Positions 1 to 64,000 of a DNA stretch of 64,000 nucleotides are shown in pieces. The first letter of the stretch is position 1. Every line of letters begins with the position of its first letter. This DNA is from Rhizophagus irregularis (lineage: Eukaryota; Glomeromycota; Glomeromycetes; Glomerales; Glomeraceae): NCBI RefSeq assembly GCF_026210795.1, contig NC_089449.1, positions 2,170,001 through 2,234,000 on the forward strand, in the 5' to 3' direction. The translations under genes and the position numbers were made by a program. Under the pieces are notes generated by a model. That model was not told where the DNA came from, did not search any database, and saw only the letters and a list, made by a program, of their open reading frames with translations.

Positions 1-395
1 TTAACCTTCCAAGGGCAGCCTATCTTCACACTTTCACGTTCACGAGTTTCTTCTACATCAGCTCTTTTCTTCGCACAATATTTACGTGAATTTTGACACT
101 CAAATGTACGACGTTTAATTTCACCATGTCTGTTCTTATTAATACGACGTCTTACAATTCCAAACCCAACTTCTTTTGAATAATTTTCAACCTGTCTTTC
201 AGCTAAATCCCAATTTTCAAATGTATCACTTTCTTCTAAACCAAATATTGCACATTTTTTGTTAGAATCTTCAAAGCTTGAGCTTGACAAAGTACTCTCA
301 CTTTCATAATCTTCTTGTAACCTATCAACATCTATAATCTTCTCTTCTGAAGAGTATAGTTCAAATAAGGAACGCTTATGTGCATTTTTATCCAT
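1..395 (-). CDS. FAR1-type DNA-binding domain protein, 3' part beyond window
   Basis: The reading frame opens with ATG at 395-393 and stays open for 131 codons to the window edge, so the gene continues to the left. After an acidic, serine-rich head of about 60 residues the protein has W-x-L-A-E-R-Q-V-E-N-Y, then GFGIVRRR, then FECQNSRKYC and finally GCPWKVN. This is the spacing of the FAR1 (WRKY-GCM1-like) zinc-binding domain found in plant FAR1/FHY3 factors and in Mutator-like (MULE) transposases. Seen: the domain N-terminal half with its Cys pairs. Known: such domains bind DNA, and in many genomes they are remnants or domesticated forms of MULE transposases. Inferred: a nuclear DNA-binding protein or transposase relative. 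No transposase core can be judged because the window ends. Confidence 0.7.
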   Translation of the reverse strand, partial: MDKNAHKRSLFELYSSEEKIIDVDRLQEDYESESTLSSSSFEDSNKKCAIFGLEESDTFENWDLAERQVENYSKEVGFGIVRRRINKNRHGEIKRRTFECQNSRKYCAKKRADVEETRERESVKIGCPWKV

Positions 396-639
396 TCTGG
401 TATTTTGTAACTCTGTGATTAAAAGGGAAATCGTATTTCTGTGATTGTGATTAAAAGAAAATATAAAAAGAAAACGCGTATGAATTTGTTTTAATTATAA
501 ATATTCTTCATTTTAAGTTTCCAATTTTAGCATAAATACTGATGCTAGTCACGATGTTTCACACACACATATTTATTTATAGTACATATACAAAATCACA
601 TGATTTAATTATACCGGTGAAAATCACCTATGGTGATTT

Positions 640-1018
640 TTTGACATTCCCAAAAAAGAATATTTTGAAACGTTAAAGAATGTTCTGATTAAAGAAATTA
701 AATAAAAAAAAAGAATATTTCAGAACATTAAAGAACGTTAGCCAATGTTTCGATTAAAGAAATTTAAAAAAAAAGAATTTTTAGAACGTTAAAGAATGTT
801 CTGATTAAAAAAATTAAATAAAAAAATTAATCAGACAATTAAAAAAATTTTAAAAAAATATTATTTCAGAACGTTTTTCAACGTTCCAATTAAAAATGAA
901 GTAAAAAAATTAATCAGAATGTTAACTAACGTTCTGATTAAAGAATTTAAAAAAAATTATTATTTTAGAATGTTTTTTAATGTTCCAATTAAAAATGAAA
1001 TAAAAAAATCAAATTTTA
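640..1018. repeat. AT-rich imperfect tandem repeats
   Basis: Four to five degenerate units of roughly 60-75 bp share the pattern AACGTTAAAGAATGTTCTGATTAAAG followed by an A-rich run, broken here into its pieces: AACGTTAAAGAATGTT, then CTGATTAAAG. No coding potential is visible. The stretch 396-640 in front of it shows nothing beyond AT-rich DNA that would hold the promoter of the leftward FAR1-like gene. Confidence 0.55.
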
Positions 1019-1211
1019 TTTTAAAATATACATGCTGCCCAAATTATTTTGGGATGCTATAATTATAATTTGGGATGCCATAATTCATTCGGTTTATATA
1101 TAATTTACTATGTAAAGTGCCAAAATAATTTGGGATGCCATAATTGAATTTGGGATTTTACTTATAATTACGGCAGTCCAAAATAATTTGGGTGGCATGT
1201 ATATTTTAAAA
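1019..1211. mobile_element. 193-bp palindromic MITE
   Basis: The left end starts TTTTAAAATATACATGC and the right end is its reverse complement (GCATGTATATTTTAAAA). Behind each terminus lies an inverted copy of CCCAAATTATTTTGG. Two further TTTGGGATGC boxes sit inside. No ORF is present, so this is a non-autonomous inverted-repeat element. I cannot identify a clean target duplication because the ends are themselves TTTTAAAA palindromes. Confidence 0.65.
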
Positions 1212-1292
1212 CGTTAACGTTAAAAAATGAAAAAATAGTTTCGCAACGTTTCATTGTGAAACTCACCCAAAAGTTTGCCAACTTTTTCTGTA

Positions 1293-2869
1293 AGGGCGTG
1301 CCAGAAATTACATGATTTAGTGGGTGGGTGGGGTCAGGTCCTGCAATCAGGTGTCACAATATACCTTTTATGGTAATAGTATATCTTTTATAGTAAATAA
1401 TATATAATTTGTTTATTAAGAAGCTTTTTTTGCAATTATCTTACCATCTAAAAGTCCAATTTTAATGAATTTTTTTTGTTTTATAAAGTATAAAGAGAGC
1501 TACAAAATAAAAAAAAGTTTATGCAAATTGAATTATTGGATAGTAAAATAATTGTATTATAATATATATGTAATATATAGTAATTTTTACTAATTTATTT
1601 ATTAAGAAGCTTTTTTGCAATTAACTTACTATATATCAGTTCAATTTTAATGAATTTTTTTTTGTTTTGTAAAGCATAAAAAGGTCTACAAAACAAAAAA
1701 AAAGTTTATACAAATTGGATTATTGGATAGTGAAATAATTGTATTATAATACACTGCCCTACAATAAATTACCGGATTTGACAAAATTTGCATAGCAATT
1801 TTCACGTTGCATATAAGTTTATGAATTTTTAATAAAATTCAGCCAGAATTTTTTTATTTGAAAGCTGATCATATATAGTTTTTATGTATCAAAATAAATA
1901 AATATGATTAATTATAAATATAAAAAAGTTTTCTCATTGCAAAATAATACAAAAAATCATGAAATTCTCACTTTTTTTCAGCAATGGGTCAACTCTTTAA
2001 AATTTTAGAAAATTTTCTTTATTTTTTAATACAAGAAAGCTACAATTGATTGGCTTTCAAACAAAAAAAGTTTGACTGAATTTTGTAGAGAATTCGTTAA
2101 GTTTCATATAGACTAAAATTTGTCAATTATTGTTAATTTTACTATGTAATTACAAATTTTTATAAGATTTACTAGTAAAATTGTTGATTTTCGGGCTATA
2201 TGAAACTTTATGAATTCTCAATAAAATTCAGTCAAAATTTTTTTTATTTGAAAGCCAATCAATTGTAGCTTTCATGTATTAAAAAATAAAGAAAATTTTC
2301 TAAAATTTTAAAGAGTTGACCCATTGCTGAAAAAAAGTGAGAATTTCATGATTTTTTGTATTATTTTGCAATGAAAAAACTTTTTTATATTTATAATTAA
2401 TCATATTTATTTATTTTGATACATAAAAACTATCTACGATCAACTTTCAAATAAAAAAATTCTGGCTAAATTTTATTAAAAATTCGTAAACTTATATGCA
2501 ACATGAAAATTGCTATGTAAATTTTGTCAAATCCGGTAATTTATTGTAGGGGAGTGTATATATATAATATGTGGTAATTTATTTATTAACAAGCTTTTTT
2601 GCAATTATTTCACCATCTAGCAGTCCAATTTCAATAAATTTTTTTTTTATTTTATAAAGCATAAATGGGACTACAAAACAAAAAAAAGTTTATGCAAATT
2701 GGATTATTAAATAGCAAACTAATTGTATTATAATATATATATTAGTAATATAATATATTATATGTTATACTGTATAGATTTTTTTAGTCAATCAGAATTC
2801 AATCACATAGTGGGTAGGAGGGGTCAGGTCTCTAATTGAGCATAATCACGTGATTTCTAGCACATCCCT
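1293..2869. mobile_element. Non-autonomous TIR element with three internal tandem units (copy 1)
   Basis: The left end AGGGCGTGCCAGAAATTACA is matched by the inverted right end (TTTCTAGCACATCCCT). Inside are three tandem units of about 165 bp containing AAGCTTTTTTGCAATTA and TTATGCAAATTGGATTATTG. A second, 5'-truncated copy lies at 50789-51927, and a short terminus fragment at 48908-48940. The element is interrupted by an 805-bp palindromic MITE at 1752-2556. The other copy lacks that MITE and so serves as the empty site. No protein is encoded. Confidence 0.65.
1752..2556. mobile_element. 805-bp Tc1/mariner-like fold-back MITE
   Basis: The termini are CACTGCCCTACAATAAAT on the left and the inverted CACTCCCCTACAATAAAT on the right, each abutting a TA dinucleotide (1750-1751 and 2557-2558). 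The two halves are near-perfect inverted repeats over almost the whole length, centred near 2155. TA duplication and CACT- ends fit the Tc1/mariner superfamily. There is no ORF, so movement would need a transposase in trans. Confidence 0.8.
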
Positions 2870-2987
2870 AAAAGGCTCATATCTTCGAAATTACCTTATA
2901 TTACGGAATCTATCAAATTCTTTACATTTTCCGTGAATAAATCTGTGAAAGGCTTATTTTTACAGAGTTTTTACAGAGATACTAATA

Positions 2988-3160
2988 GATAAAACTTTTT
3001 ATAGGGGAAAAAGAGAAACAAAATGAAAGGAAAGGGAGAATAAAAGGAATAGAAGAGGAAAGGAGAGAATGAAGGAAGAATGAAGGGAAAATAAAGGGTA
3101 ATGGGAAAACAAAAAGGAAAAAGAGAACGAAAAAGGAAAAAGCAAAAAAAAAATTAAGCT
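2988..3160. repeat. Polypurine tract
   Basis: About 170 nt almost entirely of A and G on the plus strand (runs such as GGAAAAAGAGAACG). The apparent minus-strand reading frame here is only low-complexity Phe/Leu/Ser and is not a gene. Similar but opposite-strand pyrimidine tracts accompany the micro-exon arrays at 52170-52330 and 59380-59480. Confidence 0.7.
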
Positions 3161-3389
3161 TTGCCAAAAAAAACTTAATTTTTTTTTTGCTATACCACAG
3201 TCTGCAGCGGTAATTAGTCCAGTATTACATGATAAACATAATATAGAATATGCCGAAATAAATTTTTTTTTAAATATTAATTTTAATATTTATATATACA
3301 TACTTGAATTAAATAGTATAGTAATTATGAGATATAATATAAATAAGGTATTCGGTTCAGTTTCTAAGGTGAGCAAAATAAATATAATT

Positions 3390-3823
3390 TAATTAATATA
3401 TACTTGTTATAACGAACCCTAGGTTCCAGACCTCAACTTCACTATAGGGTTATAATAAAGATTTTAAAAGATTTAATTGGTTAATTCGTTATAATAAGGG
3501 GAAATTTATTATAGTTGTCTGAAAAATTCACTATATCAAGGGTTCGCTATATTAAGGTTTAACTGTATATATAATGTATTAATATATAGTGCGTTGAACA
3601 ACAATGCATAATGTGTTAAACTACACATTAAAGTTGAACAATGTCTCAACGCGTATATTAACATTATGCGTTGGTATACAGTCAAACTTTTATATAACGA
3701 TATGTTAGGACATATATGAAATTTTTAGAAAATATCGTTATATCAAAGTTATACCAATATTTATATGTCCTCACATATAGTGGAAAAATAAAATTTTATT
3801 GGTATATCAAGTTTTTAATAGTA
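3390..3823. mobile_element. Fragments of TA-type (pogo/Tc1-like) elements
   Basis: A right terminus reading CGCTATATTAAGGTTTAACTG-TA ends near 3569, and a left terminus TA-CAGTCAAACTTTTATATA starts near 3675. Both belong to the family of elements with CAGT..AACT ends and TATAACGA inner motifs that is common in this window. Neither fragment has a matching opposite end. The interval has no coding potential. Confidence 0.45.
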
Positions 3824-4369
3824 CAATCAACTCCCTCTATAGTCACTCCCATTATAGTCACATTCTACTATATAGTCACACCAGTTGAATGTTCAAAACA
3901 CTTTATTATTAAAAACTATCCTATATAGTCACAATCTATCTATAGTCACTATCACACCTATCCTCAAAAATCTTATATTAAAAAGAACTATTTATAATCA
4001 CAGTTATATAAAGAATATATTAAATAACTTGGCATCTAATAATCGTACAAAGATGTATCATAGCTTGTTAGAATCGTCTCACTGAGATGAATCGAATGGT
4101 GGTAGTTTTATCCTTTTGCTATGCAAACAGTCTTATGACTTTATTTTTTATTATATTTAAAATTTCGAAAGTGTGATCGAACAATATTACAAAAATAAGA
4201 AAATAAACTAAAAAATAAAAAGAGTAGCTTAACGACTCATACAAGTAAAGAAATCTAAACTGAAATAAAATTAAAGCAAAGAAAAACTAAACTATTACAG
4301 AATCGCATACCCCAACTTTACCCGAAGGCCAGTGTGAGTCAACTATCCAACATCCAAAAATCCAGTCCG

Positions 4370-7300
4370 TTACCAGAAAGAAATCCTAAGAGGTTGAACT
4401 GTTAAGCGGCGCAGAAAATCCAAGTGCGAGATCCATGATCCACCCTGAATTATAGAAGAGGATATCCAAGAAATCCAGGAATCCTGAGAAACTGACGTCA
4501 AAGAAGAGTGATTTTTTTGTGAAGAAGTAACAATAGGAGAAAATTTGGTAGATGGGCCACGTAATTTGGAAGCAGCCGAGATACCCTGCGACTCTTCCCA
4601 AGCGTGGAAAAGAACATTCCGACATAGCCAAATTTCACTATACAATTCGACTTGGAAGTCATTAAGAAGAGGAGAAATAGTCTTGTATATAACAGAGAGA
4701 GGAAAGTGATGATTTAAAAGTGCTGTTAAATGGGCAGGTAACAATCTTCTAGTAAGCCAAAGACAGGACGAAGAAGGAGTTTCATAGTTCCAACAATCTA
4801 AAGCAAAGAATTCAGATTGGAAAGTAATATCCAAAGGCTTCAGAGATAAAAACGAAGATAAACAAGAATCTCTGAATTTAATAACTTCAGCACGATGTGT
4901 GAGACATGGATTAAGATCCGGAAGAATATAAGAACAAGTCCAAAGATGATTCAAGTCTTCAGGAGCAGAATTACACTGCGGACAAAGCCAATCAGGAGAG
5001 TATAAATAAGGTTTGCATTGTTGAAGAGTAGTTAAGGTAAGCAACATATCCAAAAGGAGTTTGATACGGAAGATCCAGAATTCAGGACGACCATTCTTAT
5101 GTGAAGCAAAACCTTTAATTTGTGAAAGGCAAAAATATATACCAGCCCAATCAAAGAGCGAAGGAGGACCGAGAGCAGTAAAACGCGCCAGTGAACAGAA
5201 AGATAAAAGAGCACGAGCATCTGCAATGGAGCGGAGAAAATGATGAATATTCACGTCAATAGGCAAAGAATTAAAAGTCAACAAGCATAAAGCATAACAA
5301 AATGCTGAAGGTAAAGCAGTAGGTTGTAAAGACGAGTGAGCATCTTTTGCCAGAGAATCCACTTGTATATTGTAGATATCATCACCATGAGCAGGGACTT
5401 TAATCAAATCAACATTAAGATTACGATCCATGATGAGGTGTCGAATAGAAAGCCAAAGAAGATGATTAGGTTCTCGGAGCAACTTCGGTGAGAAAGGAGC
5501 ATCAACAAACCGTGTCCATAGTGAAATTAATTGACTACAATCAGTATAAATAGAGATTAAAGAATCACGGGAGAGGGCACTTATTCCTAATAGAACAGCA
5601 GAAATTTCAGAACGCAAAGCGGAAGGAAAACAAGAAGGGAGATGCATAGATAAGGATTTAAGAATAAGTCCATCATTATCAAAAGCGATCCAAGCAGAAG
5701 TCATGGAGGGAGGTGAAGATTTTTTGGCAGGATGGAAAGAACCATCGGTATACAAAGATTGCACAGAAGGCGGCAAGACATTATCATCAATCCCGTCTTT
5801 AAAAGAAGGAAAAAGGTCAGGGGAAACGGATAAAGGCGAGTTCCTCAAATGAACAAGAGTCAAGGAAGTAGCATAACTCCATGAAGTAGATAAAGTTATG
5901 GGAAGATAAGCCGCAAATACTTTGGCATTTCTGGTAGGATAGCCCACAGTTTCTGATAGGATTACATTGAAAAAACATTTTTCGCTATTACAGCGTAGTT
6001 TAATGGCAGATTTCTTGAATAAGGCGGGAATGTTAAGAGTACAACCAGGACAAGGATTATATAATCGTTCATCAGCTGAAGTAGATACAGGAAGCCAATG
6101 AGACATAATAGCCGAATTTTGTTTCTTGTAGGTAACGTACACACGGCCAACAGATAAAGTTTGAGTAGCAGAATCAAGATTAATAGCCCATTGAGGATAA
6201 AATTGATAATCTTTAACAGTATGATCTAGTAAACAAGGAGAAACTAAAGTAAAAGAAGAATTAATAAAATACAAAGGCAACAATAAAGAAGAAGAAGAAG
6301 AAGAAAGAAAATTAATTTTAATAAAATTAAACCAAGTAGGGATCCGTCCTTTTTGACCAACGATACCAAGGTAGCGAAGATCAGACCAATTCATAAGGTA
6401 ACGTCCACAAGGAGAAACCACTTGAACAAGTACAAAAATATTCAAGTTCTTCCAAAGTTTCCAACTTGTTTGAAAAACAGAATGCGGTAAAATAGTTCGG
6501 AGTGACAGGGCAGGTTGTAAATCACGCCTCGGAGGCCGGAAGGAAAGGGACCACGTAATATGCAAACGCGAAGAAAATAATAGTGAATTAAACAAAGTAT
6601 GCGTCCGTAAAGAAAAGACTTGTGACCATGGTTCTAAGTTAATAGTAGTCGGGCAACTTTCAGCACCCAAATATCCTTGAAGATAGGAGATAGCATAAAG
6701 GGCAAAGTTTTTGAAATCAGGATGAGTAAAAATTTTTTGCCAAGATGCGAGATGGGAAGAAAGGAATCGATAAAAGGCATTCTGAATCGAAAAGGGAAGT
6801 TTAAGAAATAACAAGGCCAACGGAGTAGTCGCAGCAAGTCCAGCTTTTTTTCGGAGTACTGAAAACACAGGAACGCGACTATTGATTGAATAGTACTTTC
6901 AGAGAAAAGGGTAGTTTGAAGACGAAATTCCAATCGCGGAAGAAGGACAGCATTATAAAGATAGGCCACATGTTGTGCTAATAGTTTCTTCGGTCCCAAG
7001 AGAGCAGCCATATCTTTAACCATGGAGCGCACTTGTTTGAGAACAAAATCAGAAGAGGCGGACAAGGAAAACCAAACTCCTAAAAAGCAAAATGAAGTAT
7101 TAAGAGATAAGGAGGAGAGGGAAAGAGAAGTATCGGGAACTAAAGAAGAAGGTAAAAGTTCAAAAGTAATCTTCGAAGAAGGCGAAGAGGATGAAAGAAG
7201 AACATATTTTGCTGAATTGGCTTGGACATTATTTAAAGTATAAAATTCAGCAGTAATAGAAAGACGATCTTCTATTCCAGATTTTGAAGAAGCAATAAGT

Positions 7301-9686
7301 GTAGAGTCATCCATGAACGTTAAATGTGAAATTGGTAAAGAATGTTGTTCAAATTCAAGTGGAGAATAATTTAAGAGAGCTGAAGATTTTAAAATAAAAG
7401 GATCTCGTGCTTCTTGATTTAAAACAGTAAGTAAGGGATCCAAATAAATAACCCAAAGAAGAGGGGAAATGATTTCTCCTTGATCGATACTAACACGTAC
7501 TCTATAAGCAGCTGTATCTCCATGACAAGTAATAATCTTATTATTTCGTCGAGTAAAAAGATTCAAAATAAATCACACTAAGAGTGCAGGGATATGTAAT
7601 CTATCTAAAGCTAATTTAAGCATATTTAAATCCATAGAATCAAAAGCTTTAGAGATATCTTGAGAAACAATCCATAGTTCCTGATCATCAGTAGAGTCAT
7701 GTTTATGTTGATGAATAATCGCATCAAGCATTTTGATAGGGACATCAGTAGAACCACCAGGTAGACCCGCAAAGTTACCTCCTTGGAGAATTTTACCATC
7801 AGCAAAGATATTAGAGAGACGATTAGTGACAACCTTAACTACACATTTTCGAACTGTTTCCAGAAGGGTAATAGGTCGAGTGTTCTTGAGTTGAGCATCA
7901 AATTCGTGAGGTTTAGGAATAGGATAAACCACAGCTTCACGCCAGTCAGCAGGAACATCACCGCGAGAAAGGCAGATATTGGCAAGTAAAAGAGAGAAAT
8001 CCAAAGCTTCACTGGACAGATGTTTAATCATCTCATAAGAAATTTTTGAAGGACCGGAAGCTTTGTTATTAGGCATGGAGGAAATCACAGCAGACCATTC
8101 TTGTAGGGAAATAGGTGCCAAAACAGGATCATATAATGAAGTAGACACATTTGCGAGAGGAGTGTAAGCTTGTTGCCATCGGGCGGGAAATGAAGTGATG
8201 GAAGAGTAGCGGACCAACGGAGGAGAAACAATTGTTTGAAAATGAGTAATAGCAGCTTGTTTAATGTCCGAAAGATCCGTTAAAAGAGTAGGAGTAGAGT
8301 CCAGGACGACCAGGACACGGTCAAGAACAATTGAACGTTTTTCTACTGATAAGGCAGAATCTATAAAAGTGCCGAGCGAGTTCGAAAAGTGTTCGTCACG
8401 TAGTGCAGTATAATATTCCACTGAGTCCGTAAGGTGTTGGGCGAATTTAGTAGATAAAAAGGCAGAAACTAAATTCTTCTGTGATCGTAAAAACGATTTA
8501 AATACAGATGCAGAGGTCGTAGAATAGGTAGGAACTGAGTAATCAGGAAGTAAAGTTGCTAGATCTTCAAGATGGGAGGGCAAAGCAGCAGTCATTTGCG
8601 CAATCTGAGTAGGCCGATTAGAACGACGAGTAGTAAGACGATATAAAAATCGATCTAAAAACTTGTTAATAGCAATAAGTTTAGTTAATTCAGGAGAGTA
8701 CGAATGTCGGTGTGTATTGGAGACTTTTTGAAAGGGTAATGTTACAATTGCAGCACCAATTATGGCAGCTTTCAATGCATGCCACATACGATCAAGAGAA
8801 AGGGAGGAGAAATCAAAATTAGGGTGATATTGTCTATCTAAATAAACTCCAAGAGAATCATCTACTTCAGTGGTAAAATTATTCCATTGTTCAACTGAAG
8901 TGGAAGCGTAAGAGAAAATAGTACGCATTTCTTTTTTTTTGTTTAAGACGAGATTTAGCCAAAATAGCCAGGCAAGAACTGAAGTCAAAAACAGTTGTAA
9001 GAACTTGGTGATCTGTAAAAGGATGATCAAGGAGACTCGGGCAAGTAACCACTTGCGAGAAAAGACCAGGAGCAGGAAAACCAGGTGAGGACCAGATATA
9101 ATCCAGTCTGGAAGATCCATTATCATAAATGAAAGTAGGATCAGGGCCATTTGTAGAGGAGTGGGCTTGATGATCGGTAAAAACCGAGAAGAAAGCAAGC
9201 GAAAAAGTTTAAAATGATTAGAAGAGTAATGGGAATGAGCGACTTCATCAATATTAAAGTCGCCAAGAATAATTACAGAATAATTGTTAGATCTGGCATA
9301 ATCAAGCCAAGAAAGGAGTTTAGCAATAAGATCATTGCAAATAGATTGATGAATAGAACCAGAAGGGGGATAATATATAGAGATAATAGAAATTTTAGTT
9401 TGATGAAAAAACAAATCTAATTTAAGAAGTCGACCTTTCCAAGGATCAATTGTTTGAACATGCTTATGAAGGGGATTACGTAGCAAAATACCAACACCAT
9501 CATGAGGGCGAGAAGAAGATGAGCAAGCCCAGTAGGACTTAAAGTGATGTTGGGAGTGTTCATTCTTGAAAATAAATTTAGCATTTGAAGGGGAAAGACG
9601 CGTATCGTTAATAGATAAAACACCAAAAGAAGAGTGAAGAAAAAAATTAAGCAAATGTTGTTGTCGAACTGGGGAACATAGACCAT
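4370..9686 (-). pseudogene. LINE ORF2: APE endonuclease, reverse transcriptase, RNase H (broken)
   Basis: The first third is an APE-like endonuclease (LSINDTRL, ILGDFNID). Reverse transcriptase follows, with PNNKASGPSKI, RPITLLETVRK, SQDISKAFDS, DQGEIISPLLW and the catalytic FMDD box at 7317-7306 in place of YADD. An RNase H domain follows (YTDGS near 5745, SEIS, YTDC, VDSLAKDAH), then a CPQC-x8-H-x4-C motif near 4980. Lesions: a frameshift in a T run near 9183 is compensated in an A run near 8938, leaving about 245 nt out of frame; an in-frame TGA lies at 7575-7573; a further frameshift lies near 6870. The 5' codons are cut off by the gypsy element at 9687. The domain order fits I/L1-like fungal LINEs that carry RNase H. 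Confidence 0.87.
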
Positions 9687-10899
9687 TGTAAACGGTCGAA
9701 TATCAAGCATGAAAAGATGATAAAATTCAACCACCAAATGTAATTTCCAAATATTAAGAACGAACAAATTGATTGTGAATTGGCGTAGATGGATAAATAA
9801 TTAGCCGAAAAGGATAAACATTTAAGAAGAGTAATGGGAATCCCATAATTTTTATGAACTCAATATTTTAGTAATATATAAACTAAGCGATATCTATAAT
9901 GTTGATAAACATTTAGGAAGAGTAATGATCTACATAATGTAATATTCATCAAGTAGTTGACAAAGAACCAATAGGATAATTAGAGTCGATCAATTGCGGC
10001 TTAGCAATCTTTAACAATAAGAACGATTAGAAAGAATAATTATAAGCCACAAAAGATAGATTATAAGCAAAACACATAAAGTGAATTGAAAGAACATATA
10101 GAATAATGTCAGAAAGATTAAAAAAACACACAAAATAATATAAAAGATAATATAAAAAGATAGTATAAAGATGGAACATAAAAGATAACATATTAAAAAG
10201 AACATATATAAAAAGATAGCATAGCATATTAAAAGATAGCATATTAAACGATAGCATATTAAAAGATAGCGTATTTAAAATATAGATAGTATATTAGAAA
10301 GATAGTTCAAAGATAATATGTAAAAAGAACATAAAAGATAGTATATAGATAGAATAGAAAGTAGTATAAAAATTGTATAAATAGAGAACGGAATTCAAAG
10401 TAATTCCATAGTTCTCATCCACAGAACTCAATAAAAATATAAGTTAAATTTAATTATTTGTTAATGAAGTATAATATTAATTAAAGGTAATAGGTTCACC
10501 CTAAACTTTAACTAATGTTCGCTTAATTAATTTTAATTGAATAAAATGGAAATTTAAGATGAATTAAATATACATTTTTGAAAAGAAATAATTCGTAGCG
10601 AGAGCTATCGAAGTTTGAAATTAAAGGTAAAAGTGGATATAATTTGGGGAAAATTTAGAGAAGTTAAATTTTATTTTATATCATTCGACGTTTTATATTA
10701 CTAACGCTATTTATGTCGTGAACCAAGAATGTTGTTGTATGTTGTTCGTTGATTATGTTGTTTGTTAATTATGACGTTGATTATTTGCTTGTTCGTTTAA
10801 TTGTTCGTTAGTTCGATTATTCGTTCGTTCGACCATGGGAATGCCCGTTCGATGTGGCAACTCTGTAAATTGATGACAGAGGGAATTTGGGGGATCTCA
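9687..10899 (+). repeat. Gypsy 5' LTR
   Basis: The LTR runs from TGTAAACGGTCG to GGGGGATCTCA. It contains a tandem array of about 19-bp AAAGATAGCATATT-type units around 10210-10310, a TATA box at 10376-10384, an AATAAA at 10430-10435, and a TTCGTT/GTTCG-rich stretch near 10735-10835. Apparent minus-strand frames in the array are low-complexity artefacts. Confidence 0.95.
10376..10384 (+). promoter_or_regulatory. Candidate TATA box of the LTR promoter
   Basis: TATAAATAG lies in the 5' LTR, with an identical copy at 20168-20176 in the 3' LTR. The purine-rich AGAACGGAATTC follows. Its placement inside an LTR fits the U3/R border. The transcription start itself is not determinable from sequence. 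Confidence 0.5.
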
Positions 10900-12360
10900 T
10901 ATGGTGCATGCTCCGAGAAAGGAAATGATCATCATCACATGATTATTATTATTATAATGAATATGAAATTTAATTTCGTTAGTAAGTCACTGATAGGTAT
11001 TATTAATCAATATTTTATTTTTAGAATTTATTTTTAGATTTCAGGTTTTGACGAGTTCAAAGGGAACCAATAAATCAATAAGGATTTAATTGAGTTGAAA
11101 ACTTGAAAAGGTGAAAGATTGAAGTTTGGAGTTGTGCAAGTAATCACTTAATCGATAGAAAGCACAAGAATATTTCTTTCGGGAATGAAGTACCTGAGAA
11201 ATTTTATAAGGAGATGGGGAAGTGAAAGATGAATTTTGGAATAAAGATTAATAATGGGAGAACACCAATGCATTATCTGGGGTTCATCTGTGTGGTATGG
11301 GTTACCTCTGAGTTTGAATTTTGGATAAATGCTCGAGATTGGAAAATTTTTATTCTTCGACATTAAAGATTATAACGTATGGGTTACGTCAAATCTGGAT
11401 ACCCAGCTCAATAATGCGCAAATTGCTTTGGGGACGGGGAATGAAAATTGTAAAGACACCTACTATCAAGAAACATTGAATGGATAAAATAGGACAAACC
11501 TGTAAACTATCATGCTTTTACCCAATGGGAAAGAGATAGAGATAAGCCCAGTATAGGTCCACTAATTTGAGGAAAGATAAGTTGGTTTAGATGAGTTTTA
11601 TGGATAGCTGATGACTTTTGAAACCGGATTTTGGAAGGTTAGATTCACCCGTTAAGAGACAAGTCGGCCAACGAAGGAGGAAAAATGGATACGTTGTATT
11701 GTTACAGGTCCTAGGCTACATTTCAGATGAAGGTTCCTGGTGTAGTGTCCTAGTTCACGCTCTCATTACAATATTCCGTTAAAAGAAGATAAAATAGAAG
11801 GATATTTACACATTAACGAGCCGTATAATGAACATTACGTGCAGTATTTAATAATAGAGTAAAATCCGAAAAGAAGGACATTTATTAAAAAGAAGAACAT
11901 TTATTTGAAAAAGAATATTTATTTGAAAAAGAACATTTATTTGAAAAGAAGGACATTTATCTGAAAAGAACGACATTTTGTGCGTTATAGATTAATTTAT
12001 ATAATATAGAATATATAGAGCAAGAAGGATTTATGTGGATGATAAGAAAGATGTGATATGTGAAATTATGGATATCGGTGACAAAAGATAAACTTTGTGG
12101 CGCAGTAAAAACCTCCGCAGTCTGAGGAGATCGTGGACTTAGAATAATTTTTGAAATTTTGAGGCGCAGCAAAAAATTAATAATAGAATATGGAGTAGTA
12201 AATATATAAAATTGAAAGATGGAACTCAAAGATTGAAAGAAGTAATCTATTTAAAGATAAAAGAATGTTTAAAAGATTGAAAATAGAAACGATAAGAGTG
12301 AAATATATATATAAAAGGAGGTGAAATTTTAGTTAAGATTCTGGATGAACGATTACAACG
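10900..12360 (+). other. Gypsy leader with candidate primer-binding site
   Basis: Two bases after the LTR comes TGGTGCATGCTCC (10902-10914), which begins with the TGG expected of a tRNA primer site; the tRNA is not identified. The 1.46-kb leader has no convincing ORF. At 11870-11985 about five tandem copies of a 19-20-nt motif ACATTTATTTGAAAAGA are present. Leaders in gypsy elements carry packaging and dimerisation signals, but none is recognisable here. Confidence 0.5.
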
Positions 12361-15300
12361 ATGGAATGGTACGAAACTTGGAGGGTTGATTACGAAAATC
12401 ACAAATTAAGACATGATGAAAATATCGGAAATATAGATATAGATGAATTAAGGGGAGAAAATATAACATGTGAGATATGTTATCCGACAAGAGATACACC
12501 AGAAGTTTTCAAGAAATTTTGGAAAATATTGCAAAAATTTGAATATACGATAAAAGATTATAATGCAGAAACTATAAGAGCGTTACTAAATTTATTAAGT
12601 ATAGATAGTGAAGAAAGAAATAATTATACAAAAGGAAGGACTAGAGATGCATTAGATGTAATAGTCGAATCGATAAGATACTTGAAACAACCAGTATTAA
12701 GAGAGAAAGGATTAAAAATAATAATAATAGTGATCGTGAGGGATTGTATAGAAAATGATAAAGAAGATGAAACAATGGACAGATTGATAGGGAATGAAGA
12801 ATTAATAAGATATGGTTATATTTTGGAAGATTGGGATGTGAATATAAGATTTGGGGAATTTTATGAGTGGTATAAAGAAGCTATAACAGATTTTATAGAA
12901 TGTAAAGATAGCACTATTAGAAGATACAAAAATATATTATATGAAGAAGCTGAATTAAAAGAAGATGAGTCAACAGAAAAGATAGAAGCGTTCAAACAAA
13001 AGATTAAATTAATGTTGCACACGATGCACATAAAAGTTCGTAAACATGGTTGGGGAATTAGCAAAGAAATAGTTGAAAAGGTTTATGATAAGATTAGGGG
13101 GTTTGAACAGGTAAATATGGATGAAACAGATAGTGATGACACACCGAGAAGTTATACTATAACAGAAACAGATGATGGGGAAGAAGAAAATTTACCGATT
13201 AGTAAAAATGAAGAAATGTCAGATGAGGAATCTAATGAATCTAATAATGTTGAAGAAACAGAAACAACAAAGATATTCGAAGAAATAATTAGAATGGATT
13301 TGAAAAGAATGGGATATGATGTAGAAATAACGGAAATTGAAAGAATAAGAAAATTTGGAGTAACCGCAAAGATAATAACAACATATGAATTTATGAAGAA
13401 ATATTTAACAATATGGAATCTTGAAGATGAAGAATTAGATGGACAAATATTACAATGGAGAGTTGAAAACACAAAAGAATGTGAAAGATGTGAAATTGAA
13501 AGATTAAAGAAAGAATTCAAAATTGGAAAAGAAACTTGCATAGAATGTGAAAAAGATATTGAAAAAGAAAATCCAATAAATGATGAAGATGAAGTGGAAG
13601 AGGATATAAAAGGACCCGAAATTGGCTCAAGTAAAAAATCAAAAAGCAAAAAGGAAAACAAAGAATTGAAGAAAACACCTATAATACCAATAATACCAGT
13701 ACCACCAATAAAACCAAAGATAACAATGGCAGCATCAAGAGATGAACTCAGAGCGGATCTAAGAGCACTAATGAATACTATGTATAATCATGATATTGGG
13801 GCAGATTGGAACAATTTAGCATTACCACCAGTAACATTGACAGGATTACAAGGAGAAGTTCAAGCGAATACTAATGCAATAGGAAATTTAAACGCAAATA
13901 GGGGAGCTATTGTGGAAATACCAGTATTTTATGGTACCAGTGGAGAAGATCCAGAAGAATGGGCAGATAAATTTGAGGAGACATTTACAGCGAATGGTTT
14001 AGGGAATGATGACGCGCAGAGATTTAGATTAGCAAAAGCGAAATTAATGGGAGGAGCAGCAGATTGGTTAAAGACTGAAGGAGTAAATATTGTCGATTGG
14101 AATGTTAATGGAGATCATAATTTAAGATTAAGAGTAAGAATAATTGGAAAGTATGCAAGTGATGAAATTAAAGATAGATGGCTAGAACAATTAGAAAAGA
14201 TTAGACAGGGAGACGAGAATGTAACTCAATACCTTACGAGATTTAAGTATATGTTAAAGAGAGCGGGAGGTGATGCAGCAGTAGCAGCAAATCAGCAAAA
14301 GAGAATTTTTATTAGAGGATTAAAACCGGACTTTACTAAAGACGTAGTAATGGGAAATCCAGCAGATCTAAATGCAACATTTCAGATAGCAAAAAACGTA
14401 GAAAGAGGTTTAGAAGCATTAACAGATAAAGTACAACCAAAAGGAATTAATGATGAACAAAGAAGACAAGAACCTATTGTTCAAGGGAATGTAAGGAATA
14501 ATAAAGGGGTAAGTGTAGATGAATTAGCAGACAGTTTCGCGAAGTTACAAATTAAGATGTTAGAAGATGAGAATGAAAGATTAAGAAATTTAGCGAGTCA
14601 GAGCTATAGGCGATTGCCACAAAGAAACCAACCAATGCAAAGAAACCAACCAATGCAAAGAAGTCAACCAATTCAAAGAAATCAGTCATTCCAAAAAAGG
14701 GTACCGACATGCTATACATGTGGTAGAGTTGGTCATTATTCAGGAGAGTGTCCAGAGAAAAGAAGGAATGCGAGAATAAATGTGATGGACGAATATGATG
14801 ATCAAGAAGAATATGATTATGATGGATATGAATATGGGGAACCACAATACGGTGAAATGTATTATACACAAGGTTATTACGATGATTATGAAGATAGGGA
14901 ATTAAATTACCATAATGAATTATACGCAAAAGATAACGCAGTAAAAACAAGAAGACAAACAAGAAGGTCGAATCCAATAATGGGATATAAAAATAATGGT
15001 GAAGAAGGAAATTTACAAGAAGAATTAAGAGAAGCGGGAAATAGAATGGATGATAGAGAAATACCAAGTGGAACAACAACACCAAGATATACGCCTGAAA
15101 GGATAGAACAAAATAATGTATACAAAGATAGTCAAAATTGGGATAGTCCAATAGGACCAGAAGATTATAATTATGGTCGGCGACCCATGACAAAAGATGG
15201 AAGATTTTATAAACCAATGTTCACAAAGGAAGGCAAAGCATTTTACCCTGGAATGCGGCAAGATGAATTTGGAAATTGGGTTAGAACAAAGCCATCAGGG

Positions 15301-15486
15301 ACAGGAAAGCCCAGAGAATATGGACTGAGATTAACTGATGGAATACCACCTTACGATATTGTGGAAGACGTGAAAAATTGTAGAGCGAATATAACAATTG
15401 GACAAATGATAAATGAGAATACTAAGTATCATAAACAATTGAGAGAAGGAACATATAGACCAAGAAGCATAAATGAGAAAAATTGA
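12361..15486 (+). CDS. gag: Gypsy Gag with long N-terminal extension
   Basis: 1041 residues. Residues 518-690 are a typical retrotransposon Gag capsid segment (VFYGTSGEDPEEWADKF ... TQYLTRFKYM ... RIFIRGLKPDF). A CX2CX4HX4C zinc knuckle starts at Cys784 (CYTCGRVGHYSGEC), following Q/R-rich repeats of NQPMQR. Residues 1-455 are an added acidic, helical-looking region of unknown type, with a CX2C-x15-CX2C motif at 374-396 and a Pro/Ile linker (TPIIPIIPVPP) just before an internal Met at 456 that could be the original Gag start. The C-terminal 240 residues are rich in Tyr, Asp and Arg. The frame is intact. The stop is TGA in the context TGA-CTA, with protease in the same frame. Gag assembles the cytoplasmic particle and binds element RNA; the role of the extension is unknown. 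Confidence 0.9.
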   Translation: MEWYETWRVDYENHKLRHDENIGNIDIDELRGENITCEICYPTRDTPEVFKKFWKILQKFEYTIKDYNAETIRALLNLLSIDSEERNNYTKGRTRDALDVIVESIRYLKQPVLREKGLKIIIIVIVRDCIENDKEDETMDRLIGNEELIRYGYILEDWDVNIRFGEFYEWYKEAITDFIECKDSTIRRYKNILYEEAELKEDESTEKIEAFKQKIKLMLHTMHIKVRKHGWGISKEIVEKVYDKIRGFEQVNMDETDSDDTPRSYTITETDDGEEENLPISKNEEMSDEESNESNNVEETETTKIFEEIIRMDLKRMGYDVEITEIERIRKFGVTAKIITTYEFMKKYLTIWNLEDEELDGQILQWRVENTKECERCEIERLKKEFKIGKETCIECEKDIEKENPINDEDEVEEDIKGPEIGSSKKSKSKKENKELKKTPIIPIIPVPPIKPKITMAASRDELRADLRALMNTMYNHDIGADWNNLALPPVTLTGLQGEVQANTNAIGNLNANRGAIVEIPVFYGTSGEDPEEWADKFEETFTANGLGNDDAQRFRLAKAKLMGGAADWLKTEGVNIVDWNVNGDHNLRLRVRIIGKYASDEIKDRWLEQLEKIRQGDENVTQYLTRFKYMLKRAGGDAAVAANQQKRIFIRGLKPDFTKDVVMGNPADLNATFQIAKNVERGLEALTDKVQPKGINDEQRRQEPIVQGNVRNNKGVSVDELADSFAKLQIKMLEDENERLRNLASQSYRRLPQRNQPMQRNQPMQRSQPIQRNQSFQKRVPTCYTCGRVGHYSGECPEKRRNARINVMDEYDDQEEYDYDGYEYGEPQYGEMYYTQGYYDDYEDRELNYHNELYAKDNAVKTRRQTRRSNPIMGYKNNGEEGNLQEELREAGNRMDDREIPSGTTTPRYTPERIEQNNVYKDSQNWDSPIGPEDYNYGRRPMTKDGRFYKPMFTKEGKAFYPGMRQDEFGNWVRTKPSGTGKPREYGLRLTDGIPPYDIVEDVKNCRANITIGQMINENTKYHKQLREGTYRPRSINEKN

Positions 15487-15489
15487 CTA
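15484..15489 (+). promoter_or_regulatory. Candidate stop-codon readthrough signal between gag and protease
   Basis: The gag stop is TGA followed directly by CTA. The same frame continues open (CTA CAC TCG GTG GGA ACT ATG) into protease. UGA-CUA is an established leaky stop context in viral and some cellular mRNAs. Readthrough here is inferred, not shown. Confidence 0.5.
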
Positions 15490-15504
15490 CACTCGGTGGG
15501 AACT

Positions 15505-15999
15505 ATGAAAAATGAAGAGAAAAGAACTACAGCAATGAGAACAGAATTAGAAGTTGAAGATCAATTAGTGAATGTAATAATAGATACTGGAGCAGCAGTA
15601 AGTGTGATAACAGACAAATTAAGGAGGAGATTGAATATACCTATATTTGGAAAAAGTAAATTTAGATGTACAATAGCAAATGGGCAAAAGATAGCAGCGT
15701 TAGGAAAGGCAAATATAACTTTGAGATACAAAGATGAATTGGAAATACTAAAAGAAGTTGAGGTAATCGATTCAGAAGAAGAGGATCTAATTTTGGGAAA
15801 TGATATATGGAAGCTGTATAATGCAAAAATAAATTTTGAAGATCATACCTTAAGAATAGAAGAACAAGGAGAAATAATAACGATTCCAGTAGGATATGAA
15901 AGAGAAGCAATATGTGAAAGTGAGGAGAGCGAGGATGACGAAGAATATGAAAGCAACGATGAAGGAGAGGTATTCAAAATGCACCAGAATTTTAAATAG
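15505..15999 (+). CDS. Retropepsin-type aspartic protease
   Basis: The protein carries the active-site motif IIDTGAAVSVI about 25 residues after the ATG at 15505 and the distal flap/helix motif LILGNDIW. Together these define a retropepsin that acts as a dimer to process Gag and Pol. The frame is the same as gag and open back to the gag TGA at 15484, so it is either made by readthrough or started at this ATG. The C-terminal tail is very acidic (ESEESEDDEEYESNDEGE). The protease stop (15997-15999) overlaps by a few bases the open frame of the RT ORF, which lies in the -1 frame. Family assignment is firm; the mode of expression is inferred. Confidence 0.85.
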   Translation: MKNEEKRTTAMRTELEVEDQLVNVIIDTGAAVSVITDKLRRRLNIPIFGKSKFRCTIANGQKIAALGKANITLRYKDELEILKEVEVIDSEEEDLILGNDIWKLYNAKINFEDHTLRIEEQGEIITIPVGYEREAICESEESEDDEEYESNDEGEVFKMHQNFK

Positions 16000-16034
16000 A
16001 AAGTCTTGGCTCTGAAGAGAGAGAGACGGAAAAG

Positions 16035-18116
16035 ATGCTCGAACCAAGTGGAAAATTTATGCAAAAACTAAGTATAGGGAAAGTAGAAGAACCAATTTGG
16101 GAAAATATGGTAAAATTACTATTAGAATACCAGGATATTTTAGAATATGATGAGGAAATAGAAGGAAGAACAAAAGCAGCGCAACATGAAATAAAGATAA
16201 AAGAGGGGGTAGAACCAATAAAGCAAAGAAGATACAAAGAAACAGATGAAAAAGCAAAATTTATAAGCGAAGAAGTGGATAAATTGTTAAAACAAGGAAG
16301 GATAAGGAAATCAAAAAGTCCATGGAGTTCACCGGTTACGTTAGCAGGAAAGAAAACGGGAAAATATAGATTCTGTATTGATTACAGAAAGCTAAACAAG
16401 ATAACTATAATGGATAGTTTTCCTTTACCAAGAATGGATGAATTGTTAGACAAATACAGAAAAGCAAAATGGTTTTCAAGTATAGATTTAGCGGCAGGAT
16501 TTAATCAAGTAGAAATGAAAGAAGAAGACAAAGAAAAAACAGCATTTGTATGTTCAAAGGGATTATTTGAGTATAATGTAATGCCATTCGGTTTAACGAA
16601 TGCACCAGCAACATTTCAAAGATTAATGGATGAAATATTAGAAGAATACATAAACGATTTTGTAGTAGTATATATTGACGATATTATGATATATTCAGAA
16701 AATTTAAAAGACCATATGGAACATGTGGAAAAAGTATTAAAGAAGTTACAGGAGAATAATTTAATAATAAAACTAAAGAAATGTAGATTTTTGGAAAGAA
16801 ATATAGAATTTTTAGGACATATAGTAGGAAATGATGGATTAAGGCCAGACGATAAAAAGATAGAAAAGATAAAAGAAATGAAGGCACCAACAACAGTGAA
16901 AGAAGTAAGATCATTTTTGGGACTTTGTTCATATTACAGAAAATTTGTGAAGAATTTTTCAAAGATAGCAAGACCAATAAGTGATTTGAGAAAGAAGGGA
17001 ATACCTTTCATTTGGGGAAGAGAACAACAAGAAGCGTTTGAAAAATTGAAAGAAAAGTTAATACAATATCCAATATTGCGACATCCAGATTGGAAGAAAG
17101 AATTTTTATTAATAACAGATGCATCAGGAAAAGGATTAGGTGCAGTATTAAGTCAAAAAGATGAAAAAGGAAAAGAAGTAGTAATAGCATATGCAAGTAG
17201 AAGTTTATTACCAGCAGAAGAAAATTATCCGATAACAGAATTGGAATGTTTAGGAATAGTTTGGGGAATTCAACACTTTCATAAATATTTAATCGATAGA
17301 AAATTTAAAGTAATAACAGATCACAGTGCATTAAAAGGATTAATGAATGCAAAGATACCAAAAGGAAAAAGAGCAAGATGGGTGATGGAATTACAGCAGT
17401 ATAATTTTGAAGTAATACATAGGTCGGGAAAAGAAAATACGAATGCTGACGCATTAAGTAGGTTATTAAAGATAGTAGAGGATCAACCAGAAATAGTAAT
17501 AATTGATGGAGTAGACGGATTAGGAAAAACAAGTATAGTACAAAATTTAATTAAAGAATGGGAAAAACAAGGATTAAAAGTAAGATTCAATACTTATAAA
17601 AGAAGAAGAAAAGATAAAGATGAATTTTATGAATCAAAGATGGAGACGGAATGGAAATTTAGAAAAGAAGTAGTGGAACAAATAAATAGAAGAATGTTAG
17701 AATATGACGAAGATACAGATATAATAATTTTAGACAAATCACCATATTGTGAATATTATTATCAAAAGACGAAAAGTTTTGACAGAGGATTAATTACTCC
17801 ATATGGAAATCATGAGATGGAGAAAGAAATATTCAGATTGAAAGATACAATAGATAAATCAATAGTGATATTTTTAGAAAAAGATGGCGATGTATGTTGG
17901 AAAAATTACATTGGAAGAGAGACAAAGAAAACGGAAAAATCATCATACCCAACATTAAAGAAGGATGAATATTTGGACATGGTTAAAATGTTTGAAGAAA
18001 ATCAGAGTGTGTACAAAGATACTAAAAGATACAGTCGAGTAAAAGTTAAAAATGACAATAGTAGTTGGAGAAAAGTATTTAAAGAGGTGGAGAAATGGAG
18101 AAGAGCACAGAACTAA
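16035..18116 (+). CDS. Reverse transcriptase-RNase H fused to a thymidylate-kinase-like domain
   Basis: 693 residues. Residues about 50-330 are Ty3/gypsy RT: SIDLAAGFNQVEM, VMPFGLTNAPATFQ, and the catalytic YIDD at 213-216. RNase H follows with ITDASGKGLGAVLS, TELEC and ITDHSAL, ending in the usual NADALSRL near residue 477. Fused directly after it, residues about 484-693 form a P-loop kinase. It has a Walker A GVDGLGKTS at 492-500 preceded by a hydrophobic strand, ILDKSPYCEYYYQ at 565-577 (matching the DR-x-x-S-x-x-AYQ motif of dTMP kinases and deoxynucleoside kinases, with Lys for Arg), and a strand SIVIFLEKDGD before a lid-like ETKKTEKSSY segment. Known: such enzymes phosphorylate deoxynucleosides or their monophosphates. 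Inferred: it supplies dNTP precursors in the particle. Codon use matches the rest of pol and there is no lesion. Confidence 0.88.
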   Translation: MLEPSGKFMQKLSIGKVEEPIWENMVKLLLEYQDILEYDEEIEGRTKAAQHEIKIKEGVEPIKQRRYKETDEKAKFISEEVDKLLKQGRIRKSKSPWSSPVTLAGKKTGKYRFCIDYRKLNKITIMDSFPLPRMDELLDKYRKAKWFSSIDLAAGFNQVEMKEEDKEKTAFVCSKGLFEYNVMPFGLTNAPATFQRLMDEILEEYINDFVVVYIDDIMIYSENLKDHMEHVEKVLKKLQENNLIIKLKKCRFLERNIEFLGHIVGNDGLRPDDKKIEKIKEMKAPTTVKEVRSFLGLCSYYRKFVKNFSKIARPISDLRKKGIPFIWGREQQEAFEKLKEKLIQYPILRHPDWKKEFLLITDASGKGLGAVLSQKDEKGKEVVIAYASRSLLPAEENYPITELECLGIVWGIQHFHKYLIDRKFKVITDHSALKGLMNAKIPKGKRARWVMELQQYNFEVIHRSGKENTNADALSRLLKIVEDQPEIVIIDGVDGLGKTSIVQNLIKEWEKQGLKVRFNTYKRRRKDKDEFYESKMETEWKFRKEVVEQINRRMLEYDEDTDIIILDKSPYCEYYYQKTKSFDRGLITPYGNHEMEKEIFRLKDTIDKSIVIFLEKDGDVCWKNYIGRETKKTEKSSYPTLKKDEYLDMVKMFEENQSVYKDTKRYSRVKVKNDNSSWRKVFKEVEKWRRAQN

Positions 18117-18176
18117 AAATACAGAACACATAACGAAAATAACAAATTTAGAAGTGAAATCAATTAAAGAGGTATT

Positions 18177-19402
18177 ATGGAAGAAAATAATTATAAGAAA
18201 ATAATTGACAATATCGAAAAGGAGAATAAATATGAATTGAAAGAAGGAATTCTATATAGAGTAAAAGGACAAAACAAATTTAGAGTAATCAGGGATTATG
18301 AATACGAAGGATTGATGTACATGATGCATGATAACGAATTATCAGGACATTTTGGAGTAGAAGCGACATTAGATAGAATAAAAGAAAATTATTGGTGGAA
18401 AAATATGAAAGAAGATGTAGAAGAATATGTAAAAACGTGTTGGAATTGTCAAATGAGAGGAAAACCAAGAGGAAAGAACGAATTAATGCCAATAAAGATA
18501 AATGAACCATTCGAGATGATTGGAATAGATATAGTTGGACCATTAAAAGAGACAGAAAAGGGAAATAAGTATATTGTAGTAGCAATGGATTATTTTACAA
18601 AATGGCCGAGGCCGCACCACTAAAAGAAGCTACAGCAAAAGAAGTGGTAGAATTTATTTGGAGAGACATAATTTGTAGACATGGATGTCCAAAGAAAATA
18701 ATTAGCGATAGAGGGACTCACTTTAACAATAAAATGATGGAAGAATTAGTAGAAAGATGTGGGATAAATCATAGATTAAGTACACCATATAGGCCACAAA
18801 CAAATGGTTTGGTCGAAAGATTCAATAAAACTTTATGCGAAGGATTAGCCAAATTAGGGGAAGAAAACTGGGATAAACATATACCATCCGTATTATTTGC
18901 ATACAGAACAAAGAAGCAATCGTCAACAAGAATTAAACCTTTTTATGCAACATACGGAAGGAGAGCGAAATTACCATTAGACAAAGATGAAAACAAGATA
19001 ACATTAGCTGATAGAGTAAAAATACTAATTGAGGAGCTACCAGTAATAAGAAGAAAAATGAAAGAGAACGTGGAAGAAGCTCAGGAAAAACAAAAACAAC
19101 AACATGACAAAAGAGGAATTAGGAAACCTAAATTTGAAATAGGAGAAAAAGTATTATTATACGAAGCGTGGAGAGAAAAACAATGGTCTGGAAAATTACA
19201 GAACAAATGGAAAGGACCATATTTAATTCACGAAGAATTTGGAAATGGGGCATATAAACTCAAAGAATTGGATGGAAGAATACTAAAGACTCCGCAAAAT
19301 GGAGAATGGTTAAAGAAATTTTATGATCGAAGGGGATTTACACCAAAAATAGTAATTAAAGGAAAAGAGGTATTCGATAAGACCCGAGTTCGATTCGATT
19401 AA
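18177..19402 (+). pseudogene. Integrase with a single-base frameshift
   Basis: The first part (18177-18623) has the HHCC zinc domain (HDNELSGHFG ... CWNC) and the first catalytic Asp (IGIDIVGPL). The second part, read in another frame from about 18602, has the remaining DDE residues in ISDRGTHFNN and NGLVERFNK and a GPY motif (KWKGPYLI) but no chromodomain. The break lies near 18608 in TGGCCGAGGCC, where one base appears to be missing inside the conserved TKWPEA-type segment. It is the only obvious lesion in the element. The ORF lies in the same frame as RT-kinase, but two in-frame TAA codons (18114-18116 and 18165-18167) separate them. Integrase would insert the cDNA; this copy should not make a full-length enzyme. 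Confidence 0.88.
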
Positions 19403-19464
19403 AATTATTATGGATAAGACACGAGTTCGATTCTATTAGAGTTATTTGTGAGGTCACAAATAGC

Positions 19465-19478
19465 GAAGAGGGGGATAA
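19465..19478 (+). promoter_or_regulatory. Polypurine tract before the 3' LTR
   Basis: GAAGAGGGGGA followed by TAA lies directly before the TG of the 3' LTR at 19479. This is the expected place and composition for the plus-strand DNA primer. Confidence 0.7.
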
Positions 19479-20691
19479 TGTAAACGGTCGAATATCAAGC
19501 ATGAAAAGATGATAAAATTCAACCACCAAATGTAATTTCCAAATATTAAGAACGAACAAATTGATTGTGAATTGGCGTAGATGGATAAATAATTAGCCGA
19601 AAAGGATAAACATTTAAGAAGAGTAATGGGAATCCCATAATTTTTATGAACTCAATATTTTAGTAATATATAAACTAAGCGATATCTATAATGTTGATAA
19701 ACATTTAGGAAGAGTAATGATCTACATAATGTAATATTCATCAAGTAGTTGACAAAGAACCAATAGGATAATTAGAGTCGATCAATTGCGGCTTAGCAAT
19801 CTTTAACAATAAGAACGATTAGAAAGAATAATTATAAGCCACAAAAGATAGATTATAAGCAAAACACATAAAGTGAATTGAAAGAACATATAGAATAATG
19901 TCAGAAAGATTAAAAAAACACACAAAATAATATAAAAGATAATATAAAAAGATAGTATAAAGATGGAACATAAAAGATAACATATTAAAAAGAACATATA
20001 TAAAAAGATAGCATAGCATATTAAAAGATAGCATATTAAACGATAGCATATTAAAAGATAGCGTATTTAAAATATAGATAGTATATTAGAAAGATAGTTC
20101 AAAGATAATATGTAAAAAGAACATAAAAGATAGTATATAGATAGAATAGAAAGTAGTATAAAAATTGTATAAATAGAGAACGGAATTCAAGGTAATTCCA
20201 TAGTTCTCATCCACAGAACTCAATAAAAATATAAGTTAAATTTAATTATTTGTTAATGAAGTATAATATTAATTAAAGGTAATAGGTTCGCCCTAAACTT
20301 TAACTAATGTTCGCTTAATTAATTTTAATTGAATAAAATGGAAATTTAAGATGAATTAAATATACATTTTTGAAAAGAAATAATTCGTAGCGAGAGCTAT
20401 CGAAGTTTGAAATTAAAGGTAAAAGTGGATATAATTTGGGGAAAATTTAGAGAAGTTAAATTTTATTTTATATCATTCGACGTTTTATATTACTAACGCT
20501 ATTTATGTCGTGAACCAAGAATGTTGTTGTATGTTGTTCGTTGATTATGTTGTTTGTTAATTATGACGTTGATTATTTGCTTGTTCGTTTAATTGTTCGT
20601 TAGTTCGATTATTCGTTCGTTCGACCATGGGAATGCCCGTTCGATGTGGCAACTCTGTAAATTGATGACAGAGGGAATTTGGGGGATCTCA
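19479..20691 (+). repeat. Gypsy 3' LTR
   Basis: Same length (1213 bp) and boundaries as the 5' LTR. I see two substitutions on reading the copies side by side: G for A at 20191 and G for A at 20290. This supports recent insertion. Confidence 0.95.
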
Positions 20692-20768
20692 CCATTAACA
20701 TTAAGTTGACCAAATTTAATGAGGGGAGAAGGGTGAGGAGAAAAATTATGCTTTTTGTTGTCCATCAT
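20692..20768 (-). pseudogene. LINE ORF2 first codons, stranded by the gypsy insertion
   Basis: On the minus strand ATGATG at 20768 begins a frame that runs to ...LIKFGQLNVNG at the target-site duplication. It is in phase with the endonuclease frame resuming at 9686 (LCSPVRQQH). This locates the gypsy insertion about 25 codons into ORF2. NVNG near the N terminus is typical of APE-type LINE endonucleases. Confidence 0.75.
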
Positions 20769-20823
20769 TACTACACTATGATAAAGAGCGTAAGTAGTAA
20801 AGGAGTATAAAAGTAATCAATAA

Positions 20824-22830
20824 TTATTGGGAGTTCGCATTATCGCGAGCAGCCAAGAATTGTTGTTGTTGAGCCATGCCTTGTTTAACCGTTTTAGTGA
20901 GCTCAGTAACAGTAGCAGTAAAAGAGGAAAGGCGATCTTGTGGTGAAGTAGCGAGACCAAGGATCATACTCATACGGGGAGGGAGAGGAATATGCGATTG
21001 AGCAATGAAATTGGGGCCATTTGGTGGCGAAGATGGAGAGCTAAAATCCATAAGGTTGTCACTAAGACGTCTAGGACCAGAGGATTCATCATTATCCTAT
21101 CCTTGATTCATTGGCTCGGGTACAGGGACAAGGGGAGCCTGAGGTTGTGGGGATCTGGGAATAGGAGGAGGAGAAGAAGAGTGTTGATCTTCCAACCATT
21201 TGACACGATGTTGAAGTTGGGCAAATTCTGTGGTGAGGTGAGAAATCTCTTCGAGTATAATGGTAATTTGATCAGTAATCTGCTGCCAATCCATTAAAGG
21301 GGGAACATCCATTGCAGCGACGTCATGATCCAACTCAGATTGAGAAGGACGATGAGGATAACGACAATTGTTAGGACGAGAGCGCGAACGTGAAGATCTA
21401 GGGCGAGACTGTGATCGGAAAGGAACTTTTCTACCAGCGGCATCAGCATAAGATCTATGTTCAGAATTAGCAGGTCACGCAAAACGATTGTGACGTTTAG
21501 CAGGATGAGAGGGAGGTAAGTGTTTGTTATATAATCCACGCAATTTATCATTGCTAGACCATGGGCGAGAAGGACGTTGTGGAGCACGTGATGAAGCACA
21601 TTTGTCCAGATTACAACCGGGGTGGCCACAACGATGACAAAGAGAGGAGACTTCGGTAGGTTCATGCCAGGTAAGGCCAATAGATTTGAGAGCACAAGTA
21701 ATCCCCATAGCTGACTCTTTGGTAGCAGCAGAAGAGAAATGTACATATGCATAAGGTTTGGGTGTATAAGAGTTGTAGGAGAAAGGAATGTTAACGCTTT
21801 TAGCGGAAACTTCTTCGGCAATTTCAGAAAGATCAGCGGCAACAGAACCGCGAGGGAGGCCGGCAAGAAGTGCAACATGAGCGCGCCTAATAGCGCGTTA
21901 GTTAGGTGAATGAGAGGCTGGGCAAACGCGTAAGCAATGTTCAGTACAAAGAACAGCCCACGTGTTATCAAATTGGTCCAGGGAGGTGGCGGAGTCAAAA
22001 ACTATATACGCAGTGCGATAAAGTTTTGAAAGACGCATACGGCAGTGAATAACAATACCATAACGGGAAAAAGTGCCCCTTAATTGTGCATCAGTGACAA
22101 AGAGAGGGATGTCGGTAACTACCAGGGTACGAAGTTGTTCATCTGCCTTTTTTGCAGATGGGTCATGCTCGTGAAACTGTAGATCATGCAGGGAGGTGAT
22201 AGGCGCAGCGATAGCTTTTTCCATATCGGGTTTGAAACGAAAGTAAACAACGATAAGTTTATTATCGCCAGATTCTTGAGTGGTAGCTTTACTACCATAA
22301 GAGGAAAAAGAGGAGAATTCGCGGTCAGTCGCGTCGCAAGCTTCACGATTGGTCTTGTAGTGGGTCCAAAATTCTTCAATAGTGGAGGGCGCAGCCGCAG
22401 CATAAAAGCGAAGGGGAAAAGATTGTATAGCGGCAGTAGACGCATCGGGAGACGCAGCGCGTTCAGGCTCAGGAGGCAAAATTTCTACAGATTTTTCTTT
22501 GTCTGCGGAGTTGGAGGGGAAGTGTTGGGAGTCCTCAAGGGAGGTACCAGAGTCAGGAGCTGAAGGGGACGTGTTGGTATCAACGGGAGGGGGAAGCGAA
22601 GTTGAAGTATTATCCTGAGGAGCAGGAGGAGTCAAAATATTGTCTTGGTCCATAACGGGTTCAGAAGATACCCGTGTGCGCTTTGCAGAGTTGTCGGTCG
22701 AAGGTTGCGAAGTAGGACCTGGAATAGAAGCAGAAGAACCTTGACCTTGAACGTTGCCAGAAGGAGGACTCTGGGCAGGACGTTTTGGAGCAGAAGAACC
22801 AGAAGCTTTATTGTTTCATTTGTTTGTCAT
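20824..22830 (-). pseudogene. LINE ORF1 (zinc-knuckle RNA-binding protein), four in-frame stops
   Basis: One reading frame runs from ATG 22830 to the TAA at 20826-20824, interrupted only by four in-frame stop codons: TGA at 22818-22816, TAA at 21900-21898, TGA at 21477-21475 and TAG at 21099-21097. No indel shifts it over 2 kb. The order is a Ser/Pro-rich N terminus, an RRM-like segment (LRTLVVTDIPLFVTDAQLRGTFSRYG), which is shown here only as its hallmark LVVTDIPLF and FSRYG pieces, a second RRM-like part (AYVHFSSAATKESA), a knuckle CHRCGHPGCNLDKC in which the usual His is Cys, an R/S-rich stretch and a Gln-rich C-terminal coil. ORF1 proteins coat LINE RNA. Family assignment is by position and motif order. 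Confidence 0.75.
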
Positions 22831-23655
22831 AGCTAGAAGTAGAAGGGAGAACTAAAATATGTAATAGTTAATAGTAACGCGAAGTAAATAATAAAAATAC
22901 TTCAAAAAAATCTTTTTATTTTTTGTCGCAATATTGTCGTGAAGGCAACAGGAGAGAGTTTTTAGTTTTTTTAGTTTTATCCTTTTGCGATCACTGGCTG
23001 ATGAGTTATTCAACAAAATGTTAAGCATCGGCATTATTATATTTCTTGATTTACGTTTACTGCGCCATTTAACATTTTGCTAAATTTCTCAGTACCTAGT
23101 GATTGTAAAAAGACGATTAATAGCTCGTTGGAATCGCCTCATCAAGACGAATCGAATGGTGGTAAGCTCATCTCTCTGTGATCAATATTGACGGAGTTAC
23201 TACTTAAAAACCATTTAATATTTTTTAATTTCGGAAATTGATCTAGTGATTGGATTTCGATGTATTTTATACCATTGGATTCGCCGCATTAAGACGAATC
23301 GAATGGTAGTAAGATTGTCTCTCCAGGATCAATATTGACAGAGTTATTACACAAAAACTATTAATATTTTTTTAATTTTGGAAATTAATCTAGTGATTGG
23401 ATTTCTATGTATTTTATACCATTAGAACCGTCTCATCAAGACGAATCGAATGGCGGTAAGATCATCTCTCTACGATTAATATTAGTGGAGCTATGATACA
23501 ATAAAGTTTTGAGTATAATTTTGGCTAAAATTATGTTAATTTTTGGCCGGAATTATGATATACTAATATAAGAAATTTTTTATATAGTCACATCTCTTTA
23601 TAATCACCAAATATGGACTGTCCCAAATGTATGACTATAAAGAGAGTTGACTGTA

Positions 23656-24050
23656 CCTTTTTTTTAGTAAGTATATTTTTCTTTTAAATGACTTTCTTAT
23701 TTTTTTTCTAGGGTTTCTGGATTTCTTGTACATACCGGACTGGTGAGTTGTTTTTTATTTGTTTTGCTTTAAAGAAACGTTTTTAGCGTTTCATTTTTAT
23801 TTTCTTTTATCTAGGAACACAGGTTTTTTGTACATGCCGGACTTTTAAAGGTAAATTGTGAGGGCTTTTCTTACTTGTTTAACCTTAAAGAAACGTTTTT
23901 AATGTTTCATTTTTTATTATTATTTTTTAGGGATGCCAGATTTTTTGTACAAATTGAATTTTTAAAGATTTTGGATTTTTGTACAAATCTTTCGCTCTGG
24001 ACTTACAACGGTTTCCGTTTCCTAGTTATATATTATACAAAGTGAATATT
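23656..24050 (+). other. Short micro-exon/intron-like array (fragment)
   Basis: Three or four units of 30-36 nt (each containing TTGTACATRCCGGACT) are separated by intron-like spacers of 45-80 nt. The spacers start GTAAGTATAT, GTGAGTTG or GTAAATTG and end TTTTTCTAG, TTATCTAG or TTTTTTAG after long pyrimidine runs. Inside each spacer is a hairpin AAACGTTTTTAGCGTTT. The left side abuts the MITE end at 23653, so this looks like a truncated piece of a larger array. The remainder up to 24212 is AT-rich and featureless. Confidence 0.5.
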
Positions 24051-24212
24051 GGTTTAAATCAAAATTATACATGTCAAGAATATATAATATATATAACTTA
24101 GTGATACCTGCCTAAACTCTTTTTGCCAAAAATTACAGTTTTATCACCAACTAGTTTCAGTTTCATCATTAACTAACTATATAATAATAATTTTTAATTT
24201 TAATTTTAATTA

Positions 24213-25319
24213 CAGTCAACTCTCTTTATAGTCACACATTTGGGACAGTCCATATTTGGTGATTATAAAGAGATGTGACTATATAAAAAATTTCTTATAT
24301 TAGTATATTATAATTCCGGCCAAAAATTAACATAATTTTAGCCAAAATTATACTCAAAACTTTATTGTATCGTAACTCCGCCAATATTAATCGTAGAGAG
24401 ATGATCTTACCGCCATTCGATTCGTCTTGATGAGACGGTTCTAATGGTATAAAATACATCGAAATCAAATCACTAGATTAATTTCCGAAATTAAAAAAAT
24501 ATTAATGGTTTTTGTGTAATAACTCTGCCAATATTGATCCTAGAGAGACGATCTTACCGCCATTCGATTCGTCTTGATGAGACGGTTCTAATGGTATAAG
24601 ATACATCGAAATCCAATCACTAGATTAATTTCCGAAATTAAAAAATATTAATGGTTTTTGTGTAATAACTCTGCCAATATTGATCCTAGAGAGACAATCT
24701 TACTACCATTCGATTCGTCTTAATGCGACGAATCTAATGGTATAAAATACATCGAAATCCAATCACTAGATCATTTTCCGAAATTAAAAAATATTAAATG
24801 GTTTTTAAGTAGTAACTCCGTCAATATTGATCACAGAGAGATGAGCTTACCACCATTCGATTCGTCTTGATGAGGCGATTCCAACGAGCTATTAATCGTC
24901 TTTTTACAATCACTAGGTACTGAGAAATTTAGCAAAATGTTAAATGGCGCAGTAAACGTAAATCAAGAAATATAATAATGCCGATGCTTAACATTTTGTT
25001 GAATAACTCATCAGCCAGTGATCGCAAAAGGATAAAACTACCACCATTCGATTCATCTCAGTGAGACGATTCTAACAAGCTATGATACATCTTTGTACGA
25101 TTATTAGATGCCAAGTTATTTAATATATTCTTTATATAACTGTGATTATAAACGGTTCTTTTTAATATAAGATTTTTGAGGATAGGTGTGATAGTGACTA
25201 TAGATAGATTGTGACTATATAGGATAGTTTTTAATAATAAAGTGTTTTGAACATTCAACTGGTGTGACTATATAGTAGAATGTGACTATAACGGGAGTGA
25301 CTATAGAGGGAGTTGACTG
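24213..25319. mobile_element. TA-flanked MITE copy 2, uninterrupted, inverted
   Basis: The ends CAGTCAACTCTCTTTATAG and its inverse lie between TA dinucleotides (24211-24212 and 25320-25321). Five hairpin modules (GATTCGTCTTGATGAGACG-type) are spaced about 148 bp apart. At 25025-25041 it contains the intact complement of the 17-bp site at which copies 1 and 3 carry LINE and SINE-like inserts. 1107 bp, no ORF; a small frame at 25058-25258 is part of the repeat. The 670 bp to the right (25320-25988) is AT-rich and shows no gene. Confidence 0.85.
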
Positions 25320-26283
25320 TAATCATAAACTTTTTTACTTGTTTATTTTTGATGTAGCATGAAATTTCCAATACACATTCTGTGCGGACCAATCAGAAAT
25401 GACGCGTGCAGACAACCGGAAATCGCCACGTGACACTAATTGTTATCGACCTTCGTAAAATTATATAGTCCTTCGCTACATTCCGGACAATTATATATAC
25501 TATATAACAATTCTCATACATATTACCTCTAATTTTTTTTATTATAATAGTTATATTAAAAATTATGGCATAGTATAATTATTAAATATAAAACTTATAT
25601 ATGTAAATCAAATTGATTAAAATTAATTTTTTTTAGCATAAATTATTAATAAGTTTCGAATTCATAATTCTGGCCAAAATTATAATTCTGATCTAAATTT
25701 GATTAAAATTGAAAAATATAGATTAAAAGTAACATGCATTTATACAATATAACATTTTAACTATTATTATTCAAAATGCTTTTTAAGAATCTAATGAACA
25801 TTTTAATTAGTTTAAAAAGTTAAAAAATCAAGTAAATTCAAATTGGATCTTCATCAGCAAGTTTGAAAAGTGTTGATTCACACCAGTATACATGTTGATC
25901 AACACCAGCTAGTTATTCAACGTGATTTACAATATTAATCAACACCATATACTGGAGTACAGTTTAACCTCGATATACCGATATGATACAGTCAACTCCC
26001 TCTATAGTCACTTCCGTTATAGTCATATTCTACTATATAGTCATATCAGTTGAATGTTCAAAACACTTTATTATTAAAATCTATCCTATATAGTCACAAT
26101 CTATCTATAGTCACTATCACATCTATCCTCAAAAATCTTATATTAAAAAGAACCGTTTATAATCACAGTTATATAAAGAATATATTAAATAACTTGGCAT
26201 CTAATAATCGTACAAAGATGTATCAAGCTTGTTAGAATCGTCTCGCCGAGACGAATCGAATGGTGGTAGTTTTATCCTTTTCC

Positions 26284-27262
26284 TTTGCAAGTGTTTACGG
26301 CCAGACCACCCATTGCCTCTTATGGAGACTAATCTCCTGGGTCTCGTCCTATCATCTTCAATGGGCAACCAATATACCGAGAGTACTTAATTCTTCGGTA
26401 ACAGCACCACTATAGACATCCCCCATCGTGCCATTTAGGCTGATCTGAAGCTAGGTACACGCCGCCTACTCATCCTATACCCATTGCATGATACTGATAC
26501 TCAATTTATTTTACGACCTTTAGAGAGCATCTACTTTCATGGAGGACTTTCGACAGGTAACATCAACCATCTGGTACCCTTCCATACCACCATTTTGCGT
26601 ACTAAAGTCTCACTCAAAGCGCCACTACAGCCCGCGATTACCCAGCACCGATAGTACAGTTGTTTACCCCAAGTGGTATACTTTGTAGCGACCACTCAGA
26701 CAGGAAGTAGCAGGCATCTGTCCAGGATCACCCCCTTATGGCGGTACGGTCCAACCAAGGGATCACCAACCAGAATCCAAGGCAGTAGGACCGAACCCTA
26801 TGAAATACGCTACCTGTTCGCGCACGAACACTTTAGTTGGTCTAAGACCTAACAGAAGGTCAAACTACCACTAAGACATTGCACCCTTAGCTTTACCATC
26901 TAGGACGACCATCTAGCCATTACTGACCCCAAGTGGTATCGTAGAGTGACCACCCAGACAGGAAGTCCCCCCAAGGTATAGTAGTCGCGCAAGGACAGGA
27001 CTGCGCACATACCAATGGCTCATAGGGAACGTTAGAAGGACACCATGATCCCTAGTTGAAATGTGCGGCCTAACCATACACACTAATTCACCATGATGCA
27101 GTCCAACTACACTAATCCCTGTATTTTCATGCTATTGGTTGTAGCGTCCGCAGTAAAATTCTTTTTATTTCCGTAGTCATGGGAATCGAACCTGCGACCT
27201 CATCATACTCAGGCTTAATGAGGGTCTCAGTGACTAACCACCGAGATAGGGTGACCAACCCC
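26284..27262 (-). mobile_element. tRNA-headed SINE-like element, 979 bp
   Basis: Flanked by the 17-bp direct repeat TAGTTTTATCCTTTTCC (26267-26283 and 27263-27279). The insert is near 50% GC, far above its surroundings. On the minus strand it opens with a tRNA-like sequence having TGGTTAGTCACTGAG (A-box-like) and GGTTCGATTCC (perfect B box). Its body has an internal direct repeat of about 50 bp (CCCCAAGTGGTAT ... CCAGACAGGAAGT, near 26671 and 26929). There is no ORF and no poly(A) tail. Length is unusual for a SINE. Mobilisation by a LINE in trans is inferred. Confidence 0.7.
27178..27260 (-). other. tRNA-derived pol III promoter head
   Basis: B box GGTTCGATTCC at 27195-27185 lies about 50 nt downstream of an A-box-like TGGTTAGTCACTGAG on the minus strand. 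Stem pairing around the T loop is poor, so this is a tRNA-derived promoter rather than a working tRNA gene. Confidence 0.6.
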
Positions 27263-27942
27263 TAGTTTTATCCTTTTCCGATCACTGGCTGACGAGTTAT
27301 TCAACAAAATGTTAAACATCGGCATTATAATATTTCTTGATTTACGTTTACTGCGCCATTTAACATTTTGCTAGATTTCTCGGTACCTAGTGATTGTAAA
27401 AAGATGATTTATAGCTCGTTGGAATCGCCTCATTAAGACGAATCGAATGTGATAAGCTCATCTCTCTGTGATCAATATTGACGGAGTTATTACTTAAAAA
27501 CAATTTAATATTTTTTAATTTCAGAAATTGATCTAGTGATTGGATTTCGATGTATCTTATACCATTAGATTCGTCTCATTAAGACGAATCGAATGGTAGT
27601 AAGATAGTCTTTCTAGGATCAATATTGACAGAGTTATTACACAAAAACCATTAATATTTTTTTAATTTCAGAAATTAATCTAGTGATTGGATTTCTATGT
27701 ATTTATACCATTAGAACCGTCTCATCAAGACGAATCGAATGGCAGTAAGATTATCTCTCTACGATTAATATTGGCGAAGTTACGATACAATAAAGTTTTA
27801 AGTATAATTCTGGCTAAAATTATGTTAATTTTTGGCCGGAATTATGATATACAAATATAAGAAATTTTTTATATAGTCACATTTCTTTATAATCACCAAA
27901 TATAGACTGTCCCAAATGTGTGACTATAAAGAGAGTTGACTG

Positions 27943-29080
27943 TATTAATATATCCTTAAATTCTATCAATATATATGTCCTATATTAAATTTTAATTATA
28001 CTAATTTTTATTAAAATCAGATTATTATTGGCTAACTTTATATGTAACAACTTATTAATTTAATGTGATCAATACATTTTTTTGATATAAATGTTTGGTG
28101 AATTCAAAATTCTACATAATAATTATAACTCAAACTTTCCAAATTAATAAATAGCAACTTGATATACTTGTATTCAAAATTTTACTGAATATGGATGTAA
28201 AATAAAGAACTTTAATATATATTATCTGTGTAAAATTAAAATCGAACATAATTCTTATAAAAAAAATGCAAATAATTTAACTTACATATAAACTAGGCGG
28301 ATATTTTTATATTCACTTTAAAGAATAGATCAAGACCTATCCAACAAATTAAAAATTACTTTGGTTGAATCATTGGTTGATGAATAAATGTGTTCAACAC
28401 ATTTATTTCTAATTATGAATTTGATTGTCAACATTTCTATATGTAGTGAATCAATTGGAAAGATCTTTGATTCCAAAATTAGAGTGTGATTTAATCTTTT
28501 AAAATGTAAAATTATTTGTTTAGCCAATATACATACTGAGAAAATAATACCATATTACTAATATTACATCATAAAATTTCTTACCAATAAGTTATTTTTA
28601 AGATTTTGTATTTTATTTAAAGGAATGAAAAAGAGTCATTTACTATTTAAAGAAAATAAAATAATAGATAGATCAGTTTCTAATAGAGAAAAATTATGTA
28701 AATAATTTATTATAAAACCCAAAAAATTTGTTTTTTAAGAAGTTGTTAAATATACAAAGAAAAGAGCTTCTTCAAAAGGGTTTTTCCATCATAAATTTCA
28801 ATAAACATATAGTAGATTAAAAAGCTTAAGTAAAAACAAACCTTTGAATATATCTGTTTCCATTGTTGTAAATAGATTTCATATTTCTTTGTTTCTTCAG
28901 CTTATTACAATTTGAAAGAAAATGTACTATGCTTATTTTCGTTTTATAAGAAGTTTTCAAGTATTTATAACTTCTGGATTCCGTCTTCAATAGCCAGATT
29001 CCTTTGTAATACGTTTAAACATAACCTGAAGAATCAATTTTTTTTATTGTCCTTTGCTATTAAATTTTTTGTGACACAAT
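27943..29080. other. AT-rich intergenic DNA
   Basis: I see no gene, RNA or clear repeat here. Short frames at 28330-28527 (minus) and nearby are low-complexity and have no recognisable domain. Confidence 0.5.
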
Positions 29081-29328
29081 TAAGGTTGCTTGCTGAAACG
29101 GGGCTTTAGGGGTTTACGAGATGGCGTTTCGCCGAAAAGCGAAATTCTGCCGAAACTATATTAAAGTTATATTAAAAAACTGGCGAAACTTTGGAGAAAG
29201 GCGAAACTGCTGAAACTTATTATAAATGCCAAAACTGCCAAAACTCTGCCAAAACTTTAATAAATCTATAGTAAAATTTTGATGAAACTAATCGTAAGAT
29301 TTTGAAGAGGTTTAGACAAGCAACCTTA
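29081..29328. mobile_element. hAT-like MITE (TAAGGTTGCTTG family), copy a
   Basis: Ends TAAGGTTGCTTG and CAAGCAACCTTA. Flanking GACACAAT (29073-29080) and GGCACAAT (29329-29336) form an 8-bp target duplication with one mismatch. The interior carries many GCCGAAACT/GCCAAAACT words. Other copies lie at 47535, 48943, 50346 and 60184. Confidence 0.75.
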
Positions 29329-29336
29329 GGCACAAT

Positions 29337-31210
29337 TAAAATAAATTAGTACAATTATCATATGCCGATACATTTGATAATATTTAGCCAATAAAATACA
29401 TATCTATGTAACAAACAATTACATCAGTGTTATGACTAAGTTATGTCATTTAAAATTACTTGAAAACTTGATGATTTACTTAAATTTTATTTGTTATTTA
29501 AGTAAAAATCACATTTGCCAATCGTCATGTGATTATTCAAAAATTGGAAAGCCTGCTATGCTTAATTTTAGTAAAAAATTTAATTTTGATCATGTGATAT
29601 TATAATGAATAGCCAATCAAAAGTTTTAGCCAATTTTGGGAATTTTGGAATAATTTTGGCATTTCATTTTTTCTTAAATTAATTTTACCATTTTAGTTTT
29701 AGCAAATGATAAAACTTAATTTAAATGGTAGTTTTAATCAACATTTAAATGTTTGCTGTTTAATTGCTTTATATCTAGTAATGATTTGTAAACACAATAG
29801 TGTTAAGATTATTTTGCTAAATATGATAAATTGCAAATTATCTAATAATTTATCATTTAATATTTTATAATTTATTACACCTACTAGAAGATAATTTTAA
29901 TACTATTCAATTCATCTTAATTAAATGATCTTAAAGAGCTATTAATTATGAATCTGATCTGATCTGAATTTAAAAAAAATTATCTCGTAATCTAATAATT
30001 GGATTTTAATGATTATTTTTTTTTTTATAGATCATGTTATGCTGATCAAAATAAACTGCTAGATCATAAGATATTTACAAAAAATGGTTTTTTTTTATAA
30101 TTAATTTAGGTTGTACTATATTACCAATCTAATTAAATCAATTTGTTAAGAGGACTATTATTAAAATGCCAATTTTTATCATAGAAAAATAAAACTACTA
30201 CCATTCAATTTGTCTTAATAAGACAATTTTAACAAGTTATATTACATCATCTTTTTATTATAATCATTGGATATTAAGCAATTTATTATATTCTTTATAT
30301 AATAGTAACTATAAATAATATTTTAATATAAGATTTCTGGAAATAAATTGATAGTGACTATAGATAGATTGTGACTATATAGGATAGATTTAATAATAAA
30401 ATGTTTTGAATAAGACTTAGGGGGTATAATAATAATACTTCATTTTTTGAGAATACAAATGTGACCAGTGAATTTCTGAAAATTTCTGAAATTTTTTTCA
30501 AAATTTTTATATGCTATTAATAGATATATTAGAAATTTAAAGTACTATTATATAACTATAAAAAATTTTATATACAGTATAATCCTGAAATATCAAATAT
30601 ATAATATTATGAATAAATTAAAAAAATTTCAAACGATTAATATAGAGCTTGAAATCTTTAAATACAGTGAAATTTATTGCAACTACATGTTCTATATATT
30701 ATTTTCTTGTTTTACAACTAATCGAATATTACATAAGTAATTTCTATATACATAGGACGTATTGATCTTTAATTGCGGATCCCTATTACCTTATTGTTTA
30801 AGATAGAATAGTAATACGAAGCATCGGAAATTGTAAAGAAAAAAAAGGATATTGCATATAGAAAAGCTAACTAAAAATGTATGTTGTTTAAAAAAAAAGC
30901 CTATCTATTTTTAGTAACTCTCTTCTATGTTAAATGCTCTATTCTACTACTATTACAAAAGGCAATAAATTCTTCTACGATAACAGAATTACCTACTCTA
31001 ATGGAAATTGCCTCATATAGATAGGCTTTTCAGAAAATAAATTTCGTAATTCGCGTTTAAAAGCCTATCAATTCACAAGATTTCACATGAGCTTACCGTA
31101 CTATATCTTTTATGGTAATACTTTATAGGGCGAATTTGGTATACTCATATTGATGTCATCTCAAAAAATATATGACCGATCACAATTGAAATAATTCTAT
31201 CTATACAAAA
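29337..31210. other. Intergenic region with decayed repeat fragments
   Basis: 30190-30415 is a decayed fragment of the MITE whose copies lie at 3824, 24213 and 25989. 30893-31034 is an inverted repeat with AAAAAGCCTATCTAT termini, ending about 180 bp before the E2 start codon. The remaining sequence is AT-rich, with no gene seen. The final stretch must hold the E2 promoter. Confidence 0.5.
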
Positions 31211-33080
31211 ATGAATGCTTTAAAAATTTTAAAAGACCAGCATGTTTTGATTAGACTCTGTAGGTTCGGAGTTTCACGCGTTTCTGTCAGAATCGCTCCA
31301 TTAGCCATGCCTACATTGACGCGAGTTGTAAAATTTGGAGTAAAACCCTTGTCGACCTATTGGTATGCTGTAGGCGTGTTAATTTAAAGACTAAACTGAC
31401 TTCATAAGTAGACCTGACAATATTATATCATCAACTTAGTGCTAGAAAAAATTATTCAGCCTGTCTAACTTACAACCGAACAAGAAAAGATTCATCGCGT
31501 CGTTATTATACTACAAAATGTAAGTGTTTCGTTTTACCGAATCATTTAAATGGAAGATAGAACTATTCTTAAATTCTCTAAATTTGTATGATTTTTAGCA
31601 TATCCTCCCCATTCTGTGGTTTCAATGCCTGCATTGTCTCCAACAATGTCGATGGGCAATGTTGGCACTTGGCAAAAGAAGATTGGCGATGCGGTATCAC
31701 CTGGGGATGTTTTAGTAGAAATTGAAACTGACAAAGCTCAAATGGATTTTGAATGTCAAGAAGAAGGTTATCTGGCTAAAATATTTGTTGAAGCTGGAAC
31801 AAAGGACATCAAAGTTGGGACGGTATGTTACATGATCATTATTATATGAATTCCAAAACCTTAAATTCTAACTTTTTCTATTATGATAGCCAATTGCTAT
31901 TTTAATTGAGGATAAAGAAGGAATCGATCAATTTGCTGATTATGTTGTCGAAAAAAGTGAAACGACTGAGACGAAGAAGGTTGAGCCTGTTGAGCAAAAA
32001 GAAGAAGCTTCACCTCGGCAAACGGAGTCTAGAACAGCAACAACTGATCAGCCAACTAATGTGCGAATTTTTGCTAGTCCAGTAGCACGTAGATTAGCAC
32101 ATGAACGTGGAATTTCTCTTGATCAAGTTACTGGTACAGGACCGAAAGGTCGTATAACAAAAGCTGATGTTGAAAGTTTCGATAAACCCACAAAGCCCGA
32201 AAAACCAGTAACTCCAATTATCGAACCTACGTCAGCTTATACTGACATTCCTATAAATAACATGCGTAAAGTTATCGCTGAACGATTAACGGACTCCAAA
32301 GTATTAGTTCCACATTATTATTTAACTATTGAAGTTAACATGGATAAGGTCTTGCAACTTCGTGAAACTCTTAATAATGCGAGCGACGGAAAATATAAGT
32401 TGTCTGTGAACGATTTTATTATCAAATCATCTGCTTCCGCACTTATGGCTATACCAGAAGTGAATAGCGCGTGGAATAACGATTTCATTCGACAGTGAGC
32501 ATTGGATTGTATAATAATAAGAATAATAATTTTCTAGTTTTCCAATTATGCACATCTCCAATCAATTAATTTTTGTCTTTCAGATACCATAATGCTGACA
32601 TTTCTATTGCTACTGCTACTTCTTCTGGTTTAATTACACCGATCATAACAAATGCACAATCTAAGGGGTTGGGGGCCATTTCAAATCAGGTTAAGGAGTT
32701 AGCTGGTCGTGCCAGAGAAGGAAAATTGGCACCACAGGAATATCAAGTAGGTTAAATTTGTCCTAACATGACTATGATATAACATAACTAAACATTATAT
32801 ATTTTTATAGGGAGGAAGCTTTACCATTTCAAATTTAGGAATGTTTGGAATTAAATCTTTCACAGCCATTATTAATCCACCACAATCATGTATTCTTGCT
32901 GTAGGAACTACTGAGCAAAAACTTGTTCCTGACCCCGACACTGAGACAGGTCATAGAATTGTTAATACCATGCACGTGACACTTTCATGTGATCACAGGG
33001 TTGTTGATGGGGCAGTTGGTTCTCAATGGCTTAAAGAGTGGAGGTCTTATATTGAAAATCCTCTTAAGTTACTTTTGTAA
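31211..33080 (+). CDS. Dihydrolipoamide acetyltransferase, E2 of pyruvate dehydrogenase
   Basis: Six exons: 31211-31362, 31440-31519, 31599-31822, 31890-32494, 32584-32746 and 32811-33080. They join in phase to 497 codons, and all introns (64-89 nt) are GT..AG. An Arg-rich mitochondrial presequence without acidic residues near its end precedes RRYYTTKSYPPH. The lipoyl domain ([11 protein letters not shown]) has its lipoylated lysine in ETDKA (Lys123). A Pro/Glu-rich linker leads to the E1/E3-binding domain ([15 protein letters not shown]). The acetyltransferase core ends with the catalytic DHRVVDG (His470, Asp474). It forms the mitochondrial PDC core and moves acetyl groups from lipoamide to CoA. 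One lipoyl domain and this length fit fungal LAT1-type E2. Exon 1 rests on phase agreement and is the least certain part. Confidence 0.93.
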
Positions 33081-33290
33081 AATTATTTATAAAATTATTT
33101 ATAACATGCTAAATATAAATCATGATCATGTGACATGGCTCATATAATATCACCATCACGTGAATAGATATTTCTTACAAAAAAATTTTTTACGGATGAA
33201 AGCAGTGTTGTCGTTTCATTTTCATATCCATTTTTATACACCTACTTTTTTTTAATTATTAAAACGAATTTAAATTACAAAGTTATAAAA

Positions 33291-34308
33291 ATGACCGATA
33301 ATGATAATGTGACTCCGGTTGAAGAAGTAAATCATGAAATTACAGATTTTGAAGAAACAGAAAATGAAAACAACAGTTCCGCGTTCCCTTTTGACGGTGA
33401 AATGAAAACTGTTTTTAACGATCCCGTAAATTTTAATGTCAAACATCCACTTTTTAACGCATGGACGTTATGGTTCGACAACCCTGGTAAAAAAGCAAAC
33501 ACAGCAAGTTGGTCTCAGAACCTCAAGGAGTTGATCACATTCGATTCAGTTGAAGAATTTTGGGGGTAGGTAAATCTTTTATTCTTGAAATCTTTTTATT
33601 ATTTATAATTTAAGTTAATATTTTGATTTATTGAAATTTAAACTAAGAATGAACAATGATGGTTATTTTTTAATAGTGTTTACAATAATGTTGCCAAGGC
33701 TATTGATTTATCGCCTGGATCTAATTACCATCTTTTTAAACAAGGAATAAAACCAATGTGGGAGGATCCGGTAAATGAACTTGGTGGGAAATGGGTTATT
33801 CAATTTCCTCGAAATAAGACTGGTGAAGATATCAATACTCTCTGGCTTTATACAGTGAGTAGTTATTAATTAAATGCTCGAAAAATTGGTTAGACGCGCA
33901 GATTTATTTATATGATATTCTTAAATTACAAAATACAGCTGGCATAAAATTTGATTTGTTTAATTCTTCTTTCACTTCTATGGTTTAGATGCTTGCTTGC
34001 ATTGGAGAAGGATTTGATTATGCAGATGAAGTATGCGGTGCTGTAGTGTCTGTTAGGAAAATCTTTTATAGAATTTCTTTGTGGACGCGAACGTCAAACA
34101 ACAGAGAGATTTGTGAGACTCTTGGGTATGTAAATTATTATTAAAATTACTCTCAATTAATATGATTTATTTAACTTTACTATTTAAAACTTTTAGACGG
34201 CAGCTGAAACAAACTTTGGGTTTAACTCCAGTTCAACAACTTGAATTCCAGCCACATTCCGATTCGATCAAGAGTGGTAATCACAATAAAGAACATTTCT
34301 TTGTATAA
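33291..34308 (+). CDS. Translation initiation factor eIF4E
   Basis: Four exons, 33291-33565, 33677-33854, 33989-34125 and 34197-34308, join in phase to 233 residues. The acidic N terminus is followed by the core HPLFNAWTLWFDNPGK, SVEEFWG (the dorsal eIF4G-binding Trp), IKPMWEDP (cap-stacking Trp and Glu), GGKWVIQF, LWLYTMLACIGE and the basic SVRKIFYRISLWTR. This order and the Trp pattern define eIF4E, which binds the mRNA 5' cap and recruits eIF4G. It starts 210 bp after the E2 stop codon in the same direction, with its own ATG. Both cap-stacking Trp residues and the binding Glu are present, so it should be functional. Confidence 0.95.
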
Positions 34309-35862
34309 GTATAATTAATTGGATAATATATGGACGTTGTGCCGTACATTAATTTTTATTCCATTTATTTTTTATTGTTTTGTATCTTCACTTTTTAGAT
34401 TAAAAATTTTCCTAATCTTGCTTATTAACTGCTAATTTTATATATATTTATATATATAAGGTTTCATGTAAGGTCAAAAAGAAGGAAAGATATTCATTGT
34501 TTTAAAAAAAGATATCCTTTTGTTGATTTGATATCTGAGGTGTTTTAGGTGTTTTCACTAGTAAAAAGCAGTTTTTGGCAAGAATTAGGTATAAATTAGA
34601 CAATAAATATTATGTTTATAGGTTTATTTAGGAATTTAGTTATCTTTTGCAAGCAATCAAATTATAAATTAATAACGTTAATAAAATCCTAAGCTTTTTT
34701 CTAAACTGACAATATAGATATTAAATAATATAATTAACACAATTTTCAATATAATATTTAATATTTATATAAAATTACTTGGTCATTATTTTTATTATTC
34801 TAATATATATTATACAATAGAATGCAAATATTCAATTATTTTACCTGTTTTTTTTATATTATTTTGTCAATCGTATTTATAATATTGTTAATTAATAAAT
34901 AACAAATTATTATTAAGAATTTCTAAAATGTTAAATATTAATAATATTAATAAATTTTTATGTACACTTTGATTATTAAAGACAAATGTAAGAAATAAGT
35001 TTATTTTTATAATTAAATAAATATAATTTAATATTTTGTAATATAAAAAAATCAGGTGAATCTTATGATTACTTCATATTAAAAATAGGGTAAGATTGAT
35101 TTAAATAAGGTTTGCCTATTGGATCAAAATAACTATTGACAGTACAAGTGGATTGTAATTTAATAATATTAGAGTTTATATATTTTTCTATTACTTTTAC
35201 TTTAATAAAATTACAAATAAAAAAGTTATATTTAATAAAAAATATAAAAATACAGTCAACTCTCTATAAATGCATCCCAGGTATAAGAGTGCATTTAAAG
35301 AGGGTGTGTATTTATAGAACACATATAAATATATATAATATTAGTCTAAAATTAAGGTAATACAAAAATTTTATAAGTAAACTATATAAAATTTTTTTAT
35401 AAAGGATGTATTTACAGAATATATATATATAAAAACTGTGCATTTAATATTAAAGCCTAAGTTGGAACTTTATAGAAGGTGCATTTATAGAAAATTGAAG
35501 AAAAACTTTCAAATTGAAACCTGAAATTTGGGCAAAATAAATTTGAAATATAGTGAAAAATGATGGTATTTCTGACGATAGTGTTTTTCACGAATTGAGT
35601 CAAGTTGAATTTTGAATCAATTTTTTATATGATAAAATTTGTCCTATACTAATTTTTATAATACTTTAACTATATTATTTATGTTATATGAATCTATATG
35701 AATCATTCTGAGCATAATTTTATGATATATATAATTTTTATTTATAAATAAAATTACAAGATTTTATTTATTTATTTTATGTAAAACCAGAAAGTATAGA
35801 AATAAAAAGGTTTATTTAAAGGATTAATTTTATATTCACCAGTGGTTAATTTAAAATTAATT
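34309..35862. other. AT-rich intergenic DNA with a TA-type element end
   Basis: At 35251 TA-CAGTCAACTCTCTATAAA marks the left end of a pogo/Tc1-type element with GTGCATTTATAGA-like inner repeats up to about 35500. I cannot place its right end. No gene is seen. A small plus frame at 35136-35360 runs through this repeat and is not credible. Confidence 0.45.
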
Positions 35863-37353
35863 CACCAGTGGTGAATTTACCTCTGGTGAAATTCACCAGT
35901 AATATGATAATTTTAGTTTTATAAGTTTTATATTAATTTTGTTTGTATTACGTTTTACAATTTCATACACGTAAATAAAAATTTTTTTATGAATTTTTTT
36001 AAACTGTAACTTTTTTTCCAAACATACTATTAAACCCATACAACTCAATTTCATAAATTAGAAATGAAATTTATAGAGAAATTTGTGTTTTTATAACACT
36101 ACTAACTGTTTAACTCCTAAAGTTTTATATTTTTTATTTAATAACTTTAGAGTGTAATTTCACTACTTTAGTCAAATGAAATCAATTTCTTTTATTAATT
36201 AAAAGTTGTTCAACAGAGCCAAAACTACTTGTATATTATTTTTTATAAGTGTAGGTATAATATATATAAAAAAACCCATATTTTTCATAATGGTACTAAC
36301 TTTCAAAATTGTTTTTTCATTTATTAACTTCAGAGCGTAATTTTACTACTTTAGTCAAATGAAATTGACTTTCTAAATTAATTGAAAATTGTTCAGCAAG
36401 GTCGAAACTACGTGTATATTAATTTTCATGGGTGTAGGTATAATATATATGGAGAAACCAACATTTTTCATAATGGTAATAACTTTCGAATTTTTCTTTT
36501 TTCCGTTTACTAACTTAGAGCGTAATTTCACCACTTTAGTCAAATGAAATCGACTTTCTAAATTAATTGAAAATTGTTCAGCAAGGTCAAAACTACTTGT
36601 ATATTAATTTTCATGGGTGTAGGTATAATACATATGGAGAAATCTACATTTTTCATAACAGTACTAACTTTCAAATTTTTTTTTCTGTTTATTAACTTCA
36701 GCGCGTAATTTCACCACTTTAGTCAAATGAAATCGACTTTCTAAATTAATTGAAAATTGTTCAGCAAGGTCGAAACTACTTGTATATTAATTTTCATGGG
36801 TGTAGATATAATACATATGGAGAAATCTACATTTTTCATAACGGTACTAACTTTCGAATTTTTTTTTTTCTGTTTATTAACTTCAGCGCGTAATTTCACC
36901 ACTTTAGTCAAATGAAATCGACTTTCTAACTTAATTGAAAATTGTTCAGCAAGGTCGAAACTACGTGTATATTAATTTTCATGGGTGTAGGTATAATACA
37001 TATGGAAAAATCTACATTTTTCATAACGGTACTAACTTTCGAATTTTTCTTTTTTCCATTTACTAACTTTAGAGCATAATTTCACCACTTTAGTCAAATG
37101 AAATTTACTTCCTTTATTAATTGAAAGTTGTTTAGCAATATAAAATCTACTTAATATTGTAGGATTTATTCATTTTTTATAATAATACTAACTTATGAAT
37201 TATTGTATAATATATTATTATATTTAAACTATATATTTTATATAAATATTTTTATTAATAAATTTATTATTTTTTTCAAAACAAAACAATTTAAATTTTA
37301 ATAAATTATGTAATATAGGTGAACTTTACCTTGGGTGAATTTCACCACTGGTG
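35863..37353 (+). mobile_element. TIR element (CACCAGTGG ends) with six tandem intron-like units
   Basis: The left end CACCAGTGGTGAATTTACC and the inverted right end (TTCACCACTGGTG, ending 37353) form terminal repeats; a partial extra left end lies at 35837. Inside, about six units of 183-185 bp (36115-37160) share ACTTTAGTCAAATGAAATCG. Each has GTGTAGGTATAATA, then GGTACTAACTTTCGAA, a T/C tract and AACTTCAG or a decayed form, like intron ends. The roughly 98-nt body between them has stops in all three frames, so it is not protein-coding. No clear target duplication. The strip 37354-37738 shows nothing. Confidence 0.5.
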
Positions 37354-37738
37354 AGCGTTAAAATCATCCATAAATATCCAACTTTTCAAATATTTAATTT
37401 TTTTTCATTAATAATTCTATATACATAAATATAGAGTTCCCCTCAGAAACTTTAATATTAATAATATTAATAAGTCAGAAAAACAAAATTTATATTTAAT
37501 AAATATATTTAAAAAAAACTAGATAGTATTATATAAATATACTACCATAAAAATACAAATAATATAAATAAATAAACAACGTATAATAAAAGAAATAAAA
37601 CAAATACTGTATAAAACAAGAAATTATAATGTTCTTTCTTATGAACGAACAGAAAATAGAAAGTAGGTAATTATTAAAATTAAAATGAATGTAAATGGGA
37701 TAAAATGCTGTAAATAATATACAAATAAAATACAATCC

Positions 37739-39235
37739 TTATACTGTTTGCGTCATACCAACAGTGGGTGGACTATAGGGTCCAAGTAATCCACTAAAAA
37801 AAAGCAGAATAAACTGTGTTAGACACAATGCTAAGTTTTCGCAGTATCAAAATTCACATACCTTGGCCGTCGCCTTTGTTTAATTTGTTGTTGTATTTTT
37901 ACTGAAGCATCAAGTGGCTTAAGTAGTTCAAAACTGCACAAAAGTTCCTCATTCACACTCATCACTGCCCCAAAGTTATCAAATTCTCCACAATAATTTG
38001 GAGCAGAGAACACAGTTACCAGTTTCCTATCGTCAAAAAACTCATAACCATCCTCAACAACCATATGGGCGCGACATACTAAATCAAAGTCGTGTCGTTG
38101 CAAAAATTCACTAATAATTGCTTTGCCGAAACAATAGCTAACGCCTCGCTCATTATCCTCCCAATCTACAGCTGTTTCCGAAGGGTCTGACCATAATAAA
38201 TCATTTAGAAGTCCATAATCTGGAACGTCAGTGGGACGTTGAATACTTCGAATCTCATCCATAGATGAGAGAGAAGGCGATAAACCACCATGTACACAGA
38301 AAATTTTATTTGCCACAATGGCAGCAATTGGTAGACAATTGAACACACCTATAAAAGCTTTCCATATTTTGAGACTTAATCGACGTTTACATTCGTCATA
38401 AAATCCATATACTTGAAATTAAATAAAAAATGATACGATAAATGATCTAACACACTGTAATACAAAACTTAGCATTTAAATTCTAATCAAAAATTTTACC
38501 TCTTGTCACATTTGCACATTCGTGATTACCCCTCAGTAGAAAAAAATTTTCCGGGTATTTAATCTTGTAACAGAGTAAAAGCAGTATAGTTTCTAAGCTC
38601 TGCTTCCCACGATCCACATAATCGCCGAGAAATAGATAATTTGCTGCAGGTGGAAACCCACACATATCAAATAACCGAATGAGGTCCGAATATTGACCAT
38701 GAACATCACCGACTATTTTGACTGGTGGAGAAAGTTCAATGAGCGCCGGCTGTGATAAGAATATATCACGTGCAGCTTGACAAATAGCATGTATTTCCGC
38801 GCTTTTTAGGGGAACAGATTTTGAAACCTTATTAGAATATCCAGCTACAATGAGACGTTGTATCATATCATCAACCTCCAAAGACTTCACATAATCATTG
38901 CCTGTCACCAGTGTAAATGCGTTATTTTGACCAGGAGTGGGCATCTGTCCATTTGAATCATTTGTCTCCGTAGCATTATTATGGGAATCATTATTCCCAT
39001 TTGGTCGTAGGAGAATTGATTCCATAGGTGATGAAGGTGAACTGTCTTCAGAATTGGTTAATATATTATTATTAGGATTGGTGTCTACAGCTAATTCATC
39101 GACTATCAAATTTACAGGACCTGCACCCGAACCAGAATCATTTTCTTTTCTGTCTTTTCTCTTTTCTTCATTTGAAACATCATTACTATTCTTCGACAAA
39201 CTCAACGAATGTTTCTTCGAAGAAGAGTTTCCCAT
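37739..39235 (-). CDS. PPZ/PP1-type serine/threonine protein phosphatase
   Basis: Three exons on the minus strand, 39235-38500, 38411-37862 and 37793-37739, join in phase to 446 residues. MGNSSSKK is an N-myristoylation signal. About 120 Ser/Asn-rich residues follow. The PPP catalytic core then has [39 protein letters not shown] and [11 protein letters not shown], giving all the metal and phosphate ligands. A Ser/Asn-rich myristoylated extension plus a PP1-like core is the layout of yeast PPZ1/PPZ2, regulators of cation homeostasis. The last intron (donor GTATGT) removes a short tail, giving the end [18 protein letters not shown]. If it is retained the protein ends YVNFDTAKT instead. The PP1 versus PPZ choice rests on the N terminus. 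Confidence 0.92.
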
Positions 39236-42085
39236 TGGATTTTTTCGAAATATATATATATATTATTAATTGGAATATTATTAACTATCTAAAACTAGAA
39301 TTTCGATTTTGAAATAATTTTTCTTTGAGCTTTATTGAAAATCTTTATTTGTCAATAGGTTAAATATAATTAGTAAAATAATTGAAAAGTGAAAAAAGAA
39401 GAAACAAGTGTTAAAAGTATTCGATGACAATTAACGCTAACGTTTATTGAATGTTATTAAAGAAAATAAAGTTGTAAAACAGATAATGACCTTAACGACG
39501 AAAAATAATCCAAATATTGTCTTTTACTTTATGTTAGAGAAAGAGACAGCAGTATCTATTGATGTTGAGTGAAAAGAGTCGTACACAAGCATATGAACAG
39601 AAATTATTATGCCCTTATTGATTAGGCCTATTAACCAAGAGACTCAATACATTGTAAAGATACCGAGGAATTATTCAGGAAAATGAGAGAGTAAGGAACG
39701 TAAAATTGATATAATTTCACACGTATAAACAGATATACTTTTATAAAGGTCTCTTACTTGATTTGTTAAAATATATGTATTCCGTTAGGAGAAAACGTGA
39801 TATAATAAAGTGTAGAGGAAATTGCACTGTAGCCTTTCCACTCTTTTTATAAGCCGCTTAAAAAAGAAACAGGAATAAAAAATCAAGGTGTAAGTTTAGG
39901 TGCTTGACCGCAATTCATTCGCTTTGTTCGCTTTAAGAATGTAAAAAAAAAGTAACATTAAGTTATCTGTTTAGTTTTTTATACTTATGCGCCACGATAT
40001 ATTCCTGTGTTACTGCGAAATTTACCACAAAAAAATTTAACCTCACGTGATTTTTGACTTTGGCAATAGCAATTATCTTAGTAATTTTCAATAAATTGGC
40101 ATTTTTCAGATATATAAAAGTCTGTCAGTTTTCAATAGATTGTAATAAATTTTTTTTTTTTTGAAAGCTAATCAATTGTAGTTTCTATATTTGAAATTCT
40201 AAAAGCAAATAAATATATAAAATAACTTTAAAATTTACAATGAAATATTCTTTTTATTTAAAATTTAAAATTTATAATGGATTAGTTTTCAAATAAAAAA
40301 ATTTTTACTAAATATTTTAATTATTTAAAAAGTCATAACTTAAACTTTAAAAATTATTGGTTAATTTTCTTTTAAAAAAAATATTGGTTAAATTTTAGCA
40401 TTTTTAAAACTATATGATTTTTATATAATAAATTTAAATTTTTTTTTTATAATGCCTGCAACTAGTGTTGTCATAGGATATGGATATGGGCATTGGACAA
40501 TCCTGTCCATTATAATTTCATATCCAGGACATTTTGTCTGCATTAATGCCAGCTGTTTTTCTTGTTAATTCCAGCCAAAAGATTTTTAAAGTTAGTTAAC
40601 AGCTTGCCTGTATCTGTAAAATCTGTGAACTTGAATGCAAATATGAATTATTTGAATGTTTGTATTCACAAAAAAATTACCAGATAATGTTTCATATATA
40701 ACACTACTTAACAACATTTAATACTTTATTAAGAAAAAAATATAGAAAAACTGAATACATATTTACTATAACAAATTCCTAATATAATTAAGTACTAAAC
40801 TACTTATTATCTTTGCAAGAAAACATCATATATATACTGTTAGATGGAAATTCAGACTTAAAAAGTGGGATTATTATTTGAAGTATCTCCGGTCTTAGAG
40901 AGTATTACCTATGTTCTTTTGTAAATATTTCATAAAACCCATTATATTACAAGATATAAAAATAAAACAAATAAGAAAGAAAAAAAGAAAAACAAAAAAA
41001 TTAAAAATGTAAAAATAAAGAATTAATAAAAAATATTAACCATGAAGTTACCTATTTCATTTTAGCAAATTTACTCCAAAATCTAAAAAGATCTTTTCAA
41101 ATAAAGCCTAATTTTCTTAATAAGACTGAATTTTAATTAAAATTATAAACTATTCCAATTTTTATATTATTTTTAAAAGACTTATGCTTCTTAGTCTTGT
41201 TAATTAATGATACTTCCTGCAAATTCTTAAAATCAAAATCTTAGTTTTTCTTCTAATGTTAGTTTTTTTTTTTATAACTTCTGTCAAGCCTTGTTTAAAT
41301 AAAGTACTAAAATATTATTTCTAAAATCCAACCACTAGTAAATTTTTATAGGATAAATTCTGTACTTATGACTCTATTTAAATCTATCTATAATTTGTAA
41401 TATATAATCAACTTGCAGATTTTCTTATTTTGAACAATTGTAAATACTTTGCATTCTAAGATCTGGATTAAAGAGTAATCTGAAACTAAACTAAAATAAT
41501 TAGTTCATTTTAGTCCAGTCCAATTTATATTAAAAGATAATTTAGAATCAGATGAAAATAAACTAATCAGTCCTATAATAAAAAAATGTTGCATAAACAT
41601 TTTTTTAATTAAAATTATATTAAAAAAACGTTTTGTAACATTTTTTCATTAAATTATTATAGAAACATTACAAAAACATTTTTTTATAATAATATATTAA
41701 AAAAAATGTTTTTACAATATTTTTCATTAAATTAATTAAAAAAATGTGAAAATATTTTTCTAATTAAAATTACTTTGAAAAAATGTTTCACAATATTTTT
41801 TCATTAAATTATTATAGAAACGTTGTAAAAACATTTTTTATTTTTTATTTTTTTTTTTAATAATCACAGTACATTTACAAATTTATTAGAATAATGTTAG
41901 TAATATACCTAAGTAAAGAACTAAATAACTATGCTAATATTATTAATTTGTAAACCATTCATCATTTCTCTATGAAATTTCACATGTGTATTGGTGAGTT
42001 GGTGACTAATCAAATAGATAACGTATGAAATGCATCATCTTAGCATGTAGCTCTAATGTCTTTGTCCAGTAGATCACAAAATTTA
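39236..42085. other. AT-rich intergenic DNA
   Basis: The first few hundred bases must hold the phosphatase promoter. 41580-41860 is a short-period repeat of AACATTTTTTT and ATTAAATTATTATAGAAAC words, also seen at 48175-48300. I see no gene. Confidence 0.5.
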
Positions 42086-42465
42086 CACTGGTCAAAATAG
42101 TTCATTTCGTCCAAATTTCAAATTGACGAATGTTAGACGAAAGTTGATCTAATTTTGGCCAATCATTGCCAAAAAATCGTTAAAATTAAAATGGACAATT
42201 TGCACAGTTCGCCTGCCACTTGGCAATCACAAATCGGCAAAAATCAACCTTTACTAGACATTCGTCCAAATTTTAAATTGCCAAATGTTAAACGAAATTA
42301 AGTCTAATTTTCATTGTCTAATTGTTAATGATTTTTATATATTTAACTTATATTTAATTTTGTAATAACAATCAATTGATTATATTTTATTATTTCGCTT
42401 TATTAAAATTACACATTAAAAATTATCATATTAAATATCTAATATCTACAGTATTTATCTATTTA

Positions 42466-42640
42466 CACCTACCATTCACCATCCACCATCTACTATTCAC
42501 CATTCACCATTCACCATTTATTGTCAACCATCATCAATCACCATCAACTATCATCCACATCATCCACATCTCGTCTACTACTCATCATTCAATATCCATC
42601 GTCCACCATCATTTACCATCATCCACTCATCCAAAATTAT
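42466..42640 (+). repeat. CACCATT/CATCATC simple repeat
   Basis: A run of CACCATTCACCATTC and ATCATCCACATC words. The frames that cross it are artefacts of low complexity. Confidence 0.7.
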
Positions 42641-45098
42641 TTACGTAATTTCAAAGCCCAAGAACCGAAAACCGAAATCTACAAAATAGAAAAAAAATTA
42701 AAATAAAATTAAATAAATACTTGTTTTAAAAAAAATTTTTGAAGTTTTAACTTCAAAACTTACCTATATATCCAAACCCAAGAACCGAAAGCCAAAATCT
42801 ACAAAATTGAAGATAAAAAATTTAAAGATATTAAAAAAAATACTTTTTTAAAAAAAAGTTTCAAAGTTTTAACTTCAAAACTTACCCATATATCTAACGC
42901 CTAATAACTAAAAGTCGAAATCTACAAAATTAAAGATAAAAAATTTAAAAATATTAAAAAAAATAATTTTTTTTAAAAAAAGTTTCGAAGTTTTTACTTC
43001 AAAACTCACCTATATATCCAAAGCCCAACTAAAAGTCAAAACCTATAAAATAGAAAAAAAAAATTAAAATAAAATTAAAAAAATACTTTTTTAAAAAAAA
43101 ATTTCAAAGTTTTCACTTCGAAATTTACCCATATATCCAAAATCCAAGAACCGAAAACTGAAATCTACAAAATAGAAAAAAGAAAATTTTGAAGTTTTTA
43201 CTTCAAAACTCACCTATATATCCAAAGTCTAACTGAAAGTCAAAACCTACAAAATAGAAAAAAAAAATTAAAATAAAATTAAAAAAATACTTTTTTAAAA
43301 AAAAAAATTGAAGTTTTCACTTCAAAACTCACTCATATATCCAAAATTCAAAAACCGAAAGCCAAAATCTACAAAATAGAAAAAAAAAAAATTTAAAAAA
43401 AACTTATTTTAAAAAAAAAGTTTTGAAATTTAACTTCAAAATTTACCCATATATCTAAAATCCAACCAAAAGTCAAAACCTACAAAGTAGAAAAAAAAAA
43501 TTAAAATAAAATTAAAAAAATACTTTTTTTAAAATAAGTTTCGAAGTTTTACTTCGAAACTTACCCATATATCTAAAGCCAATCAAAAGTCAAACCCAAC
43601 AAAATAGAAAAATTGAAAAAAAAATTTTTTTTAAAAAAGTTTCAAAGTTTTTTTAACTTCAAAACTCACCCATATGTCTAAAATCAGAACTGAAAGCAGA
43701 AATCTACAAAATAGAAAAAAGAAAAAATTAAAAAAAAAACTTGTTTTAAAAAAAAGTTTCGAAGTTTTAACTTCGAAACTTACCCATATATCTAAAGCCC
43801 AACTGAAAGTCAAAACCTACAAAATAGAAATAAAAATTAAAGTAAAATTATTATTCTTTTTAAAGAGTTTCGATTCTTTCACTTTAAAACTCACCTATAT
43901 ATCCAAATGTCCAAAAACTGAAAGAAATCTACAAAAAAAAAATTAAAATAAAATTAAAAAAAAATAATTTATTTTAAAAAAGTTTTGAAGATTTTACTCC
44001 AAAATTCACCTGTATCTAATACCCAAGAACCAAAGGCCGAACCTATAAAATAGAAAAAAAAATTTTTAAAAAAAATTAAAAAAAAATATTTTTTTAAAAA
44101 AAGTTTTGAAAGATTTTACTTCAAAACTCACCTGTATATTCAACACCCAAGAACCGAAGACCGAACCTACAAAATGGAAGAAAAAAAATTAATAATTTTT
44201 TTCAAAAAAAGTTTTGAAAGTTTTACTTCAAAACTTACCTTTGGGATTCGGTATCCATGCCAGAACTGATATCCCTATATAAAATATAATAAAAAAAAAA
44301 TGTTTTTAGTATAAAAATGTTTTATTAAAGAAAGTTTCAAAATTTATTTTTTGAAACTTAACTTTGGAATTCAGTATCCACGCTAAAACTGATATCCCTA
44401 CAAAAAAATATAAAAAAACATTAAAAATTAACGTTTTTATATTAAAGTTTCAAAATTTCAAAACTTATCTTTGGGATTCGGTATTCATGCTGGAACTTAT
44501 ACTTATCAGCGGAATTGAATTTTTGAATTATGACAGACGTAATTAAAATGCCGTAATTCGCTGTAATTATATGTTTTATTAGTAAATAGTATTTGTACTA
44601 ACGTAATTGTTTTTGGCTATGCCGTAATATTTTGACATTGACTTTTTAATTCTACTGAGAAGTATACTGGAACTAATATCCCTATAATTAAATATAAAAA
44701 AAATGTTTCATTAAAAACATTTTATTAAAAAAGTTTCAAAACTTTAGTTTCAAAACTTACCTGGAATATCAGCGTCCACATTGGAGCCAATTTCCTATAA
44801 TTAAATATAATAAAAAAAATGTTTTTAGTATAAAAACGTTTTATTAAAGAAAGTTTCAAAATTCTTTTTTTCGAAACTTATTTTTAGGATTCGGTATCCA
44901 TGCCGGAACTAATATCCCTATAATTAAAAATAAAAAAATGTTTCATTAAAATGTTTTATTAAAAAAGTTTTGAAACTTTAGTTTCAAAACTTACCTGGAA
45001 TATCAGCGTCCACGTTGGAGCTGATTTCCTATAATTAAATATAATAAAAAAAATGTTTTTAGTATAAAAATGTTTTATTAAAGAAGGATAAATCTAAT

Positions 45099-45408
45099 TG
45101 TAACAGCCTGTTACGCGTCTTATTTGTAACAACCCCCAATTTTATCCAATTAAAATTTAAGATCAGGTGTAATGTAAACAAAAACAAAAGATCAGTCGTA
45201 ACTAAGACAAAAGAATTTTTTAAAAAATTTCAAGAAACTGCTTATAACTTAAAATTTTGTCTATGAAACTGTCTTAAATATATTAAGTAAAAGTTTTCCA
45301 AATTAAATTTTGCATATAAAAATTTTATTTGTGAAACACATTAAATTTATTATTAAAAAAAAATAAAAAAAGGATGTTACAAATAAGATATGTAACAGGC
45401 TGTTACAA
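45099..45408. mobile_element. Small inverted-repeat element inside the array
   Basis: The left end TTGTAACAGCCTGTTAC followed by CTTATTTGTAACA is inverted at the right end (TGTTACAAATAAG ... GTAACAGGCTGTTACAA). About 310 bp, AT-rich, no ORF. It disrupts one array unit. Confidence 0.6.
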
Positions 45409-45695
45409 ATACATTTTTTCATTAAAAAAAGTTTCGAAATTCTTTTTCGAAACTTATTTTTGGGATTTAGTATCCATGCTGGAACTGATATCCCTATAAT
45501 TAAAGATAAAAAAATGTTTCATTAAAAATGTTTTATTAAAAAAGTTTCAAAACTTTAATTTCAAAATTTACCTGGAATATCGGCGTCCACATTGGAAACG
45601 ATTTCCTATACAAAAATGAAAAAAAACGTTTTTTTTTATAAAGTTTCAAATTTTTTTTTTTGAAACTTATCTGGAACATCGGTATCCATGCCGGA

Positions 45696-46394
45696 TAGGG
45701 ATGGTTAGGTCAGTTCTGGTCCGGTCTTGGTCCTGGGACCTATAAGTCCTATTGAACGGACCTGCGGACCAGGTCCTGTTAGGACCTGGTCCTGACTAAG
45801 TTATTTATAGATTTTATGAATTTTAGTAATAATTAAATATAAAAAAAGTGAGTTGTGGTATCGCGATTCACTTTTTCATATTGATTTTATATAAAAAAAG
45901 TGAGTTGCGGTATCGGGATTCACTTTTTTATATTGATTTTATATAAAAAAAGTGAGTTGCAGTATCGCGATTCACTTTTTTATATTGATTTTATATAAAA
46001 AAAGTGAGTTGCGGTATCGCGATTCACTTTTTTATATTGATTTTATATAAAAAAAGTGAGTTGTGGTATCGCGATTCACTTTTTTATATTGATTTTAATA
46101 TAAAAATGTGAATCGCAATATCGCAACTCATTTTTTATATGATTTTAATAATATAAAAATTGTATTGCAATATTGCAGTGCACTTTTTTATAATTTATAA
46201 TTACTTAATATCAAATTTACAGCAAATTATACATATATAATTTAAACATATAGGTCTCTTATAACCTTATTGGCTAGGACTTTTTAGGACCTGGTCCGCT
46301 TCTGGTCCAAAATTTGGACCTAAAGATCTGCAGACCAGGTCCAGGTCCTAGGACCAGGTCTTTAGGTCCAGGACATAGGACTTTACCATCCCTA
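45696..46394. mobile_element. hAT-like MITE with GGTCCTGG-rich ends, 699 bp
   Basis: Ends TAGGGATGG and CCATCCCTA, flanked by a perfect 8-bp duplication ATGCCGGA (45688-45695 and 46395-46402), as in hAT elements. It splits one micro-exon body of the surrounding array. The subterminal regions are dense in GGACCTGGTCC palindromes. The centre (45840-46100) is five tandem copies of a palindromic unit of about 52-60 bp containing AGTGAGTTGCGGTATCGCG. Confidence 0.85.
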
Positions 46395-47534
46395 ATGCCG
46401 GAGCCAATTTTCTGCAAAAAAAAAACAAAAAAAAAATGTTTTTTTATGTTAAAATGTTTTTTTTTAAAAGAAAGTTTCAAAAGAGTTTCAAAACTTACCT
46501 AGAATATCAGTATCCACGTCAGAACTGATTTTCTTTGTAAAAAAAATAAAAAAGAAACATTTTTTTAATTAAAAAAACGTTTTTTTAAGAAAGTTTTAAA
46601 ATTTTTTGAAACTTTACCTAGGAAAATGGTATTCATGCCAGAACTAATTCCCTAAACAAAAAATATTTAAAAAAACGTTTTTAGTTATAAAATGTTTTTT
46701 TTCAAAACTTTTCAAAACTTTACCTAGGAAAACGGTATCCACGCTGAAACTAATTTCCTAAATAAAAAATATTATAAAAAAAATGTTTTTTTAGTAAAAA
46801 ACATTTTTTTTTTTAAGATAGTTTTGAAAATTTTTTGAAACTTTACCTGGAATATCGGTATCCACACCAGAACTGATTTTCTATATAAAAAATGTTAAAA
46901 AAAAAACATTTTTTAGTATTAAAAATGTTTTATTAAAGAAAGTTTCAGAATTTTTTTTCAAAACTTTACATGGAATATCAGTATCTATGCCGGAACTGAT
47001 TAAATAAAAAAACCATTTTGAGAAAAAAAGATTTTTTTCAAAATAATTTAAACTATTATTAATAATCTAAATTCAGTAATAGATCAACTAATTACTGTGG
47101 CTACAGCTTAGTATATTATATGTCACTAATCTGCTGAACTTTTGCCATTATTGATATTAATTAATTAAAAAATCGTTTAAAAATCGTCAAAAAAGTTTTT
47201 AAGTTGATTGTTTGTTGTTAATAAAAATCAATAAAAAAAATATTGATCAATTTATGGTTTTTTTTATGTTACAACTCAACCAAAAATCGACCAAAAATCG
47301 ACCAGTTGATTTATGCCGATTTTTTTCTGATTTTTGTAATTAGCCGAATGTGTGACGAATAATGTGATCGATTTGCCGAATTATTGCCGAAAGGTCTTAT
47401 TGACGAAATAAATAATTTTGACTAGTACTACTGCACTGCAATTATATAAATATTTTTCTTGATTTCCATGGTTGCTTAGTGCCGTTAGTGAAAAGGTTTA
47501 TGAGAGAATTCTTACGCTGATCATGCAGTTAACT

Positions 47535-47780
47535 TAAGGTTGTGCAGCCACAGAAATCTCTCAAAGACCTACGTTAGTTTCTCCAAGATTTTACTATAGT
47601 TTTATTATAGTTTCAGCAAGGTTTCAGCAGTTTTGGAATTTATAATAAGTTTTGTCAGGTTTCACTTTTCTCCAGAATTTTGCTAACTTTTTAATATAAC
47701 TTTCATATAGTTTTGGCAAAGTTTCGCTATTTTGGCATTTCGCCAACTTGCTAAACCCTCTAATTTCTCCAGCAACCTTA
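47535..47780. mobile_element. hAT-like MITE (TAAGGTTG family), copy b
   Basis: TAAGGTTG...CAACCTTA ends, flanked by CAGTTAACT on both sides (47526-47534 and 47781-47789). 246 bp, inverted relative to copy a. Flanking DNA up to 48942 is AT-rich, with short-period repeats near 48175-48300 and no gene. Confidence 0.75.
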
Positions 47781-48942
47781 CAGTTAACTAATAATTCTTG
47801 TCATTTGATTGATAAGTACATAATAGAAACTACACTAGAACCTGTATTAATTGAAGTAAACTGTGAAATTAGGTATAATTTAATTGTTTTAGTGATACTG
47901 ACTTTTTTTTTGACTTGAATCATTTTATCACAATATGATTTTTATTTTTAAACATGTTTGTGAAATGCATTGTAAAATGAATTAACAATTTTCCTTGCTA
48001 TCGTCTTGCAATTTTTTTTGGGATGAGCCTTTGTATGTAAAATATAATTGTGTCTGAGATAAGGCCTCTTGTAAATTTGACATAATTACATACTTTTTAA
48101 GTGAGAAGAGCATCATCTTTATATTCAAATATGGGTTTTTCCTAAATTACGAAGAAGGTGTTAGAATCCTTTGATCATTTTTTATAATAATATATTAAAA
48201 AAAATGTTTTGCAATATTTTTTCATTAAATTAATTAAAAAAATGTTGTGTAAACATTTTTTTATAATAATATATTAAAAAAAATATTTAATAACATTTTT
48301 TATTTAATAATTAAATAATTGCAATAGTTTTAATATAAAACTATTGCGAAAATATTTACTCAGTTTAGTTCAGTCCAATCTATAAAATTTGGTTCAGTAT
48401 AAATTTATAATCTGAAATTAGATCAGACTGGATTGAATATTTTAGTTTAAATTAAAACATCAACCTAGACCTAACCAATCCAAATTTTTAATTCAGAGTA
48501 CCAGATTAAAATTGGACTGATTAGAGCTTTAAACTGAACTGGTGATGTATTTAGAAATATTCATTAGTACTACTTGGAATTGTTTATTACTACAGATTTT
48601 AATTTACTAAAATTATTTAATTATAAAACCTTTAAGAGAAGCTGTCCAAATTTCTTTATTCTATAATTTTAAAATTAACTTTAAAGTTTTGAATAGTTCA
48701 GTTTAGTTCTATTTTTCAGTCCTTTTCTAATTAGTCAGAATTCGTTTTGCGTAATAACTCACCATTCAGTAATCGTAAAAAGCCAATCAATAGCTCATTA
48801 GAATTATTACACTAAGACAGTTCAAATGGTACTAAAATCATTTTTCTAGTATTGATAAATAGTGAGTTATTTTTTGAAAAATTGGCAAAATTAACTCACC
48901 ATTTAGGAACATGCCAGAAATTACGTGATTTAGTGGGTGGAT

Positions 48943-49187
48943 TAAAGTTGCCTGCCTAAATCTCTCCAAAATTCTATGATTAGTTTCTCCATGATTTTAC
49001 TATAGTTTTATTATAGTTTCGGCAAGGTTTCAGCAGTTTTGGCATTTATAATAAATTTTGGCAGGTTTCGCTTTTCTCCAGAGTTTCGCTAACTTTTTAA
49101 TATGACTTTTATATAGTTTCAACAAAGCTTTGCTATTTCAGTATTTCGCCAACTTGCCAAAACCCTCTAGTTTTTTCAGCAACCTTA
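48943..49187. mobile_element. hAT-like MITE (TAAGGTTG family), copy c
   Basis: Ends TAAAGTTG and CAACCTTA with flanks GGGTGGAT and AGGTGGAT (8 bp, one mismatch). It sits in a terminus fragment of the element described at 1293-2869 (GCCAGAAATTACGTGATTTA at 48913). The following DNA to 50345 is AT-rich, with no gene seen. Confidence 0.7.
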
Positions 49188-50345
49188 AGGTGGATGGGGG
49201 AGGACCCCAAACAATTATAATCAAGGTTATATCCTTTATATTAAGAATTTTTAAAAATTTATTATTGCCATTATGAATTTATTTTAAAAGATATAAATGT
49301 AAAATTTTAATAAAATAATTACTCTTCTACTATTTATAACTTTCATATTGGCGGATTTGTTTCATCACCTAAATATGCTGAATTTTTGCATTATGCAAGC
49401 ACAGCAAAGTTAAGGATGCATTGCACGATATCCATAAAGATGTGTGATTAAAAAAAATCAATTTTGATACGATTTTAATTTTGGCCGGAATTAACATAAT
49501 TTTGGCCAGATTTATGATATGTAGATCAGTGTAACATCATATGATAATGCTAAGCCACTCCAATAAAATGTTTTTTTTACTTTCGCTTTTTTTTAATTTA
49601 ATTTCTAATTTTAAAAAGTACACAAGTAGTATACAAGTCTCAAGTTAAAACTAAAAAATTGATTTTTAAATTATAAATTTAATCTATTACAGTATTTATA
49701 ATACTTTAGATTTAAATATAATAAGAAACATAAAACATTTTGAACGCTCAACGCTTGTGACAAAAAAATAGTGAAATATAAAGATAACCACCCAAACTCT
49801 TTTCAAAAATTCACTTTCAAAATATCTTTATAATAAGTCTTCCAAATGAGACCTATATAAGCAAAAAGGGAGAATTTAGAACAATATTATTTAAAAAACT
49901 TCTTAGATCTAAAAGGTAAAAAGAAAAAAAAAAAGAAATAGAAAACTAGCCGAAAAGAATAAAAAAAAACTCCAGCACTAAATATTCATACAGCTCACGG
50001 TAACATACTTGGCAAGTCGGATGGGTTGTAACTATGTTGGATGGGTTAAAACACGGTTTTTTTTAAAAATATTTTTTTTTTAACGTTGGCAAGTTCAAAA
50101 AAAAATTTGTTTCAATTGATCTACAACTCACCTGATGTGAAATCTTGTGTTTGCTGATCAGTTTAGTATTACGCAATAGGACCAATGAGGCAATAAAGCA
50201 ATTTTATCCTGTGAATCAAATCCGCCCATATGTGTAATTTTAAAAGTAATATTTAATAATGTAATTTTTTATTTTTTTGAATATTTCTATGTATACCGAT
50301 TGTGAAAAAGTGTATATTTTTTTGCCAAATTTTGCATTATTAGGT

Positions 50346-50585
50346 TAAGGTTGCTTACTGCATAATTTAAAATCTACGATTAGTTTCGTCAAATTTTACT
50401 ATAGATTTATTATAGTTTTAGCAGAGTTTCAGCAGTTTTGGCATTTATAATAAATTTCGGCAGTTTCGCCTTTTTCCAAAGTTTTGCCAGTTTTTTAATA
50501 TAACTTTAATATAGTTTCAGCAGAATTTCGCTTTTCGGAAAAACGCCATCTTGCCTAAACCCCTAGGTTTTGGCAAGCAACCTTA
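50346..50585. mobile_element. hAT-like MITE (TAAGGTTG family), copy d
   Basis: Ends TAAGGTTGCTTA and GGCAAGCAACCTTA with the family interior (CAGCAGTTTTGGCATTTATA-type words). A target duplication is not clear for this copy. Confidence 0.7.
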
Positions 50586-50788
50586 CTTATTACACAACTT
50601 TATCCCTAATTTTAATCAGTAAACTTGCATAATTTTTGGTATCAAAAGATTTTTTTCTTTAAAAGAACCATTTTTTTCTATATTATCTTATAATATTAAC
50701 TTAATAAAATTATAAGATAAATAATGTATAAAGTTTAAAATATAGTCAGATATGACCTTAACTATAATTATCCAAGGTTCTGATAGGG

Positions 50789-51927
50789 ATCAGGTCCTGC
50801 AATCAGGTGTCACAATATACCTTTTATGGGGTCGTCTAAAGCCGTGTTCGATCATGTGACTTGACATTTTATAAATAAGCCATTTTTTTATGAACTAAGA
50901 TTAATGTAAGTATGAAGGTTATAAAATAAGTGTATTTTGGCCTGCTTTACAAGTTTACTTAGTGAAAAAAAGCTGGTTTTAAACACTGTTTTTGACTTTA
51001 CATATGAACGAGTAATCTTTGCCAATCATATCCAAAAATAGATGACGAAAATGAAAAAATTCAAATAAGTCAAAAACGGTGTTCAAAACCCCATATTGCG
51101 CACTAAGTAAACTTGCACAGCAGGCTAAAATACACATACTATATGTAACTTGAAAGTTTTATGTATTGGCGAAAAAGTTTTATTTGTAAAAAATAAATTT
51201 TTACAAGTCACGTGATTGAACACGGCTTTAGACGCCCCCCTTTTATGATAATAGTATATCTTTTATAGTAAATAATATTTAATTTGTTTATTAAGAAGCT
51301 TTTTTTGCAATTATTTCACCATCTAAAAGTCCAATTTTAATGAATTTTTTTTTGTTTTATAAAGTATAAAGAGAGTTACAAAATAAAAATAAGTTTATGC
51401 AAATTGAATTATTGGATAGTAAAATAATTGTATTATAATATATATATAATATATAGTAATACTAATATATTTATTAAGAAGCTTTTTTGCAATTAACTAC
51501 TATATAGCAGTTTAATTTTAATGAATTTTTTTTTGTTTTATAAAGCATAAAAAGGTTTACAAAACAAAAAAAAAGTTTATGCAAATCGAATTATTGGATA
51601 GTAAAATAATTGTATTATAATATATATAAAATATATGGTAATTTATTTATTAATAAGCTTTTTTGCAATTATTTCACCATCTAGCAGTCCAATTTCAATG
51701 AATTTTTTTTATTTTATAAAGTATAAATGGGCTACAAAACAAAAAAAAGTTTTTGCAAATAGGATTATTAGATAGCAAACTAATTGTATTATAATATATA
51801 TATTAATATAATATAATATATATTATACTGTATGTATTTTTTTAGCCAATTCCCTTCCTACCTATTATGTAATTGAATTCTACAGATCTCTAATTGAGAA
51901 TAATCATGTAATTTCTGGCACGCCCCT
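50789..51927. mobile_element. Non-autonomous TIR element, copy 2 (5'-truncated)
   Basis: It matches 1320-2869 from TCAGGTCCTGCAATCAGGTG onward and keeps the right terminus TTTCTGGCACGCCCCTT. Three tandem units are present as in copy 1. It lacks the 805-bp MITE but has its own 410-bp insert at 50829-51238. Confidence 0.7.
50829..51238. mobile_element. Mutator-like fold-back MITE, 410 bp
   Basis: The termini GGGTCGTCTAAAGCCGTGTT and the inverted GGGGCGTCTAAAGCCGTGTT are flanked by a perfect 9-bp duplication, CCTTTTATG (50820-50828 and 51239-51247). The interior is also largely self-complementary. A 9-bp duplication and long TIRs fit Mutator-like elements. No ORF. Confidence 0.85.
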
Positions 51928-52169
51928 TATCAATGTTAAAAAGATGATTTTAGTTCCATTTAAACTATTTTGATGAGCACTAGTCGAAAAAGGAATATTC
52001 GGCCTTAATACAATTTGGCCTATATTCGACTAGAATTAATAAAATTCGACTTCAATTAGTAAAGATCTACGATTAGACATATATTCAACCTAGTTGAATT
52101 ATGTTAATCAAACGTTACGCATTACATGATACGCGTATTAAAATAAAAGTTTAAAAAAGGATGATCCTT

Positions 52170-52330
52170 TTTTAAACTTTTTTAATTTTCTTCCTTCCCT
52201 CCTCGCCCTTTCCCTTCCTTCGTTCCCCTTTTCCTTCGTCCCAGTTTCTCTTCTTCCCCTTTCCCTTCCTTCGTTCTCCTTTCCCTTCCTTCGCTTTTCC
52301 CTTCCTTACCCTTTCCCCTTTCCTTTCGTC
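52170..52330 (+). repeat. Pyrimidine-rich tract upstream of the micro-exon array
   Basis: About 160 nt of CTTCCTTCC/CCCTTTCCC words on the plus strand, preceded by the inverted pair AAGTTTAAAAAAGGAT and ATCCTTTTTTAAACTT. The same arrangement precedes the decayed array at 59320-59480, so it is a conserved part of the locus. Confidence 0.6.
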
Positions 52331-52698
52331 ACTTATCTCTTTCGAAAGTATACATATATCTTCGAATTTTTACTTTTTTTAACGAAACGTTTCACTAACG
52401 TTTTCGTTTTTTTCTTTTTTAGATTCAAGACACCCATTTAAAAGGCTCGGGTGGGCTTCCGAAGTATGGAAAAACTAAGTTTCATAAGTACGAAACTTGG
52501 TTTATTTATTTTTTTTTTTAATTTAGTATGAACGGTTACTAACCGTTCTTTTATTACTTTTTTTTTAAATTCGGCCATTCGGGTGGGCTTCCGAAGTATG
52601 GAAAAACCAAGTTTCGTAAATATGAAACTTGGTTTATTATTTTTTTTTTAATTTAATATGAACGGTTACTAACCGTTCTTTTTTTACTTTTTTTTTAG

Positions 52699-54002
52699 GT
52701 TCAGCCGTTCGAGTGGGCTTCCGTGTTCCGAAGAACGGGAAAATTCCAAAGATTCGTAAGAATCTTGGATTTTTTTTTTATTTTTTTAAAAAAATATTAT
52801 GAACGGTTACTAATAACCGTTCTTTTCTATTTTTTAGGATTGGGTGGGCTTCTGAAGAACGAAAACCCAAAGATTCGTACGAATCTTCAATATTTTTTAT
52901 TTTTGATTATTGCGAATGGTTTACTAACCATTCTTTCTTTTTTTTTATAGGATCGGGTGGGCTTCCGAAGAACGAAAACCCAAAGATTCGTACGAATCTT
53001 CAATCTTTTTTTATTTTTGATTATTACGAATGGTTTACTAACCATTCTTTCTTTTTTTTAGGATCGGGTGGGCTTCTGAAGAATAAAAACCCAAAGATTC
53101 GTAAGTACGAATCTTTAATTTTTGTTTTTATTTATTATTATTACGAATGGTTTACTAACCATTCTTTCTTTTTTTTATAGGTTCGGGTGGGCCTGAAGAA
53201 CGAAAACCCAAAGATTCGTAAGTACGAATCTTTAATCTTTTTTTTATTTATTATTATTACGAATGGTTTACTAACCATTCTTTCTTTTTTTTAGGTTTGG
53301 GTGGGCTTCGAAGAACGAAAACCCAAAGATAAAGATTCGTAAGTATAGTACGAATCTTTATATATTTTTTATTTTTATTTTTTTATCATTTTGGAACGGT
53401 TTACTAACCGTTCTTTCTTTATAGGTTCGGGCGGGCTTTTGTGTGGAAAAACCAAGATTCGTAAGTATGAATCTTGGTTTAATTTTTTTAATTTTTTTTT
53501 TTAATATTAATGAACGGTTACTAATAACCGTTCTTTCTTTTTTTAGGATCGGGTGGAGTGGGCTTCCGACCTTCGGGAAAAAGAAGAACCAAGATTCGTA
53601 AGTACGAATCTTGGTTTATTTTTTTAATTTTTTTTTTTTAATATTACGAACGGTTACTAATAACCGTTCTTTCTTTTAGGATCGGGTGGGTGGGAGCTTC
53701 CGGACCTTCGGGAAGAAGAACAAGATTCGTAAGTACGAATCTTGGTTTATTTTTTTGATTTTTTTTTTAATATTATTATGAACGGTTACTAATAACCGTT
53801 CTTTTCTTTTCTTTTAGGTCTCGAGTGTCTCAGGTGTCTTCTGAAGAACGGAAAAAACCAAAGATTCGTAAGTAAGTACGAATCTTGGTTTTTTTTCTTA
53901 TTTTTTTAATATTATGAACGGTTACTAACCGTTCTTCTTTTTTTTATAGGTTCGGATGGATTGCTAAAGAACAATCAAAGATTCGTATATACGAATACAT
54001 GA
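52699..54002 (+). CDS. Candidate micro-exon gene inside the CACTA-like element
   Basis: Predicted exons: 52699-52755, 52838-52876, 52951-52989, 53062-53100, 53181-53217, 53295-53338, 53425-53460, 53547-53597, 53680-53728, 53818-53867 and 53950-54002. Joined, they keep one frame open for 163 codons to TGA 54000-54002 (two bases of a first codon come from upstream). Exons of 37 and 44 nt, and of 49 and 50 nt, are adjacent pairs whose frame changes cancel. The product repeats SGGLPKNENPKIR-like 13-mers and is strongly basic. Introns are 72-89 nt with GTAAGT-like (or GTACGA) donors inside AAGATTCGTA/TACGAATCTT hairpins, TACTAA branch sites inside GAATGG/CCATTC or GAACGG/CCGTTC hairpins, and TTTTAG or TATAG acceptors. 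Two further units at 52422-52640 have damaged splice sites. The start codon and function are unknown; no family recognised. Confidence 0.5.
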
Positions 54003-54377
54003 ATCATGTAATTGTGGAATTGTATTAGAATTAGCAATATTTTTTGTAAATTAGATAGATGCAATAATAATAATATAATTATAAAGTATTTAAGCATTAA
54101 TAAATACATTTATTTAATAAATTTGATAAAAAAAATCAAAATAAATTCATAAATAAATGGGTTGTTATTAGACCATAATTCGGCTTAAAGTTTTAAGATC
54201 GAATATTGGTCAATTTAAACCTAAATAATGGTCGAATAATTAGTCTGAATTTGGGACGATTGGCACCCTAAATGCGCCCGAAAATTCGACCTCAATTTGA
54301 CACAGGTTAGACCATCATTCGACCTATATTCGACCTGGTCAAATTTAGGCCGAATTGTCCTTTTTCAACTAGTGGAG

Positions 54378-55765
54378 ATGATTTCAATAAACTATTAATT
54401 GGCTTTCTACAATCACTGGATGGTGAGAGAATCCTGGACATTACATATACAACTTTAAGAGTACTAACTTTTTAGTAAATTGGCTTAAATTTCAAAAAAA
54501 AAATCATGTTTTTTGTGATTATCTTGGCATCTAGTAATCCAATTTATGCAAACTTTTTTTGTTTTGTAGCCCTCATTGAAATCTACAAAATAAAAAAAAT
54601 CCACATTAATCAGATCACTGGATACTAAGATAATTGCAAAAAACTGAAAATAAAAAAAAAAGAGCAAATTGGGTTTTTTTTGGTAAAAAGTCAGTTGTGA
54701 GTTCTATAAGAAATGTTTGGGATCCTATGGCAAGTTATTGTATAAAATAAATTTTAATCAATTAGAAAAAAACCAAAAAATGGAATTGAACTGAACTGTT
54801 TAGAGCTTTAGTTAACTTATTAATATCAATTAAAATGGTAATAGATAACTGTAATGTATTTCTTTTGTATCTTATAGACTTTATATAAAATAGCAAAATT
54901 ATAAAAATATATATAAAATAAGCATAATTTGAATTATTATTAATATCAAATTATTTGATTTTTTATATATCATGGACCATAGTACCTTTCCCTTCTTGTT
55001 AAATTTCATAGAATTGTATACTAGTACTTGAAGATATTTTACATTTATCTTATAATTTAGTAATTAAATTTAAGCAATTTTTTTTTGTTTAATAACTTTC
55101 ATTGAGTTCTTTAAAATAAAAAAAGATAGCTCAAATTAAACTGTTAGATTATAAGATATTTGTAAAAAATGGAATTTTTAATATTTAAAAGTACAGGACC
55201 AAAACCCCCAATTTTTGCAAGATATCCAGAGTATTATAATCTGTGATATATGATACTTGCAAATAGAAGAAAATTAATAATTATTAGTAAATAATTGCTA
55301 TAAGTTTTAAGAAATATCAGTCCATTAGCATTCTTATATTTAGTAATGCTTTTTCTAAAAATTTAAAGAAAACTGTTTTTAATAGAAGTATAATAATTAG
55401 CTTTTGAATCTCAGTAAAATCTACTGTAAAGTCTTTCATTGACAAATTATCTATATTTCATAAATATTTTTAAAAATATACTGAAATTATTTTGTGAAAA
55501 AAATGAACTATTAGTCAAAATCAAAACTTTTGGTTATATAACAAATCGGTAAAAGTTTGACTGATTTAGCACACATTTCAGCTAAATTTTAAAAGTTATT
55601 AAAAATTGGCCAATTATTATCCAAATTTTAATATAAAAATTGGTAGAATATTTACTAGTTGAAAAAGGAATATTTGACTTTAATACAATAATCTATGATT
55701 AGATATATATTCAATTTTATTACACAGGTTGAAAAGTAAAAAATCAGGTATCAATCAGTCACCAA
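54378..55765. other. AT-rich intergenic DNA with a CACTA-like end fragment
   Basis: 55655-55735 resembles the left terminus of the 51977 element (ACTAGTTGAAAAAGGAATAT) and then stops. Nothing else is recognisable. A small minus frame at 54485-54667 is low complexity. Confidence 0.4.
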
Positions 55766-56706
55766 TAGTGTTCTAAACGGGTCAGGTCAGGTCAGGTAAT
55801 CTGTCTTACCCAACCTGACAAAAAAAAATCAAGTTGGGTCAGGTCAGGTCGGATAACCCATCTTACCCGACCTGACCCATTGACCTATTTGACCTGTGTA
55901 TCAAAAATGACTAAAAAAATAAAAAAAAATCCAGGTTTTTTAATTGAAAACATCAAACCTGACATTTTTAGTTAAAGAAAAGTTTTTTTTTAATGAAAAA
56001 TGTCAAATCTGACATTTTTTAGTTAGAAAAAAACAAAAAATGCCAAACTTGACATTTTTCTGTTAAAAAAGTAACGTTTTGGCATTTTTTTTAATATTCA
56101 TTATATGAAAAAATGCCGAAATGTTTTTTCTTAATAGTATTGCAATAAAAAAACATTTTCAGAGTTTTTTTTTGATATTATTATATGAAAAAACACTGAA
56201 ATGTTTTTTCTTAATAAGGCCGCACCAATTCAATTTTTTGTTTAACATAACCCCTCCCCCCTATTTTTGGATTTTTTATGTAAAAAAAATACATGTAATT
56301 TAGGCCGGAATTATACAAATCTTTAAGTCTTGGCCGGAATTATCATCCAAAATTTTTGCTCACTCTTTTGGTCAAAATTTTGGCCAATATTAATGGTAAT
56401 TCTGGTCATGTATTGTATTTTATGTATTATTTTTTGTCCTCCCCTTCCCTAGATTGGGCCTCTATGTTATGTTAAACAAAGAATTGGCTTGGAGCAGCCT
56501 AATTAATACAAAAAAACGTTTTGGCATTTTTTTTTCACATATTTAATCCATCTGTTCAGAAATATTATATCAGGTCAAATGAGTCAACGGGTCGGGACAA
56601 ACTGTGTCCCGACCTGAAGTCAGGTCATGAATTTGATGACTCGACCCAAAATTTTCAGGTTAATCTGATGGGTCACCCAAATTGACCTGACCTGTTCAGA
56701 ACACTA
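55766..56706. mobile_element. hAT-like MITE with GGTCAGGTC-rich ends, 941 bp
   Basis: Ends TAGTGTTCTAAACGG and the inverted CAGAACACTA. A perfect 8-bp duplication, GTCACCAA, flanks it (55758-55765 and 56707-56714). The subterminal regions repeat GGTCAGGTCAGGT, and the interior repeats TGACATTTTT and GGCATTTTTT motifs. It is itself interrupted by a Harbinger-like MITE at 56218-56499. No ORF. Confidence 0.85.
56218..56499. mobile_element. PIF/Harbinger-like MITE, nested
   Basis: Ends GGCCGCACCAATTC and the inverted GGCTGCTCCAAGCC, flanked by TAA on both sides (56215-56217 and 56500-56502). TWA duplications and GGC-ends fit Tourist/Harbinger MITEs. 282 bp, no ORF. Confidence 0.7.
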
Positions 56707-57189
56707 GTCACCAATCGGTGACTGATTAGCATGTTCGCCAAATATCGTTACCAATCAGACAGTTTGCTAACTTTTGACCCAGTAATCAGAAAAGGATGAA
56801 ATATAGCTCATTGGAATCATCTCAATAAGATGAATCTAATTGGAGTGTATCAATACGCATTTCTAGGAATATTAGTTAGTTAATAAAAAATTAAATAAAA
56901 TATAAATGATATATTTTTATTTTTATATTTACTTAATTTCTCATCAAGTATCAATCTTAGAAATGCGATTATACTACCATTAGATTCATCTTATTGAGAT
57001 GATTCCAATGAGTTATATTTCATACCTTTCTGATCACTGGATTAAAAGTTAGCAAATTACCTGATTAGTGTTAATTATATTAATTAAATATTACATATTA
57101 TATAGTATTAGTATATATAAATAAAGCTCTGAATAGTTCAGGCTAAACCAGAGAACTGATCCAAAACTGTCTCAAAATTCAGTTCAATT

Positions 57190-57424
57190 TAGGTAGGATC
57201 CTGCCTACTATTAAGATAGGTCACCCTGTGGCCTAAGATAAGGTTTATATATAAAACTCTTTAAAGATCCTACTATAAAAGGAAATTTTATGTTACATTA
57301 TTATGATTTTTTTCCTTTTTAGTCAATTAACCAATAGAATTTAAGCAAATTCTAAGGTAAGGTTTCATATGAAAGTGAAATTTCTACTGGTAATATATTT
57401 TAATAGTAGGCGAGATCCTATTTA
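57190..57424. repeat. Dispersed repeat (GTAGGATCCTGC family), with copies at 58060-58265 and 60010-60480
   Basis: The three places share ATAAAATTTCCTTTTATAGTA (or its inverse), split here as ATAAAATTTCC and TTTTATAGTAGGATC, together with GACCTATCTTATAA. Probably a MITE family. Clean termini are not resolvable. The copy at 60010-60480 holds hAT-like copy e. Confidence 0.5.
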
Positions 57425-57797
57425 GGCTGCTCCAATTTAATAGTTTGTTTAACGTCCTAACTTTATATAAAAATTGAGGGGGGGGAGGGGGTCAAATTAA
57501 GTAAACATTTAAAAATAAACATAGTTTTTTCTTTATCACTCAATGCATTTTTACTAAAAATACATCTTAATTTATTACAGATAATGCAATTAATAAGTTT
57601 ACATATATTACTTTTATTAATTATACCATTTTCTTTGGTAGATTCAATTACACTGGAAAGAAATTCTTTTAAATATTATACAGATCGGTGATGTTATTAT
57701 AAGTCACGTGATATAACATATGTTTGTTTATTTTTAAAAATTTTTCAAAAATGAGGGAGGTGGGGTACGTTAAACAAACTATTAAATTGGAGTGGCC
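57425..57797. mobile_element. PIF/Harbinger-like MITE, 373 bp
   Basis: Ends GGCTGCTCCAATTTAATAGT and the inverted GGCCACTCCAATTTAATAGT, with TTA on both sides (57422-57424 and 57798-57800). Same family as 56218-56499. A G-run (GGGGGGGAGGGGG) lies near the left end. Confidence 0.8.
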
Positions 57798-57861
57798 TTA
57801 GGTATTAGAATTAAAAAACCAGTGATTCAGTTCAGTTTAATCAGAATTTCGCTTACTTATA

Positions 57862-58043
57862 CAGTTTACCCTTCCTATAGCAAATTTTTTATATAACGAA
57901 TCACGTGACGCTTAGCCAATAAAATATGTCAATTTTCTCTCACTATAACGAGGTAACCAATCAAATTCTTTAAATTCTTAGTTAACTTGCTATAACGAAT
58001 TTGAGGTGCAGAACGGTTTCTTTGCTATATCAAGGGTAGACTG
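57862..58043. mobile_element. Pogo/Tc1-like MITE, 182 bp
   Basis: Ends CAGTTTACCCTTCCTATAG and the inverted CAGTCTACCCTTGATATAG, flanked by TA (57860-57861 and 58044-58045). Inner words CTATAACGA recur. Same family as the fragment ending near 3569. Confidence 0.75.
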
Positions 58044-58429
58044 TAATAAAAATCATCGTAGAAAATTAGCCTTTTACTAATAGTTTTTACCTTACTTTTT
58101 TCTTAAATTCTATTGGTTAATAATTAAAAAGGAAAAAAAATCATAACAATATAACATAAAATTTCCTTTTATAGTAGGATCTGCAAAGAATTTTATATAT
58201 AATTTTTACTTTAGGCCTGGGGTAACCTATCTTATAAGTAAGTAGAGTCCTGTTTAATCTAATTTTTTATAAAAATATGAAAAATTGAATAACTGGTAAT
58301 TGAGTAATTGTATAAAGTCAAGCTATATATTATTAGATTTCTTTTAATAAAACATGTTGAATGGTGCTAAGATTATCAATAAATCACAAGTTAACTTATT
58401 AAATGATTTATAAAAAAATTAGTATTAGA

Positions 58430-59230
58430 AAATTATCTATTAATACTAGAGATATGATCTTACTACCATTCGATATGTCTCAGTAAGACAAATCTAACAA
58501 ATTTTAATTTGTCTATGTATGATTATTAGATGATGAATAATATTAAGTTTCACATTTTTAAAAATTTTTGAGTGTTAAAAATTAAAATACTGATATATGT
58601 ATTTACTTATCATTTAATGATTATACAAATATAAATTAGAACTTATTAAATTTAATTTATTGAAATAAATCAAATGGTAGTAAGATCATATCTCTAGTAT
58701 CAATAGATCGCAAGTTAACTGATGTTAAATAAGTTTAATAAATTAGCATTAGAAAGCTATTTATCGATGCTAAAGACATGATCTTACTACTATTCAACTT
58801 GTCTTATTGAGACGAATCCAATAAGTACTAATTTATATTTATATGATCATTAAATAACAAATAAATGCATGTATCGGCATTTTAATTTTTAACATTTAAA
58901 AATTTTAAAAAAATGTGAAATTTGGCATTATTTACCATCCAGTGATTGCACATAGATAAATTAATATTTATTAGATTCATCTTACTGAAACGCATTAAAT
59001 AGTGATAAGATCATATCTCTAATATTAATAAATAATTTTCTAATGCTAATTTTTTATAAATCATTTAATGTGATCTAACTTGTGATTTATTAATACTAAA
59101 AATATAATTTTACCACCATTTAACATGTCTTATTGCAAGAAATTTAACAATATATGGCTTGACATTTTATAATCACTTAATTGCCAATTATTTAATTTTT
59201 CGCATTTTTATAAAAATTGAATTAAACTGA
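58430..59230. repeat. Decayed hairpin modules
   Basis: Repeated modules containing ATCTTACTACCATTCGA and its inverse, spaced roughly 200-300 bp apart. They resemble the hairpin modules of the TA-flanked MITE at 24213-25319. Similar fragments lie at 48770-48840 and 56790-57010. No element ends are readable. Confidence 0.4.
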
Positions 59231-59319
59231 ATTAAACTACTAGTTTTTCAATTCAATTTTAAACTGTCTATAATCCAGACTAAACTGACCTATTTGAAGC
59301 TTTAATTACATATATTAAA

Positions 59320-59720
59320 AGTTTAAAAAAAGAGCATCTTATGCATTTTTTTTTAAACTTTTTTAATTTTTTTCTTCCTTTCTTTTTTTCTTTCTTTGTT
59401 TTTCTTTCCTTTTGTTTCTGTTTCTCTTCTTCTCTTTTTTTTTCCTTTATTTTTCTTTCCTTTCTTTCTCTTTTTCCTTTTATTTATTCAGTTATTTAAA
59501 AGGCTTGAATGGACTTTTGAAGTACAGAAAATCAAATTTTTTATTTTTTTATTATATAAATGATTACTAATTATTCTTTTTTTTTTTAAGTTTGTAAGCT
59601 TCTGAATTCTAAAAAATAATAAAAAAATTAAGATTTGTAAATAAAGTACAAATACAAATCTTGGTTCTTTTTTTATTTTTTATTTTATTTTTTATTATTT
59701 ATAATTGGTACAGTAAGTAT
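59320..59720 (+). repeat. Decayed copy of the 52140-52700 locus
   Basis: The order AAGTTTAAAAAA, inverted AAACTTTTTTAATTTT, pyrimidine tract, TTATTTAAAAGGCTTGAATGG, ATTACTAATTATTC and TAAGATTTGTAAAT follows the intact array. Differences in the exon core are transitions (for example GGCTCGGGTGGGC against GGCTTGAATGGAC). One or two units remain and splice-like ends are damaged. Confidence 0.5.
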
Positions 59721-60183
59721 AATAAATTATGATAATTTTGGTCAGTACTATTCTATAAATTCAGTTAGATTTTTGAACATAATAATTCGACATCCAAGTT
59801 ATTATACAAGTGGGCGAATTTAATAAAAGTATACTAGCTTCTTACCAGTTTCTTACTAGTTCTATAACAGCTTCAGGATACTATCAGATCACTACTATGA
59901 TATCAAGTTAAATCTTTAAATCATATGTCTTAAAGATTGGCTAAAATTATAGCATAATATTGACTAAAATTAATTGCAAATCTACTGCACCATCAGAACC
60001 CGCTTACTTATAATAAAGGTTATCGTAGAAAATTGGCCCTTTACTAATAGTTTTTACCTTATTTTTTTCTTAAATTCTATTGGTTAATTAGCTAAAAAGG
60101 AAAAAAATCATAACAATGTAACATAAAATTTCCTTTTATAGTAAGATCTGCAAAGAATTTTATATATGATTTTTACCTTAGAC

Positions 60184-60427
60184 TAAGGTTGCTTGTCGAA
60201 ACCTAAGGGTTTAGGCAAGATGGCGTTTCACTGAAAAGCAAAATTCTGCCGAAACTATATTAAAGTTATATTAAAAAACTGGCAAAACTTTGGAGAAAGG
60301 CAAAACTGCCGAAACTTATTATAAATGCTGAAACTGCCAAAACTCTGCCAAAACTATAATAAATCTATAGTAAAATTTTGACGAAACTAATTGTAGGATT
60401 TTGAAAAGGTTTAGACAAGCAACCTTA
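60184..60427. mobile_element. hAT-like MITE (TAAGGTTG family), copy e
   Basis: Ends TAAGGTTGCTTGTC and GACAAGCAACCTTA, with a perfect 8-bp duplication CCTTAGAC (60176-60183 and 60428-60435). It sits in a dispersed repeat whose uninterrupted form is seen at 58200. Confidence 0.85.
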
Positions 60428-60479
60428 CCTTAGACCTGGGAGTGACCTATCTTATAAATAAGCAGGATTCTGCACTATC

Positions 60480-62041
60480 TGTCACCTTTTTTTATACTAT
60501 TTTAGCATCCTGAAGGCAATCAAATAGGCATATATTTTCAATATAAAACTGGTAACCAAGCTAGCACAGAAGGGTTAGCATTTTCATTATAGAACCAGGC
60601 ATTCAAAGAAGACTGGAAGACCAGTACCATCAATAAAAAATTTATCATATAAATGAATTAAAAACAAAAAGAAAGAAGTCACCATCTGATCTGCAATTTA
60701 CTGCACCACCTGATTAGAACATGATTTTTAGCAATCAATGTTGGCCAAGCATCTTAGCCACAAAAAGACTATAGAGCAATGAAAACAAGCAGTTAGCTAG
60801 AAGGTAATAAAAAAAGAATAGAATAATGAAAACAAGCAGATAGCTACAAGGTAATAAAAAGAACACAGAAAGGTGAAATCATGTGAATAGCATTTTGACA
60901 ATAAAAAGGCCATAGAATATCAAAAACAGTAAGTAGGTAACAATTTACTCATAAGTAGGTAATAACTTAATGCAAGTAGGTTGCAATATATATATATATA
61001 CTGTAACCTACTACAGTTAAAAATATTAAAAATAGCCCAGTTTAATATTAAATTAGTTCCTTCCTATTGGTACTCTGAAAAAAGTCTTATAATAGCAGAA
61101 AAAAGTTTTTGAAAAATCAATTCAGATTATTGAAAATAAGTATCAGCTAAAATAAACTGGAATCTTCTTTATGGTTAATACTATTTGAGATGTTCAAGAA
61201 GAAACTTCAGTAGGAAGAAAAGGAAATAAAAGACAATATTCTATTTATAAATTATGGTATCATGATTCATGAAATTGCTCTAAAAAAATGAGTGTAATAG
61301 AGAGAATGTTTAGTCCATGCCCTTCGGTTTCAAATATTTACATAATCGGAAAATCACAAATATAATTATGGTAAAATCTATACGAAATTATATTTCGGCA
61401 TATTAGCCTTATTTGGCATAATCCGTCGGAAAAAAAACATGGAATAATAAAAAAAATTTCCTAAATTCATAGGTTACTCTTCTATTTTTTGTTAAACCTT
61501 TTGTGAGTTTTACAATAAAAGTATCCGTTGTTCTTTTTATTAAATATTGTTCAGCAAATTGACAATTCCGTCCAAATTTAGCAATTGAGACAACGCAAAT
61601 AACAACTGGTAAACAAAAAGACAGCGTTATTATTTTTCGTGAACTTTTTTTTTGAATTATTATAAAGACAATAAAATACAAGTTTTAAAAGAAAAATAAT
61701 TATAAGCTAATTAAAAAAAAAATAATTACAATGCATACATAAAATAATAATAGACTATTCCAGAATAATCTTTTTCAGTTGGTTTTTTAAATAATAATAA
61801 TTACGATTTGATGTAAAATCATATCTATTTCTTTCTCCATAATTATCATTCCCTAAAATTGAGCATTAACAATAATGGCAAAAAAAAAAATATTACTAAT
61901 ATAAAAATAATACCATTTTTACATTAATGTTTAATTGTTTTTTAATATTAATATTAGATAATACTATTATGATCCACTTCCTGGCTCGCTTAAATAAAGG
62001 TTATTTAATCATTCATGATTAAAAATAGTACGTCTTTTGTT
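60480..62041. other. Intergenic region, possible small ORF
   Basis: 60776-60860 holds a direct repeat of AATGAAAACAAGCAG. A 90-codon minus frame at 61681-61409 has a hydrophobic start (FIVFIII, LPVVICVVSI) and a mixed, basic second half. It matches no family I recognise and may be chance. The rest is AT-rich DNA. Confidence 0.3.
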
Positions 62042-64000
62042 TTACTTTGTATTAGATGAAATTTTGTAAAGTCCGAGTGGAACATCATCATCTTCATCAT
62101 CTGCTGTTGAGTTTATCGTCGATATTTTTGACGAAATTTTATTATGAGGATTTAACGGCCTCGTTCCCGCACTTGACGATCGATTTCTTGGTATATTTAT
62201 GAATTTACGCTTACTTGATGGTGGTACTGAGTTTCTTTGTGGAGTTGGAGGACCTGATTTTTTATTAGGTGATGTTGGTCTACCAGTTGGTGATTTTGAA
62301 CGTCCAGTTGATGATTTCGAACGTCCATTAGGAGAAGGGGATCGAACATAATTATTATTTTTAATTCCACTACTACTTTCTCCTATATTGTCATCAAATT
62401 CTGCACTGGAGTGTAATAATCCTCCACTATGACTACTTTCGATTCTTCCATTGGTCTCGTCAAGATATCCACCATCGGTTCCATCAGAAAGATATTCATC
62501 ATTATAATGATGATAACCATGAGCTTGAATCTCATCTTCGCCGTGATAATCGATGTTGTCGCCAAAATCTTCTACAGTTTCTTCCTCGAATTCATTTGTG
62601 GACGTTGGTGGCGTCATATATTGTTGCGATATTTGATTCATATCATATTGTGGAGCTTTATATGCTATTTCTGCACTTGATCCTGGTCCTGCTCCTTTTC
62701 TTGTTAATCCTGATTTCTTTTCTGCTTTTTTTCTTTTGCGGCTAGTTTTCTCTTTACCTACTTTACTTTTCACTTTGTGTGCTGCTATTTCAGCATTTGG
62801 ATTCCCACCACCTCCATGTTCAACTTGTTGCTTATTAATTAGTGATAAATACCAAAACATCATGTTGGAAATGAGTACTTGTTCGTGCAACGGACGTCGT
62901 GGGTTTGCAAGTTTGACATGAGAAAGACGGTAGATTGCACGTTCTACATGAATAGGAAGACGGTTATAATTGGTATATTTTGTTTTCTTATTCGAAATAA
63001 TTGGCTGTGATAATGATGTAGTCGTATTAGTAGTTGTTAATGAATCATCTGTCGATTTTCCTTTATTCTGAGGCCATGAAAAAATGGATGAAAATGACTT
63101 TTTCGGTGATTTTTCTCTATCTTTTTCTTTATCCTTTTCTTTAACAATTGAATCGTTGTTCTCGTTTTCATTTCTGTCAGATTTTTCAGATTTCTCAGAT
63201 TTTTCAGATTTTTCAGACTTATCAGATTTGTTCTTTTTAGGTTTTGGTTCTTTTTCTTCTTTATCTTTTTCATGATCTTTTTCCTTATCTTTTAATTTTT
63301 CTTCCGACCCTCCAGGCCATAGCCATGACCATGCAGAAGTACGTTTTTGTGTCGAGGATGTAGGTGTTGTCAGGGATGTTGGACTTGTAGAATTTGGTGA
63401 TGTTGACGGTGATATCGTAGTTGAAAAGGTCCCGGGTTTAGATGTATTTACTTTTAATGAATTTGATTCATCGGATTGATCTACTTGCAATTCACTTGAT
63501 AATTCATTTTCATCTGATGCCAACGAACTTGTTTTATGAAGTGCAGGAGTAATCTGAGATGAAACTTCCGGTGGTGCAACTTCATCTTTCAATGTTATAC
63601 GTATAGGTCCTGCACCATCTTTAACATCTATACATTCAAGTTCAATGTCTTTTTGTATTTCTTCAGGTTCATCAACTATTTCGCTAGAATTCAGTTTCTT
63701 ATCTACTTTATCAATAGTAATTTGTGGAACCGAAAGAGATTCTGATTTTTGTTTTGGTCTCTTTGATACTATATTATTTTCGGATTGTTTTTCTTTATCA
63801 GATGATACATGAGTAGATCTTGTTCTTCTATGTGCAGAAAATCTTCTAGGATTTTGCTCTCCAGCAACAGAATTTCTGCGAATTTTTGTGCGTGCGGCAC
63901 GCTTAAGTGCTGGAGACATTCTCGGTACAAGGACTTTTGAGTCCACATCAGGAGAAGAATGTCGATCAAATATATTTGGGTCATTAGGATTAGAAATTGA
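62042..64000 (-). CDS. Zds1/Zds2-type protein, 5' part beyond window
   Basis: The frame is open from the window edge (no stop before 64000) to the TAA at 62044-62042, 652 codons seen. An ATG does not begin it here, so the N terminus lies to the right. Ser/Thr/Pro-rich and Lys/Glu/Asp-rich low-complexity tracts (DKEKDHEKDKEEK, SEKSEKSEK) surround one ordered segment, NRLPIHVERAIYRLSHVKLA followed by NPRRPLHEQVLISNMMFWYL. This matches the Zds C-terminal domain. In yeast Zds proteins bind PP2A-Cdc55 and regulate mitotic exit and polarity. The C-terminal tail has RSKSPTGR-type repeats, likely phosphorylated. The domain call is from memory of the family signature. The two opposite-strand frames inside are shadows. 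Confidence 0.78.
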   Translation of the reverse strand, partial: SISNPNDPNIFDRHSSPDVDSKVLVPRMSPALKRAARTKIRRNSVAGEQNPRRFSAHRRTRSTHVSSDKEKQSENNIVSKRPKQKSESLSVPQITIDKVDKKLNSSEIVDEPEEIQKDIELECIDVKDGAGPIRITLKDEVAPPEVSSQITPALHKTSSLASDENELSSELQVDQSDESNSLKVNTSKPGTFSTTISPSTSPNSTSPTSLTTPTSSTQKRTSAWSWLWPGGSEEKLKDKEKDHEKDKEEKEPKPKKNKSDKSEKSEKSEKSEKSDRNENENNDSIVKEKDKEKDREKSPKKSFSSIFSWPQNKGKSTDDSLTTTNTTTSLSQPIISNKKTKYTNYNRLPIHVERAIYRLSHVKLANPRRPLHEQVLISNMMFWYLSLINKQQVEHGGGGNPNAEIAAHKVKSKVGKEKTSRKRKKAEKKSGLTRKGAGPGSSAEIAYKAPQYDMNQISQQYMTPPTSTNEFEEETVEDFGDNIDYHGEDEIQAHGYHHYNDEYLSDGTDGGYLDETNGRIESSHSGGLLHSSAEFDDNIGESSSGIKNNNYVRSPSPNGRSKSSTGRSKSPTGRPTSPNKKSGPPTPQRNSVPPSSKRKFINIPRNRSSSAGTRPLNPHNKISSKISTINSTADDEDDDVPLGLYKISSNTK

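Follow-up and report, generated by a model that had tools for sequence, protein, structure and literature searches.

A transposon of the CACTA type occupies positions 51978-54374 of the window, by which we mean the whole 64,000-nucleotide stretch of Rhizophagus irregularis DNA that was analysed (C21:2170001-2234000, in a genome of 146.7 Mb and 32 contigs), and the family to which it belongs is best read, with a probability that we put at roughly two in three, as non-autonomous CACTA (EnSpm/CMC) elements carrying a transcribed and probably spliced exon-intron satellite, non-coding or incidentally coding, in which the hairpins around the splice signals are conserved and the peptide is not. The family is real and, within a known kind of transposon, an odd variant, and a published description of a hairpin-array CACTA family was not found in the literature searched, among the matches listed.

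The ends of the element were located by comparison of its TIRs, CACTAGTCGAAAAAGG on the left (51978-51993, plus strand; the 17-mer CACTAGTCGAAAAAGGA was also followed through the genome) and CACTAGTTGAAAAAGG on the right (54359-54374, minus strand), which differ from each other by one change and are flanked by the two copies of a GAG TSD, read directly from the sequence at 51975-51977 and 54375-54377. CACTA-type TIRs with a GAG duplication had already been proposed in the first-pass annotation and are borne out, as is its right boundary at 54374, but its left boundary at 51977 has to be moved by one base, since that base is part of the TSD. All further parts lie on the plus strand. A left subterminal region (51994-52190) contains TTCGRCC-like repeats and a near-perfect palindrome with arms of 18 bp (52145-52181), and is followed by a pyrimidine-rich stretch (52191-52384) upstream of the first branch-site hairpin, AAACGTTTCACTAACGTTT (52385-52403), the arms of which are unlike in sequence those of the later ones. 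Twelve more branch-site hairpins, with arms GAACGG/CCGTTC or GAATGG/CCATTC around TACTAA and with donor hairpins in between, fill the region 52530-53934, and the right part of the element with its subterminal region (53985-54358) carries TTCGACC/TCGGCC repeats.

The thirteen branch-site hairpins define thirteen exon-like bodies after acceptor positions, in agreement with the thirteen tandem units counted earlier, and both an acceptor and a donor are present in eleven of these, which is likewise the number of intact units originally given. A unit of the window copy consists of a body of mostly 36-57 nt, the donor, a T-rich spacer, the branch site, a T tract and TAG. By eye, the damaged units are the first, where the donor GT after a 61-nt body (52423-52483) has become AT at 52484, and the second, which has TAA instead of TAG as acceptor. 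The intact bodies begin with one of 57 nt (52699-52755, donor GTAAGA, a TAG acceptor immediately upstream), two of 39 nt with donor GTACGA (52838-52876 and 52951-52989) and a third of 39 nt (53062-53100), whose GTAAGT donor lies within a hairpin at 53093-53116; GTAAGT is also the donor of the following six, which measure 37 nt (53181-53217), 44 nt (53295-53338), 36 nt (53425-53460), 51 nt (53547-53597), 49 nt (53680-53728) and 50 nt (53818-53867). The last unit, of 35 nt (53950-53984), probably opens a terminal exon, since the hairpin ATTCGTATATACGAAT comes next and no further branch hairpin lies downstream.

The element is one of many in this genome. Its left 214 bases match at least about 40 genomic sites (40 of 131 candidates scored) and its array at least 181 pieces (40 of 400 candidates scored), and there are 44 exact copies of the 17-base TIR word and 165 of a 17-base word from the branch hairpin, as opposed to none for the control of the former and none for the reversed control of the latter. 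When the loci hit in these searches were merged into stretches, twelve elements with both ends were obtained, of 1.4-4.3 kb, and all twelve have a 3-bp TSD, different in every case (GAG, TCA, GCC, TAG, TTG, TAC, TTA, ATG, TAA, TTT, GAT and GGG), while a thirteenth pairing of ends, which has no TSD, uses a second possible left end for one of the twelve. Empty sites were found for both copies for which they were searched: the joined flanks of the copy on contig C2 are 94-97% identical, across the site and over the full 257 bases, to 17 paralogues of the gene that this copy interrupts, and those of the copy on C13 match one paralogue at 96% over their full length. Furthermore, the copies on C13 and C5 are near-identical and yet have different TSDs, which suggests recent movement.

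The first-pass annotation had proposed a search for homologous elements with a transposase; the homologues exist, but none of the 155 genomic transposase matches reported for the PF02992 profile lies, among the matches listed, inside the twelve elements, and the family is therefore non-autonomous. Neither a transposase nor a recognisable captured host gene was seen when open reading frames of at least 110 codons in the elements were inspected by eye. A PF02992 transposase frame of 814 residues on C18 adjoins a TIR with one change, CACTAGTCGAAATAGG, and a search of 5.1 kb there did not reveal the second end of that element.

Unit types follow the same order from copy to copy, with local repeats, among them six consecutive 46-nt units on C4, and longer copies (for example those on C13, C5 and C30) have additional exon-like parts on the 5' side, the introns of which have other hairpin sequences and, by eye, the same layout. 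A purine-rich repetitive stretch (AAACGAAAGGGG and similar), absent in the window copy, is found between the early introns of three longer members (L040, L041 and L042). A 5.3-kb relative (L077, C25:1273080-1278490) has the same 16-bp TIR, two ends that are very similar in sequence, and 6 branch motifs in one orientation with 10 in the other, in the manner of a fold-back element, and its flanks are without a 3-bp direct duplication. In addition, a left and a right family TIR stand 27.5 kb apart at C14:3710116-3737652 with several arrays inside, and this could be a large or nested element.

The window contains other repetitive sequence as well. A Ty3-type LTR retrotransposon lies at 9687-19778 (repeats to about 20621), with identical direct repeats of at least 300 bp placed 9,792 bases apart, and the Ty3-type pol frame at 16035-18116 has, after its RNase H domain, a weak match to thymidylate kinase (E 0.00096, 19.3 bits, less than the Pfam cut-off of 27). 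About seven tandem copies of a 52-bp palindromic unit (arms AAAAAAGTGA / TCACTTTTTT) are found at 45837-46192, and 147-bp tandem repeats at 23128-23483 and 24373-24881, the consensus units of which appear by eye to be mutual reverse complements; a third array, at 27422-27773, is related to these, again as judged by eye.

The architecture of splice signals that had been noticed in the window copy recurs across the family. Among 319 bodies that could be parsed with a donor position in the family stretches the donor hexamer is GTAAGT in 222, and among the matches listed there are at least 20 units in which the donor GT reads AT. An AG is found no more than 45 nt past the end of the branch hairpin at 351 of 353 branch sites, and the first AG after the hairpin is part of a TAG in 345 and lies at a distance of 10-24 nt in 348; the spacer upstream of the branch site, which is equally T-rich, has 0.22 AG per 100 nt. 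GT donor, branch site, pyrimidine tract and YAG come in a fixed order, and this is the layout of a spliceosomal intron.

A feature that the first-pass annotation did not contain is that donor and branch site are located in separate and usually perfect hairpins. Perfect hairpins of at least 7 bp hold the donor in 293 of 318 units and the branch site in 215 of 275, versus 13 of 318 and 3 of 275 after single-base shuffling. In the donor hairpin the last bases of the body pair with the start of the intron, body end CCAAGATTC with intron GAATCTTGG, body end AAAGATTC with intron GAATCTTT, and GTTTC with GAAAC. In 272 of 305 units the body end and the paired arm stand 4, 8, 12 or 16 bases apart, mostly by way of added GTAA, which places a second GT 4 nt downstream of the first. 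The arms moreover vary together: in 114 distinct units, 4 of the 14 donor-arm positions are paired more often than in any of 200 shuffles and the remaining 10 are not, the innermost five positions having served to set the register. In a random sample of 45 out of 166 distinct units, the donor helix reaches a covariation score of 0.119 versus 0.064 shuffled (0 of 500), with slid controls at 0.032 or less, and 21 double-change cells are seen versus 9.8 (0 of 500 shuffles), while two weaker measures give 5 double-change pairs versus 3.3 (34 of 500 shuffles reach 5) and 10 further pair types versus 8.9 (142 of 500), all of these shuffle tests being inflated by the relatedness of the units. Ten matches to Rfam families were obtained at E up to 1, all below the gathering scores, and were taken as chance.

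Divergence between copies was compared for 169 nearest pairs, kept out of 225 complete units at an identity of at least 88% and with the partners on different stretches. Outside CpG the bodies have a value of 0.0171, the spacers one of 0.0112 and the donor hairpins one of 0.0054, the last of these being partly lowered by the fact that the region was found by sequence pattern, an effect that is strong for the branch region and biases its value of 0.0006. In whole-element alignments the donor hairpin likewise diverges less than the body in 6 of 7 comparisons, and the closest pair has zero non-CpG divergence for both. Decay of the CpG in donors has kept the GT in 19 cases and destroyed it in 22, and 281 are intact. 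Single copies thus seem to decay neutrally after insertion, with no sign of selection on the donor, and if so the layout is kept in the mobile lineages or is regenerated by a palindrome-making process.

Splicing of the micro-exons, as proposed earlier, receives indirect support from public gene models, which are themselves predictions. The joined peptide used as a query gave 134 protein matches, and the 120 that are listed are all from R. irregularis. Eleven of these 120 could be mapped exactly, with a spliced aligner that prefers few introns, onto ten family arrays (P0013 and P0020 on the same array); the other 109 were unmapped on the stretches examined, and none of the 120 maps to the array of the window copy. 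The 137 introns mapped in this way have their donor at the hairpin in 92 cases, at +4 in 28 and elsewhere in 17, and their acceptor is TAG in 132. Some of the matching proteins belong to the RIR17 annotation, which, as described in the accessible part of its report (PMC6123716), was made by AUGUSTUS with RNA-seq intron hints, has RNA-seq, homology or motif support for the deposited models, and comprises 41,572 genes and 43,675 isoforms. Isoforms.t2 to.t6 are present among the family gene models, and because extra isoforms are few in RIR17 these suggest that read-derived intron hints were involved, although reads mapping to multiple copies could yield the same. Two models of one gene, P0047 and P0052, apparently differ by one unit and have different ends too, and in a comparison of proteins P0005 and P0010, the models of which lie on contigs of equal length, appear to read shared units in different frames and then rejoin. 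Going by these models the family arrays are probably spliced, with the reservation that sites so close to consensus would attract a gene finder whether or not reads support them. It should also be mentioned that CMC-EnSpm is among the TE superfamilies with higher expression in colonised tissue (PMC11075540); the accessible part of that paper holds no mention naming the hairpin-array family.

A different explanation of the array is that it is an unspliced satellite of hairpins at the DNA level, in which template switching or repair creates the palindromes and keeps them perfect, and the splice-like words are by-products. We consider this unlikely, but it deserves to be taken seriously, since a 482-nt array fragment has on either strand a better fold than each of 100 shuffles (z -7.3 and -9.8). 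It would furthermore agree with the palindromes present throughout at donor and branch site, with arm distances in multiples of four as if made by GTAA steps, and with the apparently neutral CpG decay of the donors. However, the T tract and the precisely placed TAG that follows it are strand-specific and lie outside the palindromes, which therefore do not account for them, and the early introns of the longer copies combine different hairpin sequences with a layout that is, by eye, identical. The isoforms in the public models, which come from a pipeline with RNA-seq intron hints, are likewise in poor agreement with an array that is never spliced.

The array might alternatively be a mobile protein-coding gene, in which micro-exons are joined into a repeat protein and alternative splicing, through donors 4 nt apart and exon skipping, combines with changes in unit number to produce variable peptides. 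The 134 matching public proteins speak for this, as do the unit apparently skipped between P0047 and P0052, the apparent use of different frames over the same units by P0005 and P0010, and the +4 donor in 28 of the 137 mapped introns, but it should be remembered that programs which build gene models seek open frames, and that the mapped models differ in start position, with no common start established. In the window copy, joining the intact bodies does give the stop-free frame that the first-pass annotation reported, with a length of 158 codons (476 nt) instead of 163, and the pairs 37+44 and 49+50 do add up to multiples of three as noted. Stops are indeed present in the other frames, but there are four and three of them over several units and not in unit 6 only, and the repeated peptide motif loses its frame across the 37/44 pair, where it reads SGGPEERKPKDSFGWASKNENPKIKIR.

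An open frame of this kind is in fact easily obtained. Few stops occur in the exon consensus, whichever of the three frames is read, and when the order of the units in the window copy is shuffled, an equal or greater openness is reached by 35% of the shuffles of 10 bodies (P=0.354), and 27% of those of 11 bodies are fully open. Joined frames that are routinely broken in homologous arrays, which had been named at the outset as evidence against the proposal, are what the family displays: with the main donor only, 14 of 18 arrays of at least 8 bodies are broken and 4 are open throughout, versus 4.5 after unit-order shuffling, and 9 of 17 arrays with at least 6 bodies have a stop in every frame. 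Across the family the length of the body is not divisible by three in 182 of 319 cases, and 42 of the 47 body indels in the 169 nearest-unit pairs break the frame, 33 of the 47 being single-base indels to which base-run errors could contribute. Conservation of frame between copies was not found.

The best trace of coding found, and it is a weak one, is an excess of open frames when the donor may be chosen freely between +0 and +4, since 16 of 18 arrays are then open versus a shuffled mean of 12.1 (P=0.002) and 13.1 under a frame-jitter null (P=0.029). A role of the +4 donors as frame correctors, which the P of 0.002 had at first favoured, was rejected for want of specificity relative to control offsets and on account of relatedness: offsets of -2 and +1, which are not splice sites, each keep 17 of 18 arrays open (P=0.025 and P=0.075), +4 itself gives 16 of 18 with P=0.062 under the slightly different unit choice of the control-offset script, and when each related group is represented by a single array, P for the excess is 0.23. 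Taken with the body lengths, the indels and an openness at the level of shuffled arrays, this leaves the conserved coding frame and the variable-peptide generator of the first-pass annotation unsupported; a peptide generator is unlikely, a protein-coding gene appears quite improbable, and the evidence says that the array is not coding, or incidentally so only.

That the family consists of introner-like elements, removed entirely or for a large part by splicing from the transcripts of host genes, is very improbable, for although copies interrupt open frames, such as that of a CACTA transposase on C4 and, by eye, that of a C2 gene taken as a pogo-like transposase, and non-autonomous DNA transposons have given rise to introners in other lineages (PMC9860276, in the part accessible), good splice sites inside the element would leave many exon bodies in the mRNA, the left edge is by eye without a consensus donor, and the recognisable interrupted genes are other transposons. 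Single introns of the hairpin type in genes were considered too and discarded, the three apparently isolated branch motifs examined (of seven) being further arrays. A phosphatase-like gene in the window (37831-39235), the one gene inspected by eye for such introns, seems to have ordinary short introns with no such hairpins.

If the array is a spliced satellite within a non-autonomous CACTA element, as we prefer to think, it would be transcribed in the plus direction and its small introns would be taken out by the host spliceosome, the product being a spliced non-coding RNA or possibly an incidental set of peptides. Mobilisation would depend on transposase from autonomous CACTA relatives elsewhere in the genome. 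The array probably grows by tandem duplication of one exon-plus-intron unit, because the order of unit types is common to the copies and there are local repeats, and selection on the mobile lineages may have retained the ends and the splice and hairpin signals and not the reading frame. Spliceable introns might allow the element to pass as a normal gene, limit its harm in transcribed regions or regulate its product. A more far-reaching and decidedly tentative notion, to which we would give less than even odds, is that a CACTA family has spread structured spliceosomal introns, with donor and branch site at the tips of two hairpins and with covarying donor arms, and that repeated spliceability as such has been selected with no protein needed, for example by presenting the look of an intron-bearing gene to the silencing machinery or by tuning isoforms.

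If the arrays are spliced, one genome holds many natural copies that vary in hairpin stability, donor spacing and intron number, and the family would lend itself readily to testing, in a fungus, what the structure around donor and branch site does to splicing. Furthermore, what R. irregularis annotations list as hypothetical proteins can in many cases be transposon arrays, and this bears on gene counts and on searches for effectors.

In comparison with known systems, the family resembles CACTA/EnSpm/CMC elements in its TIRs beginning with CACTA, its 3-bp TSD and its short subterminal repeats, and it resides in a genome with many PF02992 matches, but its interior is an array of hairpin-framed exon and intron units. 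Repeat-bearing effectors are known from the same species: according to the accessible part of PMC11333574, the SP7-like effectors of R. irregularis have imperfect hydrophilic tandem repeats, the ends of which carry the family motif Y[KR]Rx[AP]x[AP], and a conserved intron upstream of the first repeat. The likeness lies in the species, the imperfect hydrophilic tandem repeats and the intron before the first repeat; an SP7-like effector gene was nevertheless rejected as an identification, since the motif is absent and by inspection the joined sequence of the window copy lacks tyrosine in all three frames. Introners are similar in being non-autonomous DNA elements that bear spliceosomal splice sites (PMC9860276, in the part accessible), but each of their insertions adds a single intron, with its splice sites at the edges, whereas here each element has many complete tandem introns. 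Finally, tandem GYNNGY donors are a class of alternative 5' splice sites 4 nt apart (PMC4267661, in the part accessible), and the sequences GTAAGTAC and GTAAGTAAGT of the family likewise place two donors at this distance, the second being that used at +4 in the mapped introns; what distinguishes the family is that the arrangement recurs within a hairpin loop in many units of a transposon array.
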